DNA of 64,000 nt from Rhodotorula mucilaginosa (Eukaryota > Basidiomycota > Microbotryomycetes > Sporidiobolales > Sporidiobolaceae), in assembly GCA_034406715.1 (NCBI GenBank), contig CP137866.1, forward strand, positions 310,001 to 374,000, given 5' to 3'. A model generated the notes under the pieces. It was not told the DNA's origin, searched no databases, and saw nothing but the letters and a program-made list of their open reading frames with translations. The translations under genes and the position numbers were made by a program. Positions 1 through 64,000 of the stretch are shown one piece after another (the first letter of the stretch is position 1; every line of letters starts with the position of its first letter).

Positions 1-3000
1 GGGCTGATCGCGAGAACTTCCGTACCCCATGATCTTCTCCTCGAGCGTGCCGCGCATAATGAGTCGATAGACGTTGACGACCTTCTTCTGGCCCAAGCGA
101 TGCGCGCGATCCATCGCCTGCAAGTCCTTCATCGGATTCCAGTCGTGCTCGACGAAGATGACGGTGTCGGCACCGGTCAGGTTGAGTCCGAGTCCGCCGA
201 CGTGCGTCGTCAAGAGCAAGCAGTCGATGGACGGGTCCGAGTTGAAGGTCTGGCACACGGCGTGACGCTTCGAGACATCGGTAGTACCGTCCAGACGCAT
301 GTACGTCACGTTGGGCATCACCTTGCGCAGCAGGTCATGCTCGACAATGTCGAGCATTGTCTTCTGCTGACAGAAGATTAAAGCCCGGTGCTGCGGGAAC
401 GCGCCGTCTGCTTCCGTTGCGTCGGCGCCGGCGGGCGAATCCGAGGCGCCGATACCACAGTCGAGGAGGATCTGTCTGCGAGCGAGGTAAGAGAACATCA
501 GGTCCCGATCATCTGTAGCGATGGGAGCGAAGGATGACCCTTACTGCAGCGCGCGGATCTTTGGAGCGTGCACTATGTCGTGGATATTGGCGTCCGGGCC
601 CGCGGCTTTCACCAAGGCGGCTTGGTGCTGAGGCAGTTCGGGCTTGTAGACGAGGGCGGGGTGATTGACCAGCTTGCGAAGGTATTGAAGCGCCTGGAAG
701 ACGTGCTGCGGTTTTTGGGCGGTGCCAGCCGACGAGCTGACTTCGCCGACGGCGAGCTGCCTCCCTTGCGAATGAGAGAAGTCGTCGTAGAGCTGCTTCT
801 GCACCGGGGAAAGCTCGACGTGGTAGTCCTGGATAATTTTGGGCGGCAGGTCGTCGAGCACATCCTCCTTGAGCCGGCGCAGGATGAAGGGCAGGACCTG
901 CTTGTGCAGCGCTTCCAGCGCGAGAGTTCCCACTTCTTGCTCCTTCGACGAGCTCTTGGCGTCACGGCTTGCGGCGATGGGCTTGCCGAAGCGTTCGTTG
1001 AAGGCCTTCTCCGACCCGAGGAAGCCCGGCATGAGGAAATCGAACAGGCTCCAAAGCTCGAGTACGTTGTTCTGTATCGGCGTGCCGGAGAGAATGAGAC
1101 GGTGGATCGCCTTGTAAGTCTTGACCGCGCGAGCGAGTTTCGTTTTGCCGTTCTTGATGATGTGGCCCTCGTCGAGGATCACGTAATGCCAATCGATCGG
1201 GCCGAGGAGTTCGACATCGTTTCGAGCGACATCGTAAGACATAATGACGACGTCGTGATCCCGCAGGCGATGGACGAGACGCTCGCGGTCGGCTCTTGCG
1301 CCCGTGTAGATGATCGCGCGCAGGGCGGGCGCGTACGTGCTGATCTCGTGTTGCCAATGGCCGGTCAGGGTTGGCGGACAGATGACGAGAGATGGAAGAT
1401 GGACCGCGTCGGGAGACTGGGTCTGACGATATCGTTCGGCGCGCTCGTGGTGCATACTCGCGAGAATCGTAATCGACTGCAGGGTTTTGCCGAGCCCCAT
1501 GTCTGATCGCATCGTGTGGACAAGCGATCAGTGCCTTCAGCCCGTGAAGAAAGCGAGATTGGGAGAGCTTACCGTCGCAGAGGAGGCCATGCAGCTGATA
1601 GCGAGCCAAGAAAGCCAACCAGCTGACGCCGTCGCGTTGGTACTTGCGCAGCTCGACGCCGATGTCGACCGGAATCTTGTACTCGGCAACCTTGCTACCG
1701 TCCAGCAATTGCATTAGGAACTCGCGCTCGAAGTCGCGCTTGGCCAAAAGCTCGGCCGAGAATCCTGGAGGATCGGGTAGACCGGACTGAGTAGCGTAGG
1801 CTGCGGTTAGAGCGACGGCCGCGAATGTCTGGAAGTCAAGAGCGGACGCAACGCACCTCCAGCGGTACAAGCTTGACAAGAGTGGCGAAAGTACGCGTCG
1901 CGAGGAAGCGTATGTCGTCGTCCGGGTCGCTCATGCGGCCAAGCACGGGCACCACGAGGAAGATCACGTAGGGCAGAATCTTGATGTCGAGAAGCTCGAC
2001 GATGCCTGCATATGGGGCGTCAGTAGGCCGACAAGGCGGCTAGATTTGGCTAGAGATCACGCACGCGCGATCGTCTCCATGGCTCCACGGCGATGGTTGA
2101 GATGGAGCGGATCACCCAGAACAGGGACGACCGTCTCGACGATTTCCCGCAAAGCGTCCGTAGGCACGACGTCGCAGATAGCAGCAAACGACTGCGCAAC
2201 GGCATAGCGGACGACCGCGTAGGTGCTTCTGCTGGCCACCGCAAGTGCGGGCAGCAAGGAGATGAGACGAGGATGCAAAGCCGGGACGAGTTGTTTGGCG
2301 ACGACCGGGAGCACGGTCAGGCAGTCGAGGAGGTCTTGGCCTTTACGGTCGTCGACTTGGAGGATTCCGTCGGCCTCTGCCGCCGCGCCTGTAACACCGC
2401 AGCGCGAGCATGGTCAGAAACTCGGCCCGTTCTCGAAAGGGTTTGGACATCAACGAATGCGTACCTTGACCGTATGTCTCGAGCAAAGGGTCTGCCATAC
2501 AGCTCCATAGCTTCGGCACCCTGGTCAGCAGGTCCGCGCCGAACCGCTTCGCGAGAGCAGCCAACGCTTGCTGAGCACCGCGATAAACCAGTTTCGTCGC
2601 CTCGTCCGATTCGACGACAGCCTCTTGAGAAAGTTTGCTCGACTTTTCCGCTACGCCTCGCGCGGGATTCTTGGCGAGACTCAGGATTCCGGCCGAGGTC
2701 GACTTGGCCGATGCGAAAAGCGGTGTGAGCGTGACGTCTTGGCACAAGAAGGCGCACAAGTTTCCGACGAGCTTCGGCGCCGGGTTGACGCGCATCGTGA
2801 AGTCCGGAGCCGTGCAGAGGTCGATGAGTACTGCGATGGCCGAAGCTGCGCGAGCTTGCAGGTCGGGATTGTCCTCCATCTGTTTGAGCAACCACCGATC
2901 AATGATCAGTTCCTACAGCCACCATTGCATTTTCGCAGCCTCACCTTGATGCTGTTTGTGACGCTCCGAATGAGCGGCGTAATCTTGGCTGGAATCGACT

Positions 3001-6000
3001 TGAGGGCAATGACGGCGCTGCCGATAGCAGCGAAGACCTGGCGATCGTAGCGACTCTTCGCGCTGTCGTGGTAGGCGACGGAAGCCAGGAGCTGCTTGTG
3101 ACGCTCCTCGAGCTGAGGCAAGGCGACCTTTTTCGCTTTGGCCGGGACGATCGCCATTAGCGCCTCGTAGCTCCGCGTGACGAGGTCGGCTTGGTTACGT
3201 CCGAACGGCTCGGGAATCGACGGCAGCCGATCCGCCGGCACCTTCCCTTGTGAGGTGAAGCACGCGTAAAGGGCGGTACAATCACTGCGAACGCGCTGCA
3301 GAATCGGCGTCGTCTCCTGGTACGCCTCGGGGGGATCGGCTGCGAGGAGGTTGTGCAAAAGGGGCACGAGCGTGGCGGTCAAGGGACCGGCTGCGAGTGC
3401 GGTCTTGTCCACGGTCCGCGATGCCCACTCTTCGACGACGATGGCGGCGAGTGTTCGCTGCAACGCCGACGCGGACTGCAAGCCGCTCTCGATCTGTTGC
3501 TTGAAGTCGTTTGGGAGGACTCCTGGCCACGCGGACATGAGGGCGCCGATGGCGGTCGCGGCGGCGACGCGGCAGCGCAAGATCGATTCGGGGGTAACGA
3601 GAGCGAGATCCTGGTTGAGCATCGGCTTGTCCACGCTGTACACCGTTCCTTCCGACGTCGAATCTCCCGACGCGCCGAACGACAACAAGCGACGGTCGAT
3701 GGCAGTTCCAATCTGCGTGTTGAGGAGGGCGAACCAGTTGTTGATCTGCGCAGTGACGAGCGCCGGGACTGATGGCCCCAAGCGCGCGAGACAGGTCGTC
3801 CAGGCTTCGAACGTCGCCTCGCGAATCTCGGCGCGCTCCTCGAGAAGCAGGTTCTGGAAGAGGAGTCGACAGAAGGTAGCGTCGACCCAAGTCGGAGCCA
3901 GGGTCGGTAACCGCAAGAAGACGAGGAAGGTTCGCACGACCGCGAGCCGGACGGACGTGATCGTGTGTCGGAAGAAAGCGAACAGGCGGGGAATGAGGGC
4001 AGGGAGGGGAGTCCTGAATGCGCGAACGGGCGAGTCAGTTCGTCGTCGCTGCTGGACCGATGCGGAGCCACTCACGACATGACCGGCGATTGCAGTTGTG
4101 CCAGAACCGACGGGTGCTCGAGCAGTTTCGCTGTCGGGAGTAGCATGTTAGTAACGTGACGCGGAGGCGCAATCGAAAGCCGAGGTACGCACAGAGGAGA
4201 TCCATGACTCCGCCGACCGAGCTCGCAAGGTCGTCCTTGAGATCGCCGAGACAGCTCCACAGGACTTCGAGCAGGTCGTGAAGCTCGCTCGGGAGACCGG
4301 CCACAATCTCGTGCGCCACCGGCGAGAGCGTCGCAGCAGCAGCAGCACGCACGTCGTCGTCACGATCGCGCAAACCGACGAGAGCCGCGTCGACGACCTG
4401 CTTGAGCGGCAATTCGGCGTCTTGCAGGCCGGGCTTGACGTCCTCTTCGACCTTGACCGGCGGGGGGACCGAGAGCAGCTCGCGGCCTTGGACTGCGACG
4501 ACGTACTTCAAACCGAGCAAGCCGGAGTGTCGGACCTGCCAGATGTACTTTGGCTTGCTCGGGTCGGGCGGTGGTGCCGACGGGTCCGGACGCTGGTGAA
4601 CCATGTCGGCGAGGATCCTCCGCACTTGCTGAGACGACGAGGCGGGCATCGACGGCAAAAGGACAGCCAGAGCTTGCGCCGCTGTCTCTCGAACGGGCGC
4701 AACCACCTGTCGTATTGTGAAGGAGGAGGAGAATCAGTAGCGTACTCAAGCGCTGGTCTCGCCCCGCTCAAGCATCTTTCACGCACCTGATCCGAAATGT
4801 AGTCGCCGAAGCGGTCGAGCGCAAACACATACAGCAATTTCGCAGCAAGGTCTTCGACCCAGACGCGATGAAGTTCGGCGTTCTGGGCGTGCGAAACGCC
4901 TTCGAGTTTGCCTCCGCCGCTCGCCTGCAACCTGAGAATCTCGCGCAAGCCGAGACTCGCTCCATGCCGCGTCTCCCATCCTGGCGCGAGCAGCCCGACT
5001 GACAGACGCTCGACGACTGCGCGCCACGGCCACTCGCCAGCTTTGACTTCGGTCTGCGCCTGCTCGGCCTCCGCCTTGGCCTGGATTTCGCCGCCCAAGC
5101 GTTCTCGTTCCTTTGCCTTTGCGGCCGGATCGATGACGATCTTTGTCTCCTCTTCGACGCCCTCCTGCTTGACGCCGTTTGCGCTCGCAGAAGTCGAGAC
5201 GAGCGGCTCTTGTGAGGGTTCCGGAACGGGAGCTGCTGCCACCTTTGCCTTCTTCGCCGCCGGCTGCGGGATCGGACTCGGCGCAACTCCCGCTTTGCCT
5301 TCGGCCTTGCGCTTCCGCTTGAGCTTGTTTCGCTCGCGGGCAGACAGTCCTGCGTACGGGTCCGTGTCTGCCGCAGGCGATGACGGTTCGGGTGCAGCTG
5401 CGGCCGGGCTCGACACAGTCGAGCTCGAGGCGGACGCTGCTGCGACTGTGGAAGGAGGAGCTTTCGTCGCAGCCTCTGCAGGTTTCACGTCGCCGGACGC
5501 CGATCCGTGAGCGTTTCCCGGCTTGAAGCGGGGCGGCGGCAGCGCAGGTCGCGACGGATCCGGAACCGAGGAGGCAGGTGCGGCGGGACCGTCCGACGCC
5601 AGCTCTGCACTGACGTCAACACCGATATCGTCCATTCCGGCACCCATTCCGAGGCCGAGATTCTTCATGACGTCCTTGTGAGCCTGCTCGAGTTCTGCGG
5701 CCGACAGTTGCGAGAGCTTGCCGTATTCTTTCCCGGACGATGCGAGCAGGAGCTGGCCGTCCCGGAGCACGCGCGCAACATCGAAATCATGGAGAGACAT
5801 GGGCGCGATATTGTTGGCTGCGGTTTCGTTCGCACTGTCGAGTGTGGCAGTTTCGGAAGTTTCGGTCCGCGTCGGATCCCAGACCCCGGCGGCGCGCGAG
5901 ATGAAGCCTAGCGCGGAAGCTGCAGCTTGACGCGTTTCCATCGAACGAGACTGGAGCAGCGGCAGGACCTGTTTGCGAGGCAATATGCGTGAGAGGCGGC

Positions 6001-6370
6001 AGCTTGGTGAGGATGATCTGCGGCCTACTTACCCTGGCCACCAGCGCGAGGACCTCGTTCCATTCCCCGTCGACGCCGCGCCAGACGCCTTCGTACGAGA
6101 CTGGCTGCGTCGCATCCTCGACTTTGACGCTGGGCGCGAGGCTCGGATGACCGGAATGTTCAGCCGAGGGATGCGAGACTCGGATGCTGGCGATCCCGGC
6201 GAGCTGGCGCGCCGCGGTCAAGCGGATAGACTGGGTCGATCCTGTCTCGAGCAACGCCACGAGCCGGTCAAGCCTGTGAGGACGCGTGCAGCGTGTTAGC
6301 GTGCCTTCGCGAAAAAAAGAGCGCTTCGGGAGGAAGCGGTGCCTGTTCCTGCTCACCTCGATCCGGCCAT
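1..6370 (-). CDS. MOT1: Mot1/BTAF1 TBP-removing Swi2/Snf2 ATPase (3' end off window)
   Basis: Mot1 binds TATA-binding protein through HEAT repeats and uses ATP to strip it from DNA, acting in the nucleus on Pol II transcription. The N-terminus reads MAGSRLDRLVALLETG, close to the Mot1 start; it needs a 14-nt first exon (6357-6370) joined over an 83-bp intron (6274-6356) to the next exon at 6273. HEAT-repeat exons fill about 6270-1900. The ATPase follows: Walker A DMGLGKT near 1500, whose first Asp codon is split by an intron, then DEGH near 1180. Motif VI (MDRAHRLGQ) lies near 100, so only the extreme C-terminus is missing. The gene has many introns, for example 5969-6032 and 4707-4786. A Lys/Ala/Pro-rich insert sits at about 5100-5560 inside the HEAT region. 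Identification is firm; some internal exon borders were not checked base by base. Confidence 0.95.
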
Positions 6371-6762
6371 GTTTGTGCGGCTAGCCTTTCCCTAGCGTCA
6401 GGTTTCTGCTGTTTCGCTCCGCTGACCGACCGCAGTCGTTGTCTGTGACGAGTTGAGGTTCGTCGACGGAGCCGATGAGACAGGTGGGGTCGAGCAGGTC
6501 GAGCCCGCTGTTCTCGCTCTAATGCACACAAGGAGGACGAGTCGGAGCGGAACACTGCGCTCGAAAGGTCCCGGAATGCCTACAAGCTGCTGCGACTCGC
6601 TGCTCCCACTCTCGCTCTGTCCCAAACTTCGTCTCATCCGGATCCTCAGCAGTACATGGGACTTTGTTTAAATTGCACTCCAGGTCTCGTACGATCGTTT
6701 TATTAGAGGGATTATGCGGTATGGGAGTCAGAGCACGTAGCGGTGCAATGTAGACACGGATC
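6371..6762. other. Intergenic: MOT1 promoter plus aquaporin-1 3' flank
   Basis: No gene is seen. The strand arrangement makes this the 5' flank of MOT1 and the 3' flank of the upstream aquaporin. An AATAAA on the minus strand at 6699-6704, about 60 bp after the aquaporin stop codon, could serve as its polyadenylation signal. Confidence 0.6.
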
Positions 6763-8642
6763 TCAAACTCGGTTGTACGAAACGTGGTCGAAATACTCTG
6801 CGGTCGGCTTGGTTTCGCCGACCGTGCCGGGCGAGAAACCTTGCTTCGCCGACTCGGACGAGTAGTTGGTACGAACCGGGGTCAAGTTCGAAAGGAGGTC
6901 CTCGATCCGGGACAGGCGCGCCTTGACTTCGCGCGTGTCGTTGATGAGTTCGCCGCCGGCGACCATGCCGCCTTGCTCGTTCTCGGGACCACCGATGAGT
7001 CCTCCTCCGAGACCGGTCGCTTCGACCTTGTGCGCCTTCTTCTTCTTGTTCGCCGTGCCAGTCTCGGCACCCTCGGCGCCTTCTCCCTCCAGCTGCGCCG
7101 TCTCCTTGTTCTTGCCGAGAGAGCCGATCGGCTCCGGGGTCGTCTTCAGCTCGAGCCACTGCACATCCGTCGCAAGAAAACGGGAGTGTGAGCGACATAT
7201 ATAGAAGATCTTTTGAAGAAGAGATCGCGCTCAGCTGACCTTGAGGAGACGGTAGAAACCGGCCGCGACCCCTGCGCCGAGGAAAGGTCCTCTAGAGGCA
7301 GCATCGGCGTCAGTTGCGGCAACTTCATTCGGGAGACAACAGTACGTACAGGAAATAAATCCACGTATATCCGCTGAAGGTCAGCGCAATGACGTCTGGA
7401 CCGAGAGTTCGCGCAGGCTGTCGGAAGTCAGGCTGGTCAGCACACTCTGGCTGCGCGAGCTTTTGTCCAGTTTGTCGCGCCCCCGACGGTCCGCATTGTT
7501 GCTCGATCTGTTGTCCAGCTTGTGGCACTCACGTTGAGGGACCCGCCGGTAAAGGATACTGCGCAGAAGGGGCTGTCAGTACTCAGGGATCTCGAGGAAA
7601 AGGGAAATCTCCAACGCACCGGACGCGAGTTCGGCAACGAATAGAGCCAGACCGATCGGGAGAGGGGCGATGAAATTCGAGCTATGCTTCTCAGCGGCCA
7701 CCAGGAGGCTGTGTGTGTATATGGTGAGCGTCCCGGTCAATTTGGTCCGAAGGAGAACAACTCACATGACGAGCATGAGGAGCGCAGTGCACGCCGCTTC
7801 GAGGAACAAGCCGCGCGTGATGCTCATCCCCTCGGCGAGCGTAGTGCGGACGTTGAGCTGACCGGGAGTCATGCAGCTGACGAGACCGGCCGCAGCCAGT
7901 CCTCCGAGGAATTGCATGAAAGTGAGGATGGCGGCACGAACCGGGCTCATTGCGCCGACGAGCAACAGTCCGAGGCTATTCGGGACGGCATATGCGTCAG
8001 CTACTCGTCTCCAAAGACATCAGATGAGCGAGGAGTTTCTCGGTCGAAGATGAAAAAGACGAGCAAAGGGAAAACTCTCAGCGTACGAGACGGCGGGGTT
8101 GTACAGGCTCCCCGAGACGCGACTCATGCACCAGGCGGTGGCGGTCAGGGACATGCCGAATGCAAAAGCAATGTAGAGCACTGTGCAGCAGCGCAGGGCG
8201 GTGAGCATGCGATTGTCCCGAAGGTTTGCAACAGATTCGGTAGTTGTCAACTCACGGCTGGACGTGTTGACGGTAGATACAGTAGATCCATTGAGCCCGG
8301 AGGTGGTCTGGCCAGTGATGGAGTTTGCCGGCGAGTTGGCGACACTGGAAAGGGAAGAAGGAAGATGGGAAAGGGGACAAGGGAAAAAAGATCAGTTGCC
8401 CGCCCGCCGCGATCGACAAGGGCAGTACAGGTGCCGGCAGACGTACTGAGTACCAGCAAAAGCAAAGAACAAGAAGAGCGTGGTGCCGACGAACTGCCCC
8501 GACAGAAAGAGCAGCGGGTCAGTTTGTGCCGAGGCGGAAACAACGTCGTACTCACTTCGCCCAGCGCTGCGACCAAGTGACTCTTGATAACGAGACTCCG
8601 ACTGCCGAGCTGGCGCAGCGGTACGATCACCTTCTCGGACAT
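6763..8642 (-). CDS. Aquaporin 1 (MIP family)
   Basis: Membrane water channel of the MIP family. The start at 8642 gives MSEKVIVPLRQLGSRS and an 87-nt first exon (8556-8642). Exons join to give the usual six-helix layout with two NPA boxes: SLYNPAVS near 8090 and SLN|PART near 7400-7540, where the intron falls just after the Asn codon (AAC|GTGAGT). An Arg follows the second NPA and there is no Asp after it, which suits an orthodox water channel rather than an aquaglyceroporin. The C-terminal tail (about 6763-7164) is hydrophilic, with a KKKK cluster, and is probably cytosolic. Intron positions match those of the paralogue at 11039-12968. Family identification is strong; substrate is inferred from motif only. 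Confidence 0.9.
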
Positions 8643-9561
8643 GGCGATGAGCGAGGCAGCGAGGTGAAGAGTAAAGATAGAGCGAGAAGCGAGGAGCAAA
8701 GTAAGGCAGGGCTGCTCCACTTGGCGCCTTCCCAAGATCCCGCTTCCCGTGAGGAGATCCTTCCTCCAGAGATCATGATCACCGCCCTGACTGGGAAGTC
8801 GAGTCCCGAGCGTGGTCGAATGGCTGTATGACGGGAAACCGGCTCCGCGGGCGTTTCAAGGTCAGCCGCCCCGAGCATTCTGCGCGCCCCTCAAGCTTAG
8901 CCTTTGCTCATAAGGACGAGGACCAGCGGCGATGTCTAAGGGAAGGAGCGGGAGCCAGGCGAAGGCGAGAAGTGATCTGCATTTGGCAAAAAAGCGGGAT
9001 CGGGTGCAAGGGGCTGGAGCCTCGAGAGAAGAAGAGCCGCAGACGGCCCAGCAGGCGTGCGCAAATAGGTTAGCAAAGCTCGTCGTGTGCCGTTGTGCTT
9101 GCTATTGCGTTAGCCTGACGCCTCGTCACAGAAGAAGAGGCTGGACGGTATGCAGGCAGCGGACTCGAGGAAGAATCGACCAGATGTCCAGCCGGTTTTG
9201 CAGGAAGGCGTAGGGTTCTGCCGTTTGGGCGGGTAAGCCTCTGCCTTCGCCCCTGCGTCTTCGTCTTCAAGTCTGCGCTGTCGCTGGTTGGCGGTGGATG
9301 TTCGCGGTCATCCGCGGCAGTTGATGAGTTCCGTCGCAGGGTCACGAGAGGTCGACAGCGGGCACTGTGACCGAGAAAGCCGAGCCGTTCGCATAGACCA
9401 GCCCGAAGCAGATGCTCTCCGCGCACCCGGCCTCGTCGTGAGCGAGTGCGTCCGTCAAAAGCAGGTTCGGCCGACAAGGCGGAGGAGGAGAGGAAGCTGA
9501 GCGACTTTCATTCCACCCGCTACTCTAGAGGCGTATATCAGGCTCAAGCACCAGCAGGTGT
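8643..9561. promoter_or_regulatory. Divergent promoter region, aquaporin 1 / TatD
   Basis: About 920 bp lie between the divergent start codons of aquaporin 1 and the TatD-like gene. Open frames here are Arg-rich and resemble no protein. I see no element that I can name with confidence. Confidence 0.5.
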
Positions 9562-10859
9562 ATGCTCTTGCGCATCGGTCGAGCCAGTCAAACCGCTACG
9601 CACTTCCGCCGCTTCATGACGTCGACACCAACTTCGACTTCGTCTCGCTCATCCAAGAGCCGGACGCCGCACGAAGGCGTGCTCGTGCTGCCAGCCCATG
9701 CTGAGCTACAGGAGCTCAGCGAGAAGGAGAGGACGAGCCTGCTGTGCGATACACACACCCACGTCTTATCGACTTGGCACTCCTGTCCGTCGCCGTTTTC
9801 TTTCCTTGTCTACAGATCGAGAACTGACTCCCTTCTTCCAGACAAAGAGAAATATCCCGAAGGACAGTACGAATCGATCCGATCGTTCGTGCAGGCGACA
9901 TTGCAGGCCGATGAGGGCAATCGCATCGCAAAGGTCGTCGACGTCTGGTGCGAATCGCCACCGGTCGCAAACTGGCGCGACATTGTCGACGACCTTGCGA
10001 AACTCGAACAGCAAGACGGCGGGTTCAGCTACCACTTTGTGATTGGCTGTCATCCGGATGTCGCGGGCGACTACACGGACGAGATCGAGCAGCAATACAT
10101 CGAGGCACACCGGCATCCGCGCTGCGTCGGGTGGGGAGAGATCGGACTGGACTACTACAATCAACCCGCGAACGAGAAGCAGAAGGAGGTTCTCCGACGG
10201 CAATTGCGGCTAGCAGTCAAGTCCGGGGCGGATAAAGCGGTGTGCTTACCTGGTTTCGCTTCCAACGTCAAGTCTGCTCACGAGTGAAACTTTTGGGCAT
10301 CAGATCACGATCCATACTCGCAAAGCAGACGAGGATATCCTGCCTATACTGAAGGAAGAGCTGCCGCAAGATCAGCGTCTCCACATCCACTGGTGACTCG
10401 CGCATGACTCGGCTGCGTCTTCTCGGACTCGTCCACTCACCCCTCTTCGCCCTCGCTCGCAGCTTCACCGACTCGCCCGACCTCGCAGACGCGATCCTCT
10501 CGCACTTCCCCAACGCCTTCATCGGCATCACCGGCGTCATCTCGTACGCCTCGAACGAAAACACCCCCGAAGTCGTGCGCCGACTCGGCGCCCGCTGTTC
10601 GCCCGATTCGCCAACGGGACTGCGCATCCTGCTCGAGACCGACGCGCCGTACCTCGCTCCGGCCAACCTCCCGACGAAGCAGATCGGCATGACGAGCAAG
10701 CAGAGGTATCCGTTCTGCCACGGTGGTGTTTTGCCCTGGACCGCCGAGTTTGTCGCCGGCGTGCTGAACGAAGGCAAGGGCTTGGACGACCGACGATGGA
10801 CGACCGTGGACGTCCTGAGACAAGCGCGCGAAAACGCTAGAGCTTGCTATAGAATCTAG
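9562..10859 (+). CDS. TatD-type metal-dependent deoxyribonuclease/hydrolase
   Basis: TatD family enzymes are TIM-barrel, metal-dependent nucleases. Motifs in order are DTHTHVLST (metal-binding His pair) near 9750, GCHPD near 10050, GWGEIGLDYYN near 10135, KAITIHTRKADEDI across an intron near 10300, HIHC/FTDSP near 10390-10470, and ETDAPYL near 10640 with the conserved Asp. Splicing uses introns at about 9786-9842 (GTCCGT donor; branch AACTGACT), about 10237-10301, and one splitting a Cys codon (TG|C) near 10395. The first ATG gives a short Arg-rich leader (MLLRIGRASQTATHFRRF) that could be mitochondrial; a second in-frame ATG lies at 9616. It sits between two aquaporin genes without any functional link that I can see. 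Confidence 0.88.
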
Positions 10860-11038
10860 AGCCGCTCGGAATTGGAGATGGACGTCAAGAGAAATGCCGG
10901 TCATTCATAACAGAGAAACCGCTGCAGTCAACAGCGCGCAGTGTACAAGCTACAGAGGAAAACGCAAGAAGGCGAGAGCGAGGGAGAAGGTGAGTATACA
11001 AGCGATGCAAGCAGGAAGGCGGCTGAGGATCGCACAAT

Positions 11039-12968
11039 TCAAGTCGAACGGGTCGCCTCCGCCTTTTCCGTCATGGAGTTGAACGTAGGACGGAACGCGA
11101 CGGTGTCGCCAGAGAGGCGGCGATCAAGCTCGTGGACTCCGTTCTCGCCTTCGAGATGGACCAGGATCGAGGTCATCATGCCCTGGAGGTGGTCCATCTT
11201 CTTGAACAGGTCGCTCGGATCGGCGAGCGGCCCGGGGCGGTTCTCGAGATAGGCATCTTGGGAGCGAAGCATCCCTTGGCCGAAACCCGTCGCCTCGACG
11301 GGAACTCCCCCTTTCGGCTCGACACGCTCGGTCCCCGTCTCCACCCTGATATCGCGGTCCTTCGGGTGACGTGCCTCGGCACCGTCGACGTCTTTGGCGA
11401 GAACGGTCTCGTATTCGAGAAACTTGATCAGACGGTAGAACAGGGCCGCGACGGTCGCTCCGAGAGCTGGCCCACTTTTTGAGAGGGGGGTTAGTGGAGA
11501 GATCTACCGTCGAGACGAGCGGGCAGATGGGGAATTAAACGGACAGAAAGTAAATCCAGGTGTAGTTCTCGAAGGTGTGCAAGACGACGTCGGGGCCGAA
11601 GGTACGGGCGGGCTGCGACTCGTGAGCTGGTAAGAGCGAAACATCATATCCAGCCGAAACCGGTGTAGCGGCAACTTACGCTGCGCGTGCGATAGTCAGC
11701 TTTCGTCGGAAGTCGTGGAGCACACGGCGAGCGGCTTACTTGAGAGAACCGCCCGTCCAGTAAACTGTGTAGCTCTAGAGATCAGTCAAAGTGACGGATA
11801 AGATTCACGTCAAGGGGAAGAAACGCACCCGAGGCAAGCTGCGAGATGAAAAGAGCCAAACCGATCGGGAGAGGCGCCTGATACGTGACGCGCGACTTCT
11901 CCGCGGCGAGCAACAAGATCGCAAGCATGCTGCCTCATGGAGCAGGCGAATCAGCGCAAACTTGTCCGAAGCTTGCAGCGGCGAGAAGACCGCGAAAGTT
12001 TCCAGGGCTGCTTACAGGAGGGCAGTCATCGCCGCTTCGAGGAACAAGCCGCGAGAGATGCTCATGTCCGGGGCAAGCGTCGTGCGCACGTTGAGCGTCC
12101 CTGTAAAGCGGGAAACATCAGCCGCCAGAGCTCGCGCGAGCCGGGTGTTTTTCTCGGTCGAGACTCACCCGGCGTCAAGGCGTCAAGGATCGCAGTGCCA
12201 ACGATCCCGCCGAGGAGCTGCACAAACGCGAGAATCGCCGCACGGAGAGGACTCAGAGCGCCGACGAGGAGCATTCCCAGGCTGAACCTAAGCGGAGTGG
12301 CGGTTCATCAGCATCTTTTCCCCGTCTCCATCCCTCCCGGAAGTGGAGGTTCCCACTCACGTGATCGCAGGATTGAACAGTCCGCCGCTGACCCGGAAGA
12401 AGACCCAGGCGGTGACGGTGAGCGAGATGCCGAAGCCGAAAGCGATGTCTGCCCGACAAGCTCGATCAGTCGGCGCACACGGGCTCGGACGACCTCGGTC
12501 TGCAGCTCACACAAGACTGTGAGGTGTATACTAGCGGTCAGCCTACGTCGACTTGAGTCAGAATCCGTCGTCGACGTACGGTTGCTCGTGTTCGAAGTTT
12601 GCGCCGTCGAGCCAGCTTGCCCGGCAGCGGTGATACCAGTGACGGACGTGCTCGGAAGGTGGGCGATGCTGCCGTTCGGAGTGTTAACTCGAGGCTCCAC
12701 GACTCGGGGAGCTCAAGATGTGCGTACTTGGCTGCGCTGAGGGCGAAGAGCAGGAAGAGCGTCGTCCCGACGAACTGTCGCGGCAGAGTTTTGGGCAACG
12801 GTCAGTGCACCAGCTTCTTTTGCTGCAAGAGACTCACAGCACCGTGACGGAGTGGGGGAGGCTCACCTCTCCAAGCGCAGCCACGCAGTGGTTCTTGACC
12901 GCGAGACCGCGCGAACCGTACCTCGTTTTCTTGATCTGCCAGCTGAACGGGTGCCCGCGGGTCGGCAT
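11039..12968 (-). CDS. Aquaporin 2 (MIP family), with 6-nt and 1-nt microexons
   Basis: Paralogue of the aquaporin at 6763-8642: the first exon ends in VAALGE and the next begins FVGTTLFL in both, at the same intron position. NPA boxes are GLFNPAIT (exon 12361-12448) and SLNPART. Reconstructed exons include 12867-12968, 12728-12774, 12580-12668, 12511-12516 (6 nt, TCTTGT), 12361-12448, and from 12287 down. The NPA2 Asn codon is spelled AA (exon ending at 11740), C (single base 11680), then CCC GCC CGT from 11612. The two microexons restore LLYIAFGFG and SLNPAR exactly as in the paralogue. The C-terminal tail is about 140 aa, hydrophilic and ends ATRST. This looks like an orthodox water channel by motif. 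Introns are 59-73 bp. Confidence 0.87.
11680..11680 (-). other. Putative 1-nt microexon in aquaporin 2
   Basis: On the minus strand the bases read GCGCAG|C|GTAAGT. The 59-bp intron 11681-11739 (GTAAGC...CTGAC...GCGCAG) precedes the C and the 67-bp intron 11613-11679 (GTAAGT...CGCAG) follows it. Joining AA + C + CCC gives Asn-Pro of the second NPA box. I tried the other AG acceptors in this stretch: each gives the wrong frame or runs into a stop. Confidence 0.75.
12511..12516 (-). other. Putative 6-nt microexon in aquaporin 2
   Basis: On the minus strand the bases read ACAG|TCTTGT|GTGAGC. Flanking introns are 12517-12579 (63 bp) and 12449-12510 (62 bp). Joined product C+TC TTG T+AC gives Leu-Leu-Tyr, matching LLYIAFAFG in the paralogue, where the same stretch is uninterrupted. 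Confidence 0.75.
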
Positions 12969-14572
12969 CTTGCGCAGCCTACACTTGCTCTCGAGGTACC
13001 GTGGGTGGACTTGAAGGAGTGGGAGACAGCGCGAGCGAGAGCGTGCGGAGACAAGATGCAAGGTGCTTCGGGCCTTCTCAGCGCGGGCGAAGCTGCGGTA
13101 TGGTCCGCCGAAACAAGATCGGACGGGATTCGGCTTCCTTCGGAGTGCAGTCTTACAAGTAAGCTGATCTCTAGGGTACAGTCGGACATGCGAGGGGCCC
13201 AAAAATTTGCAGCAAGGCGAGCTTCGAACCATCCGACTACTCTTCTTGCTTTCTTCGGCAGTAGAAGCGAAAAGCTTCACGCTCGCCCGCCGCTACTCTC
13301 CTTCAGACCCATCCTACTAAAGTAGAGTCAGCTAGGCATGTGCCAGGGCAGGAGCTGCAGAGATGTCTGAGCGGTGTCCGACTGAGAAAGATGACTAGCG
13401 ATTTCGCCGCTCTGCAGAGACTTTTAGAACACGGCGTGTGCGTTGTCGAAAACCGCATCGGAAGCTGTACTCCATCAGGCCTAGTGGAATCTGAACCCGC
13501 ACATGTCCGGCCTGTTCTGGACTGCAGAGCGGGGGGAGGAGATTGGCGTTCTTCTCGACGGCCGGCAAAGCGCCGCCCACGCCCATCAACGCTTAGAGGA
13601 TCGAGGGGACGGTTATCCTAGGAAAAGTCTTGTTTTGTGAATGGTTTCCAGGTTAACGCGGGGGCGAGGCGATAGTCCGAGAGCTTGTTTTTCTTCCTTT
13701 CTTTCCGCAGTCAAACAGGATACCGCCCACGGCGCGTAAGTGCCGATGAAAGTCGAGTCCCTTGCGCCAGAGAAAGCTGCGGACTTGCAAGCGTACTTTC
13801 ACTCGACAGAACGTGGAATAGCAAGTCGCTCCTTGGCCCAGGCGTGTCTGCGACGAAGGCTGCCGCAAACTGTCCAGAATGAACGTGATGATTGCGAGCT
13901 TGGTCGAATCTGAAGAAGCCGAGACGCTGGCGAGAAAGCTGCAAGAAGTGTACTCAGTCAAGTGACAGGAGGTGCACAGGCGAAAGGAAGGGTCAAAGTG
14001 TGTCATTCTGCACTCAATAGATGTTTTCCCCCAAGCTTGCTCTCCTGCCGCGAGGCTCACCGCCGACCCACGAGCTGGCCCTCCACGACAGAAGCAGGTA
14101 GGTAGCAGACAAGGGTCGGTCGCAGGTGGAAGCCGGTTGGTCCTGTGAGCGTGCGCTGCCTGAGGAGCGAGGGAGCGAAGGAAGAGTATGGCCGGAGACG
14201 CCTCGACGCGGCGCGCGCGCACCATTTCGTGCTTTCTGCAACCGCACGCGTGAAGCCAGGCGTTTCTGATCTCCGCAAGCTGTGAACAAGCTGGCATACT
14301 GATTCATGTTTATTGCTCGACGCTCTTGAAGGTGAAAAGTTGGAAGCCGCGGCGACGACTCGAACGCGGCGTGCATATCGACTCGTGATGTCACGCCCCG
14401 GAACGGCACTGTACATACTTGGTCGATATACAAAACGTAAGCTGTGCACGTAAGACATGCAAATTTGCACGCATGTCGAGGATCGTCGCCGCTGCGAGCC
14501 GAAATTGGCTTTGCTGCGAACGAACGAACCCACCAACGAGTTGTTGTTTGCGAAGCGAGCGTGCAGTCGACG
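12969..14572. promoter_or_regulatory. Long divergent intergenic region, aquaporin 2 / kinase
   Basis: About 1.6 kb lie between two divergent start codons. Several open frames of 65-215 codons occur, but none has recognisable protein character or a convincing exon pattern. It presumably holds both promoters and 5' UTRs. No repeat or RNA gene was recognised. Confidence 0.5.
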
Positions 14573-17500
14573 ATGGCGCCAGCGATGAACAAGCTGTGGT
14601 CCACGCTGCGGTCCCGACTCGCCCCGAACGAGCAGCCGGACAAGAGCGGCGAACGTGAACTGCCATCAGCAAGACCAACAGCAGCAACAGCAACAGCGAC
14701 GGCGGACAGCCAGCGAGATCCGCCGCACGAGCTGCCAGAGCTGCATTTCTCACCGCCACTCGAGGCGCCAGAGCTGCCTCGGTCAGCGGATCCAGCAGCG
14801 CAGAAGGGGCAAATGCGGGAGGAAGAAGCACCACCGTCGACCAAGACGACAACAACGACGAGAGATCCACAAGCTCTACCGCCGCCGTTGCCGCAGATCG
14901 AAACTCTACGCGTGACCGACTATGCTACCTCGGTCACTCCGCCAACGCCCGTCGAGGCATCGTCGTCTTCCCATCCAGGTTCGACTTTTTCCGCATCTCG
15001 ACCTTCAACTCCGCCCTCCAGCGAGCCCTCTCAATCTACTGGACAAGCGTCGACAGGGACACCTTTGTCAGCATTCTCGTCGCCCAATCTGACCCCGCAC
15101 GACCTCCGAGGAGCCAATGCCTTGGCGCACCGAGAGCGACGACATCACCGCCGGTCTTCGTCAACGGGCAGTCGCTCATTCCGCGAGACACTCAACGCCT
15201 ACTCGACCGAAGACGCAGACGGGAGGAGGAGTGTCAACCAGTACATCCTCGGCGAGACGCTCGGGAGAGGGTCCTACGCCACAGTCGAAAAGGCCGTTGA
15301 TCGCGAAACGGGAGAGGAATACGTGAGTCCTGCGTCATGTGAAGCTGTCATGCTTGACCGTGCCGCTGATCGAGAATTGCTATCTCTAGGCCATCAAGGA
15401 GTTTTCAAAGCGGCGCCTGCGCCAGATCGCGGCGGCGGAAGCGCTCCGTCGAGAACGGTTGTCCCGCATCCCGAGTGCAAGGTCGCGAGGACGAGGTCGA
15501 GGGCGTGGCCGAGGACGCGGTGGGGGTATGACAAAGGCATCCCGTGTCCTCGCGGCTCCGGAGGATGGCGACGCAGCCGGGCCGGACAATCTGGACCTCG
15601 TCCGTGAGTTCTGGCGTTTCCAGATTGGTTTCCCTCACCTCTCGCCAAACTTACTGACGAATCTGCGCTCGCAGGCACCGAGGTTGCCATCATGAAAAAA
15701 GTCGACCATCCCAATCTCGCCTCGGTTCACGAGGTGATTGATGTCACCTCAGACGACGCCCTCTTGAGTAAGTTTGGCTTCGGACCGAGTCTATCGCATC
15801 TTCTCATGCTAACCCTCGTCCTTGACCAACAGTTGGTACGTCTGATCAAAAGCGTGAGATTCGAGTCATGGTTCCAAAGCTGACGTTCTTACATGGCTCG
15901 CTCAGTGATGGAGCTCTGCCACGGCGGCCCAATCATGAAAATCAAGGACGGCGAAGACGCAACGCCCTACTCGGAGGAGGAAGCCCGCCAGATCTTCCGA
16001 CAGCTCGTTCTGGGTAAGACTGGTCTGGCTGCTCACGACAAGCGGTTTCGCGAAAGTCACTGATCGCCGAGCGCTCGCAGGGATCGCTTACCTGCATCAC
16101 AACGAGATCATTCACCGCGACATCAAGCCCGACAGTGAGTTTGACAATGCACTCTCGGCATCTCAGCTGGTGTATTGACCATCACAAACGCGATTCAGAC
16201 GCCCTCTTTGCCGACGAAGCCAAGACGCACGTCAAGCTTGTCGATTTCGGCGTCTCCAAGTTTGCCGCCGGCCCGTCCCCAACCACGGCGCACAAAGTCT
16301 CGGTCGCCGGAAGTCCAGCTTATATGGCACCTGAGCTCCTGCCTGGAGGTAGAGGAGATCAGGCGAAGGAGGCAGAAGTGTCGGCCGACGATCAACAAGC
16401 TGGCTACGCGTGCGACGTGTGGAGTCTCGGTAAGAACTTGTTGCGACTGGGCTCGACCCCCCAGTTTCCGACATGCGTTGCTCACGGACCACGACCTTGC
16501 GTGACAGGTGTGACGCTTTACACACTGGTGACTGGTCGGTTACCGTTCCGGAGCGATGACCCCGTCGAGATGTTTGATCGGATCCGGGAGGGCAAGTAAG
16601 TTCACAAGTGGATATTCGGCAGCACTATCTGCAACACAAAGAAGATCGCGACTGATTCACCTGACTGCAGGATCGAGATTCCGTCCACTCTGTCTGAGCC
16701 GCTTCGAAATCTGCTCCATTCGCTGCTCATGAAGGATCCGCTTCAGCGACCCCCGATCCCTTCGCTGTGGGACGACCCTTGGATCACCGCCGAGGGTCGA
16801 GATCCTCTTCCCGACTATGACGAGAACGTCTGGACCGAGATTGACGAGCCGTCAGGGGAGGAAGTGACGCAGGCGTTGGCGACCCTGCGCGGGAGTACCT
16901 TCCTCGCGATGAGCGCCGCCGCCAAGTTCAAGAGCCTCCTCAAGCGCTCGAGCACGGCCAACACTTCTTCCGACAATGGCGGTGGAGGCGGCGGGGCGAC
17001 CACGCCCCCTCGCCAACTCGTCGATGGCGGTTCGCCGCAGTCTTCGCCGGCTCAGTCCCCCGTCCTGGTCGACTCGCCCGAGTTTGTCGCTTCCCCGACA
17101 GCGACTTCGACTCTGCCGTCCTCTCCACTCGCTTCTGGCGGCTCGCCCTCCGCGGTGCGCCGGACGACTCGACCGACGCCGCGATACCAAGCGACCGTGT
17201 CGAGCCTGTCGATCGGCGACGCGGCTTCGCGGTGGCAACTAAGTCCGACGTCGTCGCTACTCGCTGCGGACGATGATGCCGAATCGAGCGCCGCACAGCA
17301 AAGTGAAGGACCGATGCAAAGCGAATCGCCGCAAGAGGAGAAGGAGTCGAACGGCGAGGTCGAGCTGACGCAGTCGCCGTCGGCTTCGCCGACCCTGCCA
17401 GCAGCAGCCGTCGCCGAGCAGCGAGACACCGCACACGAACGCGAGCAATTGACGCGGAGTCCGTCCCCGACGGTGCTCCTCGCCGGCACGGACAAGGACG

Positions 17501-17634
17501 GCGCACCGCTCGCAGCCGGAACGGAGCATCCGAGCGCGAAAATGCAGGCGGCAGGGGTGGACCGCGAGGACCTCGAGCGGTTACAGCCTGACGAGCCGGA
17601 GCAGACGGGGCAGGTGTGGGAAGACCCCGAGTGA
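14573..17634 (+). CDS. CaMKK / SNF1-activating-type Ser/Thr protein kinase
   Basis: Predicted kinase of the group that phosphorylates Snf1/AMPK-like kinases (S. pombe Ssp1, budding-yeast Sak1/Tos3/Elm1, animal CaMKK). Exon 1 (14573-15322) encodes a Ser/Thr/Pro/Gln-rich leader and then YILGETLGRGSYATVEKA (glycine loop). The next exon starts at 15390 with AIKEFSKRRLRQ (catalytic Lys). Between this Lys and the alpha-C segment lies an insert with (RG)5 near 15490, at the place where CaMKKs carry an Arg/Pro-rich insert. Later motifs are HRDIKPDN, LVDFGVSKF and AGSPAYMAPEL, then GVTLYTLVTGRLPF. The C-terminal ~270 residues are Ser/Pro/Glu-rich and probably disordered. At least six introns are visible. 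Assignment to the CaMKK branch rests on the insert position and activation segment. Confidence 0.88.
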
Positions 17635-17724
17635 ATAGCTTCTCTCGGTTCATTGCCGTACATGCTTGTACCTATATGTAACTTGCACACCGCATAATTC
17701 TGAAGTCAAGACCTCCTCGACCGG

Positions 17725-18787
17725 CTACGGTACGACTCCCTCCTCCTTCCAGTTTTCTCCGTCTCTACAGGTCCAGAGGGTGCGTGTGTCGGGCGTGTTG
17801 CCGAGATCGACCCTGAAGAATGTGCGCCGGATAGGTCGGTCAGCTTTTGTCGCGGAAAAGAAGTGCGATCTCTCTCTCTCGACTCACAAATCGACCTCGT
17901 TCGCGTCGATGACGATCAGCGCGAAGTTCTTGAGGGCTGCCCAAGGGTTGAAGGGGGAACAGCAGTTAGGAATGCGATCATGAAGAGTGAGCATTTTCGT
18001 GCACAGGAACAACAAACTAACCTTGCTCGACCTGTTTTTTTTGCTCTTCGCCCTCGGCTTCCTCGATCCCCTCGGGTAGCGTTTGCGGCAAGTCCTCCAT
18101 CATGACGTCGGTGTCGGCGAGCTTGGTGCCGGGCACTGGGCGGTAAAAGCTCGCGCGCAGTTCGGGCGACATTTTCCGGAACTGGCGAACTCGCTCGTCC
18201 TCCCAGTTGAACCCGTCGTACGGCGAGAGTTGCTTCCTCGGGAACGGGAACGAGAGCTGCTGCTGCTCGGTGGTGCCGCTCGAAGTTGCCTTTTCGGTTC
18301 CTTCGTGCGTCGGAAAGGCGGCCGAGGGCAAGATGTACGCTCTGCCGACGATCCGGAACTGGTGCTGGGTCGCGGCCAACCACCACGCGAGTTCGACCTT
18401 GGGTTGCTCGGCGAGCTGACGCGCTTTCGGAGAGCGGGCGTCGGTCGTGACGACGAGCTTGTCCGAGATGAGGTCGTTGCCGCTGTCGTCCTGGATGAGG
18501 TTGTGCGACCCGTCTCCGTCTTTGCGGCGCTCGTTGACAAAGCCGCGATGAACGACATAGCGAACCTGGGTCCACCCAAACTCATGTCAACAGCCCGCTT
18601 GAAGGCACTCGGCGATCGCGAAGAGGAAAGGAAAGCAGCGAGGACTGACCCTCGGTTGCTGAGCATCAGTGACGCTCGTGGTAGCGAGGGCGTACGAGAT
18701 CAAATCTTTGTTCTCCTTCATGTTGGCCGTGAGCAGATCCCTGAGCCTGTCGACCCAGGCGGGCAGCGATTTCGCGGTCGGCGTCAT
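17725..18787 (-). CDS. Pyridoxamine-5'-phosphate-oxidase-like FMN protein (Alr4036 type)
   Basis: The start at 18787 gives MTPTAKSLPAWVDRLRDLL. After one intron (PR|VRYVVHRGFV) comes a long exon with VVTTDARSPKARQL and ELAWWLAATQHQFRIVGRA, the FMN-binding barrel pattern of the Alr4036-type oxidase family. The C-terminal part, over two more introns, reads ALKNFALIVIDANEVDL then VDLGNTPDTRTLW, and ends EEGVVP at the TAG at 17725-17727. The family binds FMN; a true pyridoxamine oxidase activity is not implied. Residues just upstream of the chosen Met are open and could extend the N-terminus. The gene ends convergent to the kinase gene with about 90 bp between stops. Confidence 0.85.
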
Positions 18788-19243
18788 GTCGACTCGAGAA
18801 GTGGGGCCGGGAGAGTCGGTCGTTCGAGGGACGTGGTGGAGCGAGCGGGCGACGGCTTCGAGGCGAGAGTTGATTGCGATCGTCAGTCTGGCAAGTGGGT
18901 TCCAGTGGGTCACGGAGCGGGCTGCGAGAGTGTTGGTGATCGGCGGAGCAAAGCGAAGTTGCGTCCAAAGTGGAGGCGAATTGGCGAACGATCGACGCGG
19001 AAGCAGCTGCGGCTGAGGGGAGGCGCACGTGGCGGATGAGCGAGCTCGCCGCCAACCGCGAGTCCCGCCGCCGAATCCGACACACAAGCAGCACAAGCAC
19101 AAGCACACACACGCGTACGTATAGCGAAGGAGATCAAGTCAGCAAGTGCTTGCCCTCGTGCTGACGCGTGCCCGCTCGCTTGGCCTCACCTCTCTCGGCG
19201 ACTTTGCACCGCCCACTTGTCACCCTCAGCAGCAGCCGTCACC
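18788..19243. promoter_or_regulatory. Divergent promoter, FMN-oxidase-like gene / NOP10
   Basis: A 456-bp head-to-head spacer. It contains a short AGCACAAGCACAAGC tract near 19085 and otherwise no named element. An open frame continues upstream from the FMN-oxidase start but looks non-coding. Confidence 0.5.
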
Positions 19244-19712
19244 ATGCACTTGATGTACTCGTGAGTCCACACACACACACGGCTAGAATCATTCGAGAGC
19301 AGCGGGGACTGACTGTGCCGCCGCATTGCAGCCTCGGTCCGGATGGCAAGCGCCAATACACCCTCAAGAAGGCCACCTCGTCGGGCGTCCCGACTCGGAG
19401 CGCTCATCCCGGTACGCGCCGCTCTGCTGAACTCGCAATGTAGACAGCATGCTAATTGGAGCCCCCGCACAGCCCGCTTCTCGCCGGATGACAAGTACTC
19501 GCGGCACCGGGTCACCATCAAGAAGCGATGTGCGCAACTTTCCTCTTCCTCGCTACGTCGCCGCTCGTGCACTTTACTGACCCCCATTTCCTTACAGTCG
19601 GCATGTACGCCTGACGACCGCTCGCTCAAATCGCTCCCTTGAACTGAGAAATGCTGACCTCGTCGCTCTCTCCCACAGCCTTCTGACCCAGCGACCAGCA
19701 CCGGCACTCTAA
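19244..19712 (+). CDS. NOP10: H/ACA snoRNP subunit Nop10
   Basis: Nop10 is a small core protein of H/ACA snoRNPs that supports pseudouridylation and rRNA processing in the nucleolus. Spliced product starts [19 protein letters not shown], continues [18 protein letters not shown] and TIKKRFGILLTQ, and ends PAPAL; the total is about 64 aa, the usual size. Four introns interrupt this tiny gene. The first exon is 17 nt (19244-19260); exon 2 begins at 19332. The last exon begins after CCCACAG near 19680 and stops with TAA at 19710-19712. Intron 1 starts GTGAGT and carries a CACACACACAC run. Identification is firm from the near-identical N-terminal and central motifs. Confidence 0.93.
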
Positions 19713-20194
19713 AGCCCAGGTCCCTCTTCTCTCACGCATTTTTACCAGTTGTTTGTACTTCGTCCTTCTACTTTGCATACCATACATTTCGCACCCTTGA
19801 GCGGAAGCGTGCTGAAGTGCTCATTCATGTCGGGCGAGAGAGACGCAACTTCCAACTTCACGTAGGGCGGACCCACAGACACCGACGCTACCTGTTACAC
19901 ATCCAGTTTCCGTCATACGGTCCCACTAAGCGAGGGGGTGTACCTCCCAGGGCGTAGAGAGTCCGCTTCAGCCTTTTCCACCAGTTCCGGCGTTTCCAAG
20001 CACGCAGCAGAGACTGCGTGACGCATATGTACCCACTCGCCTGCGGCGTAGCTCCCCTCCGGAAATAAGAGTGTGTAAGAAGGAAATTGACGCGAAAGCT
20101 ACAGGACAACTGGTCGTGAAAGGGCGTGTGAGAAGGAGAAGAAGAAGAGTGTCCGTTTTCTTAGCGTGTACACAAAAACCGCGCCGCCTTCCGC
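19713..20194. other. Convergent 3' spacer, NOP10 / sterol transporter gene
   Basis: 482 bp between two stop codons on opposite strands. I see no coding or repeat signal; presumably it is two 3' UTRs. Confidence 0.5.
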
Positions 20195-23100
20195 TCATGT
20201 CAAACCGGTCGGCGCAGACTCGCTGGCTTTCTTGCGCTCCGCCAGCTCGGCTCGAAGTCGTCTCGCTCGCTCCTCAACGCGATCGAGCAGCTCCGCCAGT
20301 TCTTCGAGCTCCGTACCACCCCGATCATCGACAGCGTCGTCATCAGTAGCGGGCGCGTCGTCGTGCTTCTCTACCGGCGTCGTCGTGATTGGCGCTGCAT
20401 TACTCGCTGCCGGAGGACTTTTCGGTGCCTGCATGTTCGCCTGCGCCGAGGCAAAGTAGTTGTTGAGGACGTCGCGCACGGCGTTCGCGACCTCGTCAGG
20501 CGGACCCGCGCCGCCGCCGCCTCCCTCGGACATGGCCAGACCTCTTCCCGCGAGGACTTGACGCCGCGCGCGTTCGGCGGGATGCGTATCGTCCCGTCCG
20601 CTGCCGCGCAGGGTCCAGAGATTCGAGAGGAGGAGGATGACGACGACGGCGCCGAGGGCGAGGGAGGTTGGGCTTTGTTCGGCTAGGGTTTGGAGAACGG
20701 GTTCGATCAGAGCCCAGAGTGGGGCGAGAGGACCGGAGGAATGGGCCGAGGTTTGACTGGTCGAACCGGCGTTCTTCTTCGCTGCTGCTCCTGCCGCCGC
20801 CTCGTCGCCGTCCGACTCGGCGGAGCTGTCGTCTGCGTGAGCCTGAGCGTCCTCGATTGCGGCAGAAGCGTCAGGATCTTGGCCCTCCTCGACAAACTCG
20901 TTGCGATGGGTGGCAATATACGCGCGCATCGCCTTTTCGAGATCGCTGTGGTACTGCTTCTGACCCTCGATAGCAGACTTTTCGATGATGCCTGCGGAGG
21001 AAAGAACCGGCGTCAAGGGAAAGTTCACGTCGCAGATGGGCGAGTGAAAGAAAGGAGGCCGGGAACGCACCCTTGATGAAGCTGCTCTTGCTCCACTCAA
21101 CGCCGGTCGTGACCACGACCCTGCACTTGTTCCCCTTGTCCCACGTCATGCTCGTCCTAGTCTTGACCGCAAAGGCGCCCCCGCTCGGCACGTCCGGAGT
21201 CCTCGTCGTCGTGATGACGCAGACAAAGTCGTCGAAATCGACGTGCGCGGACTCGTCCGTGATGAGGCACTTGGTTTGTCGAGGTCCGATCGAGCCGGTC
21301 AGGGGTTTGATGTAAGACATGGAGCGCGCGAGCAAGTTGGAACCGGAAGATTGGGGAGCCCAGTCGCCAATTTGAATCTCTGTGCACCATGCGAGTGAGT
21401 CAACCGGACATGCTGGTAAACACGACATGAAGAGGGAAGAGCGCACCGGTGAGTCTCTGATTCTCGGCCCAGAAGTTCTTCATGAACCCGCTCGTAAACA
21501 TGAGGTTGTAGATCTTTTCCGGCTTGCCGGGGAAGACGGTATCGAGGCAGACTTCCTTCAAGTTTTTGAGCGTCGGGCACGTGTCGACCGTCGGCGCGTG
21601 CATCTGCGGGACCGGCGGCGAACCACCGCCAGTTTTGGTGGGGGCGGCATCCTTGTCCAAACGCGGGGTCGAAGAGGTGCCGCCGCCGCCGCCGTGCTCT
21701 CCGTTTGAGACGAGCGACGCCGTCGACTTGTCGGTCGCGTCGGTGCCGCCGCGTCTCCTCCCACTCAACCCTTTCAGCTTGCGCTTGGCCCGATCGCGCA
21801 CGCGGCGCTCTCCCCCACTCCCGGTATCGACTCCCGAAGCGTTGACCACACCCTCCGGCACGTTCTCGTTGTCCAGCATCTCGTCGTCCGAGTCGACGTG
21901 ACTGTTGTTCATGGCCGAGATGGAATCCGGCAGGGCGGCCGACGTGGGCACGACCGGGTGGACCATCCGCCAGATGTTGCCGATGAGGTCGTAAGTCGTG
22001 TCTCGAGAGAGGAACGAGGCAAAGATGTGCTGCAAGTCATGGACGCCGGAGAGCGGGACCTGGTCAGGCAATTTCCACGCGTGCACCTCAGTCAAGAGCT
22101 GCACTCACGCGGGCATGCATCGTCGTGATCTGGATCGCATTCGGGATGACATAGGCAGTCATGCGCTTCTCGATGGAAACGACTTCGGAAAAGGGGATCG
22201 TGAGCTGCGCGTTCCAGCGAGGTCAGCGAGGAAGCCGTCGACGAGCGGCAACGATTTCGCGCATGCTTACAGAGGTAACCCAGCCAAAGATGTTGGCATA
22301 GAATGACAAGTGGTGTTCGGAAATGTAGAGCCGACCCTGAATCAGGATCTCGCGCTGAAGAGCACAGCCATAGTCTGCAATCGGGGCAACGTCAGCTGCT
22401 TTGTCGGCCCGGGAGGAAAAGTCTGGAGACGAGGGTTACGCACCCTCGATGAGGTAATCGTCGTCCGGAATGTGCTTGAAGAGGGCATGGAAATCGGCGT
22501 TGCGTTTGCTGCTCGCGACGGCGTAGCCCGTCCCGAGCTGGCTCACGACGTCGTCAAAGTCGCCGAGCTGGTCCATCGAGAGGAACGCCGTCCCATGATC
22601 GCCGAACACGGATCGGTACTCTTGGAACTCTTCCGTGTCGGTTGCGGTGGCGAGGAGGTTGGGCGAGATGTGCGACTCGAGCGAGTTGCGCGCCGACATG
22701 GCGGGAGCTGACCCCGCATCGTGGTGGTTTAGCGGCTGCGAGAGGGAATCATCATATTGCTGCTGCTCGTGCAGAACTGTCCCGCCACCGCCGAGGGGCG
22801 GCTCGCCGTTCGTCGCGGATCCGCTGCGCGACATAGGCAGGCCAAGGTTCTGGTTCGGCGAAGCGAGGGCGACGCCAGAGGAGGCCAACGCGGCGGCGGC
22901 GGCGGCGCTCCCGTTCCGCGCCGACGAGCTTTTGCTCCGCCCGCGCGAAGGAGAACTCGTCGTGGCGCTCCTGCCGCGGCGCAGTAACAGAGGCGCGTCG
23001 TCGGGCGTGTAGCTCGACCGCCGAGAGGCGGGGCGGCTACCGTTTCGGGACGCTTGCGGGGAGAGAGAGGGCGATCGCGGAGGGGGATAAGGTCGCGGAG

Positions 23101-23938
23101 TGGAGGAGGACAGGATGTCCTGGATTATGGTACCGGTCGGAACGTTGATGGCGGCGAGGGCGTCGAGCCCGTTTGACGACGGTTTCAGCGGCGGCACGAA
23201 GCGCACGTCGCCGGTCGTCAGGGCTCGATGGCGGTGATGTTCGACAGACGATCTTGCTGAGCGGTCTTGCTGCCCTGCTGATGGTGCTACTGCGGGAGCG
23301 AGTCCGTTCATCGAAGTCGAGAGGAAGGAATGCGGCGGTGCGAGCGGCGTCTGCAGCTCGCTCCCTGGGGGCATGACGGGCGTCGCTCCTCCGTCGCCTT
23401 GATCGAGCCATTCTTGGACATCGGCTCCCCCTGCTCCATCCGGTAACAGTTCTGGCGCGTGCACGACGAAGGTCATGGGCTGGGTACCATCTTGAGGAGC
23501 GAGGTGGTCGAGAGAGAGCGAACCGTGTCCGATGTTGGCGGCGGCGGCGGCGGCGGCGCCCGGCGGAGACGGGAGGGTGAGACTCCTGCGACCTGTGCTG
23601 GGCACGTAGGAGCTTATGGACGAGCTGCGTGACGCCCTGCCCCCTCCGCCTCCTGCGCTATAGTAGGCGCGGTCCGGCGAGAGTGTGCGCCCCACCTCGT
23701 CGACGTCGTCATACTGGTTCCTGACCGGAGTGGCAAAGCTGTGGCGGTTCTGCTTCTGGGTGCGGACGGGAGACTCTGGCCTGCTCGACGGAGGCGACTG
23801 CGCATACGCAGGCTGGACCTCGCTACTTTCGCGGTCAGCAGCGACAAGGACGGCGGACGAAGGACTCGACGCGGTCTGTTCCCTCGAAGAGTCGCCGTGC
23901 GAGGTCGAGGCGGTGCGGCGCTTTAATCTGGACAGCAT
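20195..23938 (-). CDS. GRAM-VASt sterol transporter (Lam/Ysp2 family)
   Basis: Lam/Ltc proteins sit in the ER at membrane contact sites and move sterol. Exon 1 (22444-23938) encodes about 470 Ser/Pro/Ala-rich residues, then RNADFHALFKHIPDDDYLIE, the start of a GRAM domain. The GRAM core, LYISEHHLSFYANIFGWVTS, follows in the next exon. After an acidic/basic linker comes a VASt-type domain (FWAENQRLTG, IGDWAP, PRQTKCLITDE, VITTTRTPDVPSG, VVTTGVEWSKSSFIKG at about 22000-21060). A single strongly hydrophobic segment near 20640 (SLALGAVVVILLLSNLW) is a predicted ER anchor near the C-terminus, followed by a coiled acidic/Arg tail. Poly-Ala runs come from GCG/GCC triplets near 22890 and 23545. No BAR or PH domain is seen. 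Confidence 0.9.
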
Positions 23939-24053
23939 TTCAGCTCATCTAGACTCGGGCCCTGTTGTAGCGAGAAGGGCGAGAGCTGGAGGACCGGAGG
24001 AGAAAAGGCGTTCCGAATCGATCGACTCTTGACCTCACAGAGCACACGTACAG
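23939..24053. promoter_or_regulatory. Very short bidirectional promoter, LAM-type gene / NXT1
   Basis: Only 115 bp separate the minus-strand ATG at 23938 from the sole plus-strand ATG (24054) upstream of the NTF2-like gene. Both promoters must overlap here or extend into 5' exons and introns. No TATA-like box was seen. Confidence 0.6.
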
Positions 24054-24909
24054 GATGTGAGTCGGGCCAGACTGCGCTAAACAGGAACCGCCACTGATCC
24101 CGCCTGCCTTTGAAACAGGAACCCGCTCGGCGCCCCCATCGCAAGTCTCGACATTCGCTCCTCTCATCGCACAGCAGCGCTGGGCTGACCACTCGACCGC
24201 ACGCACGCACGTACACGTACACAGGCCAACGCATCGATCGAAGCCATCGTCGCCAACTCGACTCGCGTCGCAGAATCCTTCGTCAGCGTGCGTCAACGAA
24301 CCAAGTCGTCGTCCCTCTCAACAAGACAGAGACAGAGCTGACATATCCCCTGCGCAATACAGCGATACTACACGGCGCAAGACCTCGACCCGCAAGAGCG
24401 ACCGGGTCCCGTCCAGCAGCTCTATGCTCCGACCGCTCGAGTGACTTGGAACGGCAACCCGATCGCCTACGCCGACTTGCCCGCCTTTGTACAGCAGATG
24501 CCCAAGAGCGCACACGAGGTACAGGCGTTCGACTGTCACCCCATATCAGGTGCGTCGGGCGGGAGAAGCGCTCTACAGCTAGGACCTCTGAGACTGACAA
24601 CAGAAAATCCTGCAGGATCCGCAAACGGAGCCGCTCCTCCGTCCCTCGTCGTGACAGTCTCGGGACAGGTCAGTACATCTCTCGGCGGCTCTAGCTAGAT
24701 CGACTCCTCGAACTGATCCCGACAACGGCAATGACATGGGCAGGTCGCGCACGGTCCGAACCCGACCCCGTCTGCCGGCTCCATCAACTCGAAAAACTTT
24801 GACCAGCTCCCGCGCGTCTTTAGCCAGTCTTTCATCCTCGTCTATACCGGTCCCGGACAAGGCGAAGACGGCTACACCATCGCCTCGGACTCGTTCCGGT
24901 TTTGCTGAA
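24054..24909 (+). CDS. NTF2-related mRNA export factor (Nxt1/p15 type)
   Basis: Nxt1/p15 pairs with the mRNA export receptor Mex67/NXF1 at nuclear pores. Exons read ANASIEAIVANSTRVAESFVS, then YYTAQDLDPQERPGP with VTWNGNPIAYADLPAFVQQM, then an exon with SLVVTVSGQ, then RVFSQSFILVYTGPG ending in YTIASDSFRFC and TGA at 24907-24909. This matches the NTF2 fold and the Nxt1 C-terminal pattern. The start is the weak point: the only upstream ATG is at 24054 and runs straight into GTGAGT. A strict GT-AG splice (AT|GTGAGT...ACACAG|GCC) leaves the frame one base short of ATG GCC AAC. Either one G is missing in the sequence or the junction is non-standard. Confidence 0.8.
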
Positions 24910-26491
24910 GGCCGGCGCGCGAGGTTTCCTCCCACGTGTGGAAAGGGACTGCTGCGTTGCCCTCACCGCCACCCCGCATGTCTGGACCCCCTCGCCACCT
25001 TTATGCGACTTTATATACCCACTTGACTATATACCCTTTCCACTCTTTAGGCCTAGGGCGTCCATATCGAGCGCCCTAGGACGATCTGCAACCTCGCAAT
25101 TTATCGCCCTCATGACTTGATGAGACAGCGGCCCCCTTTGGCTGGTCCCGCCTGAGTGCTGAAACAGCACTGAGCTCTGCTTTCATGCCTGTGAGACTGT
25201 ATGCTCCTCCGCCTGGAGCTGTCGCGGCGCGCTCGCTCCTGTCCGTTTGCCCGACCGCCTCGATTCGCCATCGAGCACACGCACCTTTTGGTCGAACGCT
25301 CACGCTTTTTATCGTGGCAGCCACGGCAAGAGACACTACCCCTTAGGCAAGTTCCTCTGTACAATGCAGGTCATCCTAATGATACAAGTCGGCGTTGACG
25401 GCGCACCGCGTGCTGGACAAGAGGCGAAAGGGGTTGTGAAAGTTCTTTCACTCGAGGGTTAAACACTGTATGAGGAGTTAACCGCGGTCCGGAAGTCGTG
25501 TATACGCTACGCAGACTCCAAGTTATATTCGAGAGCGATCCAAGTCGTACTAGCTAGACGCTCGTCAAAGACAGCTTGGCGGGTGGCGCGCACGGCGAGG
25601 CTGGTCAGCTGGAGAACTTACGCTAATCTGTCTCCCAGTCTTACTCCGGAGCTCAAAGTCTGTACGCGGGTGCAGCATTTGTTGACTTGTAAATGCCTCG
25701 CCGTGAATCGTGTCGCTCCGGACTATATGTAGCTGAGCTTTGATCACGCGCACGCGGTTACAGATGCAAGTGAAGTCCTCGAGACGTCTCATCCCTGACT
25801 TCATAGGCGAGATCATTTGCCATGTAACCCTGCTAATGCAGCGACTGTAGGGTAAGCGTACGTGGAGGGGCTGGTTGCGACACTCGACGTACGTTGATGA
25901 GCGTTTTCGCCGTTCGCGTCTCTCTTCGGCGTCTCGGCCGGACGCGAGCAGCGTCGCTCCTTCCAAAAGCGGCCAAGTTCTCTCTCTCATTCTTCCATCT
26001 CGTTGTTCTCGAATTGCCAGCTGCAGCGATCCCCCTGGCTTGCCATTGCATCTGCTTTGTCTCAGCACTAATCGGACATGTATTGGCTGGGGGGGCGAGA
26101 CCCAGGATCGCAACGCGAGAGCGTTAATTCGAGGATTCATTGTGCAACCATGCTGCTGCCTAGCTGGCTGTCCTCCTTGCGCCATCCTCCTCTTGATACT
26201 TGACGATTCCCTCCTAGACGCCATACCGTCGCTTCGGACGCTCTCCGTCGGCTGCTGTGGGAGGCGACTGTGCGTGCGACGCAAAGAGTTTCTGCTTTCG
26301 CCGAGAATCAATTCTCTCTCTCGCGCCATTGTTCTCGCCTACTTCGCCTACAGTACTTCGCCTGCCCAGCTTGCGACGCCGTTGTGCATTGTCTGCGACC
26401 CCCTCTTGACCCGCAGCTCTACCATCGCCGCCGGCAAGGCAACCCGACGACGTTTTGAGCCACCGACTTTCGTTTCACCTTCACCTTCATT
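24910..26491. other. 1.6-kb intergenic region upstream of the CPL1-like gene
   Basis: No gene is recognised. The base composition is visibly less GC-rich than the flanking genes. A minus-strand open frame of 254 codons (25565-26329) starts with ATG but is Arg/Ser-rich and matches nothing I know; it overlaps another open frame on the plus strand. The region probably holds the NXT1 3' UTR and the promoter of the secreted-protein gene. Confidence 0.5.
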
Positions 26492-29400
26492 ATGCGCCTT
26501 TCCCTCTTCCTCTCCGGCTTCTTTGCCGTCTCGAGCGCCCTCGGAGTCGCCGCCGTCACCGAGATCGTCGAACGCGACCGCGCCGACTTTACGCCAGTGC
26601 AGGCCCTCCACACCAACGACAAGCGAGCGATCTGCATCTGGGGCATCTGTTTCGGCGGCAGCACGCCGGACTACTCGAGCGATGTCAACAACTGCGGCGA
26701 ACGTAACAACTGTTGTCCTACGTCGTGGTCGAACGGCCGAGGAGCGCAGTGCGTGGACGGCGTCTGCATGCCGGCAAGCTGCAGCAACGGCTGGACCTTG
26801 AACACCGATACGGCGTCTTGCGTCAACCTCGCGAATGACGTAAACAACTGGTGAGACCGCAGCCTTCCCTTCTTACGATGTAGCCACGAGTACTGACCGT
26901 CGGGCGTTCCAAAAGCGGCTCGCTCGGAAACACGTGCTCGCTCGACGGCGCTTCGGCTCACAGCTGCAGCGGCGGCGTCTGCCGAGCCACCGCTTGCGTA
27001 CCAGGATGCGGTCTCTACTCGGGAACCTGCAAGGACCTCAACAACGACCCCGCGAACTGGTGCGTTTGCGAATCCCTCATTCACGACAGTTCATGAATGG
27101 ACCGGGAAATCGAGCTCACGCTCAAACATCCTCTCGCTACAGCGGCAGACTCGGGAACGTGTGCCAGTTTCCCGGCGGTACTGGTACTTGCTCGAGGGGT
27201 GTGTGCACGTTGACTTCCTGCGGGACCGGCTACTATCTCTCCGCCGGGAAATGCGTTCAATACAACTTACAAACCGATGTCAACAACTGGCACGTCCTCC
27301 TCATCTTTCCGTCTGCTACGCTTCGTGCATTCACTGACTCGCGCTCTGTAGCGGAAGTGTCGGGAGAGTCTGCTCCGTTCCGAACGGGGTGGCAGCCTGC
27401 AGCAGTGGTCAGTGTACCGTCGCTTCTTGCGCCGCCGGCTACTCTCAAAGCGGCGCGACGTGCGTGGCCATCAACACCTCTACCGACCCGCGGAACTGGT
27501 GAGACGTTCCCCTTGCGTACTCCTCTTCGCGAAAGATCGGCGGCGCTGATTCTTTTCGCGGGAAAAAGCGGAAGACTCGGCAATGTGTGCTCCTTCAGCA
27601 ACGGCGCAGGAACCTGTACCGACGGCGTCTGCACATATACTTCCTGCTCCCGATCTGGATACTATGTCGTCGGGGGCCAATGCGTCAGGCTTGACCTCCA
27701 GACCGACCCACAAAACTGGTCCGTAACTTTCCATCCACGCTGCTCGGTTCCCGTCATATACTAACCTTTTCGAGTCACGAGTCACAGCGGCACTCTCGGC
27801 AAGGTCTGTTCGGTCCCTAACGGCCTCGCCGACTGCGATTGCGGTCAATGCGTGATCGCCTCGTGCGCGACCGGTTTCCAGCAGGTCGGAGGGGCTTGCG
27901 TGGCGATCAATACCGCTACCGACGTCAAGAACTGGTACGTCTACTTCTCGAGAGCCGGATCTGACTACCGGAGCCGTTGCTGACCACCTTCGTCTACTCC
28001 AGCGGACGAATCGGCAACGTGTGCTCTTTCACCAACGGCGCCGGCACTTGCTCGAATGGTGCCTGCACCTACACCTCTTGCCAGACATCCTCCGGATTCT
28101 ACCTCGTCGACGGAAGATGTGTCGCCTTGAATCTGCAGACCGATCCGCAGAATTGGCAAGTCGCACATCCTTCCTTGCTTTACACGCCAACGTTGCGAGA
28201 ACGACCGGCTGACTTGCAACCTCGGTCTCGCAGCGGGCGTTTCGGAAACGTATGCTCTGTGAGCAACGGCGTCCCCGGTTGCAACTCTGGCAAGTGTACC
28301 GTCGCTTCGTGCGACACCGGCTACTCGCAAAGCGGCGCGACGTGCGTGGCCATCAACACCTCCACCGACCCGCGGAATTGGTGAGTTGTTCCCCTTTGGT
28401 ACTCCGCTTCGCGACAGATCAGCGGCGCTGATACTTCTTGCGGGAAAAAGCGGAAGACTCGGCAATGTATGCTCCTTCAGCAACGGCGCAGGAACCTGTA
28501 CCGGCGGCGTCTGCACATACACTTCCTGCTCCCGATCTGGATACTATGTCGTCGGGGGCCAATGCGTCAGGCTTGACCTTCAGACCGACCCACAAAACTG
28601 GTCCGTAACCTTTCATCCGCACTGCTCGGTTCCCGTCATATACTGACCTTTTCGAGTCACGAGTCACAGCGGCACTCTCGGCAAAGTCTGTTCGGTCCCT
28701 AACGGCCTCGCCGACTGCGATTGCGGCCAATGCGTGATCGCCTCGTGCGCGACCGGTTTCCAGCAGGTCGGAGGGGCTTGCGTGGCGATCAATACCGCTA
28801 CCGACGTCAAGAACTGGTACGTCTATCTCTCGAAAGCGGGTTCTGACTACCGGAATCGTTGCTGACCACCTCCGTCTACTCCAGCGGACGAATCGGCAAC
28901 GTGTGCTCTTTCACCAACGGCGCCGGCACTTGCTCGAATGGCGCCTGCACCTACACCTCTTGCCAGAGCTCCTCCGGACTCTACCTCGTCGACGGACAAT
29001 GTGTCGCTGTGAATTTGCAGACCGATCCGCAAAACTGGTAAGTCGCGAATCCTTGCTTTGACTCGCTGCCGTCGAGAGTATGACCGGCTGACTTGCAACC
29101 TTGCGGTTTCGCAGCGGTCGTTACGGAAACGTTTGCTCCGTGAGCAACGGCGTCCCCGCCTGCAGCTCTGGCAGGTGTTCGATCGCCAGTTGCGACGTCG
29201 GCTACACGCCGGTGAAAACCCTCTTCCTCGGATTCTTCCTCTACACGTCCTGCCAAGCCGTGGACACATCCTCCGATAACCTCAACTGGTGAGGCTCTTA
29301 CTTGCTCACTTAGTCAACCGTTCTGAGCATAGCTGACATGCGTTATCTCGAAGCGGTGCGGTCGGAAACGTGTGCGACTTCAGCAACGGAGCCGGCAGGT

Positions 29401-30726
29401 GCTCGAGCGGCGTCTGCACCGTCACGTCGTGCTCTCCCGGATACTATCTCGTCAACAACAAATGCGTCGTGATCGACCTGCAGACCGACCCTCAGAATTG
29501 GTCCGTTTCCAGACGTCTTCCTCTTTTACCCGATCACGCTCCTCGAGCGAGGTACTGACTCGGTTCGCCCTCTGCAGCGGTACGCTCAGCAATGTTTGCC
29601 CGGCGGTCGAGAACGGCGTCGCTGGATGTGACGCTGGCACCTGCAACATCGGCAGCTGCAACGCCGGGTACGCGAAAGTGACGACGAGCTGGTTCTTCGG
29701 CCTCTTCCCGAAAACTTTTTGCCAAGCGGTCAATACCGACTCGGACCCGAAGAACTGTGGGTCTGTGGGCAACGTCTGCCCTTCGTCGTATCTCAACGGC
29801 GGCTCCAGCACCTGCCGGGACGGGCGCTGCCAAACCTCGTGCGCCGACGGATTCGATTTCGACTTTGTCTTCAACTTCTGCCGCCCTGTCTCGGACGACG
29901 ATCAGAATTGCGGACGCTGCGGGCAGAAGTGCAGTATTCCGAACGCCGCGACCCAGATCTGCTCGCGCGGGCAGTGCAAGGTGACGGCGTGCGCTTCCGG
30001 GTACACGCTCTCGAACAACGCTTGCGTCGCCGCAAACTACCAGACCGACGTCAACAATTGCGGTTCGAAGGGCAACGTATGCTCCTTCTCCCCGGCGGGA
30101 GCGTCGGGCGCTTGCGTCGCTGGCCAATGTGTCGTCCAATCCTGTCCCCGGGGCTACAACCTCGTCAACGGCAAGTGTATCCTCGGCGCCTCTGGTCGCG
30201 CTCGCGCAAAGCGGCACACTGTCCCCCGACCCAAGACGCTCTGTCCGGCGGGCGAGCAGGCTTGCCCGATCGCCGGATCGACGCTCTTCGAAGGCGCGGC
30301 TTCTCAGCACTTCAAGTCGGGGGAGGAGCTGACCGGTCTGATGGCCAGCTCGGGTGGTTGTGAGTCTCTATGCGTTTCTCTCGCACGAGTATTTGGAAGC
30401 TGACGCTGACATTCCCGCCCGCAGACGAATGCCTCGACACGACGCAAGCCCTCGAGTCGTGTGGCGGCTGCGCTTCGACCGGCGAGGGTCGAGACTGCAC
30501 GGCCATCCCGCACGTCGGCGGCGTCGGCTGCGAAGCCGGCCAATGCGTCGTCTTTTCCTGCGCCGAGGGATGGAAGCGTTCGCTCTCCGGCGACAAGTGC
30601 ATCCGCGTCCGAGCGCGATCTCACGCCAGTCACCGCAACACGACTACTTCTGCCGCGAGGCATCTCTCTCGTCGAGCTCACCGCTCGTCACATCACGCAC
30701 ACGCCGTCGGTGGCTCTTCCGCCTGA
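26492..30726 (+). CDS. Secreted Cys-rich exon-repeat protein with CPL1/PriA-like C-terminus
   Basis: Predicted secreted or cell-surface protein of about 1,080 aa. A signal peptide is clear ([20 protein letters not shown]). Then come repeats of about 49 residues of the form [27 protein letters not shown]...G.CV....TDP.NC. Thirteen of the 14 introns lie at the repeat border in phase 2, cutting the Cys codon TG|C; inner exons are 144-174 nt, all multiples of three (for example 27352-27498, 27569-27718, 27788-27934, 28003-28155). The long exon 29578-30359 carries the last repeats without introns. The final exon (30425-30726) gives [19 protein letters not shown] and [18 protein letters not shown], the CPL1-like domain of fungal secreted proteins (C. 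neoformans Cpl1, PriA types). It ends in a His/Arg/Ser tail. The biochemical role is unknown; Cys patterning suggests disulphide-rich modules. Confidence 0.85.
27352..29114 (+). repeat. 882-bp tandem duplication of four exons plus introns
   Basis: Exons at 27352, 27569, 27788 and 28003 recur at 28234, 28451, 28670 and 28885, each exactly 882 bp later. A fifth exon at 29115 is 881 bp after 28234. Introns are copied too: for instance the intron ending in CGGGAAAAAG before 27569 and before 28451 differs at only a few positions. The sequence therefore shows a recent in-gene tandem duplication that keeps the reading frame. Confidence 0.9.
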
Positions 30727-31124
30727 GCTCCTATCCTGTATCCCTGGTCTCATAGACATTCCCACGCACTTTCGATACCCGCCTTTTCTCCTGTAACTAC
30801 CCCCTCGCATGCCTTGTCCTGTACCCTCCCGCGCGCGCATCATCCTGTAGCTATTCTCTAACGCAATGTCGCAGCCTTAATGTGTGCGCCCCCCGATCAT
30901 CGAGGTCTGCAGGGGAGCGAAGAGATTCTGATGATGCAAAGGACTGCTTCAAATCGACACCCTCTCCCTTTTGAAGTGAGCCCCGACCGCACTATACTCT
31001 CTCTCGGTTGTCCTGTGCACTAGGGTCTTGCGTCTTCCGGCGCAGTCTAGGAGACGGGTATTTGTTGTTTCAGATACTTTTCGCGGACCACGATCTTCAG
31101 ATTCTCCTACGATTTGCGTCCGTC
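30727..31124. other. Convergent 3' spacer, CPL1-like gene / formamidase
   Basis: 398 bp between two stops facing each other. It is pyrimidine-rich on the plus strand near 30735-30860; nothing coding is seen. Confidence 0.5.
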
Positions 31125-32751
31125 TCACTTCTTCCCCTGCGCCTTCTTTCGCTCGGCAAAGATATCGATACCTCGCTTGCCGTCCGAGCGGATCGCCGCC
31201 TGTCCATAGTCGCGCTTCTCGAACCCTTCCGGGCCCATACCGGCCGGAGTGATGTTGCGGTCAAAGATCTGGGTCGGCAGCGAGATTGTCACGCAGGCGT
31301 TGGGGACGTCGACGAGCGCGGCGACGTGGCATTCGACTGGAGCGGCGCTCAACAGCAAGTGGACTTGCTCGATGGTGTAGCCCAAGTTGCAGAGGTACTG
31401 CATCGCGTTGAGCGCGGCTTGCTTTGCGGCTGTCGTCGCGCACATGGACGACTGCGCGCCGTCGCCGTGGACATCGACGCTGAGTCCTTCGAACGTGAGC
31501 TGTCCGGTGTAGTTCGGGTCGATCGGGGAAGGCTAGCATGCGGAGAGTATGGTACGTCAGTGAGTGGCGAGAAATCAGATCAAGTTTAACACGCGCAGTG
31601 CTCACAAGGAAGATCGGCTGGTTCAAGGACAGCTTCTCGACGCCGCCCTTGACCAGGCTACATTTCAGCGTGATGATTCCGGCCATCTCGATCGCCCCGC
31701 AAAAGCTGAGTTCGAGATCGCCTTGTGAGAAGTGCAAGTCGCCGATGGAGAGGTTCGCGCCGGGGATATAGACGGGCAGCCAAGTCTTCGAGCCGATCGA
31801 GAGGTTCTTGACTGTAGATCGAGGCAGAGCCAGTCTTGATCAGATGCTGGGTAAGCGGCGGCGAAAAAGAAAGAAAGCTGGTCTTACTGTCGCAGTTCCC
31901 TCCGTGCTCGCGACCCGGAACTGTACGTGCGCCCTCCCTCGCGATCTTCTCCATGACCTCCTTCGGCACGTCTTGACCCACGTACGCGTTCTTGGGCTCC
32001 GGGGCAAGGGCGACCGGGGGCGACGCGCCGGGGTGCGCATCGATCAGCGCCTGCTCCCGCCGGTTCCATTCGTCGAGCAACTCTTGAGAGGGCGAACACG
32101 CGATTATTCCTGGATGGGTAATACCTGCAAAGCGTACACCCGGGATGTGTCGACTGCTGCAAAAGCGGCCTTCGAAGTCCCAAATCGCTTTTGCCGCCTT
32201 CGTGTCGAAACGGGTGGCGAAAAGTCCTCCATCGGCCTTTTCGAAGACGCCGGTGTAGCCCCACGGCATACTTTCGTAGTATTCAATGTTGAGGATCTCG
32301 ACGCAGAGGGCGTCACCGGGCTCCGCACCCTCGACCGCGACAGGTCCGGTGAGGTAGTCTGCGAGAAGACCAAAAGTTAGCCTCCGAGAAGCGTCCCGGA
32401 CAGAGGGTGGGTGGTGTGCACTCACGGATGCGCGTAAGGTCGACGTTGGCAACGTCGTCCGAGTCGTCCGAGTTCTGTAGAACGAGAGAAAGTGTCAGTC
32501 TGAGAGCCTTCTTTTTTCGAGGTGGGGAAGGAGGGGAAGTATTGTCCAAGCGAGGCGCTCCTGCTGAGAGGAGAAGCCGAGCTACACACCCTGATCTGAC
32601 CTCCGGTCCATTCATGGCACCCGAGTTTGAAGACGGTGTCGGGTTTGACGGTCGCGGCGGGCGGGATTAGGGGGTGCCAGCGGTTCATAAGGCCCTTTTG
32701 CTCGGCAGCAGGCTTGAGCGGATCGACAGTAATGAGCATAGGAGCAGACAT
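31125..32751 (-). CDS. Formamidase (acetamidase/formamidase family)
   Basis: Hydrolyses formamide to formate and ammonia; a cytosolic nitrogen-scavenging enzyme of the FmdA_AmdA family. The start MSAPMLITVDPLKPAAEQKG is at 32751. Motifs are WHPLIPPAATVKPDTVFKL and EWTGGQIR, then (exon) NSDDSDDVANVDLTRI, LTGPVAVEGAEPGDALCVEI, FEGRFCSSRHIPGVRFAGI THPGIIACSPS, GREHGGNCD, SIGSKTWLPVYIPGANLSIGD, LHFSQGDLELSFCGAIEMAG, and a C-terminal tail ending FAERKKAQGKK. Four introns are visible, for example one that splits ATC C|AC TAC before the LTGPV segment. Length (about 410 aa) fits fungal formamidases. It is divergent from a DUR3-type transporter across about 1 kb with GATA sites, in keeping with nitrogen regulation. 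Confidence 0.92.
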
Positions 32752-33771
32752 ATTGGTCGTATAGTGCGGCGATGTGTGTTAGGATAAGCGAGAGGGATGC
32801 GGCGGAGAAGCCAAAGTGCGATGAGCGGCTCAGGGAGGAGCGTGCACAGGTGGGGATGAGTTGGGCTCTCGATACGAGGGCATCCTGCGCACTCCGAGGC
32901 GATTTCGGACAGCGAGGGACCAGATAAGCGCGAGCACTCCGAAGCTGCTTGACTTGAAGTTTGCTTGAACTGTCAAATCAGGAATCGACACGCCGTCGGG
33001 CCGCGGCAGCGGCTCGTCGCGCTTCGCTCGCTCGCCCCTCACCGAGCTTGTCTTCTCGAGCAGAATCTCTTGCGCCGCTTGGCAGCAGCTGCTCATGCAT
33101 ATATTGTGCTCTATCCAAAGACGATAACGCACCATGCATTCCCCTCGGCTTGCAGCCTCACTCGGACGTTCACGCGAGACCCCGAGGAACGCCGCGCGCT
33201 CGACCAACGTCGACCAGAGCTGCCTGGCGAGATCGCCAGAGCCGACAAAGAGAGCCTGCTACCTGCGCTGTCACTGCAGTATGTACCACAGCATCTGAAA
33301 GTTGGCGCGCTGCAGAGCTCCAAAGCGCCGCTCGCGGCGAATCGCCGGTCCTTATCTGCGGTCTCAACCCGGCCGGGTTATCGCCACGACTCCGACCGAC
33401 CAAGCTAAAACCAACTCAAGCTTTCCCAAGAGCCCACGCTAAGCGTCGATCGCTATGCATGCCTCGATTGATACGGTCGAAGGTCAGAAAATCCTTGTCC
33501 GGCGAGTCCGCGGCGAAATGCTCGGCTGAGCTCCTATCTCGCCGGCGACTCCAGCTTATCTCGCGCTTTCGAAGGACGGGGCGAACCCCTTGCATAGCTA
33601 CTTCCTCTCGACCCTCTCTTTTCAATCGATTCTTTGCTCTCGGCTCCTCCGTCTGCTTGCAAACTCGTTCGAAGCGACGCCGATCTCAGCTTCTCTCCGG
33701 CTTTCCATTTCCTGGAGGTTCACTCGCTCACTCGCCCTCGAATCCGATTACCTCGATACACACTCACCAGG
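32752..33771. promoter_or_regulatory. Divergent promoter, formamidase / DUR3, with GATA-factor sites
   Basis: A 1,020-bp head-to-head region. HGATAR (fungal nitrogen GATA-factor) matches lie on the plus strand at 32922-32928 and 33122-33127, and on the minus strand at 33352-33357, 33378-33383, 33534-33539 and 33556-33561; a further GATAAG core is at 32783-32788. By simple base odds about three matches would be expected, so the excess is modest. Regulation by an AreA/Gat1-like factor is an inference from gene function and these sites. Confidence 0.5.
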
Positions 33772-36700
33772 ATGGCAAAGTCGACCGCTATCCTCTCGCA
33801 AGGCGTCGGATATGGCGTCGTACTCGGGCTCGGGCTCTTTTTTACAGCCGTCATGATCGGCATCACCAAGCTCCAAACCCGCTACACCAAGTTCAAGGTC
33901 ACGAGCTTGGCCGAGTTCTCCTCGGCCAGTCACTCAGTCAAGCCGGCTCTCATGTGAGAGTGTGTCCGTTTCGGCCCTCCGAGGGTGGGCGGTGGCTGAC
34001 CCGTGTCGTCTGTGCTCGCAGCGGATGCGCCATTGTCAGTTCCTGGACTTGGGCAGCCACGTTATTACAGAGTTCGGCCAAAGCGTATTCAGTGGGTCTA
34101 TGCGGCCCTTAGTAAGTCGACGAAATCGTTCGCGTCCGGCGCATCTTTCAGTCCACGCTGACCCACTGTCGTCGCTTCCGCTCGAATCTCCCGCAGCGCA
34201 TACGCCGCTGGAGCCACGGTTCAAGTCCTTCTCTTCTCAATGAATGCCGCCAAGATCAAGGTCAACGCGCCGCGGGTCAGTCAGTCTGTGATCGGGCGTG
34301 TACAGAATGCGGAACTTACGTCGTCGTCTCTCCCCAGGCGCAAACTTTCCTCGAAGTGATCAGGGCGCGGTGGGGCAATGTTGCACACATCATCTTCACC
34401 TGCTACGCCCTCATCACCAGCTTGCTTGTGTCCTCTATGCTCGTAACGGTGTGTCTGAACCTTCCTTTTCGCCTGTCCCAGCTTCTCCGCCTCTTTCGCC
34501 CTGCGGCAGCTAAGTTTACGTTCTGATACAGGGCGGAGCCGCCGTTGTGACCGATCTTACCGGCGCCAACCAATACGCGATCAGTATGATCATCTCGCTT
34601 CCGGTCGCGGTTTACACCCTGGTCGGGGGACTTCGCAGTTCTCTGCTGGCCGACTATATCCACACATGCGCCCTTTTCGCCATCATCCTCACGTTCCAGT
34701 TCACCGTGTACGCCACTTCGGACAAGATCGGTTCGCCCTCCCGCATGTACGACCTGCTCGTCCAAGCCGGCAAGGACTGGCCCGTCGAAGGCAACAAGGA
34801 CGGCTCGTACTTGACGTTCCAGTCTTCCTCTGGAATGATTTTCATGGTCATCAACCTCATCGGTCCGTCCATCTCTCTGTGAAGGCTGCGGGCGCTTTTT
34901 GCTGACGCCTCCGGTCCGCAGGAAACTTCGGAACGGTGTTTTGCGATCAGGGTGAGCCCTATACCCTCCAAAATTGGACCCAGATGTACTCTGAAGCTTA
35001 CAATTGCTCCGCTACAGCATACTGGCAGCGGGCGATCGCCAGCAGACCCTCTACGGCTGTGCGCGGCTACATCGTGGGCGGCACCTCCTGGCTCTCGTAC
35101 GCGATTTCTCTGCCCCCGGATGGCCCTTTTCGAATTGCCTGACGTTGGTTTATCAACAGGGTTCCCCTCGGAATGGCCGCCACGATGGGATTGTCGTCGG
35201 TTGTGCTCAAGTACGATCCGTCTTACCCGAACTACCCGGAGGGCTTGTCGCCGAGCGAGGTCGCAGCCGGTTTGCCCGCCGCAGCCGCAGCGCAGGTTCT
35301 TCTTAAAGAGGGCGGCGCGGCTACGCTTTTGATCCTGCTGGTGAGGAATTACCCCCCTTCGACACCGTTTCTCAGCAAAGCATTTTTGCTCATCCTGCCT
35401 TCGTCATTGCGCAGTTCCTTGCGGTTACGTCCTCTGCGGCAGCAGAACTCTGTGCGACCTCGACTGTCTTTGCCAACGACATCTGGCTGGCGTACATTCG
35501 CCCGCACGCGAGCGAGAAGGAAGTTCTTCGCGTCGACCATGCCGCGATTATCGGCTGGGCGCTCGTGATGGGCGTCGCCGGCTGCATCTTTACGGCAATC
35601 GGGCTTTCTATGGGTTGGCTCTACATGGTGTGTCCTGAGTTGACCACTCTCGTCGGCGCTCGCGCAACCGGAACTGACAATCGCGCTTTTCTCGTCGTTT
35701 TACGCAGTTCATGGGCGTCGTGATCGGAGCGGGCGTCGTCCCGATCGCGCTTGCAATCATGTGGTCCCGTGCAAACCGATACGCGTGCGCGGGCGGCGCT
35801 GTATTCGGAACGTCGTCGGCGGTGAGTGCTCGAGATGCAGAGTCACTTGGCCTTGGCCTTCTCAAAACGAAGAGACTGATCCGTCCCCGCCACGTCTAGC
35901 TCGTCGGCTGGCTTGTTGCGACCGCGACGCTCAACAATGGCACCATCAACCTCGAGACGACACTCCAGGACTACCCTATGCTCATCGGTAACCTCCTCAG
36001 GTCCGTCGCGCATCGTTCATCCTCGGCGTGCCGATCCGAGCCTGAAGATGAAGCTCACGCCATGACCGCTCTACAGTTTCTGCCTCTCGGGACTGACCGC
36101 AGTCATCGGCTCGCTCATTTGGCCCGAGAACTACGACTGGGCCGAGACCCGCGCGTTGCACGCCCACCCTCCCGCGACGGTCGAGGAAGTTCCCGCCGAG
36201 ATGACTGAAGGCGAGAAGGACGCCGACGACACGAAGGACAAGATGCAGATCGTGCAGACGCCGCTCGGAGGACGTTCGGTCGCGCCGTCTTTGAAGGAGA
36301 CCGGCATGGACCTCGAGCTCGAGCCGCCCGTGTTAGTGCACGAGGACTCGCCGGAAGAGATCGAAAAGACGTTCCGCTTCGCTTGCTGGGTCGCGTCGTC
36401 CGCCTTTGTCATCCTCCTCATCCTGTGAGTCTTTTTCTGCTTGGACGACTGCTCTCGGAGCTCAAACTGACGACTAGCCGTAACCGCAGCATTCCGGTAC
36501 CGCTCGCCGCTTCGGGCTACATCTCGACCAAGGTTGGCTTCGTCTTCTACGTTGTGGTCTCGATCCTTTGGGTCTTCTGTGAGTGCCTTGTCAGCTTCAT
36601 GATCTTGACTGTTGGGAACGAAGAGGGAGCGCTGACTCCCTCGATGCTTCGCGCCTTGCAGACGGTGCGACTGCGGTGTGCATTATGCCCATCTGGGAGT

Positions 36701-36774
36701 ACCGCCACTCGCTCGCCGAAATTGGCGGCAACATCTGGGCCGACATCACGAAGCGCAAACGCGTCGCGCAATAA
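33772..36774 (+). CDS. DUR3-type urea/polyamine sodium-solute symporter
   Basis: Plasma-membrane symporter of the SSS family, Dur3 branch (urea, in some fungi also polyamines). The N-terminus MAKSTAILSQGVGYGVVLG begins the first membrane helix, followed by VTSLAEFSSASHSVKPALI and SGIVSSWTWAATLLQSS, then helices with GGAAVVTDLTGANQYA and YTLVGGLRSSLLADYIHT. The typical Dur3 stretch NFGTVFCDQAYWQRAIAS spans an intron near 34920-35040. Later parts are SSAAAELCATSTVFANDIW, and an acidic cytosolic loop near 36160-36350 before the last two helices. It ends TKRKRVAQ, TAA at 36772-36774. More than ten introns are present. About fourteen hydrophobic segments are expected; I did not count every one. 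It is paired with formamidase. Confidence 0.9.
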
Positions 36775-37093
36775 AGCCGCGCTATGCTCGCACGGAGGGT
36801 CTCGCGACGGGAAATTGACGGGAATCATATGTAGAAAGTCGTCGAATCGATGTTCGTCCTCGGAGTCTCTAGTCCAGCATCAAGTCCGAGTCTGCTTGCA
36901 CGCGGCAGGCAGAAGAAAGCGGCGCTCTATGTTTGCTTGCCACCTCGTCGAAATTGAGCGCAGCTTGATCGAGTGGCGGGCAGCTCTCGGCTTCCGCGTG
37001 GGGACTTGAAAAAAAAAAATCCGCTCGAGCGGAGAGCTCTTGACCCACCGTCGCTGCCGTCCCTTGCTCCCCGAGTCCATAGACCGAGTCGCC
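36775..37093. other. Intergenic, DUR3 3' flank / ADE13 promoter
   Basis: 319 bp. The DUR3 stop codon is embedded in CAATAAAG, and an A10 run lies near 37010-37019. No coding signal is seen. Confidence 0.5.
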
Positions 37094-39115
37094 ATGTCTG
37101 CCATCGACTCGTACCAGACGCCGTGAGTGCTGCGCGCGCAGGCCTCGCCCCTGCGGCCAGAGAGCTGATCAGACCGCTGTCCCTTGCGCCATCTCGACCA
37201 CGCCCAATCTCGCCTCTCCCCGCCGTGAAACTGGGCGCTGGACGGTCGCTGTGATGCAGGCTCTCGTCGCGGTATGCGTCAAAGGAGATGAGCAAGCTCT
37301 TCTCGCCGTCGGTGCGTCCCCAAGACTTGGAGCGGTCGAGCCGAAGGCTCCCGACCGATAGCAGCGAGCGACGGCCTGCAGCCAGCTGACGAGGTTGCTA
37401 GCGTTGCAGACTCGGTTCGGCACTTGGCGCAAGCTCTGGCTCAGTCTCGCGACGGCTGAGAAGCAGCTCGGCCTCAACATCACCGACGAGGCGATCGAGC
37501 AGATGAAGGCCAACCTTGTACGCCTTCGCAGGTCCTCCAGCGCTCAAAGCGGCCTAATGTTGACACAAACCACGTCTTGAACAGGACCTCGACGAGGCCC
37601 AGATGGCAGACGCGGCCGTCGAGGAGAAGAAGCGCCGTCACGATGTCATGGCGCACGTCCACGTCTTTGGCCAGCGTGCCCCCGCCGCCGCCGGCATTAT
37701 CCACCTCGGCGCCACCTCGTGCTACGTCACCGACAACGCCGACTTGATCTTCCTCCGCGACGCGTGCGACATCATCCTCCCGAAGCTCGCCGTCGTCATC
37801 GAGCGTCTCGCCCGTTTCGCCGAGGCGCACAAGGACCTCCCGACGCTCGGATGGACTCACTTCCAGCCGGCGCAGCTGACCACGGTCGGCAAGCGTGCGA
37901 CCCTCTGGATTCAGGTCCGTTGTAACAAGATCGCGGGGAGATCTGGCTCAATATTGACTTCTCTCCGCCGGTACCACGGAACAGGAGCTCCTCTGGGACC
38001 TGCGCAACATCCAGCGCGCACGTGACGACATCGGTTTCCGTGGCGTCAAGGGAACCACCGGTACCCAGGCGTCTTTCCTTGCCCTTTTCGAGGGTGACCA
38101 CGACAAGGTGAGTTGCGTGCGGACGTCTGCTTGACTGGCTGATCCCGCGCTGACCTTGCGCTTGCCACGCCCACAACCAGGTCGAAGAGCTCGACCGCCT
38201 CGTCACCGAGCTTTCTGGCTTCAAGCACGCTTACCCCGTCACCGGCCAGACCTACTCGCGCAAGATCGACATCGACGTCCTCGGCCCGCTCGCCTCATTC
38301 GGTGCTACCGCCCACAAGATCGCGACCGACATCCGTCTCCTCGCCAACCTCAAGGAGGTCGAAGAGCCGTTTGAGAAGGACCAGATTGGTTCCTCGGCCA
38401 TGGCATACAAGCGCAACCCGATGCGGTCGGAGCGTGTCTGCTCGCTCGCTCGTCACCTCATGGTCATCCAGCAGAACGCCATGATGACTGCCAGCGTCCA
38501 GTGGTTCGAGCGCACCCTCGACGACTCGTGAGGCTTGCCGGCAAGGATTTGCATCGCGGCTTGCGCTGACTCTTGAATGTTACAGGGCCAATCGCCGTAT
38601 CACCATCCCGGAAGCTTTCCTCACCGCCGACGTCATCCTCACGACCTTGCAGAACGTCACCGAGGGTCTCGTCGTCTACCCGGCGATCATCGCTCGCCGT
38701 GTCCGCCAAGAGTTGCCGTTCATGGCGACCGAGGTGAGCACAGTGGCGAAGATTTGCCTGAGCGTTTCGCTGAGCTGACTTGCTCCCCCCCTTGCCCTGT
38801 CAGAACATCATCATGGCTATCGTCAAGAAGGGCGGCGACCGACAAGTCTGCCACGAAAAGATCCGTGTCCTCTCGCACGAGGCCGGCGCCGTCGTCAAGC
38901 AGCAGGGAGGCGAGAACGACTTGATCGACCGCGTCCGCGCCGACCCGTTCTTTGCCCCGATCGTCGACGAGCTCGACAAGCTCCTCGACCCGTCGACGTT
39001 TGTCGGCCGCGCGCCGGAGCAGACGACCAAGTTTGTGCGCGAGTTTGTCGAGCCGGCGATCGAACCGTACCGCAAGCAGGTCGACGGCGCCACCGCCGCT
39101 GAACTTTCCGTCTAG
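37094..39115 (+). CDS. ADE13: Adenylosuccinate lyase
   Basis: Catalyses two steps of purine synthesis: SAICAR to AICAR, and adenylosuccinate to AMP, each releasing fumarate; cytosolic homotetramer. Exon 1 (37094-37122) gives [10 protein letters not shown] and exon 2 continues [17 protein letters not shown]. Later segments are [86 protein letters not shown] and [15 protein letters not shown]. The fumarate-lyase signature appears as [15 protein letters not shown] near 38390. The C-terminus ends [11 protein letters not shown]. Seven or more introns of 55-90 bp are visible. The match to yeast Ade13 is strong along the whole length. Confidence 0.95.
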
Positions 39116-39764
39116 ACGCTACGACCCCCTACTACCGGTTTCCCTTCTTCCCTATTACTCTAGAATCCGCCACGTTGACTCGGGACGACCTTCAACCGGC
39201 TCGTCGCGTGTCGAAACCGGGCCCAAAACGCGCGCGCCTTTTATCCGCGCGACTACTCCTATTCTACTCGTCTTGACTCGTCGCATCTTCCGTCTCTGTG
39301 TTCCTATCCGGGCTTCATTCTCTACGCAGTACTACCACTCTGTCTCACGATCATAAGCGGGTTCAACACTATTCGCACGTTCCGGCGAGCAAATCGACTT
39401 CTGCCCGCTTTTCTCCGCCTCGATCCGTCGCCCGAGATGGCGTGGTCTTTGACAGCCTCGCCTCGCAGCGGAGCTGTATGCGCTGCGAGAGACGCTGTGC
39501 GGCTGGCACGCACGTTTGCGCACGAACCTGTCCGACGTTGTCATTTCCGCGAGATCCGTGGACAAGCCGGAGAGCGAGTTTCCCCGAACGCATCCAGATT
39601 GTCCAACGTGCGCGGATACAAGTCCTTTCTGATCATACTGGCAAGAGAAAAGGCTCCCAAAAGGCGTCTGTATACGCCAGGTCTCATCGCGCCCGTTCTC
39701 GTTGATCGAGTCGGCGCACACTTTTTATCTTTGCTTGAGACCGACGAGTGACCCGCGAGTCTAG
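39116..39764. other. Intergenic / unresolved 5' region of the helicase gene
   Basis: About 650 bp. The first ~250 bp are pyrimidine-rich 3' flank of ADE13. Only two plus-strand ATGs (39437, 39478) occur before the helicase frame opens; neither connects convincingly to it through a normal-length intron. Confidence 0.4.
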
Positions 39765-42700
39765 ACTTTGGACAGTCTGGCGCGACGCAAGGGAGTGCCG
39801 CAACGGCCTGGCGGGCTCTCGCGAGCGGAATACAACGCTGCTCGCGAGGATGAGGAGCGAAGGCGGAGCGAACGCGAAGAGGAGGACCGAAGACGGCGAG
39901 AGGCGCACGTACGCGCTCTCGAGGCAGCTGCGGCAGCGCAGAGGCAGCCGAATCTGATCATTCCCACTCTGACTGGTACGTCACTCCGTTCCTGCGGTGT
40001 CTTGAGACGAGGTAGTCGCTGATCTGGCGGACGGATCTCTCAACGCAACAGCGATCCCAGCACCGCGTATGTACAGGGTCTGTAGCAGTCCAAGCAACGG
40101 GCAACTAATTCTCTACGCGCTACAGCACCGCCTGCACCGCTGGTGCCCGCTCCGGCTGCGTATCAACCTGGTCCCTATCCGCCTCCTCCACCAAATCGAC
40201 ATGCCGTTCCGACCTACCCGCCCGCATTCTTGCAATCTGCACCGATCCGACCAGTGCCGTCAGCTCAGCATACCTTTGTGCCGCCGCCCATGCAGCACAT
40301 GACTGTTGTCCCGGCACCGCCGCAAACCAACTCGGTTCAGCCGGAGCAGGTCCCGAAACTGGAACGCCCGCCAGGACTCAGTCGATTTGCGGAACTCTAC
40401 GTGCCCATGTGGCTGCGAAGAGTGAATGCAGACCCACCGGTCGCGGTCATTCCTCGAAGCGCTGCAGAGGCATTCACCGTCCGTTCCCTTTTCATCTCGT
40501 CTGCATTTTCTTTTTTTGCTCACGTTGATGCCGTGCGCAGATTGATCACAGCACTCTGCACGACTCGCTCTATCCTCCTCAGCTCTTGCACCACCTCACC
40601 GAAATCGAAGGCCGGAATCGCGTCCGGATCTCGGACATGACGAAAAAAGCGGTCGCGCTCGCCGCTCACGGGTTCAAGTCGCCGAAAGCTTCCCTCGAGG
40701 AGCTCTCTCCGGCAGCCTACGCTCGACACTGGCTTCCATTACAACAAGCCGAGTACACGGCACGGGGTCTCCAGCTCCAACAAGCGGCCCTCTACGGCGT
40801 ACCGCTCCGTCCCCGACCGCGCCATCCGGGCGAACCGGTCGGTCCGCCGTTGTACACCCTCGAAGCGCGGTCGATCCGCGAAGGCTGGCCTCCCGTCGAT
40901 CTTGGAGACGTCTTGAGCATTCGGCAACTCCGCCCCCAGTACCAAAGCTGGCAGGGCCTCGAGTTTCACGCGAGCGTCGCCGGAATCAATCGTGCCGCCG
41001 GAGAGGTGTTGCTCCGATGCGACGGGCTCTTGCAATACCAAGAGTCGATGGTCTTCAACGTCGTGTGGCGGGTTCAAGGTGAGACTCTCCGAGCTGGATC
41101 AGACGAAGCACCTCGGAACTGACGACTCTTTCGAGTCTCGCAGACCGGATTTTCAGCGAGTGGCGGCACTCCTGCGAGCTCCTCGACTTGTACCTGACTT
41201 CGGATCCTCTACTCGCCGACATCGAGCAGACCTCGGGCAAACGGAAACGGACAGCGGTCGAGAGCTGGCTGTTTCCCGATGACTCGGACGTCGCGCTCAC
41301 CGCTCCGCCCCCCGAAGACGCCGATCTCGAATGCGACTGGGTGGACGCGAGCCTGAACGAGGAACAGCAGAACGCTGTGCGGTCGATCCTGTGGGGCAAG
41401 CAGCGATTGCCTCTGCTCCTGCACGGTCCTCCCGGCACGGGCAAGACGAAAACGCTCGTCGAGGCAATCTTCCAGATTCTCAAACGTCAGTCCAACCCTC
41501 CCGCCAAATTGATCTGAGCGTGTGCTGATGCTATTAAATTACAAAAGGCCATCCCGACACGCACATCTTGGTCTGCGGCGCCTCGAATCCTTCCACCGAC
41601 ACTTTGACGATGCGACTCCGCTCCTTGATGCCCAAAGACTTGTTCCGCCTCAACGCGCCGAGTCGTCCTTTCGCTGAGGTCCGCGGCGAACTGCTCCCCT
41701 TCTGTCACGTCGAAAACGATCGGTTCGCCATGCCGAGCATGTCCACTCTTCTCTCCAAGCGTGTAATCTGTACCACTGTCCTTGACGCTTCCATCCTTTT
41801 GCGATCTCGAATCACCAACCACGACCTTTCCACCCTCGAGATTTACGTCAGCGGATCCATTCACCCCAACAACCCTCCCCCTCTCGCCAAGCCGCACTTT
41901 GGTTACCTTCTCGTCGACGAGGCGGCGCAGGCGACCGAGGCCGACATCGCTTGCGCGTTGAACGTCGTGGCGACTGACGACACTCGCTGCCATCGTGCCC
42001 ATGTCACAGTGTGCGGAGACGCGCGCCAGCTTGGCCCGCACATCGTCTCTGAAGAAGCGCGCAACCAAGATTTTGACGTCTCGCTCCTCGAACGCCTCAT
42101 GGACCGGCCTGTCTATGCCGAGCACCCGTTCGCTCGACGAAACCGCGCAAAACACCCGGAACAGCGCTGGGACGTCCGAACAACACCGTTTGTCGACCTC
42201 GTGCGCAACTACCGCTCGGCGCCGGAAATCCTTTGGCTTCCTTCCACCTTGGTGCGTTCACGAGCTCAGACTGGAAAATCGTGCACGGACTGACGCGCTG
42301 TCTCTTTCAGTTCTATGCCGAAACCCTCGTTCCTTGCGCTGCTCGAAGTGTGCAGCAAAGGTATGCTCTGTTTCGACAAAGCCCGACTCGACAGCGGCTG
42401 ACCTGCCGTCTACTACAGTTCCTTACGGGCTTGGCCGCGCCTCCCGAATCCCGGATTCCCCATCATCTTCCAACACGTCGCCGGCGACGATCTCGAAGTG
42501 GACGAAGGGGCGTCATTCTTCAATGACCTCGAAGTGCAGGCCGTGCGCGATCACATCTTGGCGCTCGTCCGGCCGCCTCCTGACAAAGCAGCGCACGGCA
42601 TGGTCTCTGCGAAAGAGATCAGTGTCATTTCCCCGTTCCGCGAGCAGGTCTGGCGGATCCGTCTTGCGCTTCGAGCGGTCGGTCTTGGCGAAGTCGACGT

Positions 42701-43319
42701 CGGAAACGTCGAGGCTCTGCAGGGCGCTGAAAAGTGAGTCTTCGCGCGCCTTCCTTTCTGAACGGACTCGTCTCGTTGACCTGCGGGTTTGTTACAGCCG
42801 TATTGTTATCATCTCGACCGTCCGGTCGAAGGAGATGCGTTGGCTCCCCATCGATCGCGCGCAGAATCGCGGTCTGATTCACGAGCCGAAGCGATTCAAC
42901 GTCGCCATGACGCGGGCAAAGGAGCTGCTCATCGTCATTGGCAACGCCAACACTCTGACGGTCAGTTCCTAGCCATCTGATCCCTGCTCCCCCTCACCTC
43001 GCTGATTTGCTCCCCTCGCCACCAGATGGACCCTTGGTGGCTCGCTTTCTACCGCCTGTGCATCCGGAACGACTGCTATGTCGGCCCTCCCGTGACCACC
43101 AGCGCGGCGCAAGAAGCGGGTCACGCGGTCTCGCGGCTCGAGCAGCAGTATCACGCGGAGCGATCCGCGAGCGGATCTCCTGCCTTGGGCAGCACTTCCC
43201 GAGAAGATGGAACGGACGAGTCGGCCGCGAACGGCTCCAAGGTGACGCCGGACGAACGAGCCTTCGACATCTTGATCGGCCGACTGGTCAGTGCGACCGT
43301 GAACGAGGATGAAGCCTGA
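39765..43319 (+). CDS. MOV10/SDE3-like SF1 RNA helicase (5' end unresolved)
   Basis: Superfamily-1 (Upf1-like) helicase nearest to MOV10/SDE3/Armitage, proteins tied to RNA silencing and element control. The frame opens just after a TAG at 39762 with [19 protein letters not shown], then a strongly charged Glu/Arg coiled stretch and a Pro-rich segment (about 40130-40380). Helicase motifs are [10 protein letters not shown] (Q-like), [14 protein letters not shown] (Walker A, near 41425), [13 protein letters not shown] (Walker B, near 41910), [49 protein letters not shown] and [18 protein letters not shown]. At least seven introns occur. No ATG lies in frame at the 5' end, so an upstream exon or sequence problem is likely. 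A role in RNAi here is inferred from family only. Confidence 0.85.
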
Positions 43320-43495
43320 ATCGTAGGTCACCATTCTTGCGGAACCACTCTTGACCCGTACCTCGAAGCGCGCGCCTTTTTCTTGAGTGTCGAGAACATT
43401 CATATGCACAGGAAATGGAGGCTACGGCGACAGGACTGATACCTTGGGGGCACGGAAATAACAAATTAAGGAAGACGGAGTTTGTGGGTGATGAT

Positions 43496-46400
43496 TTACT
43501 GCCGAGGGATATCGGCGCTGGCACGCGGGCTGGCATTGGCACTGTTTCGGCTGCTAGCGCTCGCGTTGCGCGAGTGGCGACTACCGCCGCCGCCGAAAAT
43601 CTTGTGGAAGAAGCCCTCCTTGCGTTCCTTGTCGACGCCGGGTTCGTGCGGGTTGCGCTTCGACAGCTTGCGCTGGACGCCGCCCGTGTGTTCAACGGGC
43701 GCGACCGCCGAAGGGGGAGCCACACCCAGACCGCTTCGCTCGCCATGATGCTGGTGCTGCTGCTGCTGTTGGTGGTGGTGCGGCGGGATCGGCATACCGC
43801 CGACGGGCGGCAAGGTCCCCATTCCGGGGATGGCAGCGGTAGTGACGCCCGTAACGCCGAGAGCGGTCGGCGGAGCGCCGGCGTGGGTCTCGTTGTGGCG
43901 CTGACCGACTCCGGACGAGTCCGATTCCATGCGGTTGGGGTGAGGAGGCGCCAGCGGCGAACTCGGCGAGGAAGCAGTCGGCGAGGTCGTCCCCATTGAC
44001 GGTGGACGAACTGGAGCAGTAGCTCCGACGATGGGTCCTGAAACAAGCGGGTCTGCAAGTCATCGTCAGTAACTGAAGTCTTGCCTTGAGAGCATGATTC
44101 GCGAGGCACTCACCTCGGACCCCGACGATGCTGTCCATCATCCGGTCGCGTCGCGCTTCCACATCTCCAGCCGGAACATTCGGACGAGCTCCAACAAAGC
44201 CGGTCGGACCGGACATCGCTGCATTCGACGGGAGGGGCGCCTGCTGCTGCTGAGGCGGGACTGCGAAATGAGCTTGCGGATGGACGGCAGGCTGGACGGG
44301 CTGCATGGGCTGCATGGGCTGCATGGGCTGCATGGGCTGCATGGGCTGCTGCTGACCGTGCGCAAACGACGTCGGCCCAATCGAACCAGCCACGGAAGCA
44401 GGGCGGTCCAACTCGGTCGTCGAAAACTGACTCGAGCGGGGACTTCCCTTCGACAAACTCTTGCGGTGCAAGCGCTTGTGACCGTCGACGACTGCGGTCG
44501 TGATCTTCATGTGCGGGCTCCGCTCGATGGTCGCCGTGGGCTCCTGAGGCTGTTGTTGCTGAGCCGCAAGGTGCGGCGGGACGGCGCCCGGCTGCTGCTG
44601 CTGCTGCAAGTGAGGCGGCGGCACCACCGGAGAAGGCGACATTTGTTGCTGCTGCTGCGGCGGCATTGTTTGAGCAGGGAAGCCCATCACGGCGCGAGTA
44701 CTGCTCGGAGTCGTGTTCTCAGCAGCGGCCGGCGGAGGAGTGTACGTCGCGTCCTCCCTGAAACGGGAAACAGGCGCCGGCGCCGCGCGGCTCGGGGTCG
44801 AAGCTGGTACTCCACTCGACTGTCGCGCAAGCATAGTCGCGCCTGCCGCGCCGGCACCGGCACCCGCCAGACCGGCCGCAGCCGCGAGCGGAACCGCGTT
44901 TGAGCGTTGTTCCTGAGCAGCGGGAGGGGTCGGCTCGTCGAGCGCCGCAGCGGCCTGCTGTTGCGCATTCGGCGCCGGCTGCGGGAGGTGCGCAAATTCC
45001 TGCATAGCCGGAGTCGGTTCGACGCCCGGAACGACGCCGACAAAGCCGGCTTGCTCCGGGCTCGTGGCGGGACCAGCGGTATCGGCGAGAACCCTCGGCT
45101 CGACGGCGCGGTGCGGTTCACCGCGCTGAAGCCCTTCTGCAGCAGCAGCGGTCGAGAGAAGCTCGGCGCGTTGCTCCCAGAGCGGAGCGGGCGCCATCGT
45201 CGCCGAGACGGGCGGGGTATCGAAGTTCTCCGTAAAAGTCGACGACGCGCGCGGGGCCTGCTCCACAGCAACGTGACGGAGGTGTCAGTAAAGTGAAGGA
45301 GACGAGGATAGGATCAGTCTGCACAGTGTGCTCACGTTCTCAGCGGGCGAGTCGTTCGAGAACGACTTCATCCCGACCGCCATCGCGACGCCACCTCCTC
45401 CCGCAGCAGCGACGGCGAGCGCTTCATCGACGGCTTTGCCTTTGCCCTTGTCTTGGGCAGTAAACATCGGCGCCTCGTCGAGCTTACTGAGCGACGAGGC
45501 ATCAGTCTCGCTAGTCGGCGTCTCGACGTGCTCGGGGAGAGTAGGAGGCGGGTACGGCTCAAAGTCCTTTGGCTGCGCGGGGGATAAAATGCTTGTGTCA
45601 ATCAGGAAGCTTTGATAAAGTCGGCCGCCGATGCAAAGGAACAGGGAAGCAGACGCACGGCGTCTTTGTCGATAGACTCCGGTCCGGCGAGGGCGGCGGC
45701 GCCACCGAGCGCAGCTCCTCCAGCCGCGAGCGGCGCCGCTTCTCCCTACAGTCAAGGAAAACATCGTTCAGTACAAAGGAAGGAAGGAAAAATGTCAGGA
45801 GCAACAGAGAAAGGACACTCACGAGGTGGAACGGGTTCCTCTCGCGCGGGATCTCGGTCTCGTCCGACCCGGCGATGGAGACGTCACTCCTCGCGCTGGG
45901 CGTGTCGACCGGCAGGGGGACACTAGCAGCCGCAGCGAGCGGCGTCTCGTTCGATGACTGTGAGTTGAAAGACCCTACGTGAGCTTATAGGGCCAGCGGA
46001 AGCGTTCCGACTTGCCAGCCCGACTCCGGGTTTCACGCGCAACTCACCTCGAGCGGCGTTCCGTCGGCGCTCTGATCAATGTCCCGATCCGTGAGCAAGA
46101 TCGTGCCCGGTTCGCGTGTGCCAAAGCCGCTCGCGGCGGGGCCGGGGGCGATCGTGGGAGTTTCGACGCCCGAACCGGCGGCGAGGACGGCGCCCGAGAA
46201 GGAGTCGAGCGAGCCGGACGGGGTCGGGAGGGACGGCCGGTCGGACGACTGTGCGACGGGGAGACAGGGCTAGAACAGTCAGCGATCAGCCGTCCTTGTC
46301 GCGGGAAAGGACCACCGAATCCCAACGGCAATGAAAGCCAGCTCGCCACGCACCTCCTTCTCGTTGTCGAGCGGAGTCGCCGTCAAAATCTCGTTCCCGC

Positions 46401-47379
46401 TCGTTCCACGGACGTTGGTCGGGATCCCTGCGCCGGCCTGCAAGTCCTTCTCGACAGCTTCATCGACCGGCACCGTCGCCGGTTCCTCGATCTCGTTCTC
46501 GACCTTGCCGATCGAAGTCGCTCCCGCCGCTGCGGCACCAAGCAAAGCGGCCTCGGCGCTGAGAGGCGGAGTGGATGCGCTCGTCGAAGAGGCGGATTCG
46601 GCGAGGAGGCGCTGCGCGGGCGAATGGGCGAGTTCGGCTTGCGACTTTTCGATGGCGGGGGTGCCAAAGTTGGGTGGGGTTGCCGTCGGAGTTGTCATTT
46701 GCGATTCCGAGACCTGCGTGCCAAAAGCAATATCAGGTCAATAGAAGCTCCGTTGTTCGAGCGGGCGCTGGACAAGAGGCGATGCGTGTGTACTCACGGG
46801 CACTGCGGCTTGTTTCGTGTCTGCCGTGGTCGACGGTTCCTCGACCTCGTTCGAAGCCAACTTGGCGCCGGCGGCTCCGGCGAGGAGGGCCTCACCGAGG
46901 TGACCGTCGTCGTCGTCGTTGCTGTTGTTGAGGAGCTGCTGGGCGGGCGAGTGGGCCAACTCGGCCTGTTCCTTTTCGACTGCGGGGGTCCCGAACGCTT
47001 GATGCGTATCGAGCTGGACGGCGGCGGCGGCCGGGTTACCCGCGGTGGTGGTCGAGGAGGAGGAGGCGTGCTTGGGTTCGTCTGCGAGTGCCATTTCTGT
47101 GATGCCTTGGTGTTCGACTGCGCTCAAGCCAGCGAGACCGCCTCCGACTGCGGCGCCGAGTGGGCCTCCGACGACGAAGCCGGCTGCTGCGCCGAGGAGG
47201 GCGACGCCTGCGCCTTCGAGGCGGTGCTTGTTCGCTTCGGCTTCGTGCTCGAGGGCTTGCTGGTCGGCAGAGACTGCGGGAGTGGGGTCGGACGACTCTT
47301 GGACTGAGGGAGTGGGCGGGTAGAAGCCCGGGAAGTGGTCATCGAGGGTCGGAGCGGGAGACGGAGCTGGGTGCTCCAT
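43496..47379 (-). CDS. Large low-complexity protein with glycine-zipper segments, function unknown
   Basis: I do not recognise this family. The start MEHPAPSPAPTLDDHFPGFY at 47379 is the first ATG; the stop TAA is at 43496-43498. At least seven exons join into about 1,000 Ala/Pro/Gln/Ser-rich residues. Visible features are a glycine-zipper-like hydrophobic stretch near 47200 (LLGAAAGFVVGGPLGAAVGG) and others near 46540 and 44860 (AAAAGLAGAGAGAAG); a repeated motif FGTPA.EK.QAELAHSPAQ.LL in the first two exons; Gln runs; five MQP repeats near 44320; and a basic C-terminus with KLSKRNPHEPG and GFFHKIFGGGG. The zipper segments could insert in membranes or pack as helices. It may be an organising protein of the cell periphery, but that is a guess. 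Open reading continues cleanly through canonical introns. Confidence 0.75.
44301..44345. repeat. 9-bp minisatellite, five copies
   Basis: Five exact copies of CTGCATGGG lie in tandem; on the coding (minus) strand they give Met-Gln-Pro repeats inside the low-complexity protein. Confidence 0.95.
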
Positions 47380-47782
47380 CGTAAGCACTCTCTGTCTAGA
47401 CTCTGGAGTAGACGGCAAGTTAAGAGCGAGAGCGAGAGCAGCTTCGCGTGTCCGCCCGATCGAATCGGTGACGTCGGCGGGCTCTGACAGCTCGAGGGGA
47501 GGGCTCGGACGTGGAAATAGCCAGCGGTTGTAATCGATTACAAATACTCAATTACCACCGCCAACCTCTCGTCGGGCTCATCAACCCATCGACCCAACTA
47601 CACGCACAGTCTCGGTAGGGCAGTTCAGCCGGTAAGGCAGCACGCCCAGTCAGCCAGCTCCCGCGAGGACCACTCAGCTAACCCTCCGCCGTGCCGCTGT
47701 GCAGATCCACTCTCTCCGCCGCTCCTCCGCTCCACTTTCATCGCTCTCGCGCACGCACACACACACACCGATCGATTCAAGG
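47380..47782. promoter_or_regulatory. Divergent promoter, low-complexity protein gene / MPC
   Basis: A 403-bp head-to-head spacer. It is CT-rich just before the MPC start and has an ACACACACACAC tract near 47757-47768. No named element was assigned. Confidence 0.5.
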
Positions 47783-48681
47783 ATGGCTGCACCGGCTGCG
47801 ACTTCGAGCGGCCTCTCGGGCAAGATGACCCAGCTGTGGAACTCGCCCGCAGGTGCGTGATCCAACTTGCTAGGGCTGATCGTTTGTGGACACCGAGGGT
47901 CTGCTTGACACATCGGATCGCTGACTGCCGCCCGGTCACTTGTTGGACAACGCACAGGCCCCAAGTGAGTATCTGGAGCAAGCCAGCGCAAGAAATCCGT
48001 CTCCTGCGACTGACTACAGGCACCTTCCCTCCCCCGCCCCGAACCGTCTTGCAGAACCGTCTTTTTCTGGGCGCCCATGTTCAAGTGGTGCGTTGGCCCG
48101 GCCGAGATTGGCTCCTCCATGAGCTCGTCAGTGATCGCCTTGTACTGTACAAGAGCTGATGGTTTGTACTGTCGGTACTACGCACAGGGCCCTCGTCGCT
48201 GCTGGAATCAAGGACCTGAGCCGGCCAGCCGAGGTCATCTCGATCCCCCAAAACCTCGGTAAGAGCTTCGCCCCTTTCTCTCATCTTAACTACCCCTAGG
48301 CTCAAAACACTGACCCACCGCGCGGCTACCCTGCAGCCCTGACTGCGACCGGTCTGATCTGGGTGCGGTACTCGTTCGTCATCACGCCCGTCAACTACTC
48401 GCTCGCGGCCGTCAACCTCTTTGTCGCCGGGACCGGGATCACGTCCCTCTACCGCGCATGGGAGTGAGTCCGCTCATTTGCTCTGCACGGATGCGGCGCG
48501 ACAGCTGGTTCCCGCATCTCGCGCTCGTTTCGCTTCCGTTCGGAAAAAGGGCTGACTCCAGCGCATGTTTGCGCCCTCGCGCAGCTGGCAGCGCAAGTCC
48601 CCGGCAGAGCAGGCGGCGGTTCGCGTCGCACGGGAAGAGGCCGAGAAGACTAAGGACGCCGTACAGAAGATTGGCGCATGA
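47783..48681 (+). CDS. Mitochondrial pyruvate carrier subunit (MPC2/3 type)
   Basis: MPC heterodimers import pyruvate across the inner mitochondrial membrane. Exons join as MAAPAATSSGLSGKMTQLWN, SPAGPK, TVFFWAPMFKW, ALVAAGIKDLSRPAEVIS, ALTATGLIWVRYSFVITP and VNYSLAAVNLFVAGTG, then DWQRKSPAEQAA, ending KDAVQKIGA at TGA 48679-48681. This is the MPC2/3 pattern: the WAP.FKW motif, then LIWVRYS and NY.LA.VN, with two or three short hydrophobic helices. Exon 1 is 47783-47852; exon 2 is only 7 nt (47959-47965, GCCCCAA); other introns split Trp, Ala and Asp codons. Length is about 127 aa, normal for the family. Confidence 0.92.
47959..47965 (+). other. 7-nt microexon in the MPC gene
   Basis: CGCACAG|GCCCCAA|GTGAGT. 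It supplies bases two and three of a Gly codon, Pro, and two bases of Lys. Skipping it would lose 7 nt and break the frame of the WAP.FKW segment. Confidence 0.8.
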
Positions 48682-49156
48682 GCCTGCCTGAGCGTCACCA
48701 GCTTGGGACCGGAAGGAGGGCATATGAACACCTCGCTCACTCGGATGCTCTCTTGGTTGCCTGGATTGCTTTGATATAGACTCGATCTTCTCTGTCCGAT
48801 TGTGAGGGCTGTGGTGAGCGACCGGCGGGGCATCGCGCGAAGAACAGCGACAGATCGAGAGCTAGAGGCGGGAGCGCTCGAGAAGCAAGCCGTGCTTGCT
48901 TTCTCTTCTTGGTGGGGCCACCAGGACGAGTCAACATACGGGTTGAGAGTCTGCTTCCCATCATATGCTCGAGCTCTAGAGCGATTCGCTGTTTCAAAGT
49001 CCGCTCAAGTCCGAGATCGGAGGTGCGCGACTTTCACGCGCGATCTTGATCTCGCTCGTCTCGCCTCCTTGCATCTCGGCAAGAGACAGAGATACACGCC
49101 GGGGTACAACGGCGGAAACCAAACAGCGATCGGGAAAGCTACGCTCTGGCCCGGCT
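48682..49156. other. Intergenic, MPC 3' flank / lipase promoter
   Basis: 475 bp between two plus-strand genes. Open frames here are shadows with no protein likeness. Confidence 0.5.
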
Positions 49157-52032
49157 ATGGCACCGTGGCCGCTCACTTGGATCCTCGGTTCTCCTGCTGC
49201 TTCGGCCTCGTCGGCGGACGCAAGCGGGGCATCATCTGCATCATCGCCTCACACGGCAGCAGGACAGCAGGGATCGCCCGCCTCGACAACAACCGTAACG
49301 AAGCACGTCAAAGGTCCTGGCGGCAAGACCGATCCCGCGTCCGAAGCCGGCACCGAGGCGCAGACGGCGCTCGCGAGCTGGGCGGCGTTGCTCGAACCGT
49401 TCAAGGCCGGCAGTGGTCGCTTGCCCGAAAAGGCCAGGACAGACCCGAGCATCCGCCAGCGTCTAGAGGCGCCCGTCGCACACTTGTGGGAATACGTGCC
49501 CTTCTTTGCGAAACAGGGTCAGTCGCCCCGCCAGCCATTCTCATTCACACGTGACCTCGCTCCGAGACTGACACCCGCTGTTCTTCGAACTCGGTCGAAT
49601 GCTTACGTGGAACAGGCACCTCTCTCACTCGAGCGTTCATCCAGCACCATGTCTATGGTCCGCCCAAGCCGTCCTGGGGCGTCGAACTCACCCTCTTCAC
49701 CACCTTCCTGCGTCAAGTCTCTTCCTACTCGCACCTCTCGTCCTTGACCCGCCTCCGCTCGATGCTCGAACTCGGTTCGCTCCTCCCCGCCCCGAAAGAC
49801 GGCATCGTCACGCCCATCTCGTTTCGCGTCAAGCGCCGGAACCTGCGCGGAATCCTCGCCGCTCCTGACGCGCTCGAGACCGGCCAGCGCGAATTGACCG
49901 GTGAGTGGGTCACCAACAAGCGGTTGTGGCGCCGCATGACTCGAGAATGGACGCTTGACGGCGCCGCCACTGTGAAAGGTCGCGCCGCGGACGGAGATGC
50001 CAAACCGGCCGGCGCGGCCAAAGACGGGATCGTCTGCTTGTACCTGCACGGCGGCGCATACTACATGTTCTCGGCAGAGACGCACCGCTACCTCACCATC
50101 TCGGTCTCGCGGTATTGCGACGCGCGCGTTTTCGGTGAGCCTGGCGCCCAGTCTGATCTCGCCTCAGAAGCCGTGCTAACAAGTCTTGTGACCTCAGCCG
50201 TCAACTATCGACTCGCGCCCGAGACCAAATTCCCCGGTCAGCTGCACGATGCAGTTTCGGCCTACATGCGCTTGACGGTCGATCTCAAGATCCCGCCGCA
50301 GAATATCGTGAGTCGACGATATTACCCTTCACAACCCCTCATGAGCTTACGCCAGCGTCTGCTCTGCCAGATTTTTGCTGGAGACAGCGCCGGCGGTGGC
50401 CTCTGTCTCGCTACTTTACTATATCTTCGCGATGAGGGATACCCGCTTCCTTCGGGCGCGATCCTCATGAGCCCCTGGGTCGACTTGACCATGTATGTCT
50501 CCACCTTCACCGTGCTGGTCTCTTGTTTAGATGATGCTGACTTTCAGAAAATTTAAACAACGTAGGTCGTGCGAAAGCTGGGAGACGAATCGGGTACGCA
50601 GTCTCTACCGCCCTGCATACATCAATCGACCCCAACTGACCGACGTCTCTCTCGCAGCCCTATGACTACCTGCCGAACCCGAACACGGAGGACGACCACC
50701 TGCATCCGGTCAAATGCCTGCTCGGCGACTCGATCGACGAGTACTTGACGCACCCTTACGTCTCGCCTCTGTTTGGCGATCTGGCCGGCCTGCCGCCCCT
50801 GTTGATACAGGCCGGAGACGCCGAAGTGCTGCGCGACGAGATTACGCTGCTGGCGCACAAGGCGGCGATGGCAGGAGTCAAGGTGGAACATGAGATCTTC
50901 GAGGTGAGCAAAATCCTCTTTTTCGAGTCGCCCCCGTTGGAGGAGATCCTTACCATCAAGTGACGCGCGACAGGACTGCGTACACGTCTTTCAAGCGTTC
51001 CTGTTCCTCGAGGCGTCTCGGAAAGCCTTCCTCTCGCAGCGCACCTTTGTCAAACACACACTCCCTCGCATTCGCCGCCGAGCCGCCGAAGCTGCCGCCG
51101 CTCGCGCCGTCACTTCGACCGCCGCATCCCCCGACCTCGAACTGGACGAAGCGCCCTCACTTACTGATGCTGCCACGACTGGCTCGACCAGTCTTTCTTC
51201 GTCGTCGTCGCTTTCGTTCGACTTTACCGAGGTGGATCGCGAGGTCGCTGCGGACGCGCACGAGGTCGATCAGAGCGGGAGAGCGGAGGAGGCGAGTCTC
51301 CCTGCGACGCCGCAATCTTCGGTCGACGAAGCCGACTTGCAACCGGAGTGGGAAGTCGAGGAGGACGAGTCGTTGAGCGACGACGGGGACTCGGCGGGTC
51401 GCGATTCGTCGTCGGCGGGGACTCCGGTCCGGGGTTCGCCCAACTTGGTTCCGTCGACGCCTCCTCCAAGATCGGCGCGTGAAGTCGAGGACGAGAATAT
51501 GCAGACTCCGACGCTCCCTGCTCGAGCGGACTTTGGTCAAGCGGCGCAGTCGGCATCTCGACCTCGTCTGCGAACGTACGCTTCGGCTCGCGACCTCGGC
51601 ATGTCGAGCACGACGACCGAGTCCGTCGCAGCTTCAGAACCCGCCTCGAAAGTCTCATCTCCCCACAGCCGCCGTCGTTCCGCGACCGTGACGATGCCCA
51701 ACTCTCACTCACGCTCGGCCGGCTCCTCCCCACGCCACTCGCTCGTTTCGCTCTCGCCCCGCTCCTCGACGATGAGCGACCACGCGCGCCGCATGCACGC
51801 GCGGACAAACAGTCACCCGGAGATTCAGGCGTTGCTCAAGCGCCTCATGGAAGCCGAGGAGGCGGACGACGCCGCTGCCGCGCACAGTGCGAGGCAAAGG
51901 CAACTCGAGACGCGAGTCTGGGGAACCGACCGGAGCGGTCAAGTCACGCCTGATCAGCAAGCATCCGTGGTGGCCGCCGACGCCAACTTGTTCGGGATGG
52001 ACGAGGACGAGGTCGTGAGCCAAGACGGCTGA
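49157..52032 (+). CDS. Hormone-sensitive-lipase-family alpha/beta hydrolase
   Basis: Predicted serine esterase/lipase acting on acylglycerols or other esters. The start at 49157 gives MAPWPLTWILGSPAASASS, possibly a weak signal or anchor. Domain order is an N-terminal HSL-like helical part (SIRQRLEAPVAHLWEYVPFF; SSYSHLSSLTRLRSML), the oxyanion HGGAYYMF near 50050, VNYRLAPETKFPGQLHDAV, the nucleophile elbow FAGDSAGGGLCLA near 50380, SPWVDLTM/SCESWETN, LLIQAGDAEVLRDE (acid), and VEHEIFEDCVHVFQAF (His). A Ser/Glu-rich tail of about 300 residues (51080-52032) follows, with TSTLS-like phosphorylatable stretches and an Ala/Glu helix near the end. Several introns are present, some splitting Gly or Met codons. 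The substrate is not determinable from sequence. Confidence 0.88.
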
Positions 52033-52401
52033 TACTGTATCCCTGTCGCTACTACTTCTTTCGCTGCTCTCCATTTACCGGACCGCAACCTGTTACCCTC
52101 GCCGCTTGTCGTTGTCATATCGTCATATATTGTGCCCCCTTTCTATACAGCCGCACGCCCGCTTTCTGCGCGCTTCCCTGCGCTGAAAACATCTCGTCGA
52201 CCTAACCTAACCCTTTCGCAAACTCTGTACTTCTTCGTCGTGCCATTCATCCCTCTTTGCAAAGGCTTTCCTCTTCCTTTTCAGCGCATAGTCTCCCCCC
52301 TGTTTGTTTGTATGCAGACTGCAAAGGATTGCGAAATGCAAGCGGAAGTAGATGAGGGGTATCGTGTCTCATGCTGATGCGCTCGCTCCGCGCGCCTCCA
52401 C
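52033..52401. other. Convergent 3' spacer, lipase / SRP14
   Basis: 369 bp, pyrimidine-rich on the plus strand, with no coding signal. Confidence 0.5.
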
Positions 52402-53461
52402 TCAATCTGCACTCGCCCTCGTCCGCGTCGCCTTGAAGCGCTCGACGGCCTTTTCCCTCCGCTTGATCAACCTCCTTCGCTTCTGGACCCCGTTCCCTCT
52501 CCGCGGTCCCACCACTTTCGGCAACCTCGGCGCAAAGTGCGCGGCGCCTCCCCCTCCTGCTGCGACTCCCGCCGAACCGGCGAGGACGGCCGCCGTAGCC
52601 GGGTCGACGGCAGCTCCCTTTGCGGTCGCCTTGGTTGCTTGCCGTTTCGCCGCTTTGAGCGCTCGTTGCCGCGCCAAGTCGCCCTTCTTCTTCTTTGGTC
52701 GGAGTCCGCCCGAGAAGGACGAACGCAAGAGGGTCGAGTAGGACGCGAGGAACGATTCAATGTCGGCGGGTTGGACCTGCGGGTGGGCACGCGAGGCCAG
52801 AGTTGAAGAATGATCGAGTACGGATTTACGGCGCACGTGCGAGAAGAGGCCGGTTGACAGGTTGAGGAGAGAGAGAAAAGGGTAGTCAGTTTCGGCGCGC
52901 ACTTTGGGGAAAGTGAGCGGCAAAATGCCCGCACCGTGGTCGAGAGTTTGATTTTGGTATCCTTCTTGCCCCGGCCGTCCGTCGCTCGGATCAGGAGCGG
53001 CCATTCCCGGTCCTGCTCCTCGTGTGGTGTCGAGTCGCGTGCCCGACTCGAAGACGACGATGATGCCGCCGCCGTCGCGTCAGTCATCTCGGCATCTTCT
53101 GGTGATGATGTCGAGGCATCCGTCTCGTATGTCACTGCGAGTCGGATCAGCAGATCATGGTCGAGCGTGCGATTTTGGACACGGGTTCAGTTCGTCGGTC
53201 GGCGGGGGGGTGAGGTCAACAGGCTTCTCGTCAGCTCGGCGTAGGGCAGGAGCGAGTAGCCGGGAGGAGACTGACGGCGTTTCTGAGTGAGAAAGACTGT
53301 CCCTGCATCCTTGCGCTGGGCAAAGAGCGCCGCTAATCGCTCGAGGAACTGTTTTCCAAAGAGATCGGGGAGCGGGTGAGCGGATCATCTCGGGCAGGTC
53401 GTGGGCTTGTCGACGCAAGAGGGGCCTCAGCCATACTGACCTCGGCGTTGCTCAGGTGCAT
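52402..53461 (-). CDS. SRP14: Signal recognition particle 14-kDa subunit
   Basis: SRP14 binds the Alu domain of SRP RNA and contributes to elongation arrest. Spliced product begins MHLSNAE then FLERLAALFAQRKDAGTVFL TQKR, the SRP14 N-terminal signature. An acidic/Ser loop follows (SPEDAEMTDATAAA), then EWPLLIRATDGRGKKDTKIK and VQPADIESFLASYSTLLRSS, the two central strands and helix. A long C-terminal tail holds KKKKGDLARQRALKAAKRQA, Ala/Gly-rich residues and KRRRLIKRREKA. Fungal SRP14s often carry such basic or Ala-rich tails. Introns lie after the 21-nt first exon (E|FLERL), after QKR, and before VQPAD. The stop is at 52402. Confidence 0.88.
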
Positions 53462-53917
53462 GTTGCGCGGGTCGTGGTGAGAGCGCTGAGCGGAAGGGTT
53501 GTCCACTCTCAAACTCCCGCCAGCACACGCTATCTGCCTCCCTAGAATGGCGCATTCTTTTCATGGACCCGCAACACGGTAGTCACAGACACGCGGGTAC
53601 TACTGGACGCGAAAGCTCGCGCTGTCGTTGCTCTCCTGGTGTATCCGCGTGCGATGAGATGAGGGCGGCCTTGCAGGCACGGGAAAGCGGGTATAGATTG
53701 CAAACGAAGGCAAGCGTTCTCAAGCGTTACGGATTGTTGATATACTGTCGGATCTGTTGGAAAGTTGGTCAGTGACTGATGGCAGGGGGCAGAGCGAGAA
53801 GATGTCGAAGAGTCCGAGACGGATCAAGTGCATGCAGACTCACCATGCACCGTCACCACCATCATCGCTATTGGTCTTGCTAAACCGTCGACGTGACTTC
53901 CTCGGCCGTCTTGACCG
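53462..53917. other. Intergenic, SRP14 promoter / 3' flank of small gene
   Basis: 456 bp between two minus-strand genes. No feature was recognised. Confidence 0.5.
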
Positions 53918-54535
53918 TCATGCGTCCGGCTGCGTCGCCTCCGCGGTCCCTGCTGCAGTCGTCGCCGTCCCCGCTTTCTCGACCTCGTCGGCGGACGAAC
54001 CGATCGCGAGGAAGTCGCTGATGAGCTTGACGCGCTGCTTCATGATCTCGCCGAATTCTTGAAGCCCGGCGTCGGCGTCGGCATCGGCATCGGCATCGGC
54101 ATGCTCGGCGACCACCTGTTTGAGGCACCACTCGTAACCAGCGAGGGCCTTCTCCATCGAGCCGTACTGCTCTTCGACCAGTCCGCCGACGAGTGAAACC
54201 TGGGCGACCTGCACGCGCGGCGCGTACTCGAAACGCTCTGAGCGCACCAGGGCCCGCACGCGGTACAGCAGCCCACGGTGCGCGCCCGGCTCGTTCAGCA
54301 TGCTGCCGTACCAGTTGACGACCTCGTCGACTTCGTCGTTGAACGCGAGGATGCTCGCGTATTTGAAGGGCAGCGAGAGCCACGCGTCGTCGGCTTCGCG
54401 CGCAAAGTAGCGCAGCGACTCGATGTAGGACAACGGGGGGTCGTGACGAGCGAGATCGGCGCGGACGGCGGCGCAGCCTTTGGCGGCGAGGTCGGGCTGC
54501 TCGGGGAACTCATCGGGGGTAGGGAGGTGGTCCAT
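53918..54535 (-). CDS. Small protein of unknown function, about 205 aa, single exon
   Basis: Not recognised. The start MDHLPTPDEFPEQPDLAAKG is at 54535. The body is largely helical and contains SYIESLRYFAREADDAWLSL, FNDEVDEVVNWYGSMLNEPG and YGSMEKALAGYEWCLKQVV, with a DADADADADAD run encoded by a hexanucleotide repeat, then IMKQRVKLISDFLAIGSS and an Ala/Thr tail. The pattern of paired helices is TPR-like at best. Head-to-head with the gene at 54686 across 150 bp. Coding is supported by consistent protein character over the whole frame, not by homology. Confidence 0.65.
   Translation of the reverse strand: MDHLPTPDEFPEQPDLAAKGCAAVRADLARHDPPLSYIESLRYFAREADDAWLSLPFKYASILAFNDEVDEVVNWYGSMLNEPGAHRGLLYRVRALVRSERFEYAPRVQVAQVSLVGGLVEEQYGSMEKALAGYEWCLKQVVAEHADADADADADAGLQEFGEIMKQRVKLISDFLAIGSSADEVEKAGTATTAAGTAEATQPDA
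54070..54102. repeat. Hexanucleotide repeat encoding (Asp-Ala)n
   Basis: Tandem GCATCG/GCGTCG units, about five copies, in frame in the small unknown protein. Confidence 0.85.
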
Positions 54536-54685
54536 GGTGTGCGACGGGCTACTTGTCCACGCAGCAGGGGGGCGTATGCGAGAGGAGAGAGGAGCTGACG
54601 AGCGCCGCCCCACTTGAGCCGACTCGACGCGACTCGACTGGTCACTCTTTGACCTCTTGCAACCTCGAGTGCAACCGCGCAACGA

Positions 54686-55336
54686 TGACTGAGCAGTGTG
54701 AGCCTTGCCCACTTCTTAACGCGCGCGCGCCCCTGCCTGACCGAGCGGACCATGCCTCCTCCAGCGTCGCCTTCTTCGCCTGCCGGCTTTGACGACGAAG
54801 TCATCAATCGCCGCGCTGCAGCGCTCGTACAACTCCGCAACACGATGCGTGAGTCTCGTCCGCTCATACGCTTGCACGGGCGCCTAGCTGACGGCCGCGT
54901 ATCCTGCGCAGCGAGCATGGAGGACATCGCCTCGGCCGCGGCCAAGTCGCCTCTCACCCCGGCTGTAGTGCTCGAAGCGCAAGCTCGCTACGAGGCTTAC
55001 GCCGACGAGACCGAATTTATGCGCGCTTCGCACAACGCTCACGTCGGTCACGAGGCGACTCAGCCCGCCCGCAACGGCTTCACCACGCGTCCACCCGTCG
55101 CCGCAGAGGAGGACGATCTGGCCGAACAGGCGCGCAAGGACGCGGTCGCCGCCGTCCCTCGCTTCGAGCAGCTCGAGGAGCAGGAGGAGGAGCACGGCGT
55201 TGTGCCGGCTCGTGTGCCGGGCATGCACGGAGGAGAAGCGCAGACGGGGGCGGAGGAACACGAACAACCTGAATCCGCTCGTCAAGGCACACCCGTCTCG
55301 CCGGAGAACGCCCAGGGTCACGGCATGGGCTCGTAG
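54686..55336 (+). CDS. Small acidic protein of unknown function
   Basis: Not recognised. Preferred model: exon 1 at 54686-54698 (ATG ACT GAG CAG T), intron 54699-54764 (GTGAGC donor, CCTGACC branch, CTCCAG acceptor), exon 2 54765-54848, intron, and exon 3 54912-55336. It gives MTEQSSPSSPAGFDDEV, INRRAAALVQLRNTM, SMEDIASAAAKSPLTPAVV, EAQARYEAYADETEFMRASH, then an acidic Glu/Gln/Pro-rich tail ending GHGMGS. An unspliced in-frame start at 54752 (MPPPASPSSPAG) is the alternative. Helical in the middle, probably disordered at the end. Confidence 0.6.
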
Positions 55337-56130
55337 AGCGGCGCCGATCCTTCCTGCTACCCTTCACATACCGCTTTTTTGCTTCTCCTCCGTATGAATC
55401 TCTCCCCCCTCCCCCTTTCCGCAACCCGTCCGCCTTGGCGTTCTCCTCCACAGCTTGTAGCGATTCGCGTCTCGAGGAGCACGAAGTCACACAAAAATTC
55501 AGCACGCTTCACACCGATACTCGCCGGATGAAGAGCCGAAAGCCGGCCTGATGATTGCGTGAGAGCGCTCGCAGCGAAAGAAGGCTTTGCGGGAATGTGT
55601 TCTCCAGGTCGGAACAGCATAGAATCCTGGGTGCATGTCCGTGCCTACCGCGTCTGCCCTACCTTCAACTGCCCGAGAGCGGTGCTGGCGTACCGCCTCC
55701 GATCGCACGAACGCGATGAGGGTGAGGAGAGCAGCGGGGCGAGCCTCGAATTTGTTTTCGGTTTCTGCATCCACTACAGTACAGACCCTTTTCACCCCCT
55801 CCCGCATTCTTGGTAACAGGAAGCTAGCGCGCATGGCCTTTGCGAGTCAACCATAAGGATCGCTATCCAGATCCGAGTCTGCCCAGCCGAAGGGAGGGAC
55901 AGTCTCCTCGAGCTCAAAAGCTTGCGCGATACGCAAACACCCCGTCAGAGGCGGCATGGCTGCGCATGATGTATAGGCAGATGATGAAGTGGTCCTGTTC
56001 GGTCCGGCGAAAGAAAAAAGGGAAATAGACGCGGATATGGAAACTGATCTGATGATGCTCTTTGACATTCGAAAATTTCTGTTTCGCGTTTCGACTGTAC
56101 TAGGTGACGTCTTCCGGCAAGTACTACCCC
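55337..56130. other. Convergent 3' spacer before thioredoxin
   Basis: 794 bp. Short open frames (up to 111 codons) have no protein likeness. No RNA gene was recognised. Confidence 0.5.
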
Positions 56131-56788
56131 TTAGGCCGAGGTCTCGGAGTGGTGCTGGAGAGCAGCCTGAGAGCCGAAAAGGGGTCAGGAAGGGCAGGAG
56201 CGGCGCCGGGGACGCGGGGGACGTACCTTGAGTTTGTTCGGGTCCGCTCCAACGACCGATCCGACCTTTTCGCCTCCCTTAAACAGCATGAAGGTTGGCA
56301 TAGCCTTTACGCCTACCTCTGCAGCTACTTGCTATAGTCGCAGAAGCGTTTCCGAGGTCGGGGAAAGCGTCAGCAAAGCCAGAAAAGCGAAAAATCGCAG
56401 TAACCGCGCGAAACGACGCACCTCCTGCTCGTCGACGTCACACTTGTAGAAGCCAATGTTGGGGAAGCTAGACTCGAGCTTCTCGAAGACGGGGCCGATG
56501 ACCTTGCTATAGAGGGGGCGGGCGGGTGATGAGGTCAGCCGGCGGTGCACTGTGCGCGGGACATCCAGAGAAAGGCCACGGTGGGACAGACGCTTACCAA
56601 GGTCCGCACCTGCATAAGGTTGGCAGACGAGGAGAGTCAGCAAAAGGCTCACGCGAGGCGAGAGTAGAGAGGAAAAGGAAGGGGAGGAGGGGGTAGACTG
56701 ACCAGGTCGCCCAGAAGTCGATGATGACGAGCTTGTCGCCGCCGGTGACGGTCTTGAAGGTCTCGAACGAGTCAATAACAGCAACCAT
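56131..56788 (-). CDS. Thioredoxin
   Basis: Disulphide reductase, cytosolic or nuclear by lack of a leader. Exon 1 (56703-56788) gives [29 protein letters not shown]; the active site WCGPC is then completed by a 12-nt exon (56598-56609) and the first base of the exon starting at 56506 (TG|C AAG). Next come [20 protein letters not shown] and CDVDEQE, then [20 protein letters not shown] with the cis-Pro, [13 protein letters not shown], and a last exon [11 protein letters not shown] with TAA at 56131-56133. Length is about 107 aa, normal for thioredoxin. Introns are 91-93 bp on both sides of the active-site exon. Confidence 0.94.
56598..56609 (-). other. 12-nt microexon carrying the thioredoxin active site
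   Basis: Minus strand ATGCAG|GTGCGGACCTTG|GTAAGC. With flanking bases it spells W-C-G-P-C: the Trp codon is split TG|G and the second Cys TG|C. Flanking introns are 56610-56702 and 56507-56597. Confidence 0.85.
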
Positions 56789-57408
56789 TTCTGATCTGTT
56801 CTTGATAGAAAGTTGCGTGTGCGGTGGCGATGCGATGCGATGCAGGAAGTGACGGCGAGAAGACGAAGGCGCAAGTTGATGGAAACGCGGTGGGCGAAGG
56901 AAGAGAGAGAGAGAGACGGTCAGGGACACTGTGGATCGTGCTTGTACAACCAGGAGCAAGGTGTGCTTACACAGGCCGGTCGGGTGATGCGGTAAGCGTG
57001 AGAAGGACTCCGCTCGTCGGCAACCACGCCGCCTTCGCGTTTCTTGATTACAAATCACAAAACCAACCTCGTCACGACTAGTCCGAAAATCCAGCTACTC
57101 GCCACAGTCTCGGAGTATAGCTAGCGTGGTTTCCTGATCAAGGACAGGCTTGCAGATATCGCGAGGGGCACGTCCGAGGCGCTTCCGATGCTTGTAGCGT
57201 CCGCCGCTTGCTGTCGAAGAGGACGTTCACGCCCGCTTTCGGGCTCGCTCGCTCCGCCCGTGACCGTGGACAACAGGATCGAGGGAAGCCTTCTCGTATT
57301 GTTGTTGAAGCAGGCAGTCAAGTGTGTTGAGAGGCGCGCCCCTCGGGTCTCGTCGAAACAGCGCACTGGGGGAATGCTTCTTCCATTCTTTGGCTGGCCC
57401 AAGTCTAG
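56789..57408. other. Intergenic, thioredoxin promoter / PEX19 3' flank
   Basis: 620 bp. An AG repeat (about GAGAGAGAGAGAGAC) lies near 56905. No coding signal. Confidence 0.5.
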
Positions 57409-59001
57409 TTAGGAGATGCAGCACTCGGGCACTTTCGGCGCTCCGTCCGGTCCGAGTTCCATCCCTGCCAGCCGCAAGTAAGGAGTCAATTTCTGTGCTG
57501 GATCACTGGGAGACACTGGCGCGCCGAACGGAGAAACGCACCGGGAGGCATCTCGCCCATGATTTCGGTCGGAGGTGCACCGCATTCGTTCATCTGTGTG
57601 CGTACGCGGTCCCGGGGTCAGCTCCGGTAAATCCACCGACGACTGCGATTCCCGTGCGGCTCCGCCTTCCGAAGTCAACTGTCGGAGGGGTCGGGAAAGC
57701 CGAAATTGCCCCTGCTCACCTTGGCAACGAGGTCCACAACCCGCTCGGTCCTCTGGACACGTTTCTGCTCTTCCTCGGGAGCGAGTTTCGCAGCCGGGTC
57801 GACGTCGGCTCCCGGTTCCTCGAACGCGGCGACAATCTCGCACACGATCGTGCGCTGCTTCTCGTACCGGTCCCGGTCCGCTGTCGCGAGCGAGGCGCCG
57901 TGCGCTGACAAGTAGGCGGGGTACTGCGGGAGGGTACATATCATTCCGCATCAGTACCTTCCGCGAGCCAAAGCCATTCGAAAGAGGAGAGAGAGAGCGC
58001 CAAAAAAAAAAAAAGCCTGACCTTGTCTGCGAGTTCCTTGAGCGGTTCGTACAGCATCTCGCGACTCATCAACTGCTTCATCATGTCGTCCAACATGCCT
58101 TGCAACCCTTCGTCCGAATCGAGCCCTTCCAACCCGGGCAGTCCTCCTCCGGCGCCACCGGGCATTCCGGCCAGTTGAGCGAGCATGGCCGCCATGCCGG
58201 CGCTATCGCCACCTGCTCCGCTTGATGCTGATGCGGCAGCTCGAGAAGCATTGGCGGTGGTGGACGAGTCGCGCAACTTGGACATGGAAGCGGCGATCGC
58301 GTCTTGGAAGTTGGCTGGCGGAGGAGGTGGTGGGGCTGAGGTGGACGAGGCAGACGTGGTAGGTGCTGCTGGTGCTGCTTTCGAAGTCGATGCGACCGGT
58401 GCGTTGTTGTCTTCAGACGACGGCGGCAAACCAAAGTCGTCTGCGCTCATGCCGAGTGCGGCCATGAGTTTTTGCAATTCGTCGTCGCCGGCACCTGCAC
58501 CCGCTCCCGGTGCTCCTCCCGGGGCGGCGGCAAAGTCCCCCTTGAGCATTTCCTGCATGATCTTGGCAAACTCCGGGTCGTCCATCATGCCGGATAAACC
58601 CGCCTCGCCCTCGTTGTCGCCGCCGTCGGGCCCTCCGAGTCCGGCAAAGAGGGCCTTCATGCCCTGTTCGAGTTGGCGCGCGACGAGTTCTGGATCTTCG
58701 GCTGCTGCGAGTGGGTCGACCGAGTCGAGGCCGACATCGTCAGGGTCGCCGATGTCGTTGTCATCTTGTGCTGCTGGAGGTGGTGGGGGGGCGGCTTGGC
58801 GAGAAGGGGGAGATGAGGTGGGGCCAGCATTGGCCGAGGACGAGGCGGTGGGCTTGGCAGTGAGCGAGTCGAGTACGTCGTCGAGGTCGTCGAGGCTGTT
58901 TGCAGGCGTGAGTGAGTGAGTTGAAAGTGGGGGGCAGGAGAGAGCAAGGGCGAGACTGACTCGTCGTCGTCGTGCTCGTCGTGGATCTTGGGGGGCGGCA
59001 T
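57409..59001 (-). CDS. PEX19: Peroxisomal membrane protein import receptor Pex19
   Basis: Pex19 binds newly made peroxisomal membrane proteins and docks at Pex3. The start is MPPPKIHDEHDDDE (59001), followed after an intron by LDDLDDVLDSL, the Pex3-binding-like acidic helix. A Pro/Ala linker, then LARQLEQGMKALFAGLGG-like segment near 58650, MMDDPEFAKIMQEMLKGDFA, a Ser/Pro/Ala-rich stretch, FQDAIAASMSKLRDSS, LQGMLDDMMKQLMSREMLYE and PLKELADKYPAYLSAHGASL (the conserved cargo-binding part), then ERVVDLVAKMNECGAPPTEI and GPDGAPKVPECCIS. The last four residues CCIS fit a CaaX farnesylation box, as in other Pex19s. Two introns are seen in the 3' half. Confidence 0.93.
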
Positions 59002-59194
59002 GCTGGAAGGGTGTGTGCTTCAGCCGAGAGTGCTCCGGTATGCTGCGGTGCGATTAGACGAGAAGTTAACGAGAAGCCGGCAACTCGAGTTTGGCGCGAA
59101 TGCCGGACTCTGCCTCGCGCCTCCCCTCGGCCAGACGCCTCCTCCTCGCCTGCTCGCCTCGCTCGAGCCGCTTCTCCTTGACGAACAACGCGCC

Positions 59195-60115
59195 ATGGCC
59201 GACGAGCTGAGCCTGTCGTCGTCCGCCTCGTACGCCAACTCGTGGATCTCGTGGTTCCTCGCGTCGAAGGGCAACGAGTACTTTTGCGAGGTCGACGACG
59301 AGTACATCATCGACCGCTTCAACCTCACCGGACTCAACCAGGAAGTCCAGGGCTACTCGGCCGCCATCGAGCTGATCACCGACACCGCCGCCGACCAGGA
59401 CCTGAACGACGAGCAGCGCGAGCAACTCGAGGCGTCCGCGAGGCACCTCTACGGACTCATCCACGCCCGCTTCATCATCACCTCGAGGGGGCTCGCAAAG
59501 ATGGCAAGTCCCTCTCGGGGATTCGTTCAAACTCCTGCGTCTGGTCTGATCTGACCCCACCCGCACGCGCGCGCAGATTGAAAAGTACAAAAAGGGCGAC
59601 TTTGGACGGTGTCCGCGCGTCCTCTGCTACGGCCAACCCCTCCTCCCCCTCGGCCTCTCCGACCTGCCGTACCAAAAAGCCGTCAAACTCTACTGCCCGC
59701 GCTGCGAAGACCTCTACTCGCCCAAGTCGTCGCGGCACGGATCGATCGACGGCGCCTACTTTGGTTCGACGTTTGCCCACATGCTCTTCATGGTCTACCC
59801 GGGCATGATCCCGAGCAAGTCGGTCCCCGGTGCGGGGCAAGGGTCCGGCGGACAGGCCGGGCTGGGCGCGGGAGGCTTGGGAGCCCAGTCGGCTGCGAAA
59901 GTCGAACGCGTCCGGCCGAGAATCTTTGGCTTCCAGGTGCACGAGCATGCAAAGTTGCTCAGGTGGCAGGAACGCGTCCGAGACCAGTACGTCTCGCTCT
60001 TTTCCCTGGCTTTTTTTGGGGAGCTCGTGCGCGGTACAGCTTGTGCTGATTCACGACGCTGCGCAGACAAATCGCAAGATTGGAGCAATTCGAACTCGAT
60101 GCACAACTAGAGTAG
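59195..60115 (+). CDS. CKB1: Casein kinase 2 regulatory (beta) subunit
   Basis: Regulatory subunit of CK2; dimerises through a zinc finger and modulates substrate choice. Exon 1 (59195-59503) encodes MADELSLSSSASYANSWISW, FLASKGNEYFCEVDDEYIID RFNLTGL and HARFIITSRGLAKM. Exon 2 (59577-59986) has EKYKKGDFGRCPRVLCYGQP, LLPLGLSD, KLYCPRCEDLYSPKSSRHG, SIDGAYFGSTFAHMLFM; the zinc ligands are the CPRVLC and CPRC pairs. A Gly/Ala/Gln insert (GAGQGSGGQAGLGAGG) precedes PRIFGFQVHEHAKLLRWQ. Exon 3 (60067-60115) ends ELDAQLE, TAG. Intron 1 (59504-59576) has a GC donor (ATG|GCAAGT) with a CTGAC branch. About 255 aa, the usual size. Confidence 0.95.
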
Positions 60116-60323
60116 TAGCCCTTTTCATTCCGCCCCTTCTTTTTGCTTTTTTCTCTATAGTATACCCCCTCGATGCTCTGTCTCGCCTCTCTCTCTCTCT
60201 CGCGCGCGCGTGGCGCGCATGTCCGGCTTCTGGCCCCCTCACTTTCTCCCTCTCACATTCACTGGTTGTAACCATCTATGCATCTATCAGAAACCCCCCG
60301 TGGTGGCGCAGCAGGCAGCGCAC

Positions 60324-61478
60324 TTATCGTGCCTCGTCGTCGTCGCGAAGAGCTCGAGCCGACGACGACGAGATCTCGGACGAAAGATTCGGCAGCACCT
60401 CGCTCGCTTTGCGACGGACCACCCCGCGCCGGACCATAGCCCGCACCCGTTCCTTCGCGCCCTCTTCTACCTCTCCTCCTCCATACCAGTCCTCCCAACT
60501 CATGCCAAGCATGGCACTATGTCTCCCATACCCAATCTCCCTCTCGCGTTCATACCATCCCGGATCATCTCTCACAAACTCGGGCAGTTCCACCCTACCC
60601 GCCTTGGTCTGACTTTTTAACGGCCGTTCCCACGCCGCATGGACCGTCTCGAGCTGGAACCCGATCCGTTTCGCCGCTTCGATCGAACCGAGATTGGACG
60701 CGTGCGCGCCCCATTGGGCTCGACGGAGTCCAAGACCAGGGATCGAGTTGCCGCCGGAGGGGGATGGGGAGGCAAAGATCCAATCGAGGAGGAGCCAGAT
60801 CGAGTGCGTCATGACGTGCGTGCGTTGGAACGGGTCCGCGAGGTGCAGAGGTCTGCGATCAATCGCCCAAGTCAGTCAGTCAGTCGATCAATCAGGCAGT
60901 CGGCGCCGCGCACACGCACCCGAGTTCGGCCATACGAAATTCGGGTGTCGTGATCAGTCCGACGATTCCCGCAATCCGTTCAGGTCGCAAGCTGCCGAGT
61001 CCACCCTCGACGGTCTCCTCCTCCTCCTCCTCCTCTGCGCCCTGGACCTGGGTGTCGAATTCGAGTCCGAGGTCGTACACCGCAAACATCACGCAGTTCG
61101 ACCGCCTCCTCCGGTCTTCGAGGAACGTCAAGAAGCTGTCAAAGTCGGCGAAAGGTCCATAAGGCATGTAGCGCAACGTGTCCGGGTAGGCCGAAAAGAG
61201 GCGATAAAGCTGCCGGGCGTGGTGTGAAGGCTGTTTGACACGACACGGCCCGGGCAGGACCAGCATCAGCCAGCAGCAGCAGCAGCAGCAGCGAAAGTAT
61301 CGGATCTCAAGAGGCAGCGTACGATGACCGGTTCGAGCCTGACGCCGTCCGTCTCGAGTCGCGATCGAGGCGGCAAGTCGAACGCAAAATTGAGGTCGTA
61401 CGCCTCGAGTGGGGTGGCCGCGTGCCAGTCGGCGCGTTCCAGCGGTGGAGCGGGTGTGTAGCTATTCAAGTAGGGCAT
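60324..61478 (-). CDS. GNAT-family N-acetyltransferase (RimJ/RimL-like)
   Basis: Acetyl-CoA-dependent transferase of the Acetyltransf_3 type; the substrate is unknown. Exon 1 (61323-61478, 52 codons) reads MPYLNSYTPAPPLERADWHA, then NFAFDLPPRSRLETDGVRLE PVI. After intron 61231-61322 comes HHARQLYRLFSAYPDTLRYM, DFDSFLTFLEDRR, an acidic Glu run, and RIAGIVGLITTPEFRMAELG. The third exon has HVMTHSIWLLLDWIFA, LGLRRAQWGAHASNLGSIEA and AKRIGFQLETVHAAWERPLK, the C-terminal acetyl-CoA-binding part of the family. A basic tail follows. The exon-1 start matches the expected N-terminal pattern, although the frame is open further upstream. Confidence 0.85.
61271..61292. repeat. CAG/CTG triplet repeat within intron 1 of the acetyltransferase
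   Basis: Seven CAG units on the plus strand, lying inside the 92-bp intron 61231-61322 between donor and branch site. Confidence 0.9.
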
Positions 61479-61911
61479 CCTCGAAGAAGACGCGGCCGTC
61501 CTGAGCCAACGCGAAGGGAATGGGCCGAACGAACGTAAGTCATCGATCAACCGGGCCCTGAGCGCGGTGAGGATCATCGCCAGCTGAGGCACAGCATCGT
61601 ACGCGATCATCTTGGCCGAGAGCACACGACCTGCATCTGAAAAGCGATCTTGTGAGTCGGACACCACGGACAATCGCGCGTCATAAAGGAGCGCTCGACG
61701 GCTCGAGCGAGATGCTTGGCGTGCACGGAAATTTGATTCTCGAACAGTGCAGATGGGCGAATTGCAGCCAGGCAAACGTCTCTGATGCAGACCAATACGA
61801 GTGGCAAGCGGAGAAGGGTATTACGCAGAGGGTGGGGGTGGACATGAACAAGGGGAGAGGGTCGTGAAAGGCTGAGAAAAACAAGGCGGAATGAAAAACG
61901 TTCACAGAGGG
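61479..61911. other. Intergenic, acetyltransferase promoter / 3' flank of edge gene
   Basis: 433 bp between two minus-strand genes. Nothing coding recognised. Confidence 0.5.
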
Positions 61912-64000
61912 TTAGACGTGGACCGCCCGCAGAAGCAAGCGATCGAGGCGCTGTTCGAACGAAGAGAGGGCGTCAGCAAACTGCCATAGAGCCATGTTGC
62001 GTGAGTAGAGCGCTCACCGTTTCGAGGTCGTGAAGAGTTCGTGAGGGTTCTTCGTAAGCTTGGCGAACGTCCGGATGGACATTGGCGAGGATGTCGCGCG
62101 AGCTCCCGAGCAGGCGTTCCGTAGCTGACGGCTCCGCGTCCGCGCGAAGACGGGAGCTTGGCGGCGCTTCGGCTGCGACGACCGCGGCCAAAACGTCAAA
62201 GCCGTAATCGGCGGGGTAGACGACCACCGGTGCGCGGTGATTGGAAGTTGCGGACGAGGCAGGCGTGTAGCCATGCGAGTGGGCATGGGAAGGAGTGACG
62301 GGCGTCGACAACTGGTCCGTCGCGGTCGAGTTCGAGTTGGCGGACGAGATTGACGCGAGGGAAGACTTTTGCCGATGCTGTCCAGATCCGGCGCCAGCGC
62401 CGGCGTGCCGATGCGGATCACTCATGATCTGCTCGATTGAAGGCGAGTCGCTCATCTTCTTGTCGCCGACGGGTGATCGTCGACCGCCCATTGCAGAAGC
62501 CGAGCGGGCAGCGACATTGACGGGCGAGAACCGTCCACTGCCGGTCCCTTCGCCGCTCGAGTCGATGTATGACCTCGGTCGCTGACCAGCGGTAGGCGAA
62601 GCAGCGCGACGGGCCTTGTCTTCACGGACGCGAGCGAGAACTCGGTCGAGTCGGTCCTGGAGAGACTGGTCGAGACCGTCCGGTGACCGCGCTCTCGGTT
62701 CCGTTCCAGCGGCGCTGAAAGGTTCGTCGAGACGAGAAGGCGAGCGAGCGCTACGGTTCGACGACGACGGCGGAGTTATCCCGACATCCGCGCTCCGGAG
62801 CTCGGCGAGGGCGCGCTCGTCCTCGTCCATGCCGTTGGAACCCGGGGCGGCGAGTGGCGTCGGCATCGGACTGAGAGACGTCTGCGCAGTGCGGAAAGAT
62901 TCGGCGTCCGTGGTCGTTGCGGTAGAGACGCCGCGAGTGAGAGTGTCTGTTGGACGCACGCCCAGACCGACGAGCGCTTCCGGACGAAGGTCGGACTCGG
63001 TACTGTCCTCACCCATGAGTGAGTAGCGGAACTCGTCGGCGCTCGGCTCGTCAGCACGCAAGGTCGTCTGCGAATGGTCGGTGACGTCCTCCTCCCGCGA
63101 CGCGACGAGCAAGGCGCGCTGATTCGCTTGACTCGCCGCCCGCTGCGCCGCAATCAGTTCGCGCGGAGTAGGTTGGGGTCCACTCGGTTCGGCGGGCCGA
63201 GGCGATACCGTTTCCAGTGACGCTCTCTGACGCTGCTGCAGCTGGTCGAGCTCATCGACCGTTTGAGGCAGTACGCCACGAGTCAGCGAGCTCCGGTTAG
63301 GCGAACGACGAATGACGAAGACTGGGTCGGAGGGCTGAATGTCGCTAGCGGCGCCGAGGATGAGACCGGCATCAGCAGATTGGCGGCGGAACTCTCTCGA
63401 GGACCGGTCGTAAGCCTTGAAGGCCGGCGGAGTCGAGTAAGCGTCGAGCAATTTGCCCGATGACGGCAGGAACGATTCTGTGAGACCGCGAGATTAGTTA
63501 ACCGGATCAGCTTCACGAAAGAGGGAGAAGACTCACCCTTTCCGTCTTTCTCGACCGCGAGACTGTACTTGACCCGCATAGCGGAGCGCCGACGAGACAG
63601 GCGATCCTCGACCTCATCTCCTCCGTCGACGACGCCGTCGCTGATACCGAAGCGATCGAGCGCCGTCTCGACGACTTCGCTGACGTTGGCGTTGCGCGGG
63701 AAGAAGAGAATCCGCTGCCGCGGTTCAGAGACGGATTCGAGCGGCTCAGAGCCGCTGCGGTGCTGCCGCTCGACGAGGAGAGCTTTGGGAATCACGGCTT
63801 CGCTGTGAGGATCGAAGGCGACGTTGTCGGGCAGGTCCGATGGGTGCAAGATCAGTCGAACGGCGAAGCGATATGACGGACCGGCCGTGATCGAAGTGCC
63901 GAGCGAAGAGTTTGCGGTGTGGCCGGCATCCTCGTCGCTGCGAGGACCGCCAAGCTCCCCTGCCTGAACTTCCGACCCGCCCGTCCGCTCGAGATCAAAG
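61912..64000 (-). CDS. Ser/Arg-rich protein of unknown function, 5' end off window
   Basis: Not firmly recognised. The visible N-terminal part (about 63540-64000) contains VRLILHPSDLPDNVAFDPHS, ALLVERQHRSGSE, RQRILFFPRNANVSEVVE TALDRFGI and MRVKYSLAVEKDGKG, then LLDAYSTPPAFKAYDRSSRE and LILGAASDIQPSDPVFVIRR. The strand-helix pattern of the ILFFPRNANVSEVV segment resembles a Ras-association or other ubiquitin-like fold (inference). The long exon below (61973-63480) is Ser/Arg/Pro-rich and probably disordered, with some helical parts. The final exon, after an intron, ends ETRLDRLLLRAVHV and TAA at 61912-61914. The start codon is beyond the right edge. Confidence 0.7.

Follow-up and report, generated by a model that had tools for sequence, protein, structure and literature searches.

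One-base exons have been described in nuclear genes of plants and fungi. In Arabidopsis, APC11 encodes a ubiquitin-ligase subunit, and its one-base exon, lying in a 422-nt intronic stretch, was demonstrated with cDNA and reporter constructs (PMC4674806). The one-base microexon of VPS55 is conserved across land plants (PMC8831610). In Fusarium, the single-nucleotide exon of CYP621A supplies the central G of a glycine codon in 20 orthologues, with support from SRA reads. The authors count it as the second such exon known and the first from a fungus, and propose that it arose when an exonic base close to a splice site was lost and a cryptic AG-N-GT in the intron was taken up (PMC12940212). Besides APC11, the plant microexons and CYP621A, mitochondrial one-base exon cases are also found in the literature. 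A related arrangement is the stwintron, in which a splice element of one intron is broken up by the other, with no base retained between the two (PMC5639578). Passages of PMC3990503 contain nothing on one-base exons. None appeared in the titles and abstract starts of the open-licence literature on microexons in fungi or Basidiomycota; judged likewise by title or abstract start, the matches listed included nothing relevant on Rhodotorula mucilaginosa aquaporins. Functional one-base exons are rare indeed, as the original prediction for the present locus held, with the precedents APC11 and VPS55 in plants and CYP621A in Fusarium.

The window, a stretch of 64,000 nt, comes from an R. mucilaginosa genome of 20.35 Mb in 19 contigs. 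Position 11680 is very probably a genuine exon of one nucleotide in a working basidiomycete aquaporin gene, according to the splicing predicted from the DNA. When the exons were joined and re-read on the minus strand, the predicted coordinates, bases and lengths of the two short introns proved exact (Table 1). In the second NPA box the asparagine codon is divided: AA closes the exon that ends at 11740, C stands at 11680, and the next exon opens with CCC at 11612. Altogether 127 nt separate the exon encoding VYWTGGSL from the one encoding PARTFGPD. The window also contains a paralogue in which, as predicted, this codon is whole (CTCAAC/GTGAGT) and followed by a single intron.

Table 1 Features of the aquaporin locus and of the neighbouring paralogue, in window coordinates
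Feature	Position	Strand	Remarks
Aquaporin gene (aquaporin 2), MIP family, 11 coding exons, 384 codons	11039-12968	-	Pfam PF00230; JCM8115 P0001
25-nt exon, ends ..TCT CTC AA (AA: positions 1 and 2 of the NPA Asn codon)	11740-11764	-	
59-nt intron, GTAAGC..GCGCAG	11681-11739	-	branch-point match CTGAC 15 nt from intron end
Predicted exon of a single nucleotide: C, position 3 of the Asn codon in the second NPA box	11680-11680	-	sole SLNPARTFG path; context GCGCAG/C/GTAAGT
67-nt intron, GTAAGT..TCGCAG	11613-11679	-	branch-point matches CTTAC (18 nt) and CTCAC (10 nt from end)
68-nt exon, starts CCC GCC CGT, Pro-Ala-Arg of the second NPA box	11545-11612	-	
Paralogous aquaporin, ancestral layout	6763-8642	-	whole AAC codon, then one 115-nt intron (7532-7418)

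Joined together, the 11 exons translate into an uninterrupted reading frame. The protein matches Pfam PF00230 (MIP) with 150.7 bits against a cut-off of 25, and its closest solved relative is 2w1p (E 1.9e-52). Along with this domain it carries the two NPA boxes of an aquaporin, LFNPAIT and SLNPART, the second being present only if the one-base exon is used.

We enumerated the splice paths across the junction, starting from a fixed first donor at 11739 and allowing either acceptor of the preceding intron; introns had to measure 40 nt or more, and no more than two could lie in the stretch. This gave 48 GT-AG paths. Six stay open to the native stop, three with the one-base C and three without it. 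SLNPAR results from a single path of the 48, the one through the one-base exon; when the search was relaxed to accept GT or GC donors, again just one path led to SLNPARTFG. The C at 11680 is needed for the motif, while the frame alone is also kept by five other paths. The claim that other acceptors fail by frame or by a stop was thus too strong: what fails in all paths but one is the SLNPAR motif. The companion claim, that the frame is lost without the exon, holds for simple skipping of the C, which leads to a stop at codon 255, but not for the three open paths that lack the C. One of the latter combines an upstream acceptor, CTCTAG, with a single 127-nt intron; it keeps the frame, reads ELHSLLDGRFSQ-PARTFG and loses the NPA box. 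Another uses a 5-nt exon, CGTAA, and gives SLN-VTHESQ-PAR. These and the remaining open paths were rejected, as they destroy the NPA motif. Among other microexons whose length is 1 modulo 3, the sole candidate between the fixed exons (13 nt, GC donor) holds a stop. The 25-nt exon is preceded by two acceptors 10 nt apart, CTCTAG and CTACACAG (window 11765-11774). Retention of the first intron brings an immediate stop (SLK-stop) and retention of the second a stop 11 residues later; since the retention and skip products all run into stops, splicing errors should be unproductive.

Splice sites were scored with a weight matrix from the other 17 introns of both window aquaporin genes, those 17 being scored leave-one-out. 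The C has usable sites on both sides: the donor GTAAGT after it scores 9.33 bits (rank 1 of 18) and the acceptor GCGCAG before it 5.36 bits (rank 9 of 18). The outer sites are the donor GTAAGC of the first intron, at 7.53 bits (rank 12 of 18), and the acceptor TCGCAG of the second, at 4.40 bits (rank 13 of 18). For the competing paths, the donor GTTGCC of the 5-nt exon scores -6.23 bits, and the acceptors CTCTAG and CACGAG 2.24 and -1.81 bits. YTNAY was taken as the branch-point motif; both short introns contain matches to it, and 18 of 19 introns overall have one in the scanned range. Elsewhere in the gene, intron 10 (window 11475-11544) has an unusual donor, GTCCGT, and the acceptor AAAAAG.

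Chance expectation was estimated from 100,000 dinucleotide shuffles of the intron interior; the figures carry no correction for the choice of this place out of 64 kb. An AG-Y-GT by itself, each half being 45 nt or longer, arises in 7.6% of shuffles and is not rare. The frequency falls to 0.25% for CAG-Y-GTRNG, to 48 in 100,000 (0.048%) when YTNAY branch points are also required in both halves, and to 0.02% for CAG-Y-GTRAGY. The window itself contains six instances of CAG-Y-GTRNG, one of them on the minus strand. As far as the DNA can tell, the C at 11680 completes the second NPA box, as predicted: it provides the sole path to SLNPAR, with sites and branch points that are ordinary to strong.

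In three paralogues of this genome the asparagine codon is whole and is followed by an intron at the corresponding site (CTCAAC/GTGAGT, 115 nt; CTCAAT/GTGCGC, 92 nt; CTTAAT/GTGCGC, 113 nt). The C5 and C7 paralogues have SLNPAR or SVNPAR and no intron at that site, and the NPA motif scan found no match in the C4 and C9 loci. A further observation concerns another aquaporin paralogue (L013 5256-5312, C3 near 706.8 kb): it has an in-frame TGA soon after the second NPA box (PARSFGPDVVLHEFAGYH-stop), where relatives have tryptophan, and the JCM8115 model P0008 omits the stretch.

In a tree of the two window proteins with 21 database proteins, chosen from 225 collected, aquaporin 2 groups with P0001 and P0007 (100/100), on a long stem branch of 0.38. 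SLNPAR is found in 18 of these 21 fungal relatives; the exceptions are P0001 and P0007, the orthologues of aquaporin 2, and P0116. The last, from R. mucilaginosa C6P46, differs from the neighbouring aquaporin of the window only within residues 206-229, where its model omits an exon. This is the 26-nt SLN exon of the normal paralogue (window 7533-7558), and the window DNA is ordinary there.

A search with the C-terminal piece gave short ORFs of relatives. One of these, P0121, comes from a public contig of up to 60 kb; its frame runs from the end of the second intron straight into the following exon, in the phase of the window (MFRSYQLTSRSPPVPSAP). Judged by this ORF, the 3' part of the second intron is conserved in that relative. 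The N-terminal piece brought no further orthologue in the best 120 of 302 matches. Among the matches listed there was no aquaporin 2 orthologue from strains C6P46 or CCFEE 5036 and, in the protein searches, no apparently transcript-derived protein of aquaporin 2. No related locus in viral contigs was confirmed, and a 19-base pattern matched two bacterial sequences in genome contigs (L022, L023), taken as chance.

Alignment of aquaporin 2 with P0001 from R. mucilaginosa JCM8115 shows identity at 380 of 384 residues, with 8 further gap columns; the differences are the substitutions T15P, S160N and M374I and a replacement of LLY for H that keeps the frame. The latter lies at window 12448, at the start of exon 4, where JCM8115 has LLY and both the window and JG-1b have H, as would fit an in-frame 6-nt indel. 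Against JG-1b, substitutions were counted by hand, setting aside the misannotated stretch, residues 1-3 of P0007 and the paralogue's C-terminal tail: aquaporin 2 has 7 in about 222 comparable residues, the intact paralogue 8 in about 234. By this count, constraint on aquaporin 2 is similar to that on the intact paralogue. Relative to the window paralogue, dN is 0.45 and dS 1.16 over 361 codons; beside the junction dN is 0.18 and 0.24 and dS 1.43 and 1.57, from just 9 and 40 codons, respectively. These figures fit purifying selection, with the reservation that dS is high and the stem branch long. In sequence comparison, exon 8 is kept in the VYWTGGSLN reading frame.

A second assembly, that of JCM8115, bears on the missing base through its annotated protein, P0001, which reads SLN-VTHESQ-PAR. 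Exactly one path produces this from the window DNA: the 5-nt exon CGTAA, starting at the C of 11680, followed by the acceptor TACCAG. With a C restored at the exon end, the same protein needs a GC donor, AA/GCCGCT, although a plain AAC/GTAAGC is available. Because the annotation makes little sense with the base present, JCM8115 likely does not have it either; the sensible reading would be that the gene finder could not build a one-base exon. In JG-1b, again judged from annotated proteins, the model P0007 does not include the SLN exon, and the paralogue is annotated normally. This gap would point the same way; we give it little weight, since P0116 shows that a gene finder can also skip the homologous 26-nt exon of the normal paralogue. 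Read in this manner, both orthologue models found, P0001 and P0007, are wrong at the junction.

Could the exon-end base simply be missing from the assembly? The real gene would then read AAC/GTAAGC (CTCAACGTAAGC) where the window has CTCAAGTAAGC, and a single ordinary intron of 127 nt would follow. Single-base gaps do occur in assemblies, a control with the base added gives SLNPAR through this one intron, and its length is about that of the paralogue introns. However, a well-formed C with acceptor, donor and branch points would then be a coincidence seen in 48 of 100,000 shuffles, the JCM8115 protein would call for a GC donor with AAC/GTAAGC lying four bases upstream of it, and the JG-1b model also fails at the junction, its paralogue being annotated normally. 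An assembly or sequencing error is therefore an unlikely cause of the split codon, on the evidence of these sequences. If the base is truly missing and the C unused, the frame might be kept through CTCTAG with the 127-nt intron, through the 5-nt exon or through a path giving SLN-SQ-PAR, each with an altered second NPA box. Such paths are open to the native stop, and one of them equals the JCM8115 annotation; but they break a motif retained by most of the chosen relatives, depend on the weak sites GTTGCC, CTCTAG and CACGAG, and are at odds with the conservation of exon 8 in its frame. We regard this as very improbable.

Nor does the gene resemble a pseudogene in which the base was lost without rescue and the C is a chance match. 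The premature stop of the C-skipping product and the long stem branch would agree with this, and the TGA soon after the start of the NPA exon in the C3 paralogue indicates that decay occurs in the family; yet the 11 exons join without a stop, the differences from JCM8115 amount to three substitutions and one frame-keeping replacement, and divergence from JG-1b is at the level of the intact paralogue. A pseudogene thus has hardly any probability. The one-base-exon reading is supported by the sole path to SLNPAR, by good splice sites and branch points, and by a second assembly that points to the same missing base.

The sequence, splice-site quality, path uniqueness, paralogue states and sequence constraint are observed here; how the gene is really spliced, in which order, and how the one-base exon arose we infer. 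The two short introns would be removed one after the other, by intron definition, since the first acceptor and the second donor, one base apart, can hardly be bound together. If the first intron left first, the intermediate CTCAAC/GTAAGT..GCAG/CCC would be arranged like the ordinary intron of the paralogues; with the second removed first, an ordinary acceptor, GCGCAG/CCCC, would remain. The mature mRNA junction would read CTCAACCCCGCC and the skip product CTCAACCCGCC.

As three paralogues have a whole codon and one intron of 92-115 nt, the ancestor likely had AAY and a single intron, in a state of the form AAY/GTRNGY..AG/CCN, and aquaporin 2 would lack the last exonic base. The loss probably took place on the branch leading to the R. 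mucilaginosa gene, with an intronic C then recruited: lying inside the old intron, with a usable acceptor and an excellent donor, the C would have repaired the codon, the frame and the NPA box together. The alternative origin is that a new intron of 59 nt was inserted. We mildly prefer base loss, the total of 127 nt being closer to the paralogue introns than the 67-nt remainder. It is a rather unlikely proposition that the exon is young and confined to the R. mucilaginosa gene, capturing the birth of a single-nucleotide exon, and that partial skipping may set the amount of functional channel. Were it true, loss of a boundary base would have been followed by recruitment of a cryptic intronic one, with the parent intron kept in three paralogues, and splicing would be forced into two steps, skipping making a one-base difference invisible on a gel.

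Confirmation would add aquaporin 2 to APC11, VPS55 and CYP621A as a nuclear gene with a one-base exon. It lends itself to a direct test of how the spliceosome copes with acceptor and donor one base apart, since the single intron persists in three paralogues of this genome. The two orthologue models also illustrate how annotation conceals one-base exons. The exon is of a known kind, and perhaps the first in a basidiomycete in the open-licence literature. With stwintrons the locus shares two short fungal introns at one site and the need for consecutive splicing (PMC5639578); a stwintron reading was rejected, as both donors are whole, neither intron breaks up a splice element, and SLNPAR depends on keeping the C. 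As in APC11, one base flanked by AG and GT is required for the frame, but here it lies in a 127-nt stretch and is predicted from the sequence (PMC4674806). Like the VPS55 microexon, it has a strong GTRAGT donor, was missed by annotation and is present in one copy but absent from a duplicate; unlike it, it is predicted for one yeast gene and, probably, its closest orthologues only (PMC8831610). The likeness to CYP621A extends to one base between two short introns of a fungal nuclear gene, completion of a codon in a conserved motif and the same proposed origin. CYP621A is an ascomycete P450, whereas here the predicted exon gives the third base, C, of an asparagine codon in a basidiomycete aquaporin whose paralogues retain the ancestral intron (PMC12940212).
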